This document shows, in pieces, positions 1 to 64,000 of a stretch of 64,000 bases of DNA. A program made the position numbers and the translations under genes. The stretch lies in contig CANJMI010000001.1 of the NCBI GenBank assembly GCA_947475525.1, forward strand, positions 124,001 through 188,000, written 5' to 3'. Below the pieces are notes generated by a model. The model was not told where the DNA came from. It did not search any database and was given only the letters and a program-made list of their open reading frames with translations. The stretch comes from Polyangiaceae bacterium. GTDB taxonomy: Bacteria; Myxococcota_A; Polyangia; Polyangiales; Polyangiaceae. Numbering within the stretch: position 1 is the stretch's first letter; each line of letters begins with the position of its first letter.

Positions 1-1291
1 TGGCTCGAAACTGCGTGTAGTCGCTGCGCAAGCCAATCAATAGGGCGCTGTCCGCGATCGGCATGCCATCGACGCCCACGCCTAGAACCTCCAGCGCGAC
101 CCCCTCGATCGGATAACCGCGCTCGTCGGTCACCCGACCCGCGAGCTTCCCGGCACGCGAGAGCGGCACGCGAACACCACCCTGCCCCTGCTCGATGAGA
201 ACCGCGTGCCTCGGAACGAAACCCACCGCATCAGCCGAAGCGGTCGCGTCTCCGCCAACGATCGGCCCGAGTCGCACGAGGCCCTCCGCATCGGTCCGAC
301 CAACGATCGGAAACGAGGAGAGGCCGCCTTCGACGAGCGCGACCTCCGCTTCGGCAACGGGCTTCGCGGGATCACCTGCGCCATCGGTGACGAACACGTC
401 GATGAAGGTTCCCTCGACGAGATGGAGCTCGACCTCGCGCTGTTCGCCGGGCTCGAGCAACACGCCGTCGGAGACCTCACTCACCTCGGCGCCGCGGGTC
501 GCGCGGAGCTCGTAGAAGCCACGCGGCAATCCGCCAAGCTCGCTCCTTCCGCCGCCATCGGAGAGCACCTGCTTGGCAGGCCAAAGCGTCGAGCCGGCGA
601 CGAGCACCGTCGCATCCGAAGCAGGCGCGCCTTTCGAGTCGAGCACATGAACGATCAATTGCGCGTCACGCTCGAGCTTCACAAAAAGAGGAGACTCCGC
701 CCCCTCGAGCTCGCGCAGTTGCACGCGAGCAAACCCAACCGCAACGACCTCCACCGCGTACGGTCCCAGCCCGAGCGCCTCGAACGCCGCAAGACCCGAA
801 GGATCGGTGTAGGCGGCACTCGGAATCGGATCACCGGCGTGCACGTAAACCGCGGCGTTTCGTATCGGTCGCTGCGCAGCATCGACGACGACGACCTCGA
901 AGCTCGAAGCCGCAGCGAGCACAAGCTCGGCCTCTTGCTCACCGGGCGCGAGCACGACGCGGCGACTCATCCGCGCGTGGCCAGCACCGAAGACCACCAA
1001 CCAGACCGGCCCCGCACTGAGCCCCTCGAAGCGCACGTTCCCGCTCGTCGTCTCGCCTCGCCCGAGCGCGACGGCCTGCCCATCACGTTCACCAAAGACG
1101 CGTACCTCGGCGCCATCGAAAGGGGCCTCATTCGCCAACACGCGCACGACCAAGCCGGCCGCGAGCGCAGGCCCTTCGCTCTTTTGCGCGAAGTGCGGGG
1201 ACGCGACGGGTAGATCCCGCAGGCTCCCAACCGTGAGGAGACACAAAAGGGCCGCGATCCAAATCGTCAGCCGCTCGACCGACGCACCCAT
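1..1291 (-). CDS. Carboxypeptidase-regulatory-like repeat protein, C-terminus cut by window edge
   Basis: Probable secreted or membrane-anchored protein made of repeated carboxypeptidase-regulatory-like (Ig-like) beta-sandwich units. About 430 residues are visible; the gene runs off the left edge. Residues about 8-24 form one hydrophobic helix with no lipobox. Then come at least four units of roughly 80-95 residues with the family signature: a strand containing x-P-x-x-x-A-x-V (for example RPIRNAAVYV), then a T-D-x-x-G turn (TDPSGLAAFEAL, TDAEGLVRLGPI) and an L/G-P-Y-x-V strand. The ATG lies 4 bases past the stop of the LeuA-like gene, so the two are probably one transcript. No catalytic motif was seen. 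Such domains usually act as binding or structural modules, so substrate and function are unknown. Confidence is high for the gene and fair for the domain family. Confidence 0.75.
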   Translation of the reverse strand, partial: MGASVERLTIWIAALLCLLTVGSLRDLPVASPHFAQKSEGPALAAGLVVRVLANEAPFDGAEVRVFGERDGQAVALGRGETTSGNVRFEGLSAGPVWLVVFGAGHARMSRRVVLAPGEQEAELVLAAASSFEVVVVDAAQRPIRNAAVYVHAGDPIPSAAYTDPSGLAAFEALGLGPYAVEVVAVGFARVQLRELEGAESPLFVKLERDAQLIVHVLDSKGAPASDATVLVAGSTLWPAKQVLSDGGGRSELGGLPRGFYELRATRGAEVSEVSDGVLLEPGEQREVELHLVEGTFIDVFVTDGAGDPAKPVAEAEVALVEGGLSSFPIVGRTDAEGLVRLGPIVGGDATASADAVGFVPRHAVLIEQGQGGVRVPLSRAGKLAGRVTDERGYPIEGVALEVLGVGVDGMPIADSALLIGLRSDYTQFRA

Positions 1292-1295
1292 CCGC

Positions 1296-2549
1296 TCAAT
1301 CCAGCGAAGCCAATGCCTCGTGGATCTCCTCGTCGGTCAGGTTGTGTTGCTGCCCTTTCGCGCGCTGCAAGACGGCCTCGACGCGCGCGGGCGTAGGCTC
1401 AATGCCTCGGTGCCGCAGCCAAAAATTCACATTCGATGCGCCCGACATGTAGCCGACGCCAATTTCCTGTTCGCGCCCGAACATCCCCGCCGGCACGCCC
1501 GAGTAGACGCGATCGGCGAGCCAAGCGTCCCCCTTGTTCTTCGCTTTGATGATGGCGGCGGCGTGCACGCCCGTCGACGTGCGGAAGGCGTCTCGTCCAA
1601 CGAGCGGGTAGTTTATCGGGATGGACCAACCGAGCGCATCAGCCGCCTTCGTGCAGTAGCTGAGCAGGCGCTTCAGGTCCTGGTCCTCGAGCAAGCCGAG
1701 CAACTTGAGGTTCAACAGAATGAGCTCCATCGCGGCGTTGCCGACGCGCTCGCCAATGCCAAGAGCCGTGCCGTGCACGCGATGCGCGCCGCACTCGAGC
1801 GCCCAGATCGCGTTGACGAGAGCGAGACCTCGATCGTTGTGACCATGCCAATCGATCTTCACGCTCGCGCCCGCGCCCGCGCCCGCAATGACGCTCTTGG
1901 TGAAAGCTATCAAGTTGCGGACGCCGTCGGGCGTCGAGTGGCCGACGGTATCGCACAAACAAAGACGCGACGCGCCGTGGTCGATCGCCATCTTGAAGAG
2001 CGCCGACAACACCTCGGGACGCGAGCGCGTCGTGTCCTCGGTGACGTACGCGATCTCGAGTCCGGCCTTCACGCCCACATCGATCGCTTCGGCGCTGCGT
2101 CGCAAGATGAGGTCGAGATCCCAATCCTCAGCGAATTGGCGAATCGGGCTCGAACCGATGAACGTGTAGACTTCGATCGGCATCCCCGCTTGCTGCGAGA
2201 TCTCGATCATCGGGAGGATGTCCGCCACGACGGTGCGGCCCGCAAACGCCACCTTGAGCGGCAAGCGGTGGTCGCTCACCTCACGGCACATGCGCAAGCA
2301 GTCGTCGAACGCGCGCTTGGAGCTCCCGGGCAAACCGATGTCGGCGGCGTGGATCCCGAGCGCGGCCATCTCGTGCAATAGCTCGAGCTTTTTCTCGAGG
2401 GGCGGGTCTGTCACCGATGGGTTCTGCAGGCCATCGCGCAGCGTCTCATCGAAAAACTCGATGCCTTTTGGGATGATGCGCCCGCGCCGATCGAACTCGT
2501 TCCAATCGAAAATCAGATCGTCGTGGGGAAGCGGCTCCGTCTCGGCCAT
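1296..2549 (-). CDS. LeuA/homocitrate-synthase-like DRE-TIM condensing enzyme
   Basis: 417-residue member of the alpha-isopropylmalate/homocitrate/citramalate synthase family, which joins acetyl-CoA to a 2-oxo acid. Visible motifs: DETLRDG (34-40) with the catalytic Arg/Asp, TEDTTRS (170-176), LCDTVG (198-203), the HxH metal site in HGHNDRG (235-241) and GIGERVGN further on. The usual HCHND reads HGHND here. The protein lacks the separate C-terminal LeuA allosteric domain of about 120 residues, so leucine feedback by that route is unlikely. The in-frame extension upstream (to 2618) is Arg-rich and unlike the family, so the MAETEPL start was chosen. It is divergent from thyA, with an 86-base shared promoter gap, and is followed by the repeat protein. 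The 2-oxo acid substrate cannot be read from the sequence. Confidence 0.85.
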
Positions 2550-2635
2550 GTGGCTTTCAGTATAGCGCCCGCGGGCGGGACGAAAGCGGTCGTTGTTTCG
2601 CCGCGGAGAATCGTCCAAGCTCCGGCCTCGTCCCG

Positions 2636-3433
2636 ATGAAGCCGTACACCGATCTCGTGCGAACGGTCCTCGAACAAGGCGAAGAGCGACGGGATCGAAC
2701 GGGGACCGGCACGTTGAGCGTGTTCGGAACGCAGACCCGATACGATCTCCGTTGTGGGTTCCCGCTCGTCACGACGAAGAAGGTGCTCTTCGATGCCGTG
2801 GTGCGAGAGTTGCTGTGGTTCCTGCGCGGCTCGACCAACATCAACGAAGGCCTCGCGGAGCACACGCCGATCTGGAACGCATGGGCCGACGAACGCGGCG
2901 AGCTCGGCCCCATCTACGGTTTCCAGTGGCGGAACTGGGGCGGCGAAACGAGCCGCGACGGCAAAGGAATCGATCAGCTTCACGCCGCGATCGAGCTCAT
3001 CAAAACCGAGCCAGTTTCGCGCCGCATTCTCGTCAGCGCATGGAACGTAGCCGACGTGCCCAAGATGCGGCTGCCGCCTTGCCACCTGCTCTTCCAGTTC
3101 TATGTCAGCGGTAAAAGACTCGACCTCCAGCTCTACCAACGCTCGGCCGACCTCGCGCTTGGCGTGCCGTTCAACATCGCAAGCTACGCGCTGCTCCTCA
3201 TGATCGTGGCGAAAGCATGCGGCCTCGAGCCGGGCGTTTTCGTTCACACCATCGGAGATGCGCACGTGTACCTGAACCACGTCGAGGGCCTCCGCGTGCA
3301 GCTCGCGCGCGAGCCGTTCCCGCTTCCTGTGGTGACGATCGCCGACAAGCCGCTCGATGCACTCCGCTTCGAGGACGTCACGCTGACGAGTTACCAGCAC
3401 CACCCGTTCATCAAGTTTCCGGTCGCGGTATGA
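2636..3433 (+). CDS. thyA: Thymidylate synthase ThyA
   Basis: Cytosolic enzyme that methylates dUMP to dTMP using methylene-tetrahydrofolate and yields dihydrofolate. 265 residues, almost exactly the E. coli length. It shows the phosphate-binding [10 protein letters not shown] segment (128-137), the nucleophile Cys149 in LPPCH, the RSAD box ([11 protein letters not shown]) and the conserved C-terminal half through YLNHVEG. Translation of folA begins inside the last codons (ATGA overlap), so the dihydrofolate made here is recycled by the next gene product. This is the classic thyA-folA pairing and implies no need for ThyX. The start is the first ATG after the divergent promoter gap. Confidence 0.97.
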
Positions 3434-4038
3434 CCTTCGCGCTCGTGGTGGCCGCGGACGAGGGCGGCGGCATTGGAAAAAACGGCGAGCTTCCGTGGCG
3501 CCTACCGGGTGACCTCGCTTTTTTTCGAAGGCAGACAACGGCCACGCTCGACCAAAAAAAGCGCAACGCCGTCATCATGGGACGACGCACCTGGGAGTCG
3601 GTACCGGATCGTTTTCGGCCGCTGCCCTCGCGGCTGAACGTCGTGGTCACTCACGACCCAAACTACGACACCGCGGGCAAAGCTATCGTCGCCACCAGCC
3701 TCGAGGACGCGCTTTCACGCGCTCGCGCCGCCCCCGACATCGAGACGCTTTTCATCATCGGCGGAGGCGTGCTCTACCGCGACGCACTCGCCCACCCTGC
3801 CTGCCAAACGGTGTACCTCACGCGCATCGAAGGCCACCGCGACTGCGACGCCTTCTTCCCTCCGCTCGAGGCCTCGTTCGTGCTCGCCGAGGCCTCCGCG
3901 CGCCACGAAGAGAACGGCGTTGGGTACGTGTTTCAGCGCTGGGAGCGTGAACGATTCACTCCCGCGAGCGCGAGCGGCTCGACTACGGCGGAGGCGGCAA
4001 GATCGCAATCCACGCGCCGAGGGCCGCTGTCCCCGTGA
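3430..4038 (+). CDS. folA: Dihydrofolate reductase
   Basis: Reduces dihydrofolate to tetrahydrofolate with NADPH. The ATG overlaps the thyA stop codon (ATGA), which indicates translational coupling. Motifs: [16 protein letters not shown] with the acidic catalytic residue at D28, [12 protein letters not shown] (NADPH contact) and [13 protein letters not shown]. At 202 residues it is about 30-40 longer than usual. The extra tail after FQRWERERF is low-complexity Ser/Thr/Arg, and its last 56 bases overlap the convergent cytochrome gene on the other strand. The tail is probably unstructured. Confidence 0.95.
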
Positions 4039-5200
4039 CGTCGATGACCTCGGTCCCCGTCGGTGGCATCTGTTTCAAATTCGGCGCCATGTCGGTGCCG
4101 CGCTCGGTCATTCGAACGTACGAGCAGCTGTTCGCGGTGCTGCCGCCGGCAAGCCGATAGTTGCAGCCAAACCCGACAAAAAGCTGGGTCGGCTGATTTA
4201 CCATGGTCTTGTACGCGCCCGTGCTGACCACGTCCGCGTCGGTCGTCTTCACGCGCGCGTTGAAGCTCGGAAAGAGAAGGCCCTCGCTCGTATCGTTGTG
4301 GCACGAGCCACAGTTCGCATGCAGATAGCCGAGCGCTTCACGTTCGATCGCCGTTCCGGGCACGACGAAGTTTCCGGCGGGCGGAGAGGAGAGGAGGCCC
4401 TCGGCTATCAGGCTAGCGAGCGTGAGGCCCGGTCCGTCGTGGCTGAGTTGCAAGGCGTCGAGACCGAGGAACCGCGAGGGGAGGCCGCCCTTGGCGGGAT
4501 ACGGACCGTGGCAACGTCTGCAGCCGAGCTCGTCGGGGATGTCATGATCGGTGCCGAGCACGTTCTTCGCTCCACCAACGACCAGCGTCGCGTCCGTTTG
4601 CTCCTCGTCCCACTGGTAGGTCGCGTACAAAATGTCCTTCGTGGCGGAGCCGTAGCGCACCATCATCCGAGTCTCGAGGCGCTTGCCGCCAAGACTGAAC
4701 TCTTTCCACGCGCGCGTTCCAACGGGAAACTGCCACCCGTCCATGTCGGTCGTGTCGATGGTGCCGCACTCCGGCAAGTAGACGTGCCGCTGCTTTTTCG
4801 CGTCGTCCGCCCAGAGCGAGAATTGGGGTGCATACGCGCGTGCGTAAGCGGCAACTTTCTTCGTCGTGATGTCCGCGTACAGGCCCGTCTCGGAGAGCTT
4901 CGCGGGAGGCTCGGTCACCGCAGGGAGGAGATTTTGGCAGCCGCCTCCTGCGCCGCCCGCGCCCGTCGCAACCGACGAGGACGCGTGTTCACCGCCTTGC
5001 CCACCGGTGCCACCGCTACCCCCGGCGCTGTGCGTGGTGAGCGCGCCGCCGTGCCCAGCGGTTCCGCCCGCCGCCGAGGACGAGGACAAGGCCGACGAAG
5101 CCGACGAAGCCGCTGTCGCCGTGTCGGCCCCACCGTCACCGCAGGCCGCGAAGCCCACCGCGACAAGCGCCGAGAACACGAGTGGGAGCGTCGACCGCAT
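3983..5200 (-). CDS. Diheme c-type cytochrome lipoprotein (SO2930-like)
   Basis: 405-residue lipoprotein with a lipobox ending GFAAC (Cys20), then a roughly 65-residue Ser/Gly/Ala/Thr linker, then a globular domain with two heme-c sites: CRRCH at 227-231 and CGSCH at 297-301. The segment before the first heme (LSETGLY, ending in the fPvGT, ETRMM and YQWDEEQTDA stretches) resembles the SO2930 family of diheme cytochromes. QMPPTG near the C-terminus could supply a Met ligand. The MRSTLPL start was chosen because AGGA lies 10 bases before it and a signal peptide follows directly. Heme attachment would need the Ccm machinery, part of which is encoded at 20.6 kb. The redox partner is unknown. Confidence 0.85.
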   Translation of the reverse strand: MRSTLPLVFSALVAVGFAACGDGGADTATAASSASSALSSSSAAGGTAGHGGALTTHSAGGSGGTGGQGGEHASSSVATGAGGAGGGCQNLLPAVTEPPAKLSETGLYADITTKKVAAYARAYAPQFSLWADDAKKQRHVYLPECGTIDTTDMDGWQFPVGTRAWKEFSLGGKRLETRMMVRYGSATKDILYATYQWDEEQTDATLVVGGAKNVLGTDHDIPDELGCRRCHGPYPAKGGLPSRFLGLDALQLSHDGPGLTLASLIAEGLLSSPPAGNFVVPGTAIEREALGYLHANCGSCHNDTSEGLLFPSFNARVKTTDADVVSTGAYKTMVNQPTQLFVGFGCNYRLAGGSTANSCSYVRMTERGTDMAPNLKQMPPTGTEVIDVTGTAALGAWIAILPPPP

Positions 5201-5277
5201 TAACCCGTTCCTAGCAGATCCACCGCGCGAAGCCCGTCCGATCGGTGCCGCCATGCGAAGCGTTGATTCCACAAAGC

Positions 5278-6174
5278 TCAGTAGCGTAGGAGAAAGTCAA
5301 CCGTCGGCCAGACTTGGTTCGACCGCGCGTACGAGACGGACGCAAACCCCTCGGCATCGGTTGTCACGACGCGCCGATGGGTGTCCGCATTCCACGCCAT
5401 CGCGCCGAGCGTGACGCGGGTGTGCGCGCTCGTCCGAACATCCACGCCCGCGTAGCCACTGACGAAGAGCGGCGAGAGCGGATCGTCTTTCGGGCGGCCG
5501 ATGAAATACACGCCGAGCTCCCCGCGAAGGCGCAGCCAATCCAAGATGGCGTGATCGTACCCCACACGAAATTCGGTGCGCCACTGCCCGAGGAACGGCG
5601 CGAACTGAACCGTAACGGGCGCCCACGCGTCGAGCGACTTGGCGGTCTCACCCGTCAGCGCGAAGCCCTTGGTAAACTCAGCACGCACGGTCAACGTTCC
5701 GCGCTCGTGCCCGTCACGAACGAACGCGCCTCTCGACATCCAGAGCGCCACCTTGGGGACCAGCAAAATTCCTGGGCGATCGCACCACTTCGCGAGCGTG
5801 GGCTCGTGCACCGAGACCTTGCACGACGGCACGATATCGCCCGACAACCCGAAGGGCTGCGCGAGGTGCCAGGCGCCCGTCGGAACGCCGAGACCGACAA
5901 CGCCGCTCACGCGCACCGCCCCAGGATGAGCGGGGGAGCGCAGCCAAAACCGCGCATCGACGTGCGGAGCCACGAGCGCCGTCAGCGGATGGAGCTCGAG
6001 CTCGACATGCCGCAACCCCACGCGCAGCGGATTGAAGACGCCAACCTGAAACTGCCCGGCAGGCAGAAGGTCCGCCGTCTCACGGGGTGGCAAGGGCTGC
6101 GCCGACGCCGAGGAGCCAACACCGACCGAGACCACCACCGCGATCGCACGGGCCATCCTCGCGCATGCGCTCAC
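5278..6174 (-). CDS. Predicted outer-membrane beta-barrel protein
   Basis: 298 residues. A signal peptide (hydrophobic AIAVVVSVGVG, cut after SSASA) precedes a protein of alternating polar/apolar strands with frequent Gly and aromatic residues. It ends in FLLRY, and an aromatic last residue is typical of barrels inserted by BamA. No named family is recognised. The GTG start used here overlaps the stop of the upstream phosphodiesterase-like gene (GTGA) and has AGG 7 bases before it. An in-frame ATG at 6156 is the alternative and gives a shorter signal peptide. The position as third gene after two surface lipoproteins suggests a channel or anchor for that system; this is inference. Confidence 0.75.
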   Translation of the reverse strand: MSACARMARAIAVVVSVGVGSSASAQPLPPRETADLLPAGQFQVGVFNPLRVGLRHVELELHPLTALVAPHVDARFWLRSPAHPGAVRVSGVVGLGVPTGAWHLAQPFGLSGDIVPSCKVSVHEPTLAKWCDRPGILLVPKVALWMSRGAFVRDGHERGTLTVRAEFTKGFALTGETAKSLDAWAPVTVQFAPFLGQWRTEFRVGYDHAILDWLRLRGELGVYFIGRPKDDPLSPLFVSGYAGVDVRTSAHTRVTLGAMAWNADTHRRVVTTDAEGFASVSYARSNQVWPTVDFLLRY

Positions 6175-7364
6175 GGTTTGACCTGCCAGATACCGACGAC
6201 CGGCGCGTGATCGGACAGTCGCCGAACGTCCGAAAGCACCACGGGCCCGAGGCCATCTTTCCCGCCGACGTTTTGTCCCAAGTGCTGAACGGCATCGGTC
6301 GAGCCGGCTCGCCACGTCGAAGGCTTGGTCACGAAGAGGTAGTCGAGCGTGCGATTCCAGTCACCAGGCTTGCCCTCCTCGTTGCGATCGTCGGGACCGA
6401 GCACGGTGTGCGTGAAGTAACGCGACTGCTCAGCTTCGGTCGTGCCGTACCGCGCGAGGGCGATGGCAGGCTCGAACTCGTCGAAGAATGGCTGCATCGC
6501 CTGCGGCGTGTACGGTGGCTGCGCAAACTCATCGCTGCACACCGGATCGGTGCGCTCGTCGAGGAATTGCTCGAGGCGCAGGGCCGTAGGCGGCAGCTCG
6601 TTGAAATCCCCTCCCACGATTGAGGGCCACGTCTCGCCGGCGACCACGTCGCGGATCTGTTGGAGCTGCCGCTGCTTGGTGCCGTCGTTGTCGTACGCCT
6701 CGGTGTGGACCACGAACGCGACCGCGCGCTTGCCCGGGTGGAGCTCGAGTTCGGCACGGCCAATCGCACGGTGAATGTAGAACAAGCGCGTGAGGGCGCC
6801 CTGATCGGTGCGATCCTCTTGGCGGATGCGCTCGGCGCGTTTTATCGGGTATTTGCTGAAGATCGCGTTCCCGAGGGCAATGCGGCCGACGCCTTCGGAG
6901 GCCACGTACTGGGAGTTCCAGGTCTCGTAGTACGCAGCGTAATTGAGGTTCGTGTGCTCGAGGATCCCGCGGACCATGTCGACGTACGCCGAGCGCCGCG
7001 AGTTGACCTCAATCTCCTCGGTCATCAGGACGTCGGGATCGAGCTCGTTTATCAGCGCGTAGATGCCCTTTAGATTCGCGTCGACTTCGGCCTGCGACAT
7101 CGCGACCCGATCGCCCCAGCAATCGAACCAGAAGGGGATGCGCCCGGCGCCATACTTGATGTTCCACGCAACGACGCGCAGTTGCGCGGGACTACCCGGA
7201 TCCTTGGGCTCGACGAGCGAAGAGCGTCGATAGATGGGGACGTCCTCGCGTGGGAGGTCGTAGTCGACCGCAAGCGGCTCGCAGCCAAGAGAGGCGAGCG
7301 AAGCGAAGCCCCAAGCGAAGCCCCAAGCGAAGCCCCAGAACGAAGGACAAGCGCGCATCGCCAT
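6171..7364 (-). CDS. Endonuclease/exonuclease/phosphatase-family lipoprotein
   Basis: 397-residue lipoprotein of the EEP (DNase I / inositol-phosphatase-like) superfamily, so a metal-dependent phosphoesterase. Signal peptide with lipobox SLGC (Cys28). Catalytic motifs are all present: WNIK (67-70), EEIE (116-119), VGGDFNELPP, LDYLFV and SDH (384-386). Substrate classes in the superfamily include DNA, RNA, phosphoinositides and sphingomyelin, and the sequence does not decide. The signal peptide contains three GFAW-type repeats encoded by an exact 12-bp tandem repeat. The ATG lies just inside the end of the CD39-like gene; a GTG at 7370 would give a GTGA overlap. It probably works with its neighbours on the cell surface. 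Confidence 0.85.
   Translation of the reverse strand: MAMRACPSFWGFAWGFAWGFASLASLGCEPLAVDYDLPREDVPIYRRSSLVEPKDPGSPAQLRVVAWNIKYGAGRIPFWFDCWGDRVAMSQAEVDANLKGIYALINELDPDVLMTEEIEVNSRRSAYVDMVRGILEHTNLNYAAYYETWNSQYVASEGVGRIALGNAIFSKYPIKRAERIRQEDRTDQGALTRLFYIHRAIGRAELELHPGKRAVAFVVHTEAYDNDGTKQRQLQQIRDVVAGETWPSIVGGDFNELPPTALRLEQFLDERTDPVCSDEFAQPPYTPQAMQPFFDEFEPAIALARYGTTEAEQSRYFTHTVLGPDDRNEEGKPGDWNRTLDYLFVTKPSTWRAGSTDAVQHLGQNVGGKDGLGPVVLSDVRRLSDHAPVVGIWQVKP
7301..7336 (-). repeat. Three exact 12-bp tandem repeats inside a signal-peptide coding region
   Basis: AAGCGAAGCCCC occurs three times head to tail, with a further partial match on the left. Read on the minus strand it encodes the repeated W-G-F-A units of the lipoprotein signal peptide. 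Because the unit is a multiple of three, copy-number change would lengthen or shorten the hydrophobic core without shifting frame. Confidence 0.9.
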
Positions 7365-7366
7365 CG

Positions 7367-8668
7367 TCACTCGCAGTCGGAGAAGAACTTTGCCGTGACC
7401 GACGCGCCTCGTGCCCACTGGTCGTCCCCGCCGGCATGAATCGACGGCATGTCGGCGACGCCTTTGAAGGCCTCGAGGTACGCGGCATGGAAGGACAGCG
7501 AATAACAAAGATTGTTGGTCATGCTCTTCGCGTCGAAGGAGTTCGGCGCGAACGCGAGGACGTCCGCGTCGGAGAGGGGGCACGCCTTCGCTGCGAGCGC
7601 CTTCAGATTCTCGAGCGTAAACGCAGGATGGAACGCGTCGTCGGTCTTCGGCGTCCACGGCGGCGCGTTCGGAAATTCACGGAAAATGCCGCTCCAAGGA
7701 GCACCGAGCCCGTAGAGCTCGCGCGGCGATATCTGCGCGACGACCGCCTCGAGACCGTTCGTGGTGAAGACCTTCTCGGCGAGGTACGCCACGCACTGCG
7801 CGCCGTCTTGCTTTGAACGATCCATAGGCGAGAAGCAGACCGAGAACGCGGGGTCGCCGCTCAGCTGGGAAAACTCGTAGTTCTGACCGCGGTAGATCGA
7901 GCCTCCGACGAGCAGGTCGTAGGCGTCGCCGGGGGCTCCTCCGGCAAGCTGCAGGGTCGCGCCACCGGTTTCGATGATCGCGAACGGCTTGCCGGGTGCC
8001 ACTCCCTCGTTGACGCCGACCCAAGCGAGGCGAGCTTCGTCTTCACCGGGGACCGCCTTCGCGACCACCTCGGTGAACCCCTTCCCTTTCAAGAACGTAT
8101 CGATCGTGGTCCAGACGGCATCCCACGCGGGGTTCATCGCCGGCGCCGCGGTAGCCGGATCGCGGTAGCCGCCGGTTCCGAGCGCGGCCGCGAGCTTGAC
8201 CTTCTGCAGCTCACCCAGATCTTTGCCCATAACGACAAACGCGTGATCGATGGCCACCCACGCCTCTTCGAGTTTCGGCGTCACGAGCGCGGGCACATCC
8301 TTCGGATCCTTGCCGTCGACGAGCGCCGCGAGGCCGCCATTACTCTTGGCGCAGATGGGCGCGGCAGCACCGACGGAGCACTTCTTCGTGGAGACGTCGC
8401 GCGCCACGTCGAAGACGCAGAAGCGCGTGCCGGACGAGCCCGAGTCGATGACGAGGTGGCCCGTCGTCATCGCCATGCCCGAGCCCGTCGAGCTCGACGA
8501 GGAAGACGTCGACGAGGAAGACGACGCGGAAGATGACGCGGAAGACGTTGCGGCAGCGGTCTCGTCCGACGACGAGCCGCAGGCGGCGAACGCTGCCGGC
8601 AAAAAAGACGCGAGCGCGACAGGGGAGCGGAGAACGCGAGAGGCGAAGGGAAGAACGTGTCTCGTCAT
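7367..8668 (-). CDS. GDA1/CD39-family (apyrase) nucleoside triphosphate diphosphohydrolase lipoprotein
   Basis: 433 residues. It probably hydrolyses extracellular NTPs/NDPs to NMP. Lipobox FAAC at Cys30, then a roughly 35-residue Ser/Thr linker, then an ASKHA-fold domain with apyrase conserved regions: DSGSSGTR (75-82, ACR1), ALGTGGYR (162-169, ACR2), [12 protein letters not shown] (209-220, ACR3 with the candidate catalytic Glu) and ETGGATLQ (233-240, ACR4). A Ppx/GppA phosphatase is less likely because ACR1 reads DSGSSGTR and not D-x-G-T-N. The first gene of a three-gene surface operon; the next ORF begins at its stop. The start was set by the signal peptide; the ribosome-binding site is weak. 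CD39 enzymes are common in eukaryotes and sparse in bacteria. Confidence 0.82.
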
Positions 8669-8768
8669 CGGAAGGCAGGAAAACCCGAAGCAAAATCCTG
8701 AGTCAATTGTAAACCTTACCGCCGCCCCCTCGCCGCCACGCGCGAGCGGTGGTACCGCGGACGGCACC

Positions 8769-9467
8769 ATGGGCGCACAGTGGAAGCAGAAGGGTCGCGA
8801 AGAAGCCGCCAACGCGAAGGGTCGCATCATGACGCGGCTCTCGCGTGAATTGATGATCGCGGCACGGGATGGCGCCGATCCGTCGATGAACCCGCGACTG
8901 CGCATGGCGGTCGAAGCGGCGCGCAAGGCCTCGATGACGCGGGAAACCATGGAGCGCGCCATCAAGAAAGGCGCGGGTCTCCTCGACGCGGCCGTCGTGT
9001 TCGAGACCGTGACCTACGAGGGCTTCACGCCCCACATGGTGCCGGTGATCGTCGAGTGTTTGACCGACAACCGCAACCGCACGTCCGCCAACATCAAGCT
9101 CGTGTTCCGCAAAGGGCAGATGGGCACCGCGGGAGCCGTGTCGTGGGACTTCGCGCGGCTTGGAGCCATCGAAGCGACGCATGCCACGGGGGCCGATCCG
9201 GAGGAGGCGGCGATCGAAGCTGGGGCGCAAGATCTCGAGCCGGGAGACGAAGGCGGCACGACCTTTTACACCGACCCGACCGACGTCGACACGGTCTCGA
9301 AAGCCCTCGCGGAGCGCGGCTGGGCGCTCTCGAGTGCCCGCCAAATCTGGAAGGCGAAGAACCCGATCACCCTCGACGACGAACAAAAACGCGCCGAAGT
9401 CGAAGCGTTCCTCGAGTCGCTCGACGAAGACGACGACGTCCAGCAGCTCTACGTCGGCCTCAGCTGA
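8769..9467 (+). CDS. YebC/PmpR-family regulator
   Basis: 232 residues of the YebC/TACO1 family, a three-domain basic/acidic protein. It shows [44 protein letters not shown], the family core [25 protein letters not shown], then SWDFARLG and the C-terminal acidic domain. Members have been described as transcriptional regulators and more recently as translation factors, so the cellular role here is not fixed by sequence. The start MGAQWKQKG gives the usual N-terminal helix. It is divergent from the CD39 lipoprotein with a 100-base promoter gap, and is a single-gene unit. Confidence 0.92.
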
Positions 9468-9494
9468 TCCGCGGGCGCATCGGCCTCGCCACTC

Positions 9495-10472
9495 TCAGAA
9501 GTGGATGGATGTGCCGATGTTGCCGTACACGGCGAACTTCCAGTTCGTAACGTAGTCGACGCGCTCAAGAAGGTTGCCCGTCACGGTATCCTTCTCGCGA
9601 TCGTCGCGCTTGCTGCTGACGCCCGGGTTGAACGCGCCGCGGAACGTGAGCGGAATGCGGATGTCCACGTTCGGGATCGGCAGCTTGAACTCGGCGCCGA
9701 GGCCGAACATCACGTTGACCGAGTTCTGCGTGATGATGCCGTACTTCGTCCCAAGCGAAGCACCGGGGGTTGTCGCGACGACTTCCGCTTGGCATTCGGG
9801 CTTCGTGGCGCGATCGGCCGAATCGACTTTGCAGGCAGGCAGCGGAACGACGAACTCCGGACCGACGAAGAAGACCGGTTGCGCGAGCACGCCCGGCACC
9901 GAGGCCTTCAGCAGCAGCGGCATATGGAGAGCGTTCTGCTTCAGGTTGATGTCGAAGTTGGACTGAGCTCCGCTCGCCAGATCCGTGATCGTGATCTCGG
10001 CTGAGCCCTTGTCCGTCATGTGAAGCACACCGAACTCGAAGCCGATGTAGTCGATGAACCGCACGTCGATGAAGCCGCCGCCCCCGATGCTCGAGCCGGC
10101 AAAGCCGGGATACTTCGGGTCGGAATTCACCCCGTTGATGCTCTGGTCGTCCGGCTTGTCGAAAAAATTCGCGCCGCCCATGAATTGGGCGCCGATGCCG
10201 ACCGACACGATGCGGTTGCCTTTCTCTTCGGGCGCCGCGTCACCGGCCTCGGCCGTCAGCTCGCCGGCGTTCTCCGACGTCTTCTCGGAGGTCTTCTCCG
10301 CGGTCGTGTCGAGCGTGTTCTCGGACGCATGATTCTCGTCCTTTTTCGCGGGCGCGGAGGGCGCCGTTTCGGCAGGCTTGGCCTTCACGACGCCGTCACC
10401 GTCGCCGGCAAACGCGGCTCCAGACGAAAGACCAAGAACCGCGACAACTCCCAAAACTGGACGAAGCTTCAT
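9495..10472 (-). CDS. Porin-like outer-membrane beta-barrel protein
   Basis: 325 residues. A signal peptide (MKLRPVLGVVAVLGLSSGAAFA) precedes a 65-residue Ala/Glu/Lys/Thr-rich segment with repeats such as EKTSEKTSE, then a C-terminal barrel of roughly 230 residues rich in Gly and aromatics that ends in SIHF (terminal Phe, a Bam signal). GGAGFxGG-like turns (GGANFFDK, GGGGFIDV) and periodic strand pairs fit an 8-12-stranded barrel. The ATG used has GGAGG 5 bases upstream; an in-frame TTG four codons earlier is less likely. It is monocistronic. Substrate unknown. Confidence 0.78.
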   Translation of the reverse strand: MKLRPVLGVVAVLGLSSGAAFAGDGDGVVKAKPAETAPSAPAKKDENHASENTLDTTAEKTSEKTSENAGELTAEAGDAAPEEKGNRIVSVGIGAQFMGGANFFDKPDDQSINGVNSDPKYPGFAGSSIGGGGFIDVRFIDYIGFEFGVLHMTDKGSAEITITDLASGAQSNFDINLKQNALHMPLLLKASVPGVLAQPVFFVGPEFVVPLPACKVDSADRATKPECQAEVVATTPGASLGTKYGIITQNSVNVMFGLGAEFKLPIPNVDIRIPLTFRGAFNPGVSSKRDDREKDTVTGNLLERVDYVTNWKFAVYGNIGTSIHF

Positions 10473-10583
10473 CGATACCTCCAAGAGGCGACGATGCTAA
10501 GCCGCCCTGCCGGGCAACTCAACAAAGGCGGAAGGCGGAAGGCCCATTCGGGCACAAAACGACGCCTCGGGTTGGGGCCAGAT

Positions 10584-11897
10584 TCAGGAGCCGCGGACGC
10601 CGATGCCGTCGTAGGTGAACCCCTGCTTGCGGAGACCGTAACCGGACCAAATATTGCGCCCATCGACGAGCAGCGGCCGCTTCATAAGGGACCGAAGGCG
10701 GGCAAAATCAGGGTTTTGGTACTGCCGCCACTCGGTGACGAGCACGAGCGCATCCGCCCCCTCGGCGGCCTCGTACGCGTCCTCGACGAGGGTGATCCGA
10801 TCGCCGTAAAGTGCCCGCACGCCGGCCATCGCCTCGGGATCGTGCGCCCGGACTTCGGCCCCCTCGGAGAGCAGCGCCTCGATAAGCTGCAGGGCCGGGC
10901 TCTCGCGCACATCGTCGGTGCGTGGCTTGAACGCGAGCCCCCAAATCGCGATGCGCTTTCCGCGGAGATCGCCCTCGAAGTGCACCTGCTTCAGCTTGCG
11001 GGCGAGGGTGCCTTTGTGGCGCAAATTCACCCGATCGGTGGCGCTCGCGAGCTCGAGCTCGACGCCGTGCTCGTGTCCCGTGTGCACGAGCGCGACGACG
11101 TCTTTCGGAAAACACGAGCCGCCGTAACCCGGGCCCGCATGCAGAAACTTGTGGCCGATGCGCTCGTCGCTGCCGACACCTTTGCGCACGAGGTGCACGT
11201 CCGCGCCAACCTTCTCGCACAGCGTCGCCACTTCGTTCATGAACGAGATGCGCATCGCGAGCATGGTGTTCGCGACGTATTTCGTGAGCTCGGCACTCGA
11301 CGGATCCATGAAGATGAACCTGTCCGACGAGAGCGTCACCGGATGGTAGAGGCGCGTCATCACGTCGCGCGCGAAGGCGTCATCGGCATCGCAACCGACA
11401 ATGATGCGATCGGGCCGCATGAAGTCATCGAGGGCGTTGCCCTCCTTCAAAAACTCGGGGTTCGAGACGACGTGGATCGGATGCGCCGCGTCCTTGACGA
11501 TGCGCCTCACGCGCGCGTTCGTTCCAACCGGCACGGTGGACTTCATCACGAGCACAATCTCGCGAGTTACGTTCGCCGCCACGGCGTCAGCCACTTTATC
11601 GACAGCCTGAAGATCGGCGGCGCCATCCGAGCGCGGCGGCGTACCGACCGCGACAAAGACGACCTCGCTTACGGCGATCACCGCGGCCACTTCACTCGAA
11701 AAAGCGAGGCGTTTCTCAGCCACATTGCGCGACACCATCTCGGCGAGGCCCGGCTCGAAGATCGGGATCTCGCCCGCACGGAGGCGCTCAATCTTGGCCG
11801 CGTCGATGTCCACACACACGACGTCATTGCCGGTCTCGGCGAAACACGCGCCACTCACCAACCCGACGTATCCGGTCCCGATCACGCACAGCTTCAT
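10584..11897 (-). CDS. ugd: UDP-glucose 6-dehydrogenase
   Basis: 437 residues. Oxidises UDP-glucose to UDP-glucuronate with two NAD+, feeding polysaccharide or envelope glycan synthesis. N-terminal Rossmann motif GTGYVG (7-12), KSTVPVGT, NPEFLKEG, the central dimerisation helix, catalytic Cys in GGSCFPKD, then WGLAFKPRTDDVRESPA and a C-terminal Rossmann-like UDP-binding domain. Length and motifs are standard. The extension upstream of MKLCVIG overlaps the divergent mutM region and is not protein-like, so the inner ATG was used. It shares an 85-base divergent promoter region with mutM. Confidence 0.96.
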   Translation of the reverse strand: MKLCVIGTGYVGLVSGACFAETGNDVVCVDIDAAKIERLRAGEIPIFEPGLAEMVSRNVAEKRLAFSSEVAAVIAVSEVVFVAVGTPPRSDGAADLQAVDKVADAVAANVTREIVLVMKSTVPVGTNARVRRIVKDAAHPIHVVSNPEFLKEGNALDDFMRPDRIIVGCDADDAFARDVMTRLYHPVTLSSDRFIFMDPSSAELTKYVANTMLAMRISFMNEVATLCEKVGADVHLVRKGVGSDERIGHKFLHAGPGYGGSCFPKDVVALVHTGHEHGVELELASATDRVNLRHKGTLARKLKQVHFEGDLRGKRIAIWGLAFKPRTDDVRESPALQLIEALLSEGAEVRAHDPEAMAGVRALYGDRITLVEDAYEAAEGADALVLVTEWRQYQNPDFARLRSLMKRPLLVDGRNIWSGYGLRKQGFTYDGIGVRGS

Positions 11898-11982
11898 GGC
11901 GTGTGGACCATACCATGGCGCACGCACGCCTCGCTTTTCGCGGGCGAGCCCCCCGTGGGTTCGCCTACACTTCAAGGCTCTT

Positions 11983-12819
11983 ATGCCCGAGCTTCCCGAA
12001 GTCGAGACGGTGCGCCGCGAGCTTGCGCCGTGGCTCACGGGCCGCACGATCCGCTCGGCCGCCCGCGTCGCGGCCCCCGCCGGACCCAAGTACGCGAACC
12101 TCGAGCGAGCCGCCGGACAACGAATCCTCGACGTGCGGCGACGAGGCAAATTTTTGCTGCTCCCGCTATCGAAAGGCGACGAGCTCATCTTGCATCTCGG
12201 CATGACCGGCATCGTCTCGAAGGTGCCGCCGAAGGACCACCTGCGGGTCGAGCTCCAGCTCTCGGGCCCCGCGCCAAGCCATCTCTACTTCCGCGACGCG
12301 CGACGCTTCGGACGATGCCTCGTCGTTCGCGCAGGCGAGTACGACGCGCTGCCGACCCTCGCCGCACTCGGCCCCGAGCCGTTCGACCCGGCGTTCACCG
12401 ACGCGGTGTTCGTGGCCTCCCTCGCTCGAGCGCGCGGACCCATCAAGCCGCTGCTCTTGTCGCAGCGCGTGGTTGCGGGGCTCGGCAACATCTACGTCGA
12501 TGAGGCCCTCTTCGAGGTGGGGATCCATCCGCGCACTTTGGCGAATGGCATCACGCCCGACCAAGCGGCTCGGCTGCGACGCGCCGCTATCGCGATCCTC
12601 GAGCGGGCGATCGAGCACCGCGGCACCACCATCTCGGACTACCGCACCGTCAACGGCAACGTGGGCAGCTACGCCGCGCAGCTTCGCGTTTACGCGAACG
12701 ACGGAAACCCATGCCCTACGTGCAGCACCACGATTGAAAAGATCGTGCTCGGCCAGCGCGGCACCCACTTCTGCCCGCGCTGCCAACCGATGCCTCGAAC
12801 ACGACACGCGCGCAGGTGA
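11983..12819 (+). CDS. mutM: Formamidopyrimidine-DNA glycosylase
   Basis: 278-residue bifunctional glycosylase/AP lyase that removes 8-oxoguanine and formamidopyrimidines. It begins MPELPEVE, so Pro2 (nucleophile) and Glu3 are in place. RRRGKFL carries the family Lys, LILHLGMTG follows, and the helix-two-turn-helix contains AGLGNIYVDEALF. A C-terminal zinc finger (CPTC, 16-18 residues, CPRC) is intact. It ends with a short Arg-rich tail. Convergent with metH. The start is fixed by the required N-terminal Pro. Confidence 0.96.
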   Translation: MPELPEVETVRRELAPWLTGRTIRSAARVAAPAGPKYANLERAAGQRILDVRRRGKFLLLPLSKGDELILHLGMTGIVSKVPPKDHLRVELQLSGPAPSHLYFRDARRFGRCLVVRAGEYDALPTLAALGPEPFDPAFTDAVFVASLARARGPIKPLLLSQRVVAGLGNIYVDEALFEVGIHPRTLANGITPDQAARLRRAAIAILERAIEHRGTTISDYRTVNGNVGSYAAQLRVYANDGNPCPTCSTTIEKIVLGQRGTHFCPRCQPMPRTRHARR

Positions 12820-12875
12820 ACGAGGTCATTGGATCGGCACCTTCGAGCAGTAGCCTCCTACGCCCTTCGCCGCGC

Positions 12876-15800
12876 TCACTCCGCCGCGACGACGTCCGCC
12901 TCGTACGCCAACGAGGACCGGAGCCACCGCTCGACTTCGGCCACGGCCACGCCTTTTCGCGCGGCGTAGTCCACCACCTGATCGCGGGATAGCTGACCCA
13001 CATTGAAGTAGCGCGCTTCGGGGTGGTGCAAATAGAGGCCGCTCACGCTCGCCGCTGGGAGCATCGCGAAACTCTCGGTGAGCGACATGCCGATGGACTC
13101 GGCGTCGAGCAGCTTGAAGAGGGTCGTCTTCTCGCTGTGATCGGGACACGCTGGGTAACCGAATGCGGGGCGGATCCCCCGGAATTTTTCGGCGATGCGA
13201 TCCTGATTCGAAAGCTCGCGCGTCTCGTGACCCCACTCGCCACGGGCACGCTCGTGCAAGAGTTCGGCGCCCGCCTCGGCAAGCCTGTCCGCGAGCGCCT
13301 TGACCATGATCGAGCGGTAGTCATCCCCCTCGGCCTGATAGCGGTTGGCGAGCGTGTCGGCACCGAGACCCGCGGTGACGGCAAAGCCCCCGACCCAGTC
13401 GACGAGGCCGCTGTCCGCTGGCGCGACGTAATCGGCGAGCGAGCGACAAGGCGTGCGCTCGTCTTTGCTCTGCTGCTGACGGAGCATCGGGAAGCGGGCG
13501 AGCTCGACGCGGGTAGAAGGGTCCGCGGCCGACGCCGCATCCGTCCACAGAACGATGTCATCGCCGTCCGAGTTCGCAGGCCAGAGCGCGACCGCCGCTC
13601 GCGCGAGAATCGACCCTTGGCGGACGATCGCATCGAGCAGCACGTTGCCTTCGTCGTAGAGCTCGCGCGCGGCCTTGCCCAATTTCGGGCTGTCGAAGAT
13701 TTGCGGGTATTTTCCCTTGAGCTCCCACGCCGCGAAGAAGAACTGCCAATCGATGTAACTGCGCAATTCTTCCAGATCGAGCGGGATCTCCCGACGACCG
13801 ACGAACGACGGCCGCCGGATGATCGCCTCATCGAAACCGACCAGGTGTCGTCGCGCCCGCGCCTCGCCAAGTGCGATGAGCGGCTTCGCTTTCGTCTGGC
13901 CGTAGAGCTCGCGTAAGCTCTCTTGCTCGGCGCGATTCTTGGCATCGAGCTTCGAGCGCCCCACGGGATCGAGCAAGCTACCGACCACGTTCACCGCGCG
14001 TGACGCATCGGCCACATGCATCGTGATCCCTTGAAATTGCGGGGCGATCTTCACCGCGGTGTGTTGCCGGCTCGTGGTCGCTCCGCCGATCAAGAGCGGG
14101 ATGTCGAAGCCTTGGCGCTCCATTTCCTGCGCGACCTGCACCATCTCATCGAGGCTCGGCGTGATGAGCCCAGAGAGCCCGACCACGTCCGCTCCTTCTT
14201 CGCGCGCGGTCTGCAAAATCTTCTGACTCGACACCATCACGCCAAGATCGATGACCTCGTAGTTGTTGCAACCGAGGACCACGCCCACGATGTTTTTTCC
14301 GATGTCGTGCACATCTCCCTTCACGGTTGCGAGCACGATCTTGCCCTGCGAGCGACGACCCCCCGCGGCTTTATCGGCCTCCATGTAGGGGGTCAGTACG
14401 TTCACCCCGCGCTTCATCACGCGCGCGCTCTTGACGACCTGCGGCAGGAACATCTTCCCTTCGCCAAAGAGGTCACCGACAACCCTCATGCCGTCCATCA
14501 TCGGCCCCTCGATCACCTCGAGCGGACGCGCGAACGTCAGCCGCGCCTCCTCGACGTCCGCATCGATGAAGTCGACGATGCCGTTTACCATCGCGTACTC
14601 GATGCGCTTGCCGACGGGAGCTTCGCGCCACGACAAGTCCACCTCGCGTTTGGTGCCGCTGCCGTGGACGTTCTTCGCAAGCTCAATCAACCGCTCGGTC
14701 GCATCGAGACGCCGATTGAAAATCACATCCTCGACTCGCAGCAAAAGCTCCGCGGGGATGTTCTGGTACACCGCGAGTTGCCCGGCGTTGACGATGCCCA
14801 TGTCCATGCCGGCCTCGATGGCGTGAAACAAGAACGCAGCGTGCATCGCCTCGCGGACGAGGTCGTTGCCGCGGAAACTGAAAGACAAATTGCTGACGCC
14901 ACCCGATACGAGCGCACCAGGGAGACGCGCTTTGATGAGCCGCGTCGCCTCGATGAAGGCTTTGCCGAACTCGTTGTGCTCTTCAAGACCCGTAGCCACA
15001 GCGAGCACGTTTGGATCGAAGACGATGTCGTGAGGGTCGAAGCCGGCCTCGGTCGTAAGAAGGTGGTAGGCGCGCGAACAGATCTCGAGCTTGCGCGCCA
15101 CGGTGTCGGCCTGCCCCTGCTCGTCGAAAGCCATGACGACCACGCCCGCGCCGAACCGCTGGACCGTGCGGGCCTTGGCGAGAAAATCGGCTTCGCCTTC
15201 CTTCAAGCTTATCGAGTTGACGATGCCCTTGCCTTGAATGCACTTCAGGCCCGCCTCGAGCACCGACCACTTGGAGCTGTCGACCATGATCGGCAACCGA
15301 GCGATGTCGGGCTCCGTCGCGACGAGGTTCAAAAAGCGCGTCATCGCGGCTTCGCCGTCGAGCATGCCTTCGTCCATGTTGATGTCGATGACGTTGGCGC
15401 CGCCCTGCACCTGCTCACGCGCGACGACGAGCGCCTCGGCGTAATTGCCATCCTTGATCAGGCGCGCAAAACGCTTCGAGCCTGTGACGTTCGTGCGCTC
15501 GCCGACGAGCAGGAAGTTCGACTCCGGACGGACGGTCAAGGTCTCGAGGCCACTGAAAAAGCTGAAGTCCTCGGGCGCCGGCAGGACGCGTGGAACCACC
15601 TCGCTCACCGCCTCGGCGATCGCTCGGACGTGCTCCGGAGTCGTGCCGCAACAGCCACCGAGAATGTTGGCGAAGCCCGCCTCGGCAAACTCGCGAAGGA
15701 ACGATGCCGTTTGCTCGGGTGACTCGTCATAGCCGCCAAACGCGTTCGGCAATCCGGCGTTCGGATAACAGCTCGTATAGACGGGCGCGATACGCGAGAG

Positions 15801-16589
15801 CTCAGCGAAATACGGGCGCATTTGCTGTGCGCCGAGGGCGCAGTTGATGCCGACGCTGAAGGGTCTCGCGTGGCTGACCGACCGCCAAAAGGCGTCAATC
15901 GTCTGGCCGGAGAGCGTGCGCCCGCTCTGGTCGGTGATGGTGACGCTCAACATCAGCGGAGGGGACGCAACGCCGCGCCGTTCACACTCTTCAGCCAGGG
16001 CCACCAGAGCCGCTTTCGCATTGAGCGTATCGAAGATGGTCTCGATCAAAATGAGATCGACTCCGCCGTCGAGCAGCGCCGCCACCTGCTCGCGGTACGC
16101 AAGTTTCACCTGGTCGAAGGTGACGGCGCGAAAGCCCGGATCGTTGACGTCGGGCGAGAGGCTGAGCGCGCGGTTGGTCGGTCCGATGGCTCCGGCCACA
16201 AAGCGCGGCCGCTCGGGCGTGCGATTCGAGAACTCGTCGGCGACCCGACGAGCGATGCGCGCGGCCTCGACATTGAGATCGTAGACCAGTCCTTCGCACT
16301 TGAAGTCCGCCTGGGCGATCGTGGTGCCGCTGAAGGTATTGGTCTCGATGATGTCGGCGCCCGCCTCGAGGTACGCGCGGTGCACCGAGGCGATGATGGC
16401 GGGTTGCGTGAGCGTGAGGAGATCGATGTTCCCCTTGAGCTCGCAGCCGTGGTTGCGGAAGCGCTCGCCGCGAAACTCGGTCTCCCCGAGGTTGTGCTGC
16501 TGAACCATCGTGCCCATCGCGCCGTCGATGATCAGGATCCGCTGACGAATCAGCCGTTCGAGGGTGTCGGGTGAAGGATGCATCGTCAT
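12876..16589 (-). CDS. metH: Cobalamin-dependent methionine synthase
   Basis: 1237 residues, full MetH length in one chain. Converts homocysteine to methionine via methylcobalamin. Homocysteine domain about 1-330 with zinc ligands C250, C313 and C314 ([12 protein letters not shown]); pterin domain about 345-600 ([17 protein letters not shown]); cobalamin domain with DVHDIGKN (lower-axial ligand His761); AdoMet-binding activation domain about 900-1237 with the [15 protein letters not shown] segment. No cobalamin or SAH riboswitch could be made out in the 88 bases upstream. Two in-frame ATGs two codons apart are possible starts. It is convergent with mutM and follows the LTA-synthase-like gene. 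Confidence 0.97.
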
Positions 16590-16676
16590 GGAAGAATTCG
16601 CGGGCGGCCGAAGCTTTCAACTACACCGAAACGCGCCCCGCCGTGACGCCGGTTTTCGAGCAGTGAGTCGAGCGCG

Positions 16677-18695
16677 TCAGGGGGCGCGCGGAGCGAGCAG
16701 CGGGCACGTCCGCAGCCGCGGAGCGAACACCAACGCCCTCAGCGCAAGGGCGTCTTCGCGGTGGTAGTCGAGCTGCGCCAAAAACTGTTGGGTCAGCGTG
16801 TCTTCGAGTGCGGCCACGATCGCGGGCTCGGCGTCGACGACATCGTGCGCCTCGGCTGGATCCTTCGCGAGGTCGAAGAGATGCGCCTGCTTGCCGCTGC
16901 GATCCACCACGAGTTTATAGGGCCAGCAGACGATCCCGTCGACGGAGCGCAGGCCCTGAATGTTGAGAAAGACCGCGTCTTGTGGCCCGCCCGCACGCCG
17001 CCGCTCGCGAAAGCTTCGGCCCTGCCAGGAAGGATGCGGCGGCACGCCGAGCCACTCGGCAACCGTCGGCATCACGTCGAGGTGGGAGACCGGCTCATCG
17101 CGACGCTCGACGGGCACGTGCCCAGGCCAGCGCAGCGCGATCGGGACGCGCGACTCAATGTCGTAGAGCGTGCGGCCGTGGGTCACCATGTCGCGATCGA
17201 AGAACATCTCACCGTGGTCGGCGGTGAAGACGACGAGCGTGTCGTCAAAGAGGTGGGCGTCCTCGAGAGCGGCGCGAATTCGTGCGATTTGACGGTCAAC
17301 ATGCGCGAGCGCGTTGTCGTAGCGGTTCTTGACGACCTCGCGATCCGACTCGAGGTAGCGGAGGTACGAGTAGCTCGACCAATCGGGTTCGTCGGGCTGG
17401 TAGGGCCGCGGGTTCCCCTTCGCGAGGGTGTACGGAAAATGCGTGCCCTGAAAATTTACGTAGAGCGCGAACGGCCCTTTTCGAGGGCGGGCGAGCCACG
17501 CGAGAACCTGGTCCGTCGTCACCTCATCGGGGACCGTTCGCTCGACACCGCTATCGAGCGCGTCACCCTTGAAATCATCGGAATACCAATAAAACGTGGG
17601 CGTTCCGGTGTTTTGAAAGCGCCGCATGCCCTGCCAATCTTCATCCTGGCTCGAGATGGTCGCGGTCTCGTAACCGAGCATGTGGAAGAGGTCGTGGTAG
17701 AGGAACCGCGGGTAGTCGAGGTCCTGATACTGGTCGAGGCCGTTGCCGCGGCGGGGGAAGAGCGACGACAAGATCGCAGGCTGGGCGTAATTCGAGTGGG
17801 TGGCCGTGGTCCACGCGCGCGTCATCAGGGAGCCCTCGGCGATCAACCGATCGATGGCCGGCGTAGGCCGCGCAGCTCCGAACGCTCCGAGATGTGCTGG
17901 GGCTATCGACTCGAGGACAAAAAGCAGGACGTTGGGCCTGCCGCAGGGCGCGCCTTCGCAGCCGTCGGTGCGGGTTTTTTCGACCGAATCGCGAAAGCCT
18001 TGCTCCGCGGCACGCGACGGCCCGGAAAAAACCATCGACTCGAGCCCGCCTCTCGCGGAACGCCCGTCGCGAGGGAGCTCCGCGTCAAACGAGCTGGCGA
18101 GGGCGAGCAACGGGCCGCTTATGAACATGCCGCGTAGAAAGCGCGTGTCGCCGCGCCGCATCCACATCATCGACACCACGACGAGCAGGCCGAGCCCGAG
18201 CACCCAGTCCCGCCGGCCCGCACGCTCAGGGCTCTCGGAGGCGGCGCGCAACGTGCGGATCCCGGTAAATACGAACAGCAAAAAAACCGTGATCGCCGCA
18301 ATCGCCCAGCGAAGGTATTCACCCTGGGCTGCATGCGCGATGGCGTCGCTACCGTTCATCGTGAACATCAAAACGCCGGCCGTGATGTAGGTCCCCGAGG
18401 CGACGCGGAACACCACGCCGGACGCGAGCACGAGCGCGAGCGTGCTCCAAAACACGGCGCTCAAGGTCACGAGAGCGAGACGCACGGGCCGACGCGTCAA
18501 GAGCCCGGCCGTCGCGATAGCGAAGAGATGGGCTACGCAAACCAGGCACGCCGTCGCGTAACCGAGCCCGGCAAAACGCTGCGCGACGGTCGAGTCGAAG
18601 TCCGCACGGCCGAAGGCCCCCACGGCGAATTGCCCTGCGCCCCCGAGCCCGAGGCCACAGCCCAGAGCGAGCTGCCAGTGCCGCCTCAGCCACAT
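16677..18695 (-). CDS. LTA-synthase-like membrane sulfatase/phosphotransferase
   Basis: 672 residues. About five N-terminal membrane helices within residues 5-205, then a periplasmic alkaline-phosphatase-superfamily domain (about 255-600) beginning NVLLFVLESIAPAHLG with metal-site motif FTADHGEMF and later LFDLAKDP. The architecture is that of LTA synthase/OpgB/phosphoethanolamine transferases. The sulfatase activation motif C/S-x-P-x-R is absent: the matching stretch reads THSNYAQP, so the nucleophile is probably Ser/Thr. That favours phosphoglycerol or phosphoethanolamine transfer over sulfate hydrolysis. The inner ATG was chosen over a GTG 14 codons upstream. It is divergent from the FHA-GGDEF gene. 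Substrate unknown. Confidence 0.82.
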   Translation of the reverse strand: MWLRRHWQLALGCGLGLGGAGQFAVGAFGRADFDSTVAQRFAGLGYATACLVCVAHLFAIATAGLLTRRPVRLALVTLSAVFWSTLALVLASGVVFRVASGTYITAGVLMFTMNGSDAIAHAAQGEYLRWAIAAITVFLLFVFTGIRTLRAASESPERAGRRDWVLGLGLLVVVSMMWMRRGDTRFLRGMFISGPLLALASSFDAELPRDGRSARGGLESMVFSGPSRAAEQGFRDSVEKTRTDGCEGAPCGRPNVLLFVLESIAPAHLGAFGAARPTPAIDRLIAEGSLMTRAWTTATHSNYAQPAILSSLFPRRGNGLDQYQDLDYPRFLYHDLFHMLGYETATISSQDEDWQGMRRFQNTGTPTFYWYSDDFKGDALDSGVERTVPDEVTTDQVLAWLARPRKGPFALYVNFQGTHFPYTLAKGNPRPYQPDEPDWSSYSYLRYLESDREVVKNRYDNALAHVDRQIARIRAALEDAHLFDDTLVVFTADHGEMFFDRDMVTHGRTLYDIESRVPIALRWPGHVPVERRDEPVSHLDVMPTVAEWLGVPPHPSWQGRSFRERRRAGGPQDAVFLNIQGLRSVDGIVCWPYKLVVDRSGKQAHLFDLAKDPAEAHDVVDAEPAIVAALEDTLTQQFLAQLDYHREDALALRALVFAPRLRTCPLLAPRAP

Positions 18696-18767
18696 GTGCG
18701 TGCCGTAGGCTCTACCGGCTCCCGCGGAAAGGGCCACGTTGTGTGCGCTCGTGCTAGCGTCGCTCTT

Positions 18768-19658
18768 GTGGCGGAGCGAGAGAAACGCGAAACGTTAATC
18801 GACTCGCTCGGACCGCCGGAGTCGAGCCTCGACCCTGGCACGGCGTGTCTGATCGTCCTCTACGGCGACGAGCTCGGGCGGCGCATCACGCTCGAGTCCG
18901 ACGCGCCCGTCACGTTCGGTCGCGCAACCGAGTGCCAGGTGGTGCTCGACGACGAGACCGTGAGCCGCATGCACGCGCGAGTCACCCGTCAGCGGGGCGT
19001 CTTCGAGATAGAAGACCTCGGCTCGACCAATGGCGTCTTCATCAACAACGTCCTCGTGCCAAAACGCACGCTCTGCGACGGCGACCAAGTCAAAGTCGGG
19101 CGAACGATTTACAAGTTCTTACACGGCGGAAACATCGAGGCGGACTACCACGAGGTCATCTACCACCTGATGACGAACGACGGCCTGACCCTGGCCTACA
19201 ACCGTCGCTACTTCGAGCAACAGCTCCTCGGTGAGCTCTCGCGAGCGATTCGCTACGAACGCCCGCTCGCCCTCATCATGTTCGACATCGATCACTTCAA
19301 GCGCGTCAACGACACGCGCGGACACCTCGGCGGCGACGAGATCCTCCGACAGCTCGCGGCCGCGGTCGCCCAGCTCATTCGACGTGAAGACGTGTTTGCC
19401 CGGATCGGCGGGGAAGAGTTCGCGCTGCTCATCCCCGAAGGCACGGTCGCGGGCGCCGGGATCCTTGCCGAACGTCTCCGCAAGATGATCGAAGAGACCC
19501 CCTTCCTCGTTGAAGCCGAGCCCGTCCATGTGACGTGCAGCTTCGGCCTCGGCTACCTGGTCCCCGACGATCGCTCGAAGCCGAAAGACCTCTACGAGCG
19601 CGCCGACTCCGCTCTCTACGCGGCCAAAGCCGCGGGGCGAAATTGCGTGCGAACCTAA
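18768..19658 (+). CDS. FHA-GGDEF diguanylate cyclase
   Basis: 296-residue soluble protein. The FHA domain (about 30-115) has FGRATECQVVLDD, SRMHARV and LGSTNGVFIN, all phosphothreonine-pocket motifs. The GGDEF domain (about 135-295) has the active signature GGEEF (214-218), FDIDHFKRVND for metal binding, and an inhibitory I-site R205-x-x-D208 exactly five residues before it. It therefore probably makes c-di-GMP, is feedback-inhibited, and is recruited or controlled by a Ser/Thr-kinase phosphoprotein. The GTG start is chosen because it leaves a short leader before the FHA fold; a GTG nine codons earlier is possible. Confidence 0.9.
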   Translation: MAEREKRETLIDSLGPPESSLDPGTACLIVLYGDELGRRITLESDAPVTFGRATECQVVLDDETVSRMHARVTRQRGVFEIEDLGSTNGVFINNVLVPKRTLCDGDQVKVGRTIYKFLHGGNIEADYHEVIYHLMTNDGLTLAYNRRYFEQQLLGELSRAIRYERPLALIMFDIDHFKRVNDTRGHLGGDEILRQLAAAVAQLIRREDVFARIGGEEFALLIPEGTVAGAGILAERLRKMIEETPFLVEAEPVHVTCSFGLGYLVPDDRSKPKDLYERADSALYAAKAAGRNCVRT

Positions 19659-19668
19659 GCCCCGCGCG

Positions 19669-19691
19669 AAACGGGTCGAGGTGCCCCGTTT
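19669..19691 (+). terminator. Hairpin after the diguanylate cyclase gene
   Basis: Seven-base arms AAACGGG and CCCGTTT separated by 9 bases, starting 11 bases past the stop codon. The 3' arm ends in TTT but no longer T-run follows, so it may be a weak or Rho-assisted terminator between this gene and bpt. Confidence 0.4.
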
Positions 19692-19713
19692 GCGGAGACG
19701 GCGGGGCGGACGC

Positions 19714-20502
19714 ATGGTGAAAGCTGCGATGAGCGTCTCGCCCAGGCTTCGCGTGGTTGCCTCACAGCCCCCTGAGCTCGTGGTCTACGACGAGCCCGGC
19801 ACGTGCTCCTACCTCGCCCAGGAGACGTGGCGTTTGCCGCTGCGGTTGCCGGTGCGTCCGCTGACGCGAGAGGAGTTCGGTGCGCGCCTCGCGGAAGGCG
19901 ACCGACGCCAAGGTCGCCTCTTGTACCGGACCGCGTGCCCGACCTGCCGCGCGTGCGAACCCCTTCGTCTCGACGTGAGCCGCTTTCGCCCGACCAAGAC
20001 CCAAAGGCGCGTGCTTCGCGCGGGCGACCGCCTCCTTCGATTGCAGCTCGGCCCACCCGTCGTCGATGCCGCGCGGGTGCAGCTCTACAACGACCACAAA
20101 AACGGCCGGAAACTCTCGAACGGCGAGCACCAGACGAGCGCGGACGCCTTTCGCTCGTTCCTCGGTGACACCTGTTGCGAGACCTTCGAGATGCGCTACT
20201 TGCTCGGTGAGCAACTGCTCGGCGTCGCGATCGTCGACAGGACCGATGATGCGCTCAGCGCCGTGTATTTTTACTGGGATCCCGCGCACGCGTCGCTGAG
20301 TCCGGGCACCTACTCGATCTTGAAACAAGTCGAGCTCTGCCGGCAACTCGGCATCCGGTACCTCTACCTCGGGCTCTACATTCAAGCGAGCGAAGCGATG
20401 GCGTACAAGGCCCGCTTCCTGCCGCACGAGCGCCTCATGGGCGGCACGTGGACCGAGTTCACGACGGCGGGACCCAGCCAAACGCCGCCTCTCCCTCGGT
20501 GA
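19714..20502 (+). CDS. bpt: Aspartate/glutamate leucyltransferase (Bpt)
   Basis: 262 residues of the ATE1/Bpt family, which adds Leu from Leu-tRNA to N-terminal Asp/Glu and so marks proteins for ClpS-ClpAP degradation. Signatures: PGTCSYLAQETWRLPLRLP, CPTCRACEPLRLDV (paired Cys), FYWDPAHASLSPGTYSIL and YLYLGLYIQASEAMAYK. The length fits bacterial Bpt. The start ATG has a GGGGCGG stretch upstream; an alternative ATG lies five codons downstream. It sits between a cyclase gene and the ccm operon with no obvious functional link. Confidence 0.92.
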   Translation: MVKAAMSVSPRLRVVASQPPELVVYDEPGTCSYLAQETWRLPLRLPVRPLTREEFGARLAEGDRRQGRLLYRTACPTCRACEPLRLDVSRFRPTKTQRRVLRAGDRLLRLQLGPPVVDAARVQLYNDHKNGRKLSNGEHQTSADAFRSFLGDTCCETFEMRYLLGEQLLGVAIVDRTDDALSAVYFYWDPAHASLSPGTYSILKQVELCRQLGIRYLYLGLYIQASEAMAYKARFLPHERLMGGTWTEFTTAGPSQTPPLPR

Positions 20503-20608
20503 GCCCCACGCGAGGGTCGGCGGAGAACGGCCAAGAACCGCGAGAATCCCTTGCTACCGCGTGCTATGCCCTTCACGCGAGGACACCCCTTGTCCCGCCC
20601 CTTAAACC

Positions 20609-23182
20609 ATGTGGAACAGCCTGCCTGAATTCGGAACCGGAGTCCTTTGCGCGATCCTGGTCGCCGCTGCGTACACGTTCTCGGTTGCGCTCGCTGCAGG
20701 AGGCGGAAGGCCGAGGCTCTTGCAAGCCGCGAGGAGCGGCGCCTTCGGCACGATCGCCCTCGTAGGCCTTGCGGTCTTGGTGCTCGCGTACGCGTTCGTT
20801 TCCCACGACTTTCGGCTCGATTATGTCGCGCGCTACAGCGATCGAACGATGTCGACGCCATGGCTGATAGCGGCGCTCTGGGGTGGCCAAGATGGCTCGC
20901 TCCTCTGGTGGCTGTTTCTGACGGCGTTCTTCTCCGGCGTCTGCACCGCGTGGCTGAAGGGTCGCTACCGGGATCTGCAGCCGTACGTCATCGCGACGCA
21001 AATGAGCGTCCTCATTTTTCTCGCGATCTTGATGCTCTTCGCGGCGAATCCATTCCGCACCCAGATCGGCGGCGCGTCACCCGACGGCGCGGGGCTCAAC
21101 TACCAGCTTCGCAACTTCTACATGATCATCCACCCGCCGAGCCTCTACATCGGCTTCACGAGCTGCGCGGTGCCGTTCAGCTTCGCCATCGCGGCACTCG
21201 TCACGGGGCGACTCGACAACGAGTGGATCATCGCGACGCGCAAGTGGATGCTTTTTAGCTGGCTGTTCTTGGCCATCGGCAACGCGCTCGGCATGCTCTG
21301 GGCTTACGAAGAACTCGGCTGGGGCGGCTACTGGGCGTGGGATCCCGTCGAAAACGCAGCGTTTTTACCGTGGCTAACCGCGAGCGCCTACGTGCATTCG
21401 ACGATGGTCCAGGAGCGCCGCGGGATGCTGAAGATGTGGAACGTCATCCTCATCTGCTTGACGTTTTTCCTCACGTACTTCGGCACCTTTCTCACCCGCT
21501 CGGGCCTCATCGCGAGCGTCCACGCCTTCGCGCAATCGAGCATCGGCAACTACTTCGCCGTCTACATGATCCTGATCATCGCGGTCTCGACGGCGCTCAT
21601 CCTGCGCCGGGCCGACAAGCTGAAGAGCGACGGAGTCTTCGACGCCTGGCTGAGCCGTGAGTTCACGTTCCTCATGAACAACTGGGCGCTCGTCGGGCTG
21701 ATGGTCTTCATCGCGCTCGCAACCGTCTGGCCCCGGATCTCGGAGTGGCTGTTGAACCAGAAGGCCACGGTAGGACCCACGTTCTACAACGCCTTCATCC
21801 CGCCGGTGGCGCTCGTGCTGATCTTCTTGATGGGAACGGCTCCGCTGCTCGGCTGGCGCAAGACTTCGGCTCGCCTCTTCTACCAATCCTTCACCTTCCC
21901 GATCGCCGCAATGGTCGCCGCCGGCGCAGCCCACGTGGCCTTCGGTACGAAGCTCGGATTTCCCGCGTTCGTCGTCTCCGAGCCCGTCAAGGAGAGCGCC
22001 CTTTGGCTGCGGCTCGCGTGGCTGCAGGGCAAGCTCCCGCTCGTGACGATCATGCTCGTCACGTACAACATCGCCGTTGTGCTTCAGGAGTTCTACCGCG
22101 GCATTGCGGCGCGCCGCAGGAGCAAGCCGGAGAGTGTCTTCGTCGCACTGACGAGGCTCGTATCAAAATCGCGCCGTCGTTACGGTGGCTACATCGTCCA
22201 CGTTGGCATCGCCGTCATGTTCTTCGGCTTCGCGGGACGAGCCTGGGGCCTCGACAAAGAAGCGAACCTCGGCCCAAACGAGACGATGACCATCGGCGAG
22301 TACTCGATGACCTACCGGGGCACGCACCGCGATGTCGACCACGAGAAGACGGCCGTGGTCACCGACATCGACGTGATGAAAGGCGGCGCGCTCGTCGGTC
22401 AGATCCATCCGGCACGCTTCATTTACAAAGCGTCGCCCGACCAACCCTCGACCGAAATCGGCCGTTTCTCGACGCCGAAGAACGACCTCTACGTCGTCGT
22501 CGGAATGATCAACCCCGAGACCAAGGCCGCGAGCGTGCAAGCCCACGTCAACCCGCTCGTCTCCTTCGTCTGGTGCGGCGTGATGATTTTGATCGTAGGC
22601 GCGCTCGTTGCGATGTGGCCCGAGGCGACCCACGCAGAGGCGGAGGCGGGAGCGTTCTCGTACGTCCGGGCCCTCGGCACCGCGGGCACCATGGTGATGC
22701 TGAGCGTCGTCCTCGCACTCGCGCCCTCGTACGCGTACGGGCAGCAACAAGAGATGAAGCGCGAAGGCTTCGTCGAAGAGCAGACACCGAAGGAAAAGTC
22801 CTTGTTCGCGCAGCTCCTCTGCGACTGCGGGACCTGCCCGCACGAGGCGCTATCGACGTGCACGTGCGGCTGGGCGCATGACATGCGTGCGGCGATTCGC
22901 GCGGAATTGAAGCAAGGCAAGACCACGGAGACCATTCTCAGCGACTACGCGGCGAAGCACGGGAGCGACGCCGTCTTGGTTCAGGTCGATGAAGGCGGAG
23001 CGCGCGCATTGTGGGCTGTGCCGCTGTTCGGGCTCGCGCTCGGAGGCGGGCTTATCTTCCGCTTCATCCGGCAGCGCACGCGGAGCAAGACCGACAAAGA
23101 GACCGAGGATGACGGCGCCGGCCGCGACGCCTATGACGCGCGTCTCGATGACGAGCTGAACCATCTCGACGAGGACCCGTGA
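20609..23182 (+). CDS. ccmF: CcmF-CcmH fusion, cytochrome c heme lyase
   Basis: 857 residues. Residues 1 to about 690 are a CcmF/NrfE heme lyase: many membrane helices, HPPSLYIGF, the WWD heme motif WGGYWAWDPVE (238-248), the FLTRSGL loop and a soluble domain around 570-660. After one more helix comes a separate C-terminal part (about 715-857) with a CcmH-like segment: Cys738, 740, 743, 751 and 753 followed by AHDMRAAIRAELKQGKTTETIL, then a final helix and an acidic tail. CcmH normally presents LRCxxCQ and reduces or holds apocytochrome Cys. Here the CxxC is C740-x-x-C743 with extra Cys around it. The downstream ORF overlaps by GTGA. The cytochrome lipoprotein at 4-5 kb is a plausible client. 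Confidence 0.9.
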   Translation: MWNSLPEFGTGVLCAILVAAAYTFSVALAAGGGRPRLLQAARSGAFGTIALVGLAVLVLAYAFVSHDFRLDYVARYSDRTMSTPWLIAALWGGQDGSLLWWLFLTAFFSGVCTAWLKGRYRDLQPYVIATQMSVLIFLAILMLFAANPFRTQIGGASPDGAGLNYQLRNFYMIIHPPSLYIGFTSCAVPFSFAIAALVTGRLDNEWIIATRKWMLFSWLFLAIGNALGMLWAYEELGWGGYWAWDPVENAAFLPWLTASAYVHSTMVQERRGMLKMWNVILICLTFFLTYFGTFLTRSGLIASVHAFAQSSIGNYFAVYMILIIAVSTALILRRADKLKSDGVFDAWLSREFTFLMNNWALVGLMVFIALATVWPRISEWLLNQKATVGPTFYNAFIPPVALVLIFLMGTAPLLGWRKTSARLFYQSFTFPIAAMVAAGAAHVAFGTKLGFPAFVVSEPVKESALWLRLAWLQGKLPLVTIMLVTYNIAVVLQEFYRGIAARRRSKPESVFVALTRLVSKSRRRYGGYIVHVGIAVMFFGFAGRAWGLDKEANLGPNETMTIGEYSMTYRGTHRDVDHEKTAVVTDIDVMKGGALVGQIHPARFIYKASPDQPSTEIGRFSTPKNDLYVVVGMINPETKAASVQAHVNPLVSFVWCGVMILIVGALVAMWPEATHAEAEAGAFSYVRALGTAGTMVMLSVVLALAPSYAYGQQQEMKREGFVEEQTPKEKSLFAQLLCDCGTCPHEALSTCTCGWAHDMRAAIRAELKQGKTTETILSDYAAKHGSDAVLVQVDEGGARALWAVPLFGLALGGGLIFRFIRQRTRSKTDKETEDDGAGRDAYDARLDDELNHLDEDP

Positions 23183-23787
23183 GCCGCGAACGAAACGACA
23201 GCAGCCTCGAGCGCGGAATCGCTCTCGCAACGAAGCTTGCCCCCTTCGGCGCGGTGGCGCTCGCCCTCGGCGCGGGCGTGGTCGCCGGACCCCCTCTCGC
23301 CGTCCTCATTCTCACGGGCAGCGCGCTCATCGGTGCCATCGCCACCTTGTGGACCAGCGTTCGCGCTCTCGTCGGCGAGACGCCGCTCGCACCCGAAGAC
23401 GCGTTCGCACTCGGCGCGCCCTCGAGCGAGGAAGAGCAAAAGCGAGCGGTGCTGCGTGCAATAAAGGACATCGAATTCGAGCGCTCGGTCGGCAAGATCT
23501 CCGAGGAGGACTATGCCGCCCTCCTCGGTCGCTACCGTGCCGAGGCCAAGCGTCTGCTCCGCCAAATCGACGAGGCCCACGCCCCCGATCGAGCACGCGC
23601 CGAAGCGCTCGCCGCCAAGCACCTCGCGAAAAGCGGCGACGCGCCTACCACGACGAAAAAACCCGCCAAAAAGAAGCCTTCAGCCATCGTGCAAGACTGC
23701 CCCGAATGCCCCGTGAAAAACGACGGTGACGCCGCGTTCTGCAAAGGCTGCGGAGCCAAGCTCGACGCCGAGGAGGTGTCGTCGTGA
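23179..23787 (+). CDS. CcmI-like membrane protein with C-terminal zinc ribbon
   Basis: 202 residues. Two hydrophobic helices at about 20-65, then IKDIEFERSVGKISEEDYAALLGRYRAEA, the helical pattern typical of CcmI/CycH-type proteins, then a Lys/Pro linker and a C-terminal zinc ribbon with CPEC and CKGC pairs. The start GTG overlaps the CcmF-CcmH stop, so the protein is made in step with the heme lyase and probably acts in cytochrome c assembly. Full CcmI has TPR repeats; none are here. The zinc ribbon faces an unknown partner. Assignment rests on motif plus position. Confidence 0.75.
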   Translation: MSRERNDSSLERGIALATKLAPFGAVALALGAGVVAGPPLAVLILTGSALIGAIATLWTSVRALVGETPLAPEDAFALGAPSSEEEQKRAVLRAIKDIEFERSVGKISEEDYAALLGRYRAEAKRLLRQIDEAHAPDRARAEALAAKHLAKSGDAPTTTKKPAKKKPSAIVQDCPECPVKNDGDAAFCKGCGAKLDAEEVSS

Positions 23788-25151
23788 AGGCTTCGACGGG
23801 AGTTGCCGCGCTGTTCGTGCTCGTCGCGGGGAGCGCCCTCGCGGCAACGCCTCCGCCGGCAGCATCGATCGTGCCTTCCGGAGCGCCAGCCGCTTCCGCG
23901 GTGCCGTCCGCTGCGCCAGCGAATAAACCAGCGACGGGGCCCTCCGCGGTGCCCGGACCGCATGGCGACGCGGCGCTGCCCGCGGGCCATCCGCCGACGG
24001 ATAGCCGCCCTCTCGCGCCGGAAGGACCAAACCCGGATCAAGTCGGCATCGATCCGGAGCTGCCAGCCGGAAGCATTTTCGTTCACTTGGTCGATGCCTC
24101 GGACATGCCGATTGGCGGAGCGCCCATCGTGCTCGACATCGATCGCAACACCGTGGCGCAAGGCGAATCGCATGACGAGCGTGCCGCCCGCGTCGATCCA
24201 AAAGGCGAAGCGCAATTCGTCGGCCTCAAGGTCGGCGGCGGAACGAGCTACCGCGTGCGCACCCAGCGCGACGGCGCAACCTTCGCGAGCCCGTCGTTCA
24301 TGCTCAAGACAGAAGGCGGAGCGCAGGTCCTCTTGCACTCGCACGAGGTGGTGAAAAACTTATCGGAAGCGCGCTTCGTCATCGAAGCGTTCGTCGTCCT
24401 CGAGGTGAAGCAGGACACCGTTCGGGTCAATCACCTGCTGCGCACCTTCACCTTCGGTCCGGCATTCCTCGCCCAAGGCCTCACGATGAAGCTGCCTCCG
24501 GGGGCTCGCGCCTTCAGCCAGGAGGAGTCCGCAACGGGCATTTCTCTGCGCGAGCACAACGGTGAAGTCTCGCTGCAGGGAACCTTTCCTCCAGGCCAAG
24601 CCGAGTTGACCTACGGCTACACCCTTCCCCTCGAGAACGGGCCGACGCTGGGCCTTCGGTTGCCGCTGCCTCCGCGCGTGCTCGCAGCTCAAGTCAGCGT
24701 CAACGCGGGCCCAGGCATGTCGCTCACCGTGGCGGGATTCGCGCCAGCTCAACCCTCACGGCGCCGCGATGGACAGAAGGTCCTTCAAGCGCTGCGACAG
24801 CTCGAAGCGTCAAAAAACCCTGCGGAATTCCTCGCAAACGTCACCAACGGTGAACTTGACGTCACCGTGCAAGGGCTGCCGTCGAACGGCAATGGTCCGA
24901 TCGTAGCCGCGACCCTCGCCGCACTCGCGCTGGCGCTGGGCGCCGCCGAACTCCGAAAGAGCGGAACCAAATCCGACAAGGCCGCGCTCGCACTCGAGCT
25001 CTCCGAAGCGCGCGACGCCTTGCTCGGCGAGCTCACGGCACTCGAAGCCGCAAGAGCGACAGGAGAGGTCGGCCCTAAGAGTTACGAGCGCCTCCGTACC
25101 GCTCTCGTTGACGCGCTTGCCCGCGTTTTGGCGAAACTCGAGACGCGATGA
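23784..25151 (+). CDS. Secreted/membrane protein of the ccm operon, function unknown
   Basis: 455 residues. Signal peptide (ALFVLVAGSALA), about 60 residues of Pro/Ala/Ser-rich linker, then a beta-rich region (about 90-340) resembling carboxypeptidase-regulatory or Ig-like sheets (SIFVHLVDASDMPIGGAPIVLDID), one membrane helix near 370-385, and a cytoplasmic helical tail with LLGELTALEAARATGEVGPKSYERL. That tail repeats the CcmI-like helix pattern of the previous protein. The GTG start overlaps the previous stop and has AGGAGG 7 bases upstream. Coupling suggests a role in cytochrome c assembly or heme handling at the periplasmic face; the family is not recognised. Confidence 0.75.
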   Translation: MKASTGVAALFVLVAGSALAATPPPAASIVPSGAPAASAVPSAAPANKPATGPSAVPGPHGDAALPAGHPPTDSRPLAPEGPNPDQVGIDPELPAGSIFVHLVDASDMPIGGAPIVLDIDRNTVAQGESHDERAARVDPKGEAQFVGLKVGGGTSYRVRTQRDGATFASPSFMLKTEGGAQVLLHSHEVVKNLSEARFVIEAFVVLEVKQDTVRVNHLLRTFTFGPAFLAQGLTMKLPPGARAFSQEESATGISLREHNGEVSLQGTFPPGQAELTYGYTLPLENGPTLGLRLPLPPRVLAAQVSVNAGPGMSLTVAGFAPAQPSRRRDGQKVLQALRQLEASKNPAEFLANVTNGELDVTVQGLPSNGNGPIVAATLAALALALGAAELRKSGTKSDKAALALELSEARDALLGELTALEAARATGEVGPKSYERLRTALVDALARVLAKLETR

Positions 25152-25228
25152 AACGGCGCGTTGGGCGGGTCCTGCGGACGTGTGTCCTCGGCGTGCTCAC
25201 ACTCACGGTCCGAGCGACGACCGCGTGA
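25148..25228 (+). CDS. 26-codon ORF bridging two ccm-operon genes
   Basis: Starts with ATG in an ATGA overlap with the gene before it and ends with TGA in a GTGA overlap with the SUMF1-like gene after it. The peptide MKRRVGRVLRTCVLGVLTLT followed by VRATTA has a basic N-terminus and a hydrophobic core, so it looks like a signal peptide or a tiny membrane protein. It may serve only to carry ribosomes between the two genes, or be the remnant of a longer gene. No homology can be claimed. Confidence 0.4.
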   Translation: MKRRVGRVLRTCVLGVLTLTVRATTA

Positions 25229-26076
25229 AGCTGGCCGCGGCGACCGTGCTTCTCGCCGGAGCGTCGATAGCGGCGGTCGTCTGGTACGGAACGAACGACG
25301 CTCGGGCACCCGAGCTGTGTCCTGCAGGTCTGCTGCGGCTCGGCCCGCGATGCTGCGGCGAAGGCCAGTCGCTCGACGGCGGCGCCTGCCGAGGGGCTCC
25401 TTCTCGCTGCGCGGCGACCCAAAACCCGAGCGCGCAAGGTTGCGTTCTCGTCGGCGAAAGCATCGTGTTGCCGCAAGGCCGAGTCCTCGGCGTGCCGACC
25501 GATTGGGACGACACCTCGAGCCGTGAGCCGCCGGCCGAGCTCGCGGCATTTGCAATCGATCGAGGCGAAGTCGTCGAGCGGAGCTACGCGGAGTGCGTGG
25601 CTGGCGGTGGATGTGAGGTCGCTCCCATGCGCGGCGAGCCTGGACTTCCACAGACGAACGTCACGGCGAAACAAGCGGCGAGCTACTGCGGGTGGCGTGG
25701 CGGAGCGTTGCCAAGCGCAGCGCAGTTCGCCTACGCCGCGATGGGGCGACAAGGGCGGCGCTACCCATGGGGCGACGCGGGCGCGGTGTGTCGGCGTGTC
25801 GCCTACGGCCTCGCGACCGGACCATGCGGGCAAGGCGCGACCGGCCCGCAGCTCGCGGGCTCGCATCCATCGGGGGCCACGCCCGAGGGGATCCTGGATC
25901 TCGCGGGCAACGTCGAAGAGTGGGTGACTTCGCCCGGCGGCTTCGAGGCGCGAGGCGGCTCTTGGGCGGAAGCGAGCGTAACGGCGCTCCGCTCGTTCAG
26001 CGCGCGAGCGATGCCCTCCGACGGGCGCTCGCCGGCGCTCGGGTTTCGTTGTGTGTATGCTGCGAGTGGGCAATGA
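25225..26076 (+). CDS. SUMF1/PvdO-like (formylglycine-generating-enzyme fold) membrane-anchored protein
   Basis: 283 residues. N-terminal anchor helix (AAATVLLAGASIAAVVWY), a Cys-rich segment with eight Cys (CPAGLLRLGPRCC and on), then an FGE-sulfatase domain: ASYCGWRGGALPSAAQFAYA, GRRYPWGD, ILDLAGNVEEWV, RGGSW and GFRCVY. The fold is shared by sulfatase-activating enzymes, EgtB and non-enzymatic members; the paired catalytic Cys of true FGE could not be placed, so the activity is open. GTG start in a GTGA overlap with the 26-codon ORF, and the next gene overlaps its stop (ATGA). Longer in-frame extension upstream lies inside the preceding gene and was rejected. Confidence 0.8.
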   Translation: MKLAAATVLLAGASIAAVVWYGTNDARAPELCPAGLLRLGPRCCGEGQSLDGGACRGAPSRCAATQNPSAQGCVLVGESIVLPQGRVLGVPTDWDDTSSREPPAELAAFAIDRGEVVERSYAECVAGGGCEVAPMRGEPGLPQTNVTAKQAASYCGWRGGALPSAAQFAYAAMGRQGRRYPWGDAGAVCRRVAYGLATGPCGQGATGPQLAGSHPSGATPEGILDLAGNVEEWVTSPGGFEARGGSWAEASVTALRSFSARAMPSDGRSPALGFRCVYAASGQ

Positions 26077-26618
26077 AACGCGCGCTCCCTCTTCTCGGCA
26101 TCGCCCTCGGGACGGCGCTTATCGTGTACGCGCTCCAGTTCGGAAAGACCGAAGAGGAGCGCATCGGCATGCGGCTTCAGGCGCTCGCCGCGAGCCTCGC
26201 CGTGAGCGACGGCCGCGAGACCACCACGATTCGCGGCGCACGCCTTCGCAAGGACTTCGCCGAACTCTTCGCGAAAGACGTCTCGCTTGCGATCCCGGAG
26301 CTCGGGGCGGTTGATCAAGGGCGGCCCGCACTCGTCGAGCTCGCGATGCAGGCACCTGCAGACTACGCGTCTATCGCGGTGAATCTCGAGAAGCTGCGAA
26401 TTCGACTCGACGACTCCAAGGAGCACGCCGTCGCGGTCGGTGAAGCTCACCTCTCGGGAGTCCGGCGCGAAGGAAGCCGGCACGAAGACAGCCGCACCGT
26501 GTCGCTGCGGCTCGACCGGCACGATGGCGAATGGCGCATCGTAAACGTCTCGGTGTCCGTATCGAAGGACGCGCTCGAAGGTCACGGCGCGGTCGCTCCA
26601 CTGCGAGTGGCTCCGTGA
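26073..26618 (+). CDS. Membrane-anchored NTF2-like protein
   Basis: 181 residues: one N-terminal helix (LPLLGIALGTALIVYAL), a helical stretch, and a C-terminal beta-sheet ending RLDRHDGEWRIVNVSVSVSKD, a pattern common in NTF2-like/SnoaL-like folds. It would sit in the inner membrane with its domain outside. Last gene of the ccm operon, coupled by ATGA. No catalytic residues recognised; a binding or assembly role is likely but unproven. Confidence 0.7.
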   Translation: MKRALPLLGIALGTALIVYALQFGKTEEERIGMRLQALAASLAVSDGRETTTIRGARLRKDFAELFAKDVSLAIPELGAVDQGRPALVELAMQAPADYASIAVNLEKLRIRLDDSKEHAVAVGEAHLSGVRREGSRHEDSRTVSLRLDRHDGEWRIVNVSVSVSKDALEGHGAVAPLRVAP

Positions 26619-26624
26619 CAAATA

Positions 26625-26641
26625 GCGAAGATGAGCTTCGC
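26625..26641 (+). terminator. Possible terminator hairpin closing the ccm operon
   Basis: GCGAAG, loop ATGAG, CTTCGC begins 7 bases after the last stop codon of the operon. Only short T clusters follow, so intrinsic termination would be weak. Confidence 0.35.
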
Positions 26642-26679
26642 GAATCGTTCAGTTTCCTATACGCTCATTGGTTCCGCTC

Positions 26680-27954
26680 ATGACCGTTGCCCTCCTGTCG
26701 ATCGGCACCGAGCTCCTCCAGGGGGAGATCGCAAACTCCAACGCGCAATGGCTCGGAGAGCAGCTGACCTCGATCGGCCTCCACGTTGTTCGCATCGAGA
26801 GCGTCGGCGACGATCGCGCCGTCCTTGCGGCAACGCTTCGCCGTCTCCTCGCCGAAAATCATTTCGTGATCGCGACAGGCGGACTCGGCCCAACAACGGA
26901 TGATTTGACCGCGGAAGTCGCCGCCGAAGTCTTGGGTACCCAGCTTGCCCTCGATGACGACGCGCTCGCCACGATGCGGCGCAAGCTCGAGAAGGCCGGT
27001 CGGATCGTCCGCGCGGGCCACGTGAAGCAAGCCCACCTTCCGATTGGTGCCGAAATCCTTCCGAACTCGGTTGGCTCGGCGCCCGGCTTCGTGCTCGCCC
27101 AGGAGGAGAGGCTCGCGTTCTTCATGCCGGGCGTGCCTACAGAAATGCGGGCGATGTTCGAGCAGCACGTGGTGCCGCGAATGATGCCGTCGGCGAAGAA
27201 CGACAGTTTTCGGATCGTGCTTCACACCTACGGCGCGGGAGAATCGATCGTGGCCGAGAGCCTCGACGGGCTTGAAGCGGCTCACCCCGGCGTTCTGCTC
27301 GGGTTTCGCATCACCGGCCCCGAAGTGGACGTGAAGGTGATGGGACGCGCTTCGAACCAGGCCGACGCGCGACGCCTTGTAGAAGCCGCCGCTGACGACG
27401 CCCGATCTCGCCTCGGGAGTCTCGTCTACGGAGAGGGCGCAGATTCGCTCCCGCTCGTCGTCGCTCGAGCGCTGCGTTCGCGCGGCTGGAGTCTCTCCGT
27501 CGCTGAGTCGTGTACCGGCGGACTCATCGCGCGGGAATTCACCCGAACGCCTGCAAGCGACTACTTCGTCGGCGCCACGGTGACGTACACCAACGCTGCG
27601 AAGTCAAAGCTCCTCGGCGTATCGGAAGACACGCTACGCGGCCATGGCTCGGTGAGCGCCGAAGTCGCAGCCGAAATGGCCGAAGGCGCGCGGCGCACGT
27701 TCGGTAGCGACGTCGCCCTCGCGGTCACCGGGATCGCCGGACCGACCGGTGCGACACCGGACAAACCCGTCGGACTTGTGCACTGGGCGGTCGCTCATCC
27801 GGGCGGCACGGTGGTGAACATGCGCGTTTTTCCTGGGAACCGTATCCAAGTACAACAGGCCGCGAGTCACGCCGTGCTCGACGAGCTCCGACGCGTCTGC
27901 GCAGCGGTGCGAGTCTCTCGCCCAAGCAACCGAGGCCTCGGCCCGAACGGCTGA
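26680..27954 (+). CDS. cinA: CinA-family protein (nicotinamide-nucleotide amidohydrolase type)
   Basis: 424 residues with the full CinA architecture: an N-terminal MoCF/competence-damage domain (VALLSIGTELLQGEIANSN, ATGGLGPTTDDLT, FFMPGVPTEM) and a C-terminal PncC-like deamidase domain (VAESCTGGLIARE, VTGIAGPTGATPDKPVGLV). The C-terminal domain recycles nicotinamide mononucleotide in characterised members. The ATG used removes a four-residue TTG-started extension. It follows the ccm operon after a 61-base gap with its own likely promoter, and is convergent with clpB. Confidence 0.93.
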   Translation: MTVALLSIGTELLQGEIANSNAQWLGEQLTSIGLHVVRIESVGDDRAVLAATLRRLLAENHFVIATGGLGPTTDDLTAEVAAEVLGTQLALDDDALATMRRKLEKAGRIVRAGHVKQAHLPIGAEILPNSVGSAPGFVLAQEERLAFFMPGVPTEMRAMFEQHVVPRMMPSAKNDSFRIVLHTYGAGESIVAESLDGLEAAHPGVLLGFRITGPEVDVKVMGRASNQADARRLVEAAADDARSRLGSLVYGEGADSLPLVVARALRSRGWSLSVAESCTGGLIAREFTRTPASDYFVGATVTYTNAAKSKLLGVSEDTLRGHGSVSAEVAAEMAEGARRTFGSDVALAVTGIAGPTGATPDKPVGLVHWAVAHPGGTVVNMRVFPGNRIQVQQAASHAVLDELRRVCAAVRVSRPSNRGLGPNG

Positions 27955-27961
27955 GCCGCGC

Positions 27962-27981
27962 GACTCTCAGCCACGAGAGTC
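27962..27981. terminator. Hairpin between convergent cinA and clpB
   Basis: Perfect 7-base arms GACTCTC and GAGAGTC with a 6-base loop, placed directly between the two stop codons and touching that of clpB. It could stop transcription from both sides, although neither flank has a run of T. Confidence 0.45.
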
Positions 27982-30590
27982 TAGTTCAACACGGTTTTTC
28001 GGAACACGAGCTGCCCCGCCACGGCATCGATCTGAATGCTGTCGCCCGCGACGAACTCCCCCGCGAGGATCCGTTTCGCGAGCTCGTTCTCAACGAGTCG
28101 CTGGATCGCACGCTTCAACGGTCGCGCGCCATACTGCGGATCCCAGCCTTCGAGGATCAATCGGTCCTTCGCGGCATCCGTCACCTCGGCAGTTACATCG
28201 CGGTTCCCGAGTCGCGCAAGAAAGCGCCCGAGCTGAATGTCGACGATGCCGCGCATCTGCTGGCGCTCGAGTCGCTGGAAGACAACCACTTCGTCGAGGC
28301 GATTCAAGAGCTCCGGACGGAACCGCTTGCGCAAAGCTTCGCGAAACGCACGCGCCGTAAGCTCGCGCTTTTCCGTCTCCGAGATGTCCTGCTGCAGCTC
28401 GATGTCGGCGGCGATGTCGCTCCCGAGATTCGAGGTCATGATGATCACCGTGTTCTTGAAGTCGACCACGTTGCCTTGACCATCCGTCAGGTGCCCGTCA
28501 TCGAGCACCTGGAGCAGGACGTTCCACACATCGTCGTGCGCCTTCTCGACCTCGTCGAAGAGGACAATCGTGTACGGGCGTCGCCGAACCGGTTCGGTTA
28601 ACTGGCCGCCTGCCTCGTAGCCAACGTAGCCGGGCGGCGCACCGATCATGCGTGCCGTTGAGTGTCGCTCGCCGTATTCGCTCATGTCGATGCGCACCAG
28701 CGCGCGCTCGTCGTCGAACAAGAGCTCCGCCAGCGCACGGGCGAGCTCCGTCTTGCCAACGCCCGTCGGGCCAAGGAAGAGAAACGAGCCGATGGGCCGC
28801 CGCTCTTCTCCGAGACCCGCACGCGAACGGCGAACGGCGTTCGCGACCGCCGTAAGCGCATCCTCCTGCCCAACGACGCGCTGTCGCAGCTCATCTTCGA
28901 GGCGCAAGAGCCGCTGCATCTCGGTGGCGAGCATCTTCGAGACGGGGATCCCCGTCCACTTGGAGACCACGCCCGCGATGTCTTCATCCGTCACTTCCTC
29001 CTTGAGGAACGTCTGCGTCTTCTGAACGACGGCGAGATGTTCCCGTTGCAACGCGAGCTTTTTTTCCTCTTCGGGGATGCGGCCGTAGTGAAGCCGCGCC
29101 GCCGTCTCCAGGTCCCCCGCGCGCTGAGCTTGTTCCTCCTCGACTCGCAGCTGCTCTATCTCCTCCTTGGTTCGACGGATGATGGCGATGAACTCGCGTT
29201 CGCGGAGCCACTGGGCCCGCAGCCCATCGCGTTCGCTCCTTAGCTCTGCGATCTCGCGCTGAAGCTCACTTATTCGCGTTCGACTCACGCTGTCTTGCTC
29301 GCGCTTGAGCGACTGCTCCTCGATCTGCAACGTCATGAGCCTTCGCTCGAGCGAATCGATCGGCAACGGCAAGCTATCGATCTCCATGCGGATCTTCGAC
29401 GCCGCTTCATCGATGAGATCGATCGCCTTGTCTGGCAGGAAGCGCTCGGTGATGTAGCGATTCGAGAGCACGGCCGCCGCAACGATCGCCGAGTCTTGAA
29501 TGCGGATACCGTGATGCACCTCGTAGCGATCCTTGAGTCCGCGCAAGATCGCGATCGTGTCTTCGACCGACGGCTGCTTTACGTAGACCTGCTGAAAGCG
29601 CCGCTCGAGGGCCTTATCCTTCTCGATGCGCTTGCGGTATTCATCCAGGGTCGTGGCTCCGATGCACCGCAGCTCACCCCGCGCGAGTGCGGGTTTCAGC
29701 ATATTGGCCGCGTCGATCGCTCCCTCCGCGCCGCCCGCTCCGACGAGCATGTGAAGCTCGTCGATGAAGAGCACGATGCGACCATCGGACGCCGACACCT
29801 CCTTCAACACCGCCTTCAAGCGCTCCTCGAACTCGCCGCGAAACTTCGCACCGGCAACGAGAGAGGCCAGATCGAGTGAGAGCAGTTGTTTGTCCTTCAG
29901 CGACTCGGGGACATCTCCATTGACGATGCGGACAGCGATCCCCTCGACAATGGCGGTCTTGCCGACGCCGGGCTCCCCTATCAACACGGGGTTGTTCTTC
30001 GTGCGACGAGTCAGCACCTGCATCACTCGACGGATTTCTTCATCCCGCCCAATCACCGGATCGAGCTTCCCCGCGCGGGCTCGACTCGTCAGATCGTGGC
30101 AGTACTTCTCGAGCGCCTGGAGCTTTCCCTCTGGCTCGCGGTCGGTTATCCGCTGCGAGCCGCGCATGACCTTCAGCGCGCTCACGAGTTTGTCGAGACT
30201 GAGCCCCGAGGACTCGAGCGCACCCTGCACCTCGCGGTCCTTTCGGGCAGCTGCTAGGAGCACGTGCTCGGTCGAGATGTACTCGTCGCCCATCGCCTTC
30301 GCCTCAGCCTCGGCGGTCTGCAACACCACGAGGGTGCGCGAGGACAACCGCGGCTCGCCGCCGCCGCTCGCCTGAGGAAAACGCGCGACACGGCGCTCGA
30401 GATCGCGTGTCAGCCCGGGGAGATTTCCGCCGGCCTTCTCGACGAGCGGAGGCACGACGCCGTCGGTCTGCTCGACGAGCGCGATGGCAAGGTGCTCGGG
30501 GTGGATCTCGGGGTTGCCGCGCCGGCTCGCTTGCTCCGCGGCCGAACGGAGCGCCTGCTGCGCTTTGCTCGTCATCTTCTCGATGCTCAT
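27981..30590 (-). CDS. clpB: ATP-dependent disaggregase ClpB
   Basis: 869-residue Hsp100 that resolves protein aggregates with DnaK. Clp-N repeats (about 1-150), first AAA+ module with Walker A GEPGVGKT (205-212), the coiled-coil middle domain characteristic of ClpB (about 400-520, [16 protein letters not shown]), second AAA+ module with GPTGVGKT (607-614), sensor and C-terminal D2-small domain. No ClpP-binding IGF/L loop noticed. The start MSIEKM has AGGGAA 8 bases upstream; the longer frame starting upstream is not conserved. The 173-base divergent gap with the esterase gene shows no CIRCE element. Confidence 0.97.
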
Positions 30591-30763
30591 CGCTAATTCC
30601 CTGTCTCCCGTTGAAGTCGCGGCGAAGCTAACCACGCGCAACGGGGCCGCAAGACCGCCGGCACGTGCGTTGCCCCCCGACCTGACATTGCGCCCCACGG
30701 TATCGACCGGCCAGCCGGCCTATGGCACGATAAGCTCCGCCCCACCCAGAGAGGATCGACACC

Positions 30764-31894
30764 ATGTTCACCCGCTCCATCCCATTGCTCGCCGTGCTCC
30801 TTCTCGCCTGCAGCGGCACGGCCAGCTCGACCCTCGACACCGCCAGCGGGGGAGGCACCGGTTCCCCTTCCGCAGGAGCCGGCGGCCAGTCGACTTTCGA
30901 CGGCAGCTCGACTTCGGACGGCCCCGCGGTCGGCGTGACCACGGCCACCTCGAGCAGCAGCGGCAGCGGTGGCATGTCCACCCAGTTGGGCTGCTTCGAC
31001 GAGCCTCCTGCTGACGCGCCACCCCTCAGCGCACTCGTCGACGCCACCGGTTGCCCCGACGTCAAGGCGGGCGCCAACACCGTCGACAATCGAACATTTT
31101 TGCTCGCCGTCCCAAGCGACCTCCAGCCAGACGAAAAGCTCCCCGTGGTGTTTCTTTGGCATTGGCTCGGGGGCAGTGGCCAGGGCTTCCTGAACAAGGC
31201 CGAGGTCCAAACAGCCGTCGACCACTACCGCTTTATCGGCGTCGCGATGGAAGCCAAAGGCGACCTCCCCTTCAAGTGGCCATTCCTCTCCGCGTCGACT
31301 CCCGTCGTCGGCAACTCGGAGAAGCGCGTCCAGGAGGATCTCTCCTTTTTCGACCGCACACTCGCGTGCGTGAATCACTCGTTCAACATCAATCGCCAAT
31401 GCATCTCGAGCGTGGGAGTGAGTGCCGGTGCGCTCTTCACCCAAGTGCTCGCAGGAAAACGCAGCGAGGTTCTCTCCTCTTTCGAATCTCTGTCCGGCGG
31501 CGAAGGCGACCCCGTCCGTTCATGGAATGAAGGCCCGCGCGCGCTTCCGGCGATGGTGCTTTGGGGCGGTCCTACCGACAGTTGCGCCGGCATCTTTAGC
31601 TTCGACCAGCTCTCCAAGAGCTTGGCGAACAAGCTCGCAAAGAATGAGCACTTCCTCCTTGAATGCATCCACAACTGCGGCCACTCGGTGCCGCCGTTCG
31701 AGCCACTTCCGAGCTCGCCGACAACCTTTGGCGTGATGTGGGAGTTTGTGCTGGACCACCCGCGCTGGCTCAAGGCTGGCGATTCGCCGTGGCTGAAGAA
31801 GGGCTTTCCCGAGGGCTTCCCGAGCTGGTGCAGCATGGGCGTCGGAAAAGCGACTCCGCGCGTCGGCGCATGCAAGGAAAAGTCGAGCTGCTGA
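30764..31894 (+). CDS. Alpha/beta-hydrolase-like esterase lipoprotein
   Basis: 376 residues. Lipobox LLLACSG (Cys16), a roughly 60-residue Gly/Ser/Thr linker, then a hydrolase domain resembling polyhydroxyalkanoate depolymerase/feruloyl esterase types: LPVVFLWHWLGG (oxyanion-hole strand), nucleophile elbow GVSAG, and CIHNCGHSVPP as the likely catalytic His with paired Cys. It should act on the cell surface or be released outside, on an ester substrate that the sequence does not reveal. The start ATG gives the signal peptide directly and has GAGAGG about 9 bases upstream. Convergent with the DUF2804 gene, 10 bases away. Confidence 0.8.
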   Translation: MFTRSIPLLAVLLLACSGTASSTLDTASGGGTGSPSAGAGGQSTFDGSSTSDGPAVGVTTATSSSSGSGGMSTQLGCFDEPPADAPPLSALVDATGCPDVKAGANTVDNRTFLLAVPSDLQPDEKLPVVFLWHWLGGSGQGFLNKAEVQTAVDHYRFIGVAMEAKGDLPFKWPFLSASTPVVGNSEKRVQEDLSFFDRTLACVNHSFNINRQCISSVGVSAGALFTQVLAGKRSEVLSSFESLSGGEGDPVRSWNEGPRALPAMVLWGGPTDSCAGIFSFDQLSKSLANKLAKNEHFLLECIHNCGHSVPPFEPLPSSPTTFGVMWEFVLDHPRWLKAGDSPWLKKGFPEGFPSWCSMGVGKATPRVGACKEKSSC

Positions 31895-31904
31895 GGCGGA
31901 CGCC

Positions 31905-33056
31905 TTACCACTTCGCGAAGTGCTGCTCGACGACACCGTAGACGTTGTCGAGTGTGAACGTCGCACCGTCCCGACGACGCAGGGTCCCCGAAAACCTACC
32001 GTAAGGCTGGTGAAAACGGCTGACCAGGATGCCGGCATTGATGTCCTCGGCTCGCTCGCCCACAGGCGCGAACGTCAGATCCACAAGGCCCTCGAGATCC
32101 CGTATGCGCCAGGGCTTCATCAACTCACGGTTGTCGTACTCAAAGTGCACACTTCCAAGTTTCACACACGCATCGCCGAGCCATAACGCCGACTCACCGG
32201 CCTCGTCACCGCTGGACGAGGGCGGCTCGTCCGGGCGCCGCCCCGTCGTCAAATTCCAGCCGATTCGGGTGCCTTCGGTTGCGTGTCCGCTCGCTGCCGC
32301 CCAGTTCCAATACGTCTCGCGCACGCGATGGCCGCGGTTGTAGTCAATCCCGGCGAGGCCCTCCCCGACGGCGAAGGCGTCCCCGAGTGTTCCCGCACGC
32401 AAGGTGCCGCTCGCTTCGAGGGCATAACACTTGTGAGTGTAAATCCAGCGTCCGGGTGCAGACTCCTCGACAACAATGATGGGCTCGGGTTTGCGGCCAT
32501 TGTCGCGGATGAGAATGTCGGCGACGAGAGGGGGGCGCGCACCAAAGTGCTTACGTCCTACCAGGTTCGCGACGATGCGACGCTCCCCACGAGCGGAGTC
32601 ATTGTGCAGCGCAAGCGTACCGAACCCGGGCCAGCGAATGCTCGTCGTTCCATCGATCGAGTTCGCCGCGATCGTGATCCCAGCGGCGCCAGGTGTCAGC
32701 GTCGAGTACTCGTAGGTCTCGCCCGTCTGCCGACAGACCACGTAGGCGAAGGCGTTGCCGAGATAACCCGCGTCGACGACCGCACAAGCGAAGAGCAGCT
32801 TGTCGGTAACCACGCTCGTGTAGTGCCACTGCTTGAGGCGCAACGCGCTGAAGGCTCGCTCGATCGGCGCGAACGGCGTGCCGCGCAGTCGCGAGAGCGG
32901 ATGCACGACTGGAGCCGCATCGAGACTCGCGTCGACAAACGGGCGGTCGAACCAACCTGTGTGCACCCGCCCGTCACTCTCGACGATGCGCGCCGGCGTT
33001 GACATGGGCGCAGCATCGCGAGTGTTCCGGTCTTGCGGTTCCGTGGGCGAAGGCAT
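31905..33056 (-). CDS. DUF2804 protein
   Basis: About 383 residues matching DUF2804, a beta-rich domain resembling lipocalin-type hydratases. Family-like stretches: SRLRGTPFAPIERAFSALRLKQWHYTS, GIDYNRGHRVRETYWNWAAASG, and GWNLTTG. No biochemical role is established for the family. Start uncertain: the ATG chosen has GGAGG only one base before it, and an ATG 17 codons downstream (33005) is a good alternative that would leave a shorter leader. Divergent from the EamA transporter. Confidence 0.82.
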   Translation of the reverse strand: MPSPTEPQDRNTRDAAPMSTPARIVESDGRVHTGWFDRPFVDASLDAAPVVHPLSRLRGTPFAPIERAFSALRLKQWHYTSVVTDKLLFACAVVDAGYLGNAFAYVVCRQTGETYEYSTLTPGAAGITIAANSIDGTTSIRWPGFGTLALHNDSARGERRIVANLVGRKHFGARPPLVADILIRDNGRKPEPIIVVEESAPGRWIYTHKCYALEASGTLRAGTLGDAFAVGEGLAGIDYNRGHRVRETYWNWAAASGHATEGTRIGWNLTTGRRPDEPPSSSGDEAGESALWLGDACVKLGSVHFEYDNRELMKPWRIRDLEGLVDLTFAPVGERAEDINAGILVSRFHQPYGRFSGTLRRRDGATFTLDNVYGVVEQHFAKW

Positions 33057-33122
33057 GCCTCCAGTCTGCGTCGCCCGGGCGAGTTCGTCCACGCCTGCGT
33101 TTTTTGGAAGTATCGTCACGGC

Positions 33123-34016
33123 ATGCCTCGAGCCGTTCCTCCTGCGGACGTCGGGCGGCATCGCCTTGCCGTCGTCGGCGCGGCGCTCCTCTTTTCAACG
33201 GGTGGGGCTGGCATCAAGTGGAGCGCGCTCGGTGGTTGGCATATCGCCGGGCTGAGGTCGGCCGTTGCTGCCATCGCCCTCGCGGCGCTGTTCCCGAGCG
33301 TGCGGCGCGGCTTCAGCCTGGCGACTCTCGGGGTGGGCTGCGCCTTTGCCTCGTGCCTCGTGCTCTTCGTTCTTGGCAACAAGCTGACCACCGCCGCGAA
33401 CACGATTTTCCTGCAATCCGCCGCGCCGCTCTACTTGCTGTTGCTCGCGCCACGACTCCTGGGTGAGCACATTCGGCGGCGCGACCTCCTCGTGATGGGC
33501 GTGCTCGCTTCAGGGCTCGCCTTGTTTTATCTCGAGGGCGCTCCGGCCACACTCTCCGCACCGCGGCCGCTCTTGGGCAATCTCCTCGCGACGGCATCGG
33601 GCTTCGCCTGGGCGTGCACGTTGCTTGGTTTGCGGTGGCAAGAAGAGAGAGGGCGCGAGCCTGGTGAAGCGATGCGCAGCGTCTTTGCGGGCAACGTCAT
33701 CGCGGTCTTGGCCTGCGCGGGCCCCATGCTGAGCGGCGGTTTCGAGGCGCTGGGAGCGTTCGACGTCGCGATCGTCCTCTATCTCGGCGTCGTGCAAATC
33801 GGCGTCGCCTATGCGCTCCTCACCTACGGGCTGCGAGGGGTGGGCGCCTTCGAGGGCTCGCTTTTGATTCTGGTCGAGCCTGCCGTAAGCCCACTCTGGA
33901 CATGGTGGCTGCACGGGGAGCGAAGCGGGCCGCTGGCGCTCCTTGGTGGCGGCCTCATTCTCGCCGCGTCGACAGTGAAAGGCTGGCTCGACAGGAGAGC
34001 TTCGCCGGCGGATTAG
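33123..34016 (+). CDS. EamA/DMT-family transporter
   Basis: 297 residues, about ten membrane helices in two EamA repeats (roughly residues 12-140 and 158-290). DMT features: VVGAALLFSTGGAGIKWSAL at the start, AANTIFLQSAAPLYLLLLAP (repeat 1 end) and LLILVEPAVSPLWTWWLHGE (repeat 2 end). It likely exports a small metabolite or amino acid; substrate unknown. The ATG chosen gives the normal short cytoplasmic leader. Its 3' neighbour starts 37 bases later on the same strand. Confidence 0.9.
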   Translation: MPRAVPPADVGRHRLAVVGAALLFSTGGAGIKWSALGGWHIAGLRSAVAAIALAALFPSVRRGFSLATLGVGCAFASCLVLFVLGNKLTTAANTIFLQSAAPLYLLLLAPRLLGEHIRRRDLLVMGVLASGLALFYLEGAPATLSAPRPLLGNLLATASGFAWACTLLGLRWQEERGREPGEAMRSVFAGNVIAVLACAGPMLSGGFEALGAFDVAIVLYLGVVQIGVAYALLTYGLRGVGAFEGSLLILVEPAVSPLWTWWLHGERSGPLALLGGGLILAASTVKGWLDRRASPAD

Positions 34017-34053
34017 TTGTCCCGTCGAAGGCGCCGCTGCGATCCTTTGAGGC

Positions 34054-34341
34054 ATGCGCACCATGACGGATGAAGGCTTCGTGTGGCTCGAGGAGTCGAC
34101 CGTGACGCCGGCGCGGACGGTAAGCCTCGCGCCGCAATTGACGGCACATCTGACACCACATCTGACGGCACATCCGGAGCCGCTCGTGCGTTGGCGGGCG
34201 TCGCCCCGCCGAAGTTTGACCGTCCGTCTGCTCTCGGTCGCGCGCGCTGCGATTCAGGGGCGAAACGCGTTCTTGGACGCTTGCTTGCACCTGACCGACG
34301 CGCTCACAGCGGAGCTTGGGCGCACACTGCACGCGCCGTGA
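34054..34341 (+). CDS. Small hypothetical protein coupled to a 2OG oxygenase
   Basis: 95 residues with no recognised family. Features: an N-terminal acidic stretch (TDEGFVWLEE), a short periodic section LTAHLTPHLTAHPEP, a basic centre (RWRASPRRSLTVRLL) and a C-terminal helix. The case for it being real is its position: it opens 37 bases after the transporter gene, and its TGA overlaps the GTG of the oxygenase (GTGA). An ATG three codons in (34063) has GAGG 10 bases upstream and may be the true start. It could instead be a translated leader. Confidence 0.4.
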   Translation: MRTMTDEGFVWLEESTVTPARTVSLAPQLTAHLTPHLTAHPEPLVRWRASPRRSLTVRLLSVARAAIQGRNAFLDACLHLTDALTAELGRTLHAP

Positions 34342-34940
34342 AAAGCCCGCGGAATTCCTCGATCGAGTGGCTTGGTCGCGAACGCTTTTTTGCCGCGCGC
34401 ATCCGACAGTTTCTCCCCACCGGCGAGCGCAACGCCCTCTTTCGCGCGGCCGTCGCGGAGAGAAAATACTTCGTCGAAGCAAGCACGGGCGGCGCAGACG
34501 ACCACCGACGGGCGTTCGTGCACTACACGACGGTCGACGAGGCGGATGAGCTCGTCGCACGGGTTCGCGAGGTCGCGCCGGAAGTGGCTCTTGGACTTGG
34601 CGTGGAGCTGCCGCGAGTCGCGCGTATCGAACGGCAGCTGACGGTTCATCTCGACGGTGGTTTCTACCGCCCGCACCGCGACAACCAAGGCCTGGAGGCG
34701 AGCTCGCGCGCGCTCAGTTACGTCTATTTTTTTCACGGTATCCAGCGTTGGAAGGGGGGCGAGCTCGTGCTCGAGGAAGGCGAGCCGGTGGTGATCGATC
34801 CCGAAGACAATTCGCTCGTGTTTTTCGACTCGAGCCTCCTCCACCAAGTGAGGCCGCTCGTCGCATCGATGCCGCTCGCCTTCGAGGAGGGCCGCTTCAC
34901 GATCAACGGCTGGGTCTGGCGCGATCCGCTCACGCCCTGA
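34338..34940 (+). CDS. 2-oxoglutarate-Fe(II) dioxygenase
   Basis: 200 residues, prolyl-4-hydroxylase-like fold. Iron ligands H113 and D115 (YRPHRDN) with distal H169 (LLHQV) and a probable oxoglutarate-binding R185 (EEGRF). The preceding LTVHLDGGFY and the following FFHGIQRWKGGELVL strands fit the double-stranded beta-helix. It should hydroxylate an unknown protein or small molecule. GTG start from the overlap with the small upstream ORF; the longer in-frame region upstream is Arg/Ala-rich and not protein-like. Confidence 0.85.
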   Translation: MKSPRNSSIEWLGRERFFAARIRQFLPTGERNALFRAAVAERKYFVEASTGGADDHRRAFVHYTTVDEADELVARVREVAPEVALGLGVELPRVARIERQLTVHLDGGFYRPHRDNQGLEASSRALSYVYFFHGIQRWKGGELVLEEGEPVVIDPEDNSLVFFDSSLLHQVRPLVASMPLAFEEGRFTINGWVWRDPLTP

Positions 34941-34966
34941 GCCTCGGTCGTGCGGGCTCGCGAAGC

Positions 34967-35791
34967 TCAGGGTCGGCGGAAAGATTTGCGCTTGGCCTCG
35001 CCTGCTCGCGCGAGCATCGGCCGGAGAAACTCGGCCGCCTCGGGCGCCCAGTCGGCGGCGCGGGCGAGCCATTTACGAGCGCGAGGCAGCGCGACCTCGA
35101 GCGGGCGCTTTCGGAGGACTTCGTCCGTCAGCACGTTCGCCACTTCCTCGGCGGTAAGGATCCTCGGAGCCGAAAACACGAGGTTCGCTTCGTCGTACTC
35201 CGTTTGTTTGTCGAGCATCGGGGTCGCCACGGCGTCGGGACAGACCACCGTCACCGCAACGCCGCGCGGGCGCAGCTCCGCCGCCGCCGCCAATGAAAAT
35301 GCTCGCACCGCGTACTTTGTTGCCGAGTAGAGGGCGAGCCCCGGGACGGGCCCGTAGGCGGCCATCGATGCGATGTTGACGATGTGACCCGCGCCCCTTT
35401 GCACCATGTGCGCCGCGCCGTAACGCGTGCCGAGCATGACGCCCTTCACGTTGACCGAGAGGTGCCGATCGATGTCGCTGACGTCGAACTCGTGGACCCA
35501 GCCCGGCGAGAGAAAACCCGCCACGTTGTAGAGGACATCGAGCCCACCAAAGCGTCGCACGGCTTCCTCGAGCGCCGCTTGCCAGTCCTTCGGTTCCGTC
35601 ACGTCGAGGCGCGCGCGAACGAGCTCGCCACCCGACCACTGGGCACTCGCTTTCAAAAGCGCGTCGGGATCCCGATCCGTCGCGAGCACCTTCGCCCCCG
35701 CTGCGAGGAGCTTCGCGGCAACGGCACACCCGATTCCGCTCGCCGCGCCGGTGAGGAGAACTCGCAAGCCTTCATTGGACGAGCGCGTCAT
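34967..35791 (-). CDS. SDR-family oxidoreductase
   Basis: 274-residue classical short-chain dehydrogenase. NAD(P) motif TGAASGIG (14-21), NVAG (89-92), catalytic S142, Y155 and K159 (YSATK). D39 after the second strand suggests NAD preference. It has a C-terminal extension of about 40 residues rich in Arg/Ala. The ATG overlaps the stop of the Holin-X gene (ATGA), so it is the last gene of a three-gene unit. Convergent with the oxygenase gene. Substrate unknown; lipid or polyketide carbonyls are common for such family members. Confidence 0.92.
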   Translation of the reverse strand: MTRSSNEGLRVLLTGAASGIGCAVAAKLLAAGAKVLATDRDPDALLKASAQWSGGELVRARLDVTEPKDWQAALEEAVRRFGGLDVLYNVAGFLSPGWVHEFDVSDIDRHLSVNVKGVMLGTRYGAAHMVQRGAGHIVNIASMAAYGPVPGLALYSATKYAVRAFSLAAAAELRPRGVAVTVVCPDAVATPMLDKQTEYDEANLVFSAPRILTAEEVANVLTDEVLRKRPLEVALPRARKWLARAADWAPEAAEFLRPMLARAGEAKRKSFRRP

Positions 35792-36177
35792 GGCTCGGTC
35801 AGCGACGCGACCGTCCGGCGCACGAGGGCGCGGGTCTCAACAAGAACGGGACGACGAAGCCGCATGCGCGCCATCACCAGAAGCACGAGGGTAATGAGCA
35901 GGTCTCCGAGCGCCACAACCGCGCACGCCTCACTCCAGCGCCACGAGAACTCGCGGTGGAGCTCGATGATAAGGGCGGCATGGAGACCCCCGAGCGCGAG
36001 CAAGGTGCCGATGGCTGCGAGCACGAGAAGGACCGCCGCGCCGAAGAGACGCCGCAGGTCGCTTGAGACTTCACGCTGGGCGTACTCGACATGGACCCCA
36101 AGCATTGTGCCGAGCGCACGGAGCCAACCGGAGCCAGCGAAGCCGGGCTCGCGCGGACCTTCGCCGGTGTCAGCCAC
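35788..36177 (-). CDS. Holin-X/phage-holin-superfamily-III-like membrane protein
   Basis: 129 residues with two long hydrophobic helices (about 45-75 and 85-108) joined by a short polar loop, after an amphipathic N-terminal segment (VEYAQREVSSDLRRL). That is the pattern of Holin-X proteins, which despite the name are usually chromosomal and stress-linked. It overlaps the upstream DUF883-like gene by 8 bases and the downstream SDR by 4. The pairing with a DUF883-like protein is common in other genomes and points to an envelope-stress role, not phage lysis. Confidence 0.8.
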   Translation of the reverse strand: MADTGEGPREPGFAGSGWLRALGTMLGVHVEYAQREVSSDLRRLFGAAVLLVLAAIGTLLALGGLHAALIIELHREFSWRWSEACAVVALGDLLITLVLLVMARMRLRRPVLVETRALVRRTVASLTEP

Positions 36178-36601
36178 GACGAGCGTTCCCTCGCAAGGCG
36201 AGCCCTAGCAAAAAGCCCAATCCAAGGGCGACGAGCAGACTCGCGATCGGATTGCGCCGTACCTGGACGGTCGCTTCCTCGAGCGCCTGCGACTTGAGAT
36301 CGCGCGCGACGCCACCGGCTCGCGATTGAATTCGGCGCATCAGCTCGTTCCAGTCGGCCACGGAAAATGCGGGTGTGTTTGGCTCGACAGCCGCTCGGCG
36401 TAGCTCCTCGAGCTGACGACGAACCAGGACACGCGTGTGCTCGGTGGCAGCGGCTACCAACGCCACGACGCTATCGACATCCCCGTTCGTCGCCTCGAGC
36501 AAGGCCGGGTCGACCACCGGCCATTCTTCACGAATGAGCGCGCTTATCTTCGGAAATTCCTGCCCAAACGAGCGTGCTTCTGTCGACGATTCCGCGTCCA
36601 T
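36170..36601 (-). CDS. DUF883/ElaB-like tail-anchored protein
   Basis: 143 residues: a soluble helical region with coiled-coil character (about 45-105) and a C-terminal membrane helix NPIASLLVALGLGFLLGLALRG, the signature of the ElaB/YqjD/DUF883 group. E. coli relatives bind ribosomes at the inner membrane in stationary phase; whether that holds here is not known. The start has GAGGGGCGG directly upstream. First gene of the DUF883/Holin-X/SDR unit and 78 bases from the gyrB stop on the same strand. Confidence 0.75.
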   Translation of the reverse strand: MDAESSTEARSFGQEFPKISALIREEWPVVDPALLEATNGDVDSVVALVAAATEHTRVLVRRQLEELRRAAVEPNTPAFSVADWNELMRRIQSRAGGVARDLKSQALEEATVQVRRNPIASLLVALGLGFLLGLALRGNARRG

Positions 36602-36679
36602 CCGCCCCTCTTTTCGTCCCGTCTGCTGCCGTGCGCCCAGCAGCCGATCTGCCACGCGCTTCTCACGTGGTCGACACCC

Positions 36680-39166
36680 TTAGATGTCGAGATTCTGTAC
36701 CGAGAGCGCATGCTGTTCGATGAACGCGCGTCGCGGCTCAACCTGATCGCCCATCAAGATTGAAAACAGCTCGTCACCCGCAAGAGCATCGTCCACCCGC
36801 ACCTGGCGCAGGACGCGCGCGTCGGGGTTCATCGTCGTCTCCCAAAGTTCGTCTGCGTTCATCTCGCCGAGACCTTTGTAGCGGCTTACCGAGATCCCCT
36901 TGCGTCCGCGAACATCGAAGAATGCACTCAATGCCTCGGAGCCCGCGAGCGTCGTCTCGCCTTCGGGCCCTCGCGCAAGGTACGGGGGCTCGCCGATGCT
37001 GAGCAGATCTTTCTGTGACGTGAGCGCCTCTTGATATTCGGGTGACTCGAGCAATCGCCAATCGACAACGCTCTTTCTCCCCCGAATCGCGCCCTGCGTT
37101 GCAACCTCGATGCGGCCCGCGCTGTGCTCCGGATCCCAGCCGACCGTAATCACGAGCGGGAGCATGTCCGGGTAATGCGCCTCGAGGTAGGTGTGCAGCG
37201 TTTTTGCTGCGGCATCGACCTTCTCACGGTCGTGAAGATCCTCGAGATCCATCGCGGTGGAGCGCAAAAGAGCGGCTGCCACGCGAGCATCGCAGCGCTT
37301 ATCGAGATTCGACAGCGCCGACTTGAAACGCTTCAGCCGCACAGCGAGGCGGAGCAACGGTTGCCCCGAAATCGATACGCCGCCAGCCGCAGGAGAGAGC
37401 TCGAGCTTCTCGACGGCGTGCTCGGTGACGAACGTCTCGAGCGCGTTGTCGTCTTTCAGGTAGAGGTCCTTCTTCCCGCGCGTCACCCGGTAGAGCGGGG
37501 GCTGGGCGATGTAGAGGTACCCTCGGTCGATGAGCTCGCGCATCTGCCGGTAGAAAAACGTCAAAAGCAGGGTGCGGATGTGTGCGCCATCGACATCGGC
37601 ATCGGTCATCAGGATGACCTTGTGGTAGCGAAGCTTCTCGATATCGAGACCGCCCGCGCCGCTGACACCGCAACCGAGCGCGGTTATCAGTGTGCCGACT
37701 TCGACTGAGCCGAGCATGCGTTCGATGCTCGCGCGTTCGACGTTCAGGATCTTCCCCTTCAGCGGCAAAATCGCTTGGTAGCGGCGATCGCGACCCATCT
37801 TCGCACTGCCGCCGGCGCTCTCACCCTCGACGATGTAGATCTCGGTCACCGTGGGATCTTTGCTCTGGCAGCCGGAGAGCTTGCCGGCGAGCGAGGCGAT
37901 GTCGAGCGAGGTTTTGCGCACGGCCTCGCGAGCTTTGCGGGCAGCCTCACGCGCACGCGCCGATTGAAGGGCCTTCTCTAGAATGATGCGCGCGACATCA
38001 GGGTGCTCTTCAAAAAACTGCGACAGCTTGTCGCTGACCGCGGTCTCGACGATGCCTTTGACTTCACTCGAGACGAGTTTCGATTTTGTCTGAGAGTCGA
38101 AAGAAGGATCGGGGTGCTTGATGCTGAGTACGCACGTCAGGCCTTCGCGTGTGTCTTCGCCCTGAAGTCCGCTCTTGAAGTCGCGAAAGAGATTCTGATT
38201 CGTGCCGTAGGCGTTGATGCACTTCGTTAGCGCCGCACGAAGGCCGGTAAGGTGGGTTCCGCCATCGCGGTTCTTGACGTTGTTCGTGTAACAGAAGATC
38301 GCTTCTTGGTAGGAGCTCGTCCACTGAAGCGCGACCTCGACGATCACGGGCGCGGTCCTACCGTCAATGGTGGTGTCACCTTGGGCGATGAAGTGAACGA
38401 CCTCCGCGTGAATCGGTTCTTTCGACGCACCGAGATGCTGAACGAACTCGCGTACGCCTCCCTTAAAAAGGAAGGTTTCCGCCGACCCACCGGGACGTTC
38501 GTCACTCAAGTTGAGGATCAAGCCGGCGTTCAAAAACGCGAGCTCGCGAACTCGGTTAGCCAGCGTGTCGTAACTGAAATCGAGGATCGAGAAAATCTGG
38601 AAATCTGGCTTGAAGCGGACCTTCGTGCCGGTCGCGAGTGTCTCGCCGATGCTCTTGAGCGGGTACTTGGGTACGCCGCGCGTGTACTCTTGCTGCCAGA
38701 CTTTGCCGTCGCGCTTGATCTCGAGTTTCAGCGTCTCGGAGCACGCGTTGACCGCGCTGACGCCAACACCGTGAAGTCCCGCTGAGACCTTGTAGCTGTT
38801 GTTGTCGAACTTGCCGCCCGCGTGCAAGATCGTCATCACGACCTCGGCCGCGCTGACGCCCTTCGCGTGCTGGCCTACCGGAATGCCGCGACCATTGTCC
38901 TCGACGCTCACCGAGCCATCGAAGTGAATGACGATGTCGATTACCGAACAATGACCGGCGAGATGTTCATCGACCGCGTTGTCGACGGCTTCCCAGACGA
39001 GATGGTGCAAGCCTGAGCCATCGTGCACGTCGCCGATGTACATGCCAGGTCGCTTGCGCACAGCATCGAGACCCTCGAGGGCGGTGATGCTCGAGGCGTC
39101 GTAAACAGACGCCTCCACTGCGGGCTGCGCACTCGCGGTTTCTTCAGTTGGAGTCGTTTCGCTCAT
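36680..39166 (-). CDS. gyrB: DNA gyrase subunit B
   Basis: 828 residues. GHKL ATPase domain (EAVDNAVDEHLAG, VEDNGRGIPVG, GLHGVGVSAVNA), transducer domain, TOPRIM domain (EGESAGGSAKMGRDRRYQAILPLKGKILNVE and DADVDGAHI), and a large Gram-negative-type insert of about 170 residues before the C-terminal GISVSRYKGLGEMN. With GyrA (not in this window) it introduces negative supercoils. It lies downstream of recF on the same strand but after a 212-base gap holding an inverted repeat and short direct repeats, so it probably has its own supercoiling-responsive promoter. Confidence 0.98.
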   Translation of the reverse strand: MSETTPTEETASAQPAVEASVYDASSITALEGLDAVRKRPGMYIGDVHDGSGLHHLVWEAVDNAVDEHLAGHCSVIDIVIHFDGSVSVEDNGRGIPVGQHAKGVSAAEVVMTILHAGGKFDNNSYKVSAGLHGVGVSAVNACSETLKLEIKRDGKVWQQEYTRGVPKYPLKSIGETLATGTKVRFKPDFQIFSILDFSYDTLANRVRELAFLNAGLILNLSDERPGGSAETFLFKGGVREFVQHLGASKEPIHAEVVHFIAQGDTTIDGRTAPVIVEVALQWTSSYQEAIFCYTNNVKNRDGGTHLTGLRAALTKCINAYGTNQNLFRDFKSGLQGEDTREGLTCVLSIKHPDPSFDSQTKSKLVSSEVKGIVETAVSDKLSQFFEEHPDVARIILEKALQSARAREAARKAREAVRKTSLDIASLAGKLSGCQSKDPTVTEIYIVEGESAGGSAKMGRDRRYQAILPLKGKILNVERASIERMLGSVEVGTLITALGCGVSGAGGLDIEKLRYHKVILMTDADVDGAHIRTLLLTFFYRQMRELIDRGYLYIAQPPLYRVTRGKKDLYLKDDNALETFVTEHAVEKLELSPAAGGVSISGQPLLRLAVRLKRFKSALSNLDKRCDARVAAALLRSTAMDLEDLHDREKVDAAAKTLHTYLEAHYPDMLPLVITVGWDPEHSAGRIEVATQGAIRGRKSVVDWRLLESPEYQEALTSQKDLLSIGEPPYLARGPEGETTLAGSEALSAFFDVRGRKGISVSRYKGLGEMNADELWETTMNPDARVLRQVRVDDALAGDELFSILMGDQVEPRRAFIEQHALSVQNLDI

Positions 39167-39263
39167 CGATGCCCGAGGTGCGGCTCGCGTTCGTGACCGA
39201 ATGCCCGCTCGGGCCGGTCGTTGTAGGCGCTAACTAGTTGAAATTACCGCGCCTTATTCGAGG

Positions 39264-39289
39264 CGGACAATTAGCACACTCATTGTCCG
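39264..39289. promoter_or_regulatory. Inverted repeat upstream of gyrB
   Basis: CGGACAAT, 10-base spacer TAGCACACTC, ATTGTCCG: perfect 8-base arms centred about 110 bases before the gyrB start. No T-run on either side, so an operator for a dimeric regulator is more likely than a terminator. The regulator is not known. Confidence 0.5.
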
Positions 39290-39325
39290 GGAGCATCTCC
39301 TCCTTCGCTATCCGAGCTGCGCCGG

Positions 39326-39354
39326 TGCTCGACACTGCTCGACACTGCTCGACG
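39326..39354. repeat. Three 10-bp direct repeats in the recF-gyrB spacer
   Basis: TGCTCGACAC twice, followed by TGCTCGACGG, head to tail, 25 bases from the recF stop codon. One-helical-turn spacing would place a bound protein on the same face of the DNA. Function unknown. Confidence 0.6.
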
Positions 39355-39378
39355 GTGAGTAGCAAGGTGGGACGCTCA

Positions 39379-40494
39379 TCACGCCGGGGTCACGATTCCG
39401 CCCTCGACGATGAAATCGGCTCGGTCGCGCGTCGCACCCGAAACGAGGATCCAATCGCGGCGCGTCGTGGTGAGGAAGATCTGGCTCTCGGTCGTCGCGA
39501 GATGGTCGAAGAGCGCGGCGGTTCGATCGGCGTCGAGCTCACTCGAGACGTCATCGAGCAGGAGAATTGGCTGCACTCCGCGTGCGCTGGCGATCGCTCG
39601 ATGCTCGGCGATTTTCAACGCGAGAGTGAGCGCACGATGCTGCCCCTGCGAGGCCACAACCCGTGCTTCATGGCCATCGAGCGTGAGCTCGAGGTCGTCG
39701 CGGTGGGGTCCGTAACCCGTCCGTTTTCGCTGCTGGTCGGCACGCCGATCGTGCGCCAATCGGGCGAGCATCTCCCCGGCGTCTGCGCTGCCGCCAGGCA
39801 CGTACCGCACATCGAGGTTGAGATTAGGTGCGGCAATACGATGAAAGGCTTCCTTCAAGGGTTCGAGGAGCGCGGCTACGGCCAGGGCACGAATGCTCGT
39901 GAGCTGCGCGCCGTGTTCGGCCAGCAGGGTCTCGTAGGCAGAGAGCTCGGCTGACCTGTCCCGATGGCGGTCGGCAAGTAGAATGAGGCGTTCTTTTAGC
40001 GCCATCGCATACCGCGCTCGGTGCACTCCAACTTCGGGATGCGTAAAAAGCGTGACGCGGTCGAGGAGTGTTCTGCGCTCCGCCGCGGGTCCGGTTGTGA
40101 GGGCGAGCTGTTTCGGTTCAAAGACGACTACGGGCGATCGAGTTGCATAGTGCGTGAGCGAGACGGGTGGTTCGGAGTCCAAGACGAGTTCACGTTTGCC
40201 GCGCGCGGACAGGTCGATCCCTTGGTCGCGGTTGAGTTTCCCGGTAGGCCAATGTTCGGCGAGTCTCCCTCGAATGCGGGCCATCGGGGTCGAGTGGCGC
40301 ACAAGCTCACGGGTCGTCGTCGTGCGAAAGCTCCGAGACGTTGCGAGAGCGTAGATCGCTTCAAGAACGCTCGTCTTTCCTTGGCCGTTGTTTCCGGCAA
40401 TGACGTTGATGTGCGGCGCCGGCTCGAGCTCGACGCTCGCCAGATTCCGAACGTCGAGGAGTGACAGGCGATCGAGCGTGAGCGGTTTGATCAA
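39379..40494 (-). CDS. recF: RecF recombination mediator
   Basis: 371-residue SMC-like ATPase that helps load RecA at gaps and stalled forks. Walker A GNNGQGKT (34-41), signature helix ASQGQHRALTLALKIAE, Walker B PILLLDDVSSELD, and the family segment GYGPHRDDLELTLDG. Standard length. 18 bases downstream of dnaN and clearly co-transcribed. The conserved dnaN-recF-gyrB order supports this being the replication-origin neighbourhood. Confidence 0.96.
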   Translation of the reverse strand: MIKPLTLDRLSLLDVRNLASVELEPAPHINVIAGNNGQGKTSVLEAIYALATSRSFRTTTTRELVRHSTPMARIRGRLAEHWPTGKLNRDQGIDLSARGKRELVLDSEPPVSLTHYATRSPVVVFEPKQLALTTGPAAERRTLLDRVTLFTHPEVGVHRARYAMALKERLILLADRHRDRSAELSAYETLLAEHGAQLTSIRALAVAALLEPLKEAFHRIAAPNLNLDVRYVPGGSADAGEMLARLAHDRRADQQRKRTGYGPHRDDLELTLDGHEARVVASQGQHRALTLALKIAEHRAIASARGVQPILLLDDVSSELDADRTAALFDHLATTESQIFLTTTRRDWILVSGATRDRADFIVEGGIVTPA

Positions 40495-40512
40495 AACGCG
40501 TTCACGCTGGTG

Positions 40513-41661
40513 TCAGATCCGCATCGGCATCACGACCGCGACGAACTCATCACTGCCTATGCCGGCGGGACGAAGAACGGCTGGATCGAGCTCGCCACTC
40601 AAACCGAGAGTGACTTCATCCTCGACATCCATGGCTGCTAGAACGTGTTGCAGATACTGCGCGTTGAATCCGACGGAGAGCTCGGGACCGTCGTATTCGA
40701 CTGGGATCTCGTCGAAGCCGTTGCCACTCTCCGGGCTTTCACTGGAGATGCGGAGGGCGTTCGGCGCAATCGCGAGCTTAACGCCGTACGTGCGATCGCT
40801 GGCAGCGAGCGAGACGGCTTTGAGCGCATCCATGAAGGCGGTGCGTCCAGCGGTAACGATGTGCTCGCTGCTCGCAGGTATGACCTGATCGTAAGGCGGG
40901 AACTGCGCGTCGATAAGCTTCACGGAAAAGCGGACACCAGCCACTTTGAAAAATGCGTTTGGTCCGGCTTGGGTAATGCTGACCATCGTGGTGTCGCGAT
41001 TGTCGACGACATCATCGAAGAGTTTGCGAAGCTCTTGCATCGCCTTATGCGGGACGAGCATCGTCGTTTCGGCCCCAAGGTTTGGGACGGACAGCTGCAT
41101 TTTGCTCAGTCGATGACCATCGGTGGTCACCATCCGCACGATGCCAGGCGTCGCACCTTTCGAGGCACGGCACTCGAAAAGTGCGCTGTTGAGGTGGGGC
41201 CGCGTCTCGTCGCTGGAGATCGAAAAGATGGTGCGCTTGACGAGCTTCTGGAGTGTCGCGACGCTGATGTCGATCGTTGGGGCGTCAGCGGAGGGTTCCG
41301 GCAGCTGAGGAAAATCGCTCCCGGGGAGACCATGCACCGTGTAGCGACGAGCGGAGCCGACAGCTTGCAGGATGGTCGTCGAACCGTTGGTGACGGTGAT
41401 CTTGATCGGACCGTCGGGCATCGCCTTGACGCGTTCGTGAACGTCACGAGCTGGCAATGCGACACTACCGGGTCGCTTGATCTCGGCTTCCATCGAGCCT
41501 GTGATGGTCAGGTAGAGATCCGTTGCTGCGATGGTGAGCGAGTTGCCCTCGGCCGAGAGAAGCACGTTCGCCAACACGGGCATCGTGCTTTTCTTGTCAG
41601 CGACACCTTGGCAGCGCGATAGGTGCTTCTCGAGAAGCTTTTTCGGAGCAACAAATTCCAT
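40513..41661 (-). CDS. dnaN: DNA polymerase III sliding clamp (beta subunit)
   Basis: 382 residues in three clamp repeats. Hallmarks: the MEFVAPKKLLEKHLSRCQGVADKKSTMPVLANVLL start, HGLPGSDFPQLPE, VTTDGHRLSK and the C-terminal VMPMRI. It forms the ring that tethers polymerase III. In most bacteria dnaA precedes it; here the next gene upstream is a divergent ABC ATPase and the 390-base gap looks like an origin or strong promoter region. Confidence 0.98.
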   Translation of the reverse strand: MEFVAPKKLLEKHLSRCQGVADKKSTMPVLANVLLSAEGNSLTIAATDLYLTITGSMEAEIKRPGSVALPARDVHERVKAMPDGPIKITVTNGSTTILQAVGSARRYTVHGLPGSDFPQLPEPSADAPTIDISVATLQKLVKRTIFSISSDETRPHLNSALFECRASKGATPGIVRMVTTDGHRLSKMQLSVPNLGAETTMLVPHKAMQELRKLFDDVVDNRDTTMVSITQAGPNAFFKVAGVRFSVKLIDAQFPPYDQVIPASSEHIVTAGRTAFMDALKAVSLAASDRTYGVKLAIAPNALRISSESPESGNGFDEIPVEYDGPELSVGFNAQYLQHVLAAMDVEDEVTLGLSGELDPAVLRPAGIGSDEFVAVVMPMRI

Positions 41662-42051
41662 GCAAATGACCGCTCTGTTCGTACGAGAGAGCGTCTCTTA
41701 GCAGGGTTGGGAGCGCGTGGCTGATAGAAAACGGCTCAAGCTGAGCTTGGATCTTCTGAGCCTCTCTCTTCGATCTCCAGAGAGGATTATAAATAAGATC
41801 AGCCGTAGTAGTAGGGGCTGTTGAAAGTGGGGATAAGCCATATTTCTCTATGATGTCAAATGGTTGAGGCATCATGGCCGGTGGAGTTCTTCTGCAGGGC
41901 TTGGTCGGAGAACCGGTGGACAACGGGCTTCGGTGGCTCGAGGCACGGGTTACCCCGGGGTTATTGGATGGACGTTCACAGGGTGTTCCCGATGTTTTCC
42001 ACAAGCGGTGGCGGGGGGTCAGGGGCTGGGGTAGCCTGCGGAGCCGAGACG
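41662..42051. other. Candidate oriC / dnaN promoter region
   Basis: 390 bases with no gene, between divergent dnaN and an ABC ATPase. It contains an AT-rich stretch (about 41780-41860, with ATTATAAATAAGAT) that stands out against the GC-rich background; three DnaA-box-like 9-mers: TTATCCCCA (41828-41836, minus strand), TTGTCCACC (41915-41923, minus strand) and TTTTCCACA (41995-42003, plus strand); an inverted repeat CCTCTCT/AGAGAGG (41761-41785) at the edge of the AT-rich part; and a CAAGCT/AGCTTG palindrome near 41738-41750. Position next to dnaN-recF-gyrB and parS sites 2.7 kb away support an origin. Only one box fits TTWTNCACA exactly, and promoters for both genes must also lie here. Confidence 0.55.
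41995..42003 (+). promoter_or_regulatory. DnaA box candidate
   Basis: TTTTCCACA fits the general DnaA-box consensus TTWTNCACA without mismatch. It lies 49 bases before the ABC ATPase start and is the best of three candidates in this spacer. Confidence 0.5.
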
Positions 42052-42768
42052 ATGGGATCTGGTAGCGCTGGTGAAGGCGACGTGGTGTTGGCGACAGGGA
42101 AGGCGTTCACAACGGAGACCTCGCGACGCGAGGTTGGGCCCATCACCCGGGTCCGCGGCACGCGGTTGGTCAAGACCTTCGGTGCGACGGCGGCGCTGCG
42201 CGGGGTCGACGTGGAGCTTTTACCGGGTCTCACGCTGGTCGAAGGCGCGAATGGGTCTGGAAAAACCACGTTGCTGCGCGTTGTAGGGATGATGTTGCGA
42301 CCCTCCTCGGGATCACTCGAATTCGAGCCGCTCGGGCCGGCTGCGACGGAGGTTCGCCGGGCGGTGGGTTGGGTGTCGCACGAACCGTTGGCGTATGGGG
42401 ACTTATCCGGGCGCGCCAACATTGGGCTTGCTGCAGCGCTCTTGGGGCTGGCGGCTGACGAGGCGTGGCGGCGTGTCGAAGAGAGGTTCGAGCTTGGGCG
42501 GTTCGCCGAACGGGCGGTCCGAACGATGTCGCGTGGGCAACGCCAGAGGGTCGCGCTCGCGCGCGCGCTGGTGCACGAGCCGTCTTTGATTTTGCTCGAC
42601 GAGCCGACAACGGGTCTCGACAAATCCGGTGTCGCGCGGTTGCTCGAGGTGCTGAAGGAGGAGCTTGGGCGTGGCGCGCTGGTGGCGGTGGTCACGCATG
42701 AACCGCGGGTCTTCGACGTGTTTTCGCCCGTGCGGGTCGAGCTCGAGCGTGGCCGCGTCATTTCGTGA
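42052..42768 (+). CDS. ABC transporter ATP-binding protein (CcmA-like)
   Basis: 238 residues, a single nucleotide-binding domain. Walker A GANGSGKT (65-72), Q-loop replaced by VSHEP, signature MSRGQRQRVALARAL, Walker B LILLDEPTTGLD, and H-loop VVTHEP. The compact size and the VSHEPLAYGDLSGRANI segment resemble CcmA, the heme-exporter ATPase; no membrane partner is adjacent, so it may serve CcmB/CcmC elsewhere or another exporter. The upstream in-frame region lies in the candidate oriC and was excluded. Two GTG codons nearby keep the exact start open. The first gene on the plus strand after the putative origin. Confidence 0.85.
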   Translation: MGSGSAGEGDVVLATGKAFTTETSRREVGPITRVRGTRLVKTFGATAALRGVDVELLPGLTLVEGANGSGKTTLLRVVGMMLRPSSGSLEFEPLGPAATEVRRAVGWVSHEPLAYGDLSGRANIGLAAALLGLAADEAWRRVEERFELGRFAERAVRTMSRGQRQRVALARALVHEPSLILLDEPTTGLDKSGVARLLEVLKEELGRGALVAVVTHEPRVFDVFSPVRVELERGRVIS

Positions 42769-42783
42769 TCGCGCTTGGGTGAG

Positions 42784-44286
42784 ATGTGCTTTTCTCCCGG
42801 TGTGAGCGGGGGAACTGAGCAGAGTTTGGCGCGCGTGGTGCCCCTTGGGCCGGCTTCGGCCGGGGCGCTCTTTTGGCGGAGCGGGCCGGAGCTGCAGCTG
42901 ACGCTGGTGGTGCAGGCGCGGTTTCGTATGGAGCACGACCGCGCGATGACGGTGCTTGAGCCGTTGCCCTTAGCGGTGGTTGATTTGCACCACGAGGGGG
43001 ATGCGACCCGCAGCTTGAGCCATGCGGCCGATGTCGTGCCTTTTCGGCCGCGCACGGATGTTTGGATGACGGGCCACGCCGTTGCGCCGGGTGGACTGCC
43101 GACGGCGGCGATGGCGGTGCGTTTGGCGATCTACCGTTCGGGGGTTCCGCTGCTCGACAAGGTCGTCACGGTGCTTGGCGATCGGGCCCAAGCGGGTGCG
43201 GTGCCGCAGCCGTTTTTGCAGATGCCGCTCGTCTACGAGCGCGCGCAGGGAGGGGCGGGGGTTGATGCGAACCCGGTTGGCTGTGGCAGAGATGAGCTTG
43301 GTCGCCTGCCGAATGTGCTCGATCCGGTTCGTGCGGCGGTGCCTGCGGGGTTCGGTCCGGTTTCGCGTTATTGGAAATCCCGTCGGCAGTATCTCTCCAG
43401 CGAGCAACGGCGCGATCTCCAACGTCCCGTGCCGGTCGTGGGTAGCGGCTTCGATTGGCGTTTTTTTCAGGCGGCGCCTGCCGATCAGCAGTTGGACGGC
43501 ATGGTTGGCGACGAGTGGATCGTGCTCGATGGGGTGGACGCTCAACGCCCGCGCCTGCAGTCGTTTTTCCCAAGTATTCAGGCAGTTGCGCGTCTTTTTT
43601 GGGGGCCGGCCGGCGTTGATGAGCTGGTCGCACTCGGGATCGATACCGTGGCTATTTGCGCGGATACGAAAGAGGTTCGGGTTACGTGGCGTGGGCTGGT
43701 GAAGCTCACGTCGCTTGAGGAGCTCGCGGTGTTGCGGGTGGCCGCGGGCGTCGAGCTCGCAGGGGTACCGACCGATTGGAACGAGGTTGAGCGCCGACTC
43801 GGCGGGGAGACTCCGCTCGTTGGGACCCTGCCTGCGAGCGTCGCCGCGGCTCTTGGCGTCCGAGGCGAGGAGTTCGATTCGGGGGACGTGCTGGAGGAGC
43901 TTGGTCGGACGGATGCGGAGTTCGCTGCAGCCGCGGGCGTGCGGGAGGGCGGGGCGGAGGGTAGCTCGGAGCCGACGATGCGGAGTCGGGGGGTGTCGCG
44001 CGAGTCGTCGCCTGCGGACGAGTTGCTTTTCGGGGAGACGCTGAAGAATGTCGATCTGGTTGCGATCCGCCAGAGCCTTCGGGCCTCGCGCACGTGGGTC
44101 AGCCCCGGGAATGGCGGTGCGGAGCTCGAGCAGGCGTCTGAGGCGGTTGGTGAGCGCACGCTCTCGACCCTGGAGTTCGATACGTTGACGTTCGAGGCAG
44201 GAAGCGTGGGGGACACTTCGGAAGAGTCCTCGGCGGACACTTCGGGTGACACCTCGGGAGACACCTTGGCAGACGACGAGGCGTGA
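42784..44286 (+). CDS. DUF2169 domain protein
   Basis: 500 residues. The first 310 or so match DUF2169, a domain usually found beside type VI secretion VgrG/PAAR genes: PRTDVWMTGHAVAPGG, VTVLGDRAQAG, FLQMPLVYERAQGG with NPVGCG, FGPVSRYWKSRRQY and FQAAPADQQLDG. The last 190 residues are acidic and low-complexity, ending DTSGDTSGDTLADDEA. No VgrG, PAAR or Hcp gene is in the window, so this is an orphan copy. It follows the ABC ATPase by 15 bases. The start is the first ATG; a ribosome-binding site is not clear. Confidence 0.82.
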   Translation: MCFSPGVSGGTEQSLARVVPLGPASAGALFWRSGPELQLTLVVQARFRMEHDRAMTVLEPLPLAVVDLHHEGDATRSLSHAADVVPFRPRTDVWMTGHAVAPGGLPTAAMAVRLAIYRSGVPLLDKVVTVLGDRAQAGAVPQPFLQMPLVYERAQGGAGVDANPVGCGRDELGRLPNVLDPVRAAVPAGFGPVSRYWKSRRQYLSSEQRRDLQRPVPVVGSGFDWRFFQAAPADQQLDGMVGDEWIVLDGVDAQRPRLQSFFPSIQAVARLFWGPAGVDELVALGIDTVAICADTKEVRVTWRGLVKLTSLEELAVLRVAAGVELAGVPTDWNEVERRLGGETPLVGTLPASVAAALGVRGEEFDSGDVLEELGRTDAEFAAAAGVREGGAEGSSEPTMRSRGVSRESSPADELLFGETLKNVDLVAIRQSLRASRTWVSPGNGGAELEQASEAVGERTLSTLEFDTLTFEAGSVGDTSEESSADTSGDTSGDTLADDEA

Positions 44287-44301
44287 TTCGGGGCGGCGCT
44301 C

Positions 44302-44706
44302 GTGGGCGGTCCGAGCTTCGCGAGGTTCTTCTTGGGAGTTGGTGTAAGGAGCACGGGAGGGTTTGTGGCTGGGTTGTTTCTCGTCGCGGTGGGTTATCTC
44401 CTCGTTTGGGGCTATCGCAACGTGGTGCTCACGCCGCGGTCCGCGCGGCCGAAAGCCTCCAAGCCGGGGAGCACGGTGCCCGCCAAACCAGGCGTTCCGG
44501 TTGCGACGACGGTGGCGCGCTCGCCCTACGAGGTGCTTTGCGTGGGGGTGGACGCGACGCCGGAGCAACTGCGGCGTGCGTACCATGAGCAAATTCGCAA
44601 GCATCATCCCGATCGCGTTGCGGGCGGCAGTCTCGATGAGCGGCGTGCGGCGGAGCGTCGGACGGCCGAATTGAACGCGGCTTACCAGCTGGTGTGCCCT
44701 AAGTAG
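44302..44706 (+). CDS. Membrane-anchored J-domain protein
   Basis: 134 residues: an N-terminal helix (GGFVAGLFLVAVGYLLVWGY, about 18-37), a Lys/Pro linker, and a C-terminal J domain (about 72-132) with SPYEVLCVGVDATPEQLRRAYHEQIRKHHPDRV, including the essential HPD. It should recruit a DnaK-type Hsp70 to the inner membrane. GTG start, 15 bases after the DUF2169 gene. The closeness to the parS cluster may be accidental. High confidence in the domain. Confidence 0.88.
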   Translation: MGGPSFARFFLGVGVRSTGGFVAGLFLVAVGYLLVWGYRNVVLTPRSARPKASKPGSTVPAKPGVPVATTVARSPYEVLCVGVDATPEQLRRAYHEQIRKHHPDRVAGGSLDERRAAERRTAELNAAYQLVCPK

Positions 44707-44751
44707 GTCCGTGTTGGGTGGGGGAGTGGCGGCAGGGTCTCGGCCGAAAGA

Positions 44752-44767
44752 TGTTTCCCGTGAAACA
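44752..44767. other. parS-like site 1
   Basis: TGTTTCCCGTGAAACA, one change from the widespread ParB target TGTTTCACGTGAAACA. Symmetry extends two bases further on each side (GA ahead, TC behind). Confidence 0.85.
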
Positions 44768-44827
44768 TCGCGGGAGGGCCTTCGGCGTTGTCCGGGGAGG
44801 TGCGGCAGGGTCTCGGCCCGGGGGAGA

Positions 44828-44843
44828 TGTTTCCCGTGAAACA
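44828..44843. other. parS-like site 2
   Basis: Identical to site 1, 76 bases downstream. Confidence 0.85.
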
Positions 44844-44900
44844 TCGCGGGAGGGCTTTCGGCGTTGTCCGGGGAGGTGCGGCAGGGTCTCGGCCGAAAGA

Positions 44901-44916
44901 TGTTTCCCGTGAAACA
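44901..44916. other. parS-like site 3
   Basis: Identical to sites 1 and 2, 73 bases after site 2. Confidence 0.85.
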
Positions 44917-45035
44917 TCGCGGGAGGGCTTTCGGCCTTGTCCGGGGAGGTGCGCTCGCGTGCGCCCGGCGCAAACCGTTCATGGGCAGAGGCCGCGCACT
45001 TGGCCCGGCCTGCGGAACCAGGGCACGCTCGGGGG

Positions 45036-45677
45036 GTGAACCGCCTGGTCCTATTCTTTGCAGCGAGCTGCTGCGTGGCCGCCCCTCTCGGATGCACGAA
45101 GAAGGATGACTTGATGTTGGACCGGGACTGGACGAGGAGCGACGCTTCCGGCCAAGCGCCTTGGCGAGAGGTCGAGTCACTCTTTGCTTCCAAGGGCACC
45201 GAGACAAACCCGCAGTCTTTCGCGCTTCGCGGCGTTCGACACGGATTGACGATGTCCGCTCACGCAGCACCGAGCGCGAGGTGCACGTGCCTCGATGTCG
45301 TGGTCGGCGCCGCGACGGACCCGAGGCTGTCCTGGATGGGCGAGACGCCCACGCTCTCGCGGGACCAAGTCGCCCTCGCGGTACGCACTCAAGGCTCGAC
45401 GTGCAGCGCTCCCGAGGGCCAGGCGCGCCGACCTTCGATTTTCGCCGTCGATATCGTCAATGGGGATACGGTTGTGGTGGTCGAGGAGCTGCCCGTTGAC
45501 CGGCCCCAAGCGCTCGGCGCGATCGTCCCGCTTCCTCAGAGTGGGCGCTCGGTGTTCGTGCGCGCCCGCGGAGACAACGGCCACGTCGCGATGTATGCCC
45601 AAGGGCCGAAGGGCCCAAGCTCGATGTGCCGCGTTCTGACGCGAGGGGCTGCTCCTTCGTCGACGCCTACCGAGTGA
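45036..45677 (+). CDS. Hypothetical lipoprotein
   Basis: 213 residues. Signal peptide LVLFFAASCCVAAPLGC with the lipobox Cys in PLGCTKK. The rest is a beta-rich domain with several Cys (ARCTCLDVVVG, GSTCSAPEG, SSMCRVL) and no recognised family. GTG start preceded by a G-rich stretch. It lies about 80 bases past the parS-like repeats and faces a convergent GNAT gene. Function unknown. Confidence 0.7.
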   Translation: MNRLVLFFAASCCVAAPLGCTKKDDLMLDRDWTRSDASGQAPWREVESLFASKGTETNPQSFALRGVRHGLTMSAHAAPSARCTCLDVVVGAATDPRLSWMGETPTLSRDQVALAVRTQGSTCSAPEGQARRPSIFAVDIVNGDTVVVVEELPVDRPQALGAIVPLPQSGRSVFVRARGDNGHVAMYAQGPKGPSSMCRVLTRGAAPSSTPTE

Positions 45678-45812
45678 GGACGACGCCTGATTGCCGACTC
45701 AGGGGCGCGCGGAACTCGAAAGAGACCCCCCGGTGACTTGATGTTTATCAACAGCCGGGTGGGCGAGGACACCGTCGAACGCAGCCACCCCCGTCGGGAC
45801 AGCCGGCCGATC

Positions 45813-46280
45813 TCAACCAGGTTCTAGGCTTTTCACGAAGACCTGCCGGGCGCGGCCGGCGCCTGCGTAATCTTCCCGTGTCTCCGTGCTCCAGCCGAGC
45901 GCCTCGTGAAAGCGCACCGAGCCGTCGTCTCCGAGGGCCGTGATGGCTTTCAGTCTCGAGCAACCGGCCTCGCGGCAAGCGTGCTCAAACGAGCGGTACA
46001 GCAACGAGCCGACCTGTCGGCGGCGGAATTCGGGATCGATCCCGACGAGGTGCACGTAGCCCGTGGGACCCGTCGGCGCGATGAAACCGAAGAGAAAACC
46101 GACGACGCGCCCCTCCGACTCGACGACTCGCGCAAGCTCTCCGAGCTCATAAAAAAACGCGGGGTGCGCGAGCGCCGTCGTCGGCCCGCCCCACCACTTG
46201 TCGATTACTCGGACGATCTGGTCGTAAGCGGCCTTCGTAAGAGGCCCGCTCGAGAGCGCTTGTTCCATCGGTTGAGTCAC
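45813..46280 (-). CDS. GNAT-family N-acetyltransferase
   Basis: 155 residues. The acetyl-CoA-binding motif VGIDPEFRRRQVGSLLYRSF and the flanking YVHLV strand are clear, followed by CSRLKAITALGDDGSVRFHEALGW, typical of the last part of the fold. It transfers an acetyl group to an amine of unknown identity. Divergent from rpe with a 140-base gap. An in-frame Met four codons downstream is an alternative start. Confidence 0.88.
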   Translation of the reverse strand: MTQPMEQALSSGPLTKAAYDQIVRVIDKWWGGPTTALAHPAFFYELGELARVVESEGRVVGFLFGFIAPTGPTGYVHLVGIDPEFRRRQVGSLLYRSFEHACREAGCSRLKAITALGDDGSVRFHEALGWSTETREDYAGAGRARQVFVKSLEPG

Positions 46281-46420
46281 GCGAGCGGAGCCCTAACACG
46301 CAAAGGCCTGCCAACCAAGTGCGCCCGCCGTAAACTCGGGCAAAATCTCGCGGTCGAGCCCCCGCCGAGGGTCAAAAAACCCGAATCGATGCCTTCGGTT
46401 TTCGGTGGTACATCGAGGCG

Positions 46421-47134
46421 ATGTCGAGCCTGCGAATTGCCCCTTCGATCCTCTCGGCGGACTTTGGTCGACTCGCGCTCGAGGTTGAAGCTGTCGAACG
46501 CGCGGGTGCCGATTGGATTCACGTCGACGTCATGGATGGTCGCTTCGTGCCGAACATCACCCTCGGCCCCGTGATCGTCAAAGCCGTGCGTGCCGCGTCG
46601 CGCCTTCCCGTGGATGTGCATCTGATGATCGTCGAGCCCGAAAAGTACGTCGGGCAGTTCGTTGACGCGGGGGCGGACGTTGTCACCGTTCACGCCGAAG
46701 CGTCGCCGCATCTTGACCGGACGCTCTCGCACATCCGGAAGCTCGGTGCGAAGGCGGGCGTCGCGCTGAACCCGCATTCGCCGGAAGAGTCGCTCCGCTA
46801 CGTGCTCGAGGAAGCCGACTTGTTCCTCGTGATGAGTGTAAATCCAGGTTTTGGCGGGCAATCCTTCTTGCCGCACGTCCTGCCGAAGTTGCGCTGGTTG
46901 CGAGCCGAGCTCGATCGCCGCGGCCTCGAGGCGGCGCTGCAAATCGATGGGGGCATCACCACGCAGACGGCTTATGCGGCGCGGGCGGCAGGCGCCGATG
47001 TCTTCGTCGCGGGCTCCGCCGTGTACGGCGCGAATTCGGCTGCTGACGCGAGCCTCGAGGCGCGGACGGCAGCCTACCGCGCGGCGATCGACGCTATCCG
47101 CGCGGCCGCCGACGGACCGGTCGAACCGCAATGA
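46421..47134 (+). CDS. rpe: Ribulose-phosphate 3-epimerase
   Basis: 237 residues. Interconverts ribulose-5-phosphate and xylulose-5-phosphate in the pentose phosphate pathway. TIM-barrel motifs: APSILSADFGRL, WIHVDVMDGRFVPNITLG, VDVHLMI, VMSVNPGFGGQSF and the phosphate-binding IDGGI...FVAGSAVYG. Standard length. The downstream peptidase gene starts within its stop codon (ATGA), an unusual partner. Confidence 0.96.
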   Translation: MSSLRIAPSILSADFGRLALEVEAVERAGADWIHVDVMDGRFVPNITLGPVIVKAVRAASRLPVDVHLMIVEPEKYVGQFVDAGADVVTVHAEASPHLDRTLSHIRKLGAKAGVALNPHSPEESLRYVLEEADLFLVMSVNPGFGGQSFLPHVLPKLRWLRAELDRRGLEAALQIDGGITTQTAYAARAAGADVFVAGSAVYGANSAADASLEARTAAYRAAIDAIRAAADGPVEPQ

Positions 47135-48471
47135 CGCGAGTCTGGTTCGGCTGGTGGCTGGGGCTAGCGGCCTGCGCGACGCCCGCCGATCTGAGGGTGA
47201 ATGCGCCCGAGGCGCTCGCGCTTGCGGCCGAAACGAACAGCGCCTCGGCACCGAACGTCTCGTTGACCGAGCCGCCTCTCCTCGCGACAGAACGCGATGC
47301 ACGAGCGACGCGTGAGACGCTTGCGGTCGTCGCTCGCGCCCACGAACTCGAGGTCCTCCGGCCCGTGGCGAACGAGCTTGTGTCACGCGATCGCGGCATC
47401 GCGCTCATCATCGAGAAAACGAACCGCGATGTGCCGCGTGCCGTGCTCGACGCTCAAGGCGAGATGCTCGCGGCGCTCGAGCTCATGCCGTCGGATTATC
47501 CGTTCGTCGACGGCCTCTTCGCGATGGTCAAGGCCAACATCGCGGGGTTCTACGATCCGCACGACCACACGATGTACTTGCTCGACGACCTGGATGACGC
47601 TTCGCGAGGCCCGACCCTTTCTCATGAGCTCGTCCATGCGCTCCAGGATCAGCACTTCGACTTGGGAGGGCGACTGACTTACCGCCCGGGCGAAGCCGAC
47701 GTGCTCGCGGCAACAAGCAGCTTTGCCGAAGGTGATGCGACCGCCGCGATGTTCGCTGGTCCCGACGGCACGGCGAGCCCGCTATCGGCCGACACCCTGC
47801 GGCTGTCGATGTCGATGGCGGTCGCGTTCTCGGCTACCGGTCTGAGCACGCCGCCGGTTCTGCAGGCTTCCCTCGTGGCGCCCTACGTCGACGGCTATCG
47901 GTTCGTGTCCGCACTCCGTGAACGCGGTGGATGGGCTGAGGTCAATCGAGTTTGGCGCGATCCGCCGCGCTCCACCGAACAAGTGCTCCATCTCGAAAAG
48001 TACGACGCCCATGAAGCGCCGCTCGTTGTTGCGCCGCCGGGCTTTGCCGCGCTCGGTCCGGGTTGGCGGCTCCTCGATTCCGATGTTTCAGGAGAGCAGG
48101 CCCTGCGACTCGCTCTGGAACAGTGGTTTTCTCCGCCGGAAGCGGTCCGCGCTGCGGCAGGCTGGGGCGGTGATCGTTACGCGCTCGTCGGTCGTGACGT
48201 TGAAGGGGGGCGAGAGATTGCGCTCGCGTGGCATGTGCGTTTCGATGATGCGAAGGAGGCGATCGAGGCGGAAACGCTGCTGATGCCGAAATTCGCGCCG
48301 TGTCGGGTCCGTTCGCCGGAGGGCCCGATCGCCGTCAAACGGAAGGGCGCCGATCTCGGGATCGTGGCCGGCCCGTTCTTGCGAAGCTCCGCGGGCAAGG
48401 CGCTCGCGCGGCCGGACGCGAGCTGCAAGGAAGCACGGCGCTGGCTCGACGAGGTCTTGAGGCAACCCTGA
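47131..48471 (+). CDS. Putative zinc metallopeptidase lipoprotein
   Basis: 446 residues. Short signal peptide with lipobox LAACATP (Cys15). The gluzincin motif HELVH (165-169) followed by ALQDQHFDL, then an Ala-rich segment with EGDAT that could hold the third zinc ligand Glu (SFAEGDAT), then a long helical/beta C-terminal half without known motif. This pattern is seen in uncharacterised myxobacterial HExxH lipoproteins. It would act outside the inner membrane. Translationally coupled to rpe (ATGA). Peptidase activity is inferred from the motif only. Confidence 0.78.
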   Translation: MTRVWFGWWLGLAACATPADLRVNAPEALALAAETNSASAPNVSLTEPPLLATERDARATRETLAVVARAHELEVLRPVANELVSRDRGIALIIEKTNRDVPRAVLDAQGEMLAALELMPSDYPFVDGLFAMVKANIAGFYDPHDHTMYLLDDLDDASRGPTLSHELVHALQDQHFDLGGRLTYRPGEADVLAATSSFAEGDATAAMFAGPDGTASPLSADTLRLSMSMAVAFSATGLSTPPVLQASLVAPYVDGYRFVSALRERGGWAEVNRVWRDPPRSTEQVLHLEKYDAHEAPLVVAPPGFAALGPGWRLLDSDVSGEQALRLALEQWFSPPEAVRAAAGWGGDRYALVGRDVEGGREIALAWHVRFDDAKEAIEAETLLMPKFAPCRVRSPEGPIAVKRKGADLGIVAGPFLRSSAGKALARPDASCKEARRWLDEVLRQP

Positions 48472-48536
48472 GACTGCTTGCAAATGCGGCGGAGGTCGGG
48501 CATCGTCCCGCCCCGATTCGCCCGGACGAATCGCTT

Positions 48537-48623
48537 GGAGAGGTGGCCGAGTGGCTTAAGGCACACGCTTGCTAAGCGTGCGTAGGGGAAACTCTACCGC
48601 GGGTTCAAATCCCGCCTTCTCCG
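48537..48623 (+). tRNA. tRNA-Ser (GCT)
   Basis: Full cloverleaf: acceptor GGAGAGG/CTTCTCC with one G-T pair, D arm GCCGAGTGGCTTAAGGC, anticodon stem CACGC/GCGTG with loop TTGCTAA (anticodon GCT, reads AGC/AGT), long variable arm as required for serine, and T arm CGCGGGTTCAAATCCCGC. Discriminator G. The 3' CCA is not encoded. Confidence 0.97.
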
Positions 48624-48693
48624 CAGTGTTGTCAGACGCGCCGTTGTTCGGCCCCACGGCTGCCGTACCTCCGCACCGCGCAGGGTCACCGTC

Positions 48694-49650
48694 GTGACCG
48701 AGGGGCCCGCTGCCGGGCGTTCCTTGCGAGAGCGTTTCAAGCTCGGGCTGCTCGCCGCGGCCTGGCTGTGGTTTGGGCTATTTTCAGCGAAAACGCTCGC
48801 GTTTCACTTGCCCGCGCCCGTTGCCGCTTGGCTGACCGAGCCGAGCTATTTCTCGTTGGTTTGGCTTACGGTGACGGCTCTCGGCGGGGCCGTCTGCTTC
48901 GCGTTCCTCGAGCGTCCGCGCGAGGCGCTCGGCCTTGTACGTCCGCGAGGTGGCGTGCTTCTACCGATCGCGCTTTTGGCGCCGGCGCTGCTCGCGCTGA
49001 GTCTCTTTCTCGCCTGGAAGCTCGCGCTCCCGACGCTGCAGGAGGAGCTCCTGGCGCGTGGCCATCAGGCTGTGAAGGCAAGCGTGAGCTCCGCGAACCG
49101 AGCCGCGCGGCAGGCGAACCTCAGCACGATTGCGGTCTGGACGATCCTCGTCACGCCCGTGGCGGAGGAGCTCCTTTTTCGCGGCGCGATCTGGTCGGCG
49201 ATTGCGGGGCTTTGCGCGGCGGAGCCGAAAGCGCGCTCGCTTCCGCCGGCATGGCTCGAACGGAGCGCCGCACGCACGGTGGTGGCGGCCATCGTGGGGG
49301 CACTCGGGCGCGGCGGATTGGCAACGCTCGCGTCGGCGGTAGTGTTCGCGTGGTTGCACCTCGAGGGGCACGGTGGCGCGGCCATCGTCGCGGCAACGCA
49401 GACGCTGTGTCTCGGTCTCGCGGCGGGCGTTGCCCGGCAAACGAGCGGTTCGGTGCTCGCGTCGATCGTGTTGCACGGGTGCTTCAATGCGCTGACGCTT
49501 CTCGGCAAACGCACGTGGGCGAAGGCGCCGAAGTGGCCTCTGCCGCTGCCTATTCCGTTGCCGCTCTGGTGGCTTGCGCTCGGTTGCACGGGGGCGGCGT
49601 TGCTCGTGATTTTGTGCCGCTGGGCTTACCTGCGTCGTCGCGTCGGCTGA
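48694..49650 (+). CDS. CPBP-family intramembrane metalloprotease
   Basis: 318 residues, about eight membrane helices. CPBP (CAAX-protease/bacteriocin-processing) motifs: EELLFR at 158-163 (EExxxR), FAWLHLE (FxxxH) and LHGCFNAL (HxxxN). It probably cleaves within or next to the membrane; bacterial members are linked to bacteriocin immunity or protein maturation, but no such genes are nearby. GTG start. It lies between the two tRNA-Ser genes. Confidence 0.87.
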   Translation: MTEGPAAGRSLRERFKLGLLAAAWLWFGLFSAKTLAFHLPAPVAAWLTEPSYFSLVWLTVTALGGAVCFAFLERPREALGLVRPRGGVLLPIALLAPALLALSLFLAWKLALPTLQEELLARGHQAVKASVSSANRAARQANLSTIAVWTILVTPVAEELLFRGAIWSAIAGLCAAEPKARSLPPAWLERSAARTVVAAIVGALGRGGLATLASAVVFAWLHLEGHGGAAIVAATQTLCLGLAAGVARQTSGSVLASIVLHGCFNALTLLGKRTWAKAPKWPLPLPIPLPLWWLALGCTGAALLVILCRWAYLRRRVG

Positions 49651-49726
49651 CTCGTCAGCAAGTCGTCGGCACGTTTTCCAAACGCGCCCGAGGTGCGCTA
49701 GAGTCCGCGCTCGCTACGTGCCTCTT

Positions 49727-49813
49727 GGAGGGGTGTCCGAGTGGCCGAAGGAACCGGTTTTGAAAACCGGCGATGGGGTAACCCATCCAAGAGTTCGAAT
49801 CTCTTCCCCTCCG
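49727..49813 (+). tRNA. tRNA-Ser (TGA)
   Basis: Acceptor GGAGGGG/CCCCTCC, D arm TCCGAGTGGCCGAAGGA, anticodon stem CCGGT/ACCGG with loop TTTGAAA (anticodon TGA, reads TCA/TCG), long variable arm (CGATGGGGTAACCCATC), and T arm AGAGTTCGAATCTCT. Discriminator G, CCA not encoded. Second serine tRNA within 1.2 kb. Confidence 0.97.
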
Positions 49814-50017
49814 CAAAAACGAACCAACGCTCGCGCGCTTTTTCGTGTCCGAATTGCCGTTATTCCTCGCTGGAGGTGAGCCCACGAACCGACCCGCGCC
49901 AAGGGATGCGCGGGTGACCTCGCGAGTGTCGTAGGATGCGCGCCTTATGCGGCTTCGCGACGACGGATGGATTGTTCCTACGGCCGATGGTCTCGCGTGC
50001 GGCGAGGTGCTCGGTCG

Positions 50018-51280
50018 ATGCCGTTAACCTCGTCGTCCGACGGACGCCCGGCCCTTTCGACGGCGCTGACGGCTGCGGAGCGAAAGGTCGTGGGTCTTCT
50101 CGCGCTCGTTCAATTTGTGAACGTGCTCGACTTCATGATGGTGATGCCGCTCGGTCCCGACTTCTCGCGGGACCTTGGAATCGACACCTCGCAACTCGGG
50201 ATGATCGGCGGGAGTTACACGGCGGCCGCCGCTGTCAGCGGCTTGATTTCGGCGTTCGTCATCGACCGATTTGCGCGTAAAAAAGCGCTGATCTCGGTGC
50301 TCACAGGGCTGGCCTTCGCGACCCTCGCGGGGGCGTTCGCGACGGGCATCGGTTCGCTGCTCGCCGCGCGGGTGGTGGCGGGTGCGTTTGGTGGCCCGGC
50401 GACGGCGCTCGCCCTCGCGATTGTCGCCGATTCCGTGCCGATCTCGAAGCGCGGTCGTGCGCTCGGCATCGTCATGGGCGCCTTTTCGATAGCCTCGATC
50501 GTTGGCGTTCCCGCGGGGCTCGAGCTTGCGCGCCTCGGCTCGTGGCGCACCCCTTTCCTCGGTGTAGGCTTGCTTGCCCTTGCCACGGTCGCGGGCGCAC
50601 AGGTCTTTATGGCAGACTTGCCGCGGGCGCCGCAGCGGATGGGCCTTTCGCTCGCGCGGCTGCGAGAGCAATTTCGCGATCCGGACCACCTGCTCAGCGT
50701 CGCGATTGGCGTGTGCGTGATGTTCTCGAGCTTCGTGGTCGTGCCGAACGTAGCGACCTACATTCAGCGCAACCTCGCCTACCCTCGCGAGCGCATCGGC
50801 TTGATGTACCTTTCGGGCGGCCTCGCGAGCCTCGTCTCGATGCAGCTAGCGGGGCGAGCGACCGATCGCTCCGGCGCGCGGACAACCTGCGTCGTTGGGA
50901 CGGGCATCGCGGCCGTCGCGCTCTACTTCGGTTTCGCGCGCCACCACCCGTGGTTTCACCCGATCCTCATCGTGACCCTGTTCATGGCGGGAACGTCGGT
51001 GCGAGCGATTGCTTACAACACGCTGACGAGCCGTGTTCCGTCGCCGAGCGAACGGGGCTCGTTCATGGCGATCCAGTCCACGGTCCAGCACCTTGCGTCG
51101 GCCTGCGGGGCGTTCGTGTCGTCAACGCTCCTCACGTCGGACGGGGGCGGTCGGCTCGTCGGTTTTGAGCGGGTTGCTGGTCTGGCGATCGGCCTTTGCG
51201 TTTGCGTCCCGGTGCTCGTCGCGATTCTCGAGCGTCGGCTCGACGGGCGCACGGTAGAACCGGCAAGCGATCACGCGTAG
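50018..51280 (+). CDS. MFS transporter
   Basis: 420 residues with twelve predicted helices. Start region LLALVQFVNVLDFMMVMPLGPDF and the loop-2/3 motif DRFARKKAL are typical of AraJ/drug-proton antiporter-like exporters (MFS motif A variant); the second half opens after a loop near residue 215. Likely exports a small molecule or drug; no substrate evidence. The ATG chosen gives a roughly 25-residue cytoplasmic leader. Its last 10 bases overlap the convergent ATP-grasp gene. Confidence 0.9.
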   Translation: MPLTSSSDGRPALSTALTAAERKVVGLLALVQFVNVLDFMMVMPLGPDFSRDLGIDTSQLGMIGGSYTAAAAVSGLISAFVIDRFARKKALISVLTGLAFATLAGAFATGIGSLLAARVVAGAFGGPATALALAIVADSVPISKRGRALGIVMGAFSIASIVGVPAGLELARLGSWRTPFLGVGLLALATVAGAQVFMADLPRAPQRMGLSLARLREQFRDPDHLLSVAIGVCVMFSSFVVVPNVATYIQRNLAYPRERIGLMYLSGGLASLVSMQLAGRATDRSGARTTCVVGTGIAAVALYFGFARHHPWFHPILIVTLFMAGTSVRAIAYNTLTSRVPSPSERGSFMAIQSTVQHLASACGAFVSSTLLTSDGGGRLVGFERVAGLAIGLCVCVPVLVAILERRLDGRTVEPASDHA

Positions 51281-52494
51281 GAGACGCGCACCGTGTTGAG
51301 GACGAACGACACCGCGGCCTCGAGCGTCGCCTGATCGCGGTGTCGCAGGATCACGTAACCGTCGCCCTCGTAGCCGTCGGCCTTCGGCGCGCCTACCCGC
51401 GGGAGCTTCACTTCCTCGACCCACTTTCCGACAACGCGCTGGGCTTCGTCGAGGCCGTCGATGCGCGTGACGTGACCTCGTCCAACGCCGCGCAGGAAGA
51501 TCGTGGCCGCGGCGTAGCGTCGGTTCCACGGCGCATCGAGTCGTCCGTCGACGACCGCGCGGGCCCACGCCCGGTAGATGTCGATGTCGTGCACGAGGCC
51601 TGTCATCGCGGTGAGCTGACCACCGGGCGGCCGCGCGGCGACCTCTCCGACCGCGATCGAGCCGTCTGCACGGCGGAACCACTCCATGTGCGCGAAGCCG
51701 TCATCGAGTCCGAGCGTTCGGACGACCTCCGCGCCGACCCGCCGCACCTCGTCGTAATCGGGCCCCGCGATGTCGAGCGGGAGCATGCATACCCACTGGA
51801 TCCACGGCGTCGCCACCGCTTCGAGCGGGGTCGGCTGGTAGTGGCTGATGCTGTGGGCCAGGATTTTTCCACCCGCGACGAGGGCCTCGAAGCTCTGCTC
51901 GGTTCCCTGGAGAAACTCCTCGCATAAAGACGGTTTCGCGGGGCTTGGGCGAATGTTCGCGAGTGCCGAACGGAGCTCGTCTTCGGACTCGAGGCGGAAG
52001 GTCCCGCGGCAGCCTGCGCCGGCCGGGGGCTTTATCACGATTGGAAAACCGACCTCCTTGGCGAAGGCGAGTGCGTCCTCTGCGCTGGTCGCGAGGCGAT
52101 GCCGAGCGCACGGGATCCCGGCCGCTCGCAGGTGGTCTTTCATCAATGATTTGTCGCGAAAACGCTCCGCAACTTCCGCGGATGGACCGGCGATCCCGAG
52201 GCGTTCGCGGGCGACCCCGAGCGGGGTTTGCAACGGTTCGAGCACGCCGGTGAGGCGGTGGGTGGGTCCGTAAACCGCTTCGATGCGTCGCACGGCGGAG
52301 ACGATTTCGTCGGGATCGAGGGCGTCCTCCACGGCCACGAGGTCGTCAAACGTCCGGCCACGCTCGGACATCGGTGGCTTCTGGAACACCCCAAATACAC
52401 GCACGTTCTCCAGGCGGGCGAAGCCTTTGGCGAACCGCAAGGTGGCGTCCATTGGGAAGGGCGCCACAAAGACGATGTTCCGCATGCGGATCAT
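51271..52494 (-). CDS. ATP-grasp enzyme
   Basis: 407 residues. N-terminal Rossmann-like pre-ATP-grasp part (NIVFVAPFPMDATLRFAKGF), then the ATP-grasp fold: GFPIVIKPPAGAGCRGTFRL (phosphate loop, Lys), CEEFLQGTEQSFEALV, and metal ligands in FAHMEWFRRADGSIAVGEVAARPPGG. It should form an amide or thioester by way of an acyl-phosphate; carboxylate and nucleophile unknown. It resembles carboxylate-amine ligases of the BL00235/CARNS type. Divergent from the small Lys-rich gene. ATG at the first or fourth codon. Confidence 0.88.
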   Translation of the reverse strand: MIRMRNIVFVAPFPMDATLRFAKGFARLENVRVFGVFQKPPMSERGRTFDDLVAVEDALDPDEIVSAVRRIEAVYGPTHRLTGVLEPLQTPLGVARERLGIAGPSAEVAERFRDKSLMKDHLRAAGIPCARHRLATSAEDALAFAKEVGFPIVIKPPAGAGCRGTFRLESEDELRSALANIRPSPAKPSLCEEFLQGTEQSFEALVAGGKILAHSISHYQPTPLEAVATPWIQWVCMLPLDIAGPDYDEVRRVGAEVVRTLGLDDGFAHMEWFRRADGSIAVGEVAARPPGGQLTAMTGLVHDIDIYRAWARAVVDGRLDAPWNRRYAAATIFLRGVGRGHVTRIDGLDEAQRVVGKWVEEVKLPRVGAPKADGYEGDGYVILRHRDQATLEAAVSFVLNTVRVSYA

Positions 52495-52532
52495 GGTGGC
52501 CTGGAGTCCCCAACGGGGGTTATTTAATCGTC

Positions 52533-52637
52533 ATGGCAAAGGGACAAATCAAGGTCGCGAAATCCAACAAGCCCAAGCTCTCCACCAAGGAGAAGCAGGA
52601 CAAAAAAAAGGACAAGGTCGCAAAGAAGGCGAAGTGA
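52533..52637 (+). CDS. 34-residue lysine-rich small protein
   Basis: MAKGQIKVAKSNKPKLSTKE continues to 34 residues, 14 of them Lys and none aromatic or Cys. Highly basic and probably unstructured until bound to nucleic acid or ribosome. Upstream is a TTATTTAA stretch that could be a -10 box, and the codons are Lys/Ala dominated with AAG/AAA mixed. It is too short for default gene callers but looks like a genuine small gene, because it is bounded on one side by a divergent promoter gap and the reading frame has a clean start and stop. Function unknown. Confidence 0.6.
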   Translation: MAKGQIKVAKSNKPKLSTKEKQDKKKDKVAKKAK

Positions 52638-52686
52638 ACCCCTCCGCGGAGCGTGGGCCGATGCGCCCACCTCCGCGTAGTTTTGC

Positions 52687-53616
52687 TCATCGAGGCCGTG
52701 TCGGGCCGTTGCGCTCGTTGCGCGGTTTCGGTGGCCACGGGACGAGCATCGAGACGCGCCGCTGATAGTCGGCGAAAGCGGGACGCCGTTCGAGCGAGCG
52801 TTTTTCCATCAGCGGGATCGAGCCAAACACGAACAACGCGACGATGGTGAGCGGCCCCGCTGCGGTCAAGAGGGCATCGGTCGAGCTTGCGCCGACGCCG
52901 ATCAGGTACACGCCGACCCAGAACGCGCATTCGCCGAAGTAGTTCGGGTGGCGAGACCACCTCCAGAGGCCGACGTCGCAGATCCCGTCCTGTTCGCCTT
53001 TTTCCGCGCCTCGTTTTCGGTAGGCGCGGAGGTGCCAGTCGGCGAGTCCTTCGACAAGCGTCCCACCTAAGGCAATGCTCGCTCCGACGAGGTCTGCTGC
53101 GCCGAGGGGAGCGGTACTTCGTGCCGTCGTCCACATCGCCAGGCAGCCCGCGAACGTGCATACCGTTGGAAACCAATGGACTCCGAAGAAGCTCACCGCC
53201 CAGTAGGCGCGCGGAAATTGTTTTCGGAACGCGAGGTAGCGCCAGTCTTCGTGGGCGAGGCCTTCCCAGCCGCGCAGCCAGTTGTAAGTGAGGCGTCCTC
53301 CCCACGCGAACGTCACCGCCACCATCAACGCTTGACGCGGTCCGAACGCGACGACTCCCGGTAGCCCCGAGAACGGCAGGCCGGCTGCGAGCACCATCGG
53401 GGCGACGCTCCAATACGGGTCGTAAAGGCTCGAGTTGTCGAAGGCCCGGCTGAATGCGAAGACGACGACGGTCGCCACGCAATCCGCGATAAAAAGAGCG
53501 AGGAGCGGGTGCGTCTTCGGCGCGCAGTGAAGCGTGGCCCACGCGGCCGCGGTGGCGACGACGTAAACTGCGACGACCAAGGAGAGCGCGCGGGTTGGGG
53601 CGGGAAACAGGCGCAT
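52687..53616 (-). CDS. DUF1295 / steroid 5-alpha-reductase-like membrane protein
   Basis: 309 residues, about seven helices. The C-terminal signature GLWRWSRHPNYFGE followed by helix, FGSIPLMEKRSLERR and FADYQRRVSMLVPWPP matches DUF1295 and the isoprenylcysteine-methyltransferase/5-alpha-reductase superfamily, whose members bind NADPH or SAM at this site. It likely acts on a membrane lipid or sterol-like substrate. The longer in-frame region upstream is Arg-rich and lies over the next gene, so MRLFPAP was used. Confidence 0.87.
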   Translation of the reverse strand: MRLFPAPTRALSLVVAVYVVATAAAWATLHCAPKTHPLLALFIADCVATVVVFAFSRAFDNSSLYDPYWSVAPMVLAAGLPFSGLPGVVAFGPRQALMVAVTFAWGGRLTYNWLRGWEGLAHEDWRYLAFRKQFPRAYWAVSFFGVHWFPTVCTFAGCLAMWTTARSTAPLGAADLVGASIALGGTLVEGLADWHLRAYRKRGAEKGEQDGICDVGLWRWSRHPNYFGECAFWVGVYLIGVGASSTDALLTAAGPLTIVALFVFGSIPLMEKRSLERRPAFADYQRRVSMLVPWPPKPRNERNGPTRPR

Positions 53617-53654
53617 AACGATGGGCCGCAGGATGGCTCGCTCGAGGCGAGCGT

Positions 53655-54662
53655 TCAAGGCGCGAGGCGGGCGACCTTGGCTTGGACGAGGCGACAGACG
53701 GCCGCCACGACGTCGAAGGCGGCGAAGTGGCTGGTGTCGAGGAGCTCCTGCACCGTGGATTTGCCGTCGATGAGGCCCGATACGGCGCGTTCGATCGGGC
53801 CGAACTTGTGCCGTACCGACGCGAGCGCCTCGGCGTCGAGGATGAACACAGCTTCTGCGGCGGCCACGCTCTCCATCTCGCGCCACTCGTCGAGGCGACG
53901 GCACCCCTCGAGGATAACCGCGCCGAGTCCGAGTCCGAGCCGCGCGCGTTCGGCTTCCGGCCACGGGGGCTCAACGGTCAGCGTGAAGCGTCCGGCCGTC
54001 CAGCGCATCATCTCGTAGACGAGCTCCGCGGATTGTTGGCGCAGGGCGCCGTCGAGAGCGTCTCGCCCGACGGTTCCGTTTCGAACGAGCCACTCGCCAA
54101 GCGGCGCTTTGCCAACGCAGGCGTCGAGTGCGCGGTCGAGCGAATCATGGGAGAGAAGCTCGAGCCGCAAGAGGAAGCGCCCGAGTCGGAACTCGCCGCC
54201 CGCTCCGCTCGCGAAGACCAGATCCACGTCTCCGTCGCGCAACGCGGCGATCATCGAGTGCTCGCCGTTCGTCAGGCGGAGGGTCCCCGTCTGCCGTCGC
54301 AAGAGGCAAAGCTGCAGCACCTCCGCGAGCGGCATCCGCGCGATGTCGCCTCGCAGGACCGTGTTCTCTTCGAGGGGCGCGTCGAGCTCCTCGAGGGCTG
54401 CAGCAAGATCCGCCGTCAACCAGCGGTTCCCGAGGCTCGCTATCAGTGCGTCTTCGAGCACCGCTCGCGGCGACAGGTCCGAGTGGCGAAGCACACCCAA
54501 ATGCGGCCCCAGCGCCTTCGCAAGATCGGCCGAAAAACGCGCGATGGCGTGTCGGTGCCGGGTCGGGGGGCGAAGGAGCGCCTCGCCTTCATCGTGCGCC
54601 TCTGCGGCGATGAGGTCCTCACGCGAGGGGGAGGCTTGCGGCAAAGGCGGTTGCGCTTTCAT
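53655..54662 (-). CDS. DUF4388 (PATAN) protein
   Basis: 335 residues. The central domain GDIARMPLAEVLQLCLLRRQTGTLRLTNG with GDVDLVFASG, LGRFLLRLELLS and a second helical segment (LGEWLVRNGTVGRDALDGAL) is DUF4388/PATAN, common in myxobacterial two-component and gliding regulators. The N-terminal 90 residues and the C-terminal region (SVRHKFGPIERAVSGLIDG) are helical. Probably a protein-protein interaction adaptor in signalling. The ATG used lies 19 bases past the aspS stop; a TTG further upstream would overlap aspS. Confidence 0.82.
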   Translation of the reverse strand: MKAQPPLPQASPSREDLIAAEAHDEGEALLRPPTRHRHAIARFSADLAKALGPHLGVLRHSDLSPRAVLEDALIASLGNRWLTADLAAALEELDAPLEENTVLRGDIARMPLAEVLQLCLLRRQTGTLRLTNGEHSMIAALRDGDVDLVFASGAGGEFRLGRFLLRLELLSHDSLDRALDACVGKAPLGEWLVRNGTVGRDALDGALRQQSAELVYEMMRWTAGRFTLTVEPPWPEAERARLGLGLGAVILEGCRRLDEWREMESVAAAEAVFILDAEALASVRHKFGPIERAVSGLIDGKSTVQELLDTSHFAAFDVVAAVCRLVQAKVARLAP

Positions 54663-54681
54663 CGCGGCGAGAGCTTCCGCG

Positions 54682-56610
54682 TCATCCTTTGATGGCGGTC
54701 GCAACGTGCAGCTCGTCGAGCTGCTTCGGTGCCACGAACACGGGCGCGCCGCTCATCGTGTCGACGCCTTGGTTGGTCTTCGGGAACGGAATGACGTCGC
54801 GCAAAGTGGCCCCGCCGGAGAGCAACATCGTCAAGCGATCCATGCCGATCGCGATCCCGCCGTGAGGAGGAGCGCCCGAGCGCAAGGCGTCGAGGAGGAA
54901 CCCGAACATGTCCTTCGCGGCCGCTTCTTCGATGCCGAGAACCGAGAACACTTTCTGTTGCACGTCGGGATCGTGGAGGCGAATCGAGCCGCCGCCGATC
55001 TCGAAGCCATTGAGGACCAGGTCGTAGCGGTAGCAGAGGACGCGCGCCGGATCGGACGAAAGCAGCTCGAGGTGCTCGTCTACCGGACGCGTGAACGCGT
55101 GATGTGCGGCGGCCCAGGTGCCGTCGTCGTTTTGCTCGAAGAGCGGCGGATTGACGACCCACAAGAGCTGCCACTTGCCACCGTGGCCGCTCTCGGGAAT
55201 GAGACCGAGCTTCTTGCCAACGTCGAGGCGCAGTTTCGAGAGGGTGGCGTTGACGACGTCGGTCTTCCCGAACTGGAAACAGAGGACGTCGCCGTCTTGC
55301 GCTCCAAGCGCAGCGTTCACCGCGAGGCGGAACTCGTGGCTGACGCTCTTGGTCAGCGGGGACTGGGTCCACGCGCCGCCTTCGGCCACTTTTGCCCGCG
55401 CGAGGCCCTTGAATCCTTTGATTTCACCGAGGTTTTTCTCGAAAGCTTCGAGCTGCGGTCGTGAAAAATTCGCGCTCGCGGGGATCACGAAGGCCTTGAC
55501 GATCTCGGCTGGGACATCGAGGCGGTAGGAACCCTCCTTGAAGCGGTCGACGATCGCTTTGACGAGAGGCAGCCCGCCGCCGTCGTGCGAGATCGCAAGT
55601 TCGGTCAGGTCCGTGAGCTCGAGGCCGAAGCGGAGATCGGGCTTGTCATTGCCGAAGCGGCGTACCGATTCGGCGAAGCTCATCCGCGGGAACTCGCCGC
55701 TCGGGAAGAGGGCCTTCAAGTCGGCTGTGCCGGTTCTTTCGAAGACCCGGAACATCAGCCCTTCGAGCAGGCGGAAGATGTCGTCCTGCGAGACGAAGGA
55801 CATCTCGATATCGATCTGGGTGAACTCGGGTTGGCGATCGAGGCGCAAGTCTTCATCGCGGAAGCACTTGACGATTTGAAAATACTTGTCGAAGCCGCTC
55901 ATCATGAAGAGCTGCTTGAAGAGCTGGGGGCTCTCGGCCAAGGCATAGAATTTCCCGGCGTTGAGACGCGAGGGAACGAGGAAGTTTCGCGCGCCACCAG
56001 GCGTGTATTTGCACAGAATCGGGGTCTCGAGTTCGAGGCAGCCTTCGTCGCTCAGGTACTGACGCACCGTCTGGTTTACGTTGTGGCGCATGCGCAAGTT
56101 GCGTTGCAGCGGGCCGCGGCGAAGGTCGATGTAGCGGTACTTGAGGCGAATCTCTTCGTCGGTTTGGATGTCGTCTTCGATCGAGAAGGCGGGCGTTTCG
56201 GCGCGGTTGAAGATCACGGCTTCCGCGACGCGCACCTCGACTTCGCCTGTTGCGAGGCGAGGATTGACGTTCTTTTCGCCTCGGTGGACGACGACGCCAC
56301 GAATTCCGATCACCCACTCGCGCCGAGCCTCCTCGGCCAAGCGGAGTGCCGCGCGCACGACCGGCGGCTCCCAGAAGGCCTCCTCTCGGGCTGCAAGGGC
56401 GCTCGTTCGGACGACCTCGCCGGGGGTGTAGTCCGCGTCGAAGACGACCTGGGCGATGCCCTCGCGGTCGCGCAAGTCGATGAACACGCACCCGCCGAAG
56501 TCCCGGCGATGGGCCACCCAGCCGAAGAGTACGACCTCCTTGCCGAGATCGCTCGTGCGGAGCTCGCCGCAGTAGTGGGTACGTTGAATTTCGTCGATGA
56601 AGCGAGCCAT
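54682..56610 (-). CDS. aspS: Aspartyl-tRNA synthetase
   Basis: 642 residues, bacterial class II synthetase with GAD insert. N-terminal OB anticodon domain (GKEVVLFGWVAHRRDFGGCVFIDLRDREG), motif 1 (YLSDEGCLELETPIL), motif 2 (FRDEDLRLDRQPEFTQIDIEMSF), the GAD insert (about 300-430) and motif 3 (GGIAIGMDRL). It charges tRNA-Asp; whether it also misacylates tRNA-Asn for GatCAB correction cannot be told from these motifs. The inner ATG MARFIDEIQ was chosen because upstream residues are not conserved. Followed by the DUF4388 gene. Confidence 0.96.
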   Translation of the reverse strand: MARFIDEIQRTHYCGELRTSDLGKEVVLFGWVAHRRDFGGCVFIDLRDREGIAQVVFDADYTPGEVVRTSALAAREEAFWEPPVVRAALRLAEEARREWVIGIRGVVVHRGEKNVNPRLATGEVEVRVAEAVIFNRAETPAFSIEDDIQTDEEIRLKYRYIDLRRGPLQRNLRMRHNVNQTVRQYLSDEGCLELETPILCKYTPGGARNFLVPSRLNAGKFYALAESPQLFKQLFMMSGFDKYFQIVKCFRDEDLRLDRQPEFTQIDIEMSFVSQDDIFRLLEGLMFRVFERTGTADLKALFPSGEFPRMSFAESVRRFGNDKPDLRFGLELTDLTELAISHDGGGLPLVKAIVDRFKEGSYRLDVPAEIVKAFVIPASANFSRPQLEAFEKNLGEIKGFKGLARAKVAEGGAWTQSPLTKSVSHEFRLAVNAALGAQDGDVLCFQFGKTDVVNATLSKLRLDVGKKLGLIPESGHGGKWQLLWVVNPPLFEQNDDGTWAAAHHAFTRPVDEHLELLSSDPARVLCYRYDLVLNGFEIGGGSIRLHDPDVQQKVFSVLGIEEAAAKDMFGFLLDALRSGAPPHGGIAIGMDRLTMLLSGGATLRDVIPFPKTNQGVDTMSGAPVFVAPKQLDELHVATAIKG

Positions 56611-56708
56611 TTTGGGTGCAGATCTCTCGGAGGGGGTCGGGCCGTTTGGTCGGCGAACATTAGCACCAAACTTGTACGCCAGCGGCGCGGTTTGGCACTC
56701 ACTCTCCC

Positions 56709-58553
56709 GTGGTTCCACACGGTCGCATCTCGCGCGCGATTGGTTGGATCGTGCCCCTCGTGGCGTGGTCCCTCGCGATCGCGCGCGGTGCCACGGCCGC
56801 CCAGTGGCGAGCCGACCTTCCTGCGCTGCGCGACCGGGGCCTGGTTGGCGTCGGAGCTGGCGGCGCGGTCTCTTCGGTCGTCACGCAGTTCTTCGGGCTG
56901 CTGCCGCTTGGCTCTCAGGCGGAGCGTGCGGCGGCCGGCTCGGCGCTCGCCCTCGCGCTTGCGAGCGCGTCACTCTACCGCCTCGGGCGTCGCGTCGTAG
57001 CGGCTCGGCTGGGACCGCATCGAGGTGAGGCTCCCCTTTTCGATGATCGGATGACGGCCGTGCTCGCCGGCGTCGCGGCGCTGACGACCGCGCTAAGTCC
57101 CAGCTGGCAGGCGGAGGGAACGGTCGGCGGAGGTGTGGCGGTTGCGCTCGCGCTCGTTCTCGGAGGGCTCGAGGCGACGGCGGACCTAACAACCGAGGGG
57201 GTCTCGTTCTCGCCGCGTGCGACTCGACGGTGGCTTGGGGTCGCGGCTTACGCAGGACTCGCCTTCGCGGAGTCCCCGCCGGCGGCTCTTGCGTTGTTCG
57301 TCGTTGCTTCGGCGATGGTCGTGACGTCGGACAGGCGGCCGCCTTCGCGCCTCGGGCTCACGCTTGGCGTTGTCGCGTTCGGTGTTGCGGCCCTCGTCGC
57401 ATTGCCGATGTTGTGGCGTCCGTTCTCGCCGAGCTCCCTCGCGGAGCTCCGGCGCGTTTTGTCTTCGAGCGGCTTGCGAGCGTTGCCCCGAAGTTCCGGT
57501 CGCGAGGCCGTGCTCTCGTGGCTGCAGCAACTCGGTCTCGTGCAGCTTGGCCTGGCCGGCCTCGGTCTCGCGCTCGGCGCCGCTCGCTCGCGCCAGCGCT
57601 CGACGGTGATGATGCTCGTCGCCCTTCCGCTGTTCGATCTTCTCGCGCCGGTAAGCCAATGGCTCGACGGCACGCCGACGGGTTATCGGCAGCTGTGCGT
57701 CGCGGCTTTCGCGCTCGGGGCCTCGCTCGGGGTTGCCGAGGTCATCGCTTTTCTGCGTAGTCTCGACCTGCCCATGGCTCGCGTCGCGAGCGTCCTTGCG
57801 GTGGTGTTCCACATGACACTGGCGGCGGTCGTCTGCGAGGAGGCAAGCTTTACGGCTGACCGGACTCGTCGCCTCGCGGCGGAAGAGTGGACGGATCTCG
57901 CCCTCGCGCGCCTCCCACGGGATACGGCGCTCGTCGTCCGTTCACCCGATCTTGCATGGCGTCTCTGGGCCGCGCAGCGCGTCGAAGGTCAACGCCCCGA
58001 TGTGCTGCTCGTCGCCTCGCCGTTGCTTGTACGCAACGCAGGTCTGGCACGGTTGCTCCCCCACGGTCTCGACGTCGCGCCCCTCTTGCGTGATCTCGCC
58101 CTCAGCGGTTCCGCGAGTGAGTTCGGCTTAAGCGTGCTCGCCAATGCGCGCCCGCTTCGCGTTGAGCTCGACTCGGCGTGGGATGAGCGCATGGTCGCCC
58201 ATGTCATGGTCGATGGCCCGTGGTTGCGCTTCGATCCCGAACCGCTCGGGGTCTCCGACCGGCCTTCGGACGGCGCGAGCGCCCTCTCCGCGGAGGCGCG
58301 CATTGCCGCTCACGTTCGCGGCGGTGCCCGGCGTGACGTCGTTAGCGCCGAAGTCCTTGGCCGAACCTTGAAGGAGCAGACGACCGCGCTTTCACTCCTC
58401 GGGCTCCCCTCCGCGGCCGGTCCCCTGCTCGATGAGCTCGACCGCCTTTTGCCTGATGATCCGTTCGCGGTGAGCGCGCGGTTGCGGGTGGACCACGCCA
58501 TCAGGCAGGGTCACCACGGCGCCGTGGAGCTGCGCGATCTGCTGCGATTCTGA
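56709..58553 (+). CDS. Large membrane protein, DUF2723-like half
   Basis: 614 residues. The first 400 contain about ten helices with the segment QFFGLLPLGSQAERAAAGSALALALASASLYRL, which resembles DUF2723/GT-C glycosyltransferases of the O-mannosyltransferase type. The early Asp-Ser-Gly-Glu motif of that family was not seen. The last 210 residues are soluble and mix helices and strands (DTALVVRSPDLAWRLWAAQRV, VMVDGPWLRFDPEPL) before a helical C-terminus. It may transfer a sugar to protein or lipid outside the membrane, or be a degenerate relative. GTG start, divergent from aspS. Confidence 0.7.
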   Translation: MVPHGRISRAIGWIVPLVAWSLAIARGATAAQWRADLPALRDRGLVGVGAGGAVSSVVTQFFGLLPLGSQAERAAAGSALALALASASLYRLGRRVVAARLGPHRGEAPLFDDRMTAVLAGVAALTTALSPSWQAEGTVGGGVAVALALVLGGLEATADLTTEGVSFSPRATRRWLGVAAYAGLAFAESPPAALALFVVASAMVVTSDRRPPSRLGLTLGVVAFGVAALVALPMLWRPFSPSSLAELRRVLSSSGLRALPRSSGREAVLSWLQQLGLVQLGLAGLGLALGAARSRQRSTVMMLVALPLFDLLAPVSQWLDGTPTGYRQLCVAAFALGASLGVAEVIAFLRSLDLPMARVASVLAVVFHMTLAAVVCEEASFTADRTRRLAAEEWTDLALARLPRDTALVVRSPDLAWRLWAAQRVEGQRPDVLLVASPLLVRNAGLARLLPHGLDVAPLLRDLALSGSASEFGLSVLANARPLRVELDSAWDERMVAHVMVDGPWLRFDPEPLGVSDRPSDGASALSAEARIAAHVRGGARRDVVSAEVLGRTLKEQTTALSLLGLPSAAGPLLDELDRLLPDDPFAVSARLRVDHAIRQGHHGAVELRDLLRF

Positions 58554-58567
58554 TACGAGTTGAGGGG

Positions 58568-59002
58568 ATGGCCGAGATCCCCGACCCACGCCTCGCGACC
58601 TCACACCACGAGCTGCGGGTGCGCTTCTGCGAGACCGACATGATGGCGATTGTCCACCATGCGAATTACCTGGTGTATTGCGAAGCGGCGCGCGTCGACT
58701 GGCTCCACAAGCGGGGCGTCTCGTACGCGGATTGGCAGCGAATGGGCATTCAGCTGCCGGTCGTCGATGTGTCGATCCGCTACCACAAGCCTGCGCGCTT
58801 CGAAGATGTGCTCGACGTTGAAACGACGCTCGTCGAGTTGACGCGCGTCTCGGTGCGTTTTCGCTATTTCGTGAAGCGTGCGGGGGTGCTGCTCGCCGAA
58901 GTGGGTACGCAGCTTGCGTGTGTTGGGCCCGAGCTTACCGTGCGGCGCATGCCTGAGGATGTCGCGCGCGTGTTCCGCAGCGGTGAGGCGACCTCGACGT
59001 GA
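58568..59002 (+). CDS. YbgC/4-hydroxybenzoyl-CoA-type acyl-CoA thioesterase
   Basis: 144 residues, hotdog fold. The active-site region RFCETDMMAIVHHANYLVYCEAAR matches the D-x-x-G/N-x-V-x-x-x-N-Y motif (Asp24 as the likely catalytic acid), followed by VSIRYHKPARFEDVLDVETTL. It hydrolyses short acyl-CoA or acyl-ACP thioesters. It starts 14 bases past the large membrane-protein gene, and the next gene overlaps its stop (GTGA). Confidence 0.92.
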   Translation: MAEIPDPRLATSHHELRVRFCETDMMAIVHHANYLVYCEAARVDWLHKRGVSYADWQRMGIQLPVVDVSIRYHKPARFEDVLDVETTLVELTRVSVRFRYFVKRAGVLLAEVGTQLACVGPELTVRRMPEDVARVFRSGEATST

Positions 59003-59766
59003 GCCCTCGACTCGCCCGCTGGATGGCCACGATCCCGGGCCTGAGTGACCCTCCGCTCAAGGTGGGTTACGCGCGGAGCGAGTTGCGCGCGTCTCCGGCC
59101 GAGGAGCTGGCGCTCGCTTTCGACGAGCTGTGCCAAGGCGTCGATTCGGCGAACGAAACGGAACGCGAAGCGGCGCGAGATGCCCTTCGCGCGTTCATCC
59201 CGGTGCTCGTGGATCCGGAGTATCTCGAGCCGATCCAAGCTGTGCGACAGGCGGCTCGTGGCGCAAGCCTCGTGGCCACAAGTCGCCTCTTGCGCTGCAG
59301 TTCGCACCAAGGCCATCAGTCCGCGATGCCCGAGCTCGTTCACAAAGACCAGCGAACGCTGTCGCTCGGCGAGCGTCGCGCCCTCGCCCGTAAGCCTTCT
59401 CGCGCGATGCTCGCGAAGTTGCTCCACGATCCCCACCCGATGGTCGCTCAGCTCCTCCTCGCGAACCCGCGCATCACGGAACTTGACGTCATCACGATGA
59501 TTGCGCGGCGGCCTGCGATTCCCAAGATCGCGGTCGAGGTCGCGAAGGCCTGGAGCCGTCGTCCGCGGGTCCGCATGGCCCTCGCGCTAAACCCGACCGC
59601 GCCTCCGGCCGTGTGTGTGCCGCTGCTCGTGCTCATGACGCGAGCCGAGCTCGCCGAGGTGGCTCAGGCCGCGGACCTCTTACCGGTGGTTCGCGCGACG
59701 GCGCACGAGCTGTGGGAGCTGCGTCCTCCGTTGCGTCCGGCAGCCGTCCCCGAGCTTGCCCACTGA
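58999..59766 (+). CDS. Helical-repeat protein coupled to a thioesterase
   Basis: 255 residues, essentially all alpha-helical. The middle contains repeat-like helix pairs (ALARKPSRAMLAKLLHDPHPMVAQLLLANPRITELDVITMIARR and RPRVRMALALNPTAPPAVCVPLL) reminiscent of HEAT or leucine-rich-variant repeats. No catalytic motif. GTG start in a GTGA overlap with the thioesterase gene. Its stop codon lies inside a shared hairpin with the convergent lipoprotein gene. Likely an adaptor or scaffold; function not established. Confidence 0.68.
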   Translation: MSPRLARWMATIPGLSDPPLKVGYARSELRASPAEELALAFDELCQGVDSANETEREAARDALRAFIPVLVDPEYLEPIQAVRQAARGASLVATSRLLRCSSHQGHQSAMPELVHKDQRTLSLGERRALARKPSRAMLAKLLHDPHPMVAQLLLANPRITELDVITMIARRPAIPKIAVEVAKAWSRRPRVRMALALNPTAPPAVCVPLLVLMTRAELAEVAQAADLLPVVRATAHELWELRPPLRPAAVPELAH

Positions 59767-59779
59767 CCCCGTGGTCAGT
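59762..59779. terminator. Bidirectional terminator hairpin over two stop codons
   Basis: Perfect 7-base arms ACTGACC and GGTCAGT with a CCGT loop. The arms contain the TGA of the helical-repeat gene and the TGA of the convergent lipoprotein gene. No T-run, so it may work by stalling or with Rho. Confidence 0.5.
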
Positions 59780-60209
59780 CGTCCTTGCCGCGGCAGAACT
59801 CGTTGATCGATTTCTCGAGCGCGTGCTTTTTCGGGCTGAAGGTTTTGACGTCTTCGGCAGCTTTCGCGGCTTCGCTCGGGAACGCGCCGAGTTTCGAGGC
59901 GGTCTTGCGCACGCCAGCGGCGAGGCCCTGCGTCAACTCGATGTAGCGGTCACGAAGGCCCTCGAGCTTTGCGTCGTTTAGCTTGAGGGAACGCAGTTGA
60001 AGCACGAGCTTGTCGTTCGCTTTTGCGTAATCCTCGAGCGTCTCGGGTGTTGGCTCGGGACCCCCTGCGAGCTTCAGCACCTCCGCCATTTTTCGCTGGT
60101 TTTCGTTGATGACGTCAACGAAACGGTTGCACTGGGGCGTGCGGCGTTCGCATCCTACGCAGGCGATGACGCTTACGGCGAGACCGACGGCCCTCCACGA
60201 AACGCGCAT
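59775..60209 (-). CDS. Small helical lipoprotein
   Basis: 144 residues. Signal peptide with lipobox CVGCERR (Cys20), then a mostly helical body (QCNRFVDVINENQRKMAEVLKL, ETLEDYAKANDKLVLQLRSLKL, YIELTQGLAAGVRKTASKLG) with two conserved-looking Cys (QCNRF and EFCRG) that may pair. No family recognised. Divergent from orn with a 41-base gap. Confidence 0.75.
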   Translation of the reverse strand: MRVSWRAVGLAVSVIACVGCERRTPQCNRFVDVINENQRKMAEVLKLAGGPEPTPETLEDYAKANDKLVLQLRSLKLNDAKLEGLRDRYIELTQGLAAGVRKTASKLGAFPSEAAKAAEDVKTFSPKKHALEKSINEFCRGKDD

Positions 60210-60250
60210 GTCCGCGGCACAGTACCACAGGCCCGTGTTATGAGCGCCGC

Positions 60251-60793
60251 ATGGATACCCGTTTGATCTGGGTGGACCTCGAGATGACCGGCCTCGACGC
60301 CGATCAGCATACGATTGTCGAGATCGCGACGATCATCACCGACGCGGAGCTCAATGTGGTGGCCGAGGGGCCCGACCTCGTCATCTACCAGCCAGAATCG
60401 GCCCTCGCTCGCATGGATGAGTTCGTCACGAATCTCCATACGAAAAACGGCCTCCTCGAGAAGATCCGCGCGTCAACGGTGTCGCTTGCTGAGGCGGAGG
60501 CCGCGACGTTCGAGTTCGTGAAGCCGTACTGCAAAGAGCGCACCTCTCCGCTCTGCGGCAACTCGATCCACAAGGATCGTCAGTTTCTCGAACGCCACAT
60601 GGCGACATTCGCGGCGCACCTGCACTACCGCAACGTCGACGTCTCGACCCTGAAAGAGCTCGTTCGCGGCTGGTACGGTGAGCGAGTCCCGCCGTTCGTG
60701 AAGGGCGAGAAGCACCGTGCGAAGGATGACATCCTCGAGTCCATCGCCGAGCTTCGTTACTACCGCGAGCGCGTGTTTGTCCCCGTGAGCTGA
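60251..60793 (+). CDS. orn: Oligoribonuclease
   Basis: 180-residue 3'-5' exoribonuclease of the DEDDh type that finishes degradation of 2-5-nucleotide RNAs and of pGpG from c-di-GMP turnover. Motifs: WVDLEMTGLD (D9, E11), GNSIHKDRQFL (third Asp), and HRAKDDILESIAELRYYRE (His and Asp). The length is exactly as in E. coli. A direct functional echo of the cyclase at 18.8 kb, since Orn removes pGpG. Its 3' end overlaps the convergent LuxC-like gene by 34 bases. Confidence 0.96.
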   Translation: MDTRLIWVDLEMTGLDADQHTIVEIATIITDAELNVVAEGPDLVIYQPESALARMDEFVTNLHTKNGLLEKIRASTVSLAEAEAATFEFVKPYCKERTSPLCGNSIHKDRQFLERHMATFAAHLHYRNVDVSTLKELVRGWYGERVPPFVKGEKHRAKDDILESIAELRYYRERVFVPVS

Positions 60794-61863
60794 CCGTCCA
60801 GGCGCCGCAGATCGACCGGCCCGTCGAAGGGTGGTCGTTGCATCGCCGCGAGCGTGCTCGTGCGGGCGAACGGAGCGACACGGGAGGCGGCACAGGCGAG
60901 CGGCCCTCCCCTTTTTTGCGAACCTATCGCGGTTACGAACGCACGCCATGGAGTGAGCAAACGCGAGATGTCCGCGGATGATGCCGAGACGACCGAGATC
61001 CCGCGATGGGCGGGCGCGGGTGTCACGGCCTCGGCGGAGGCGTCGAGAGCGATGAGGTGGTTTGGGCCTTCCCAAATTTCACCGAGGAGCTCACTTGTGC
61101 GCAGGAAAAGCCGGAGCTCGGCCCGCTCTTCGTCGGAGAGGGGTCCCCGCGGGACGTCTTGTCCTGCACGCTCGAGGGACGCATTCAGGCTTACGGCGAA
61201 AGCGTGTCCGCGAGCGGCGTCGCCGGCGACGAAGGCGAGGCGCGGCGAGAGGCAGCCGCGGCCGTCGAAGGGCACGATCGCTCGAGCGAGCGCGAGCGCC
61301 GATCCTTCGACGGGGTCATCGGCCTCGATCACCGCGAGGCCAAAGCCCGTCCCGTGGCCCTTCAGCGTGAGGCCGAGCTCCGCGGCGTGAGGTGCGAGCG
61401 CGGAGAGGGTCGCGTCGCTCCCGTAGGCGTGGAGCTCGTCGCCGAGATGGAGGTTCGCCGTGGCTTCCGCCAGCGTGTAAACGAGCTCGACCGAAGGGAG
61501 CTCGCCGGCGAGGAGCTCGGCTAGAACCGGGTCCCGCCGCGAGGCCTTCACCCGCACCAACGGCGCGGTCGCGAGTCCGAACGCGAGCGCCCGAAGCGCA
61601 GCCGTGCAGACGTTCGCTGAGAGGATGACGGCACAGTGCGCGGCTTCTTCCGCGCGCCCGACGAACGAGGCGATCTCGGCCTCGGTGGCGGTGGTCTCGA
61701 GGTGCTCGCTCAACGCAAGCTCGACTCCTTCACGGGAGAGATCGCCAAGCTCGATCAGGCGTGCGCGCGCTCGAATACCCAGCAAATCATCAGCGTTTGC
61801 GATGCGCTTGGCCACGGCGAGAGCCGCCCGAACGCGCGCTTCGGCAGCGGCTCGAGGGACCAA
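60760..61863 (-). CDS. LuxC-like acyl-CoA/acyl-protein reductase
   Basis: About 367 residues of the LuxC family (acyl-CoA reductase, aldehyde-dehydrogenase-like). Seen: a cofactor region (AAHCAVILSANVCTAALRALAFGLATAPLVRVKASRRDP), LGDELHAYGSDATL, KGHGTGFGLAVI and the nucleophile Cys in FDGRGCLSP. It reduces a fatty acyl group, handed over from LuxE or CoA, to an aldehyde with NADPH. The TTG at 61863 is the first plausible start after the LuxE-like stop; a GTG about 19 codons later is possible, so the N-terminus is uncertain. It overlaps the orn 3' end. Confidence 0.8.
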   Translation of the reverse strand: MVPRAAAEARVRAALAVAKRIANADDLLGIRARARLIELGDLSREGVELALSEHLETTATEAEIASFVGRAEEAAHCAVILSANVCTAALRALAFGLATAPLVRVKASRRDPVLAELLAGELPSVELVYTLAEATANLHLGDELHAYGSDATLSALAPHAAELGLTLKGHGTGFGLAVIEADDPVEGSALALARAIVPFDGRGCLSPRLAFVAGDAARGHAFAVSLNASLERAGQDVPRGPLSDEERAELRLFLRTSELLGEIWEGPNHLIALDASAEAVTPAPAHRGISVVSASSADISRLLTPWRAFVTAIGSQKRGGPLACAASRVAPFARTSTLAAMQRPPFDGPVDLRRLDGQLTGTNTRSR

Positions 61864-61867
61864 GCCG

Positions 61868-62938
61868 TCAGCCCTCGGCCGCGAGCGCGTGTTCGAGGGC
61901 GAGCGAGCATCCGCGCGGGGGCGCACCCGGCATGCGACCGAGCAACGAGACGGCACCGCGGTCGTCGACGACCACGCGGTCGGCGGTCTGAATCGCCACC
62001 GCGGAGTCGATGTTGGCGAGGTCCACGAAGCGCGCGATGCCTTCGGTCCCGCGAGAAAGAGGCTCGAGCGTGATGGGACAGGCCGCCTCGACGCGCAACC
62101 ACGGTGGCGCGAAGTAGTGTACGCCGTCGTCGCCAAGCCGTTGGTAGAGCTGGCTCGAGAGCTCGGTCATCCCGTACTCCGCGACCACCGCGGTCTCGTC
62201 AATGACGAACGCCTCGGCGATCGCCCGGCGGAGTTCGCTCGCGGCCACCTCGCGTGAACGGCCCTTGAAACCGCCGGTCTGCATCACGCGGCTGCCTTTC
62301 GGGAGTGGCAGCGTGCTGGGGAGGCTGTCGCGGAGGTGTACGAATGCGAACGACGTGCCTAGAACCAGCACCGGAACGTTCGACGGTTCCGTAAGCGCGG
62401 CCACGATCCCGTCGGTGTCGAGGCGCTCGCCGTCCCAGAACCACGCGCCGTTCTGGTGCCGCTCTGCGAAGCGCGCGAGCATGTAGCTGAGCGACGATTC
62501 GGGTGCGCGCTCTTCGTCGCACGCGAGCATCACGAGTCGCAGCGAAGGCACGTCGGGCCAGAGCATGCGCTCGGCCCAGCGAAGGGCCCCTCGGCGGTAC
62601 GTCTCGAGATCCCGAAAGGCGTGGCGACCGCGGAGAGCATCGGTGGTGCCGCTCGTAGCGAAGATACGTACGTCGCTCGTCTCGGGGTGGGCTGCAACGC
62701 GCCGCAGGCGAAAGACGTCAGTCGGAATTGCAGGTATTTTGCTGGATTCGGAGAGCTCCGAGGGCGCGAGGTCTGCGCGCTGAAAGGCCGCGCGAACGGT
62801 GGGGACATGCTCCGCTTGAAAGCGGGCGATGGCGCAGGCGAGCGAATCGAAGGTCTCGGTGGGAGAGCCCGTGACGCTCGTCTCGATGAAGGACCGCACG
62901 CGCTCGTGGAGAGTGCGGCTCGTTTCCTCTCGGTTCAT
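61868..62938 (-). CDS. LuxE-like acyl-protein synthetase
   Basis: 356 residues of the LuxE/acyl-protein synthetase family, which activates a fatty acid as acyl-AMP and transfers it to an enzyme Cys. Motifs: SKIPAIPTDVFRLRRV, ATSGTT (adenylation-type loop), MQTGGFKGRSREV, YGMTELSSQLYQ and the C-terminal part with RVVVDDRGAVSLLGRMPGAPPRGCSL, which has the Cys of the family end region. The ATG overlaps the aminotransferase stop (ATGA). LuxC follows after 4 bases. Not a bioluminescence cluster: no luxA/luxB is present. Confidence 0.85.
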   Translation of the reverse strand: MNREETSRTLHERVRSFIETSVTGSPTETFDSLACAIARFQAEHVPTVRAAFQRADLAPSELSESSKIPAIPTDVFRLRRVAAHPETSDVRIFATSGTTDALRGRHAFRDLETYRRGALRWAERMLWPDVPSLRLVMLACDEERAPESSLSYMLARFAERHQNGAWFWDGERLDTDGIVAALTEPSNVPVLVLGTSFAFVHLRDSLPSTLPLPKGSRVMQTGGFKGRSREVAASELRRAIAEAFVIDETAVVAEYGMTELSSQLYQRLGDDGVHYFAPPWLRVEAACPITLEPLSRGTEGIARFVDLANIDSAVAIQTADRVVVDDRGAVSLLGRMPGAPPRGCSLALEHALAAEG

Positions 62939-64000
62939 GCCGCGTCGAGTCCTTCGCGGAGGGCAGCGCCGAGGGACGCGATGTCGGCGTCGGTGATCGT
63001 GAGCGGCGGGGTCAAGGTCAGGGTCGCGCCGTCGATACCGCCTGTCACCACGACGAAGCCACGGCGCAAAAGGTGGCGGGTCGCGGCGAGTGCCGTCGCA
63101 GCCGAGTCGAGCTCGATACCAATCATAAGGCCAGCTCCGCGCACGTCGACGACCCGGTCGTGCGCGAGTCGTTCACGCAAGATCCCTTGCGCGCGATTGC
63201 CAAGCTCGCGAGCGCGCTCGACGAGGCGCTCCTCCCGCAGCGTCGTCAACACCGCCAACGCGGCGGCGCAGCCAAGGGGCGCTCCGGCGTGCGTCGAGGT
63301 GTGGATGGTCTCACCCCGAGACCATCCGGCCATCGCCTCGCGCGAGGCCACGCAGGCGGAGATTGGCAAGCCGCCACCGAGCCCTTTGCCAAGGCACACG
63401 ATGTCGGCTGCGGCCCCGTCGACTTCGCTCTTGAGCCACGCGCCTGTCCGCCCGAGCCCGGTCCACACTTCGTCGGCGATGAGGAGCGCGCCGGCCTCGT
63501 GCGCGAGTCGCCCGAGTTCCGCCAAAAAACCTGCCGGGGGCGCGATGCAGCCGCCCCGCCCGAGGAGTGGTTCGACGAGGACGGCGGCCACGGTCCCGCA
63601 GCGAAGGCCCTCTCGCACAAGCGCGAGGGACGCCTCGACGCTCGCGCCGCGCAGCCCGGGATACGGGCAAAATTGCACGTGCGCGCTGAGTTGCGGGGCA
63701 AACGGCTTACGAAAGCTCGCCTGAAATCCGCACGCGGCGAGGGGCCCGAATCCGAGGCCATGGTAGGCACCGTCGAACGCGATGAAGCCGTGGCGTCCCG
63801 TCGCGAGCGTGGCCGTTTTCATTGCGGCCGCGACCGCGTCGCTTCCCGATTGGGTGAGCAGCACTTGGCCGTGTCCCGAAGGATGCAAAGCCGCGAGCGA
63901 TTCCATCAGCGCGATTTTTACGTCGCTCGAGAACACGTCGCCGAGACCTTGAATCAACGTGTCCGCTTGGTCGCGGAGTGCGCGCTTGAGCGAGGGGTGA
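62935..64000 (-). CDS. Class III aminotransferase, 5' end cut by window edge
   Basis: Over 350 residues visible; the frame stays open to the right edge (preceded there by HPSLKRALRDQADTLIQGLGD), so the N-terminus lies outside. PLP-fold features: HPSLKRAL, TQSGSDAVAAAMKTA, FIAFDGAYHGLGFGP, IADEVWTGLGRTG (cofactor Asp) and CLGKGLGGGLPISA (PLP Lys). The HTSTHAGAPLGCAAALAVL and RGAGLMIGIEL segments complete the fold. It converts an aldehyde or ketone to an amine. The stop overlaps the LuxE-like start, so the aldehyde from LuxC/LuxE is a natural candidate substrate. Confidence 0.85.
   Translation of the reverse strand, partial: HPSLKRALRDQADTLIQGLGDVFSSDVKIALMESLAALHPSGHGQVLLTQSGSDAVAAAMKTATLATGRHGFIAFDGAYHGLGFGPLAACGFQASFRKPFAPQLSAHVQFCPYPGLRGASVEASLALVREGLRCGTVAAVLVEPLLGRGGCIAPPAGFLAELGRLAHEAGALLIADEVWTGLGRTGAWLKSEVDGAAADIVCLGKGLGGGLPISACVASREAMAGWSRGETIHTSTHAGAPLGCAAALAVLTTLREERLVERARELGNRAQGILRERLAHDRVVDVRGAGLMIGIELDSAATALAATRHLLRRGFVVVTGGIDGATLTLTPPLTITDADIASLGAALREGLDAA

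Follow-up and report, generated by a model that had tools for sequence, protein, structure and literature searches.

A gene pair for an EEP-fold lipoprotein and a predicted outer-membrane barrel across Myxococcota, joined in one species by an apyrase-like gene

Results

The window analysed here, a stretch of 64,000 nucleotides from a Polyangiaceae bacterium, holds three genes in tandem, encoding an apyrase-like protein (APY), a lipoprotein (EEP) and a predicted barrel (BAR). The features of the locus are the following:

7367..8668, minus strand: APY, 433 aa, exported apyrase-like protein, putative lipoprotein (AFAAC) with a Ser-rich linker
6171..7370, minus strand: EEP, endonuclease/exonuclease/phosphatase-fold lipoprotein, candidate starts GTG 7370, ATG 7364 and ATG 7358
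5278..6174, minus strand: BAR, predicted outer-membrane beta-barrel with a signal peptide, start GTG 6174 or ATG 6156
7367..7370, minus strand: GTGA overlap of the APY stop and a possible EEP start
6171..6174, minus strand: GTGA overlap of the EEP stop and the BAR start
7289..8717, no strand: segment without counterpart in the sister species G115, comprising APY and the region upstream of it as well as the EEP 5' end and signal peptide

The GC content by codon position is coding-like for all three genes and the same as in the neighbouring ones, and the reading frames of the original prediction were confirmed with their coordinates and strand. The GTGA overlaps were likewise found at both junctions, GTG 7370 lying within the APY stop and GTG 6174 within the EEP stop, and the in-frame alternative ATGs follow a few codons past these GTGs. 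Close behind BAR, and likewise on the minus strand, positions 3983-5272 encode a putative lipoprotein with two CxxCH motifs that matches the SO2930 diheme cytochrome model weakly (E 6e-32, below cut-off). At positions 9495-10484, also on the minus strand, lies the gene of a protein that has a signal peptide, finds no match in Pfam and is possibly another barrel.

In regard to EEP, the window protein matches PF03372 over the whole domain (E 7e-14, 52.5 bits, with a curated cut-off of 24.5), and the same family is matched by all 14 aligned EEP members. The catalytic N, H, D, N, D, S, D and H are found in all 34 sequences and the Glu in 33 of them. The full set of residues is present in the window protein, as had been predicted, and by its sequence EEP very probably acts as a hydrolase. 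Each of the 31 barrel-linked EEPs retains the Cys at its lipidation site, with mostly Glu or Asp following at position +2. In M. xanthus, Lys is found at +2 in 8 of 12 inner-membrane lipoproteins, and lipoproteins of the extracellular matrix tend to carry Ala at +7 (PMC3222651), the +2 rule being given there as a tendency and deriving from another family. The window EEP has neither Lys at +2 nor Ala at +7, which agrees with an outer-membrane site, though only by exclusion. EEP is described here as predicted to be exported and lipid-anchored, with the outer membrane as the most likely site of the anchor. The surface location that had been proposed for the operon was not confirmed, as position -3 of the window EEP lipobox is non-canonical and the orientation is not readable from sequence.

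For BAR, no match was obtained in Pfam or PDB, and the AlphaFold model built from one sequence reached a pLDDT of 31.9. The predicted barrel is supported by a strong beta-strand amphipathic pattern, since strands of alternating-residue amphipathicity follow the signal peptide, and the mean 180-degree moment of the family-averaged sequence was 0.776 vs 0.535 +/- 0.051 in shuffles (z ~4.7), with EEP, included as a control in the same beta-amphipathicity test, staying at chance. BAR is likely, judging from this pattern, an outer-membrane beta-barrel. In many genomes of the phylum, the N-terminal portion of the BAR profile picks up another, unlinked group of proteins as well (E ~1e-8 to 1e-12), which suggests a wider barrel family.

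A barrel gene was found directly downstream of EEP, on the same strand, in 31 of the 34 EEP loci examined, belonging to 14 families across the phylum; this is not a blind rate, because the 20 later loci were chosen for diversity from the EEP table when the barrel table had already been seen. In phylum-wide searches, a BAR profile match lies immediately downstream in at least 39 of the 53 genomes with a strong EEP match. The overlap of the second and third genes noted in the original prediction proved to be of a type kept across the phylum: the reading frames overlap in all 31 EEP-BAR loci, in 28 of them by a start codon within the NTGA of the EEP stop and in the others by -1 or -16. From this we infer that the EEP-BAR pair is old and inherited together, adjacency and overlap being evidence of co-inheritance and not of physical partnership. 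A fixed third partner was looked for in the 34 neighbourhoods and none was found; since the genes on either side change from one lineage to the next (kinase-AAA in g17, ExbB/ExbD-PhoH in part of f29), no such partner is proposed.

The three loci where EEP stands without a barrel (L146, L147 and L152) share one type of neighbourhood, ExbB/ExbD-DivIC-GGDEF-PhoH, which points to few loss events. In two of them (genomes G242 and G122) the lipobox Cys is lost and a plain hydrophobic segment is retained; the losses behind this correlation between lipobox and barrel are very few and come from a single clade. A 5'-nucleotidase gene was also observed within ~5 kb of EEP in four f29 loci (L143:2178-4016, L144, L146 and L152), the protein of L143 matching PF02872 and Metallophos.

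The trio as a conserved unit, which the original prediction proposed to look for in related genomes, was not borne out, being present in one genome of the five in the genus and in no other genome sampled, an outcome that had been named in advance as refuting the proposal. Within the genus, the full APY gene occurs in the window's genome alone. Among 116 genomes searched at the order level, full-length APY was found only there and in G070 (47% identity); G115 yielded a fragment and G007 a marginal match. When 379 genomes of the phylum were searched with a profile, G336 and G387, with two copies each, and G408 were added. A scan of genome contigs returned the G070 contig only. No EEP or BAR gene was found within the several kilobases read around APY in G070, G336, G387 and G408, the reading in G070 being limited by a contig of only 6.6 kb; searches of the G070 genome found neither EEP nor BAR, though APY is present. 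Among plasmids, tblastn gave no match to APY and a single EEP, of 30%, in Pseudomonas, without an adjoining barrel. A search of the open-access literature found no description of the EEP-BAR pair or of the trio.

The sister species G115 has the same gene order as the window, consisting of the 10591 region, the 9495 gene, yebC (96% identical in protein) and EEP, but without APY. Homology at the DNA level runs from 10211 to 8718 at 83%, breaks, and restarts at 7288, inside the EEP signal peptide, at 89%; between these breakpoints the window has 1429 bp and G115 has 197 bp of unrelated sequence. It follows that ~1.4 kb with APY and the new EEP start is lineage-specific; the overlap of APY and EEP is recent. 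Although the G115 assembly is fragmented and the remainder of its EEP lies on another contig, yebC and the EEP start are on one contig, so the absence of APY is not an artefact of a contig break. EEP of G115 has an ordinary start and signal peptide (MPSRTFLLRALALFVGLGTVGCEPLAV), while the signal peptide of the window EEP is made of WGFA repeats and starts directly behind the APY stop. In this signal peptide (positions 7289-7358), a short tandem repeat (WGFAWGFAWGFA) is found exactly at the junction with the APY segment. In G091, a 9495-type gene (L038:5177-5995) lies directly before EEP and is contiguous with EEP and BAR, with yebC elsewhere. A 143-bp piece of APY, 95% identical to window positions 7948-8090, was observed in G115 beside an unrelated gene (contig C371, L006:2573-2715) and could be either a relic or an error of the assembly.

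In Pfam, the window APY stays under the cut-off for both GDA1_CD39 (PF01150; E 0.08, 12-12.8 bits, cut-off 24.9) and Ppx-GppA (PF02541; E 0.11, 12.4-12.8 bits, cut-off 27), and a search of its own genome with the GDA1/CD39 family (PF01150) found nothing. All seven APY members match Ppx-GppA (best E 2e-7), the best E for GDA1_CD39 being 0.0025, and hhalign to Ppx gave 97% over 183 columns; among solved structures, the APY profile scores best with Legionella NTPDase1 (E 4.5e-7), followed by GppA (5e-5). The seven members have in common eight invariant cysteines, GSSGT in ACR1, GTGG(Y/F)R in ACR2 and the Glu of ACR3, with catalytic Glu E211 (ACR3) and Thr T165 (ACR2) invariant throughout. The claim of intact apyrase motifs holds for ACR1 (DSG, within DSGSSGTR), ACR2 (GTGGYR) and the ACR3 Glu of the window protein, and is overstated as a whole because the metal-binding Asp of the ACR4 DXG is a Glu in six of the seven members (ETG in the window), in addition to the scores under both Pfam cut-offs. 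In NTPDase structures, side chains of both DXG Asp contact the metal cofactor shell (PMC12489842), and with the ACR4 Asp replaced the activity of APY is not to be presumed. A bacterial precedent is known in the two ecto-NTPDases of Legionella (PMC7542358). APY is best called, by its motifs and profile matches, a divergent exported, disulfide-rich branch of the combined GDA1/CD39-Ppx/GppA superfamily, which may hydrolyse NTP/NDP or another phosphoanhydride. The AlphaFold model from two sequences had a pLDDT of 34. Weak APY matches in families f33, f35 and f60 were rejected, being short matches in the region of ACR3-4; of these, L056 and L065 were read through and are Ppx/GppA-like.

Discussion

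The real unit at this locus is the EEP-BAR pair, and the trio is a one-off in the window species. The best reading, which we favour with moderate confidence, is that EEP works as a lipoprotein hydrolase of the outer membrane and has BAR as its dedicated barrel. EEP would be exported and lipid-anchored, most likely at the outer membrane, where it would hydrolyse a phosphoester by the usual metal-dependent mechanism of its superfamily, for which the catalytic residues are present. BAR would be produced in a fixed ratio to EEP through the overlapping stop and start codons, and as an outer-membrane barrel it could pass product or substrate through the membrane beside EEP, or hold or display it. 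In the window species, as seen against the sister locus, a ~1.4-kb piece with the apyrase-like gene and a new EEP signal peptide lies upstream of the pair, and a phosphoanhydride hydrolase that is exported and probably cleaves NTP/NDP would thereby come under the same transcription as EEP-BAR. The simplest reading of this arrangement, by parsimony against loss elsewhere, is that the APY segment was inserted in the window lineage, and the APY-EEP GTGA overlap would be a by-product of the insertion.

Several other explanations can be weighed against these. The original prediction saw in the locus a dedicated three-gene operon of apyrase, nuclease or phosphatase, and channel for extracellular breakdown of nucleic acid or nucleotides and uptake of the products. 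In its favour, each of the three genes seems to encode an exported product, their frames overlap in a tandem arrangement, the best solved relative of APY is an NTPDase, and the 5'-nucleotidase genes near EEP in f29 give a weak hint towards nucleotides. The narrow distribution of the trio argues against it, with APY missing from the sister locus, never found beside EEP elsewhere, and present in G070 where EEP and BAR are absent, so that such an operon seems unlikely to us. What stands is that genes two and three are a phylum-wide pair of lipoprotein enzyme and barrel, for which nucleic acid or nucleotide breakdown is one possible function, nucleotide scavenging being a plausible candidate. It has also to be considered that EEP might cut a phospholipid or another membrane or cell-wall phosphodiester, in the manner of sphingomyelinases, with BAR as the barrel of that envelope process. 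EEP is predicted to be lipid-anchored and its nearest solved relatives by profile are bacterial sphingomyelinases C, yet this match is partial and non-significant (E 0.013), much the same scores are reached by exonuclease III-like and unassigned EEP structures (E 0.02-0.03), and we regard the proposal as improbable.

The remaining alternatives concern APY. Rather than an apyrase, it could be an exported protein on the Ppx/GppA side, with polyphosphate or some other phosphoanhydride as substrate. We see this as a real possibility but not the leading one; it bears on the APY gene alone, and the confidences given to the alternatives are not mutually exclusive. The Ppx/GppA-like ACR3 region, the Pfam matches of all seven members and the hhalign result speak for it, while the ranking of NTPDase1 above GppA among solved structures, the CD39-like ACR1, the eight cysteines, which fit an extracytoplasmic NTPDase-like fold, and the lack of any match to NTPDases by the true Ppx of the same genome speak against it. 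As to its history, APY could have been ancestral at the locus and lost from G115, G091 and others, consistent with the fragment retained elsewhere in G115 and with a composition like that of the host. That relic, however, is not at the EEP locus and comes from a fragmented assembly, and the contrast between the ordinary G115 signal peptide and the repeat-built one after the APY stop further makes this course of events hard to credit. Going beyond the favoured reading of a lipoprotein hydrolase with its own barrel, one may picture an undescribed outer-membrane module, spread through Myxococcota, where EEP is docked on BAR and feeds it products, and to which an exported third branch of CD39/Ppx was recruited in one species, although we put this forward as speculation and consider it doubtful.

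Overlapping EEP-BAR frames across at least 14 families point to an envelope function common in these predatory and scavenging bacteria of soil and water. An exported branch between CD39 and Ppx/GppA could be useful for understanding how ecto-nucleotidases arose in bacteria, and the sister locus offers a clean case of a new gene set before an old operon, with the signal peptide replaced.

Compared with known systems, APY shares with Legionella pneumophila NTPDase1 (Lpg1905) and GDA1/CD39 the order of ACR1-4, most residues, export and richness in cysteine, but differs in its Pfam score, in the ACR4 Glu of most members, in an ACR5 that is not recognised and in a Ppx-like ACR3. With Ppx/GppA it has in common the ACR2/ACR3/ACR4 core and the RDP/EARL motifs, whereas export, the cysteines, the CD39-like ACR1 and the score of the window protein below the cut-off set it apart. 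EEP has the full catalytic set and whole-domain match of its superfamily (PF03372), and is distinguished by the family-specific motifs FWFDxxGDRV and HTxAYDxDGTK, by being a lipoprotein and by a frame overlapping the barrel gene. Outer-membrane modules in which a lipoprotein and a barrel work together include SusD/SusC, SLP/Slam and LptE/LptD. The EEP-BAR pair shares with them the pairing of lipoprotein and barrel, with no sequence relation found, and differs in that its lipoprotein is a phosphoesterase and its barrel is small (~270 aa).
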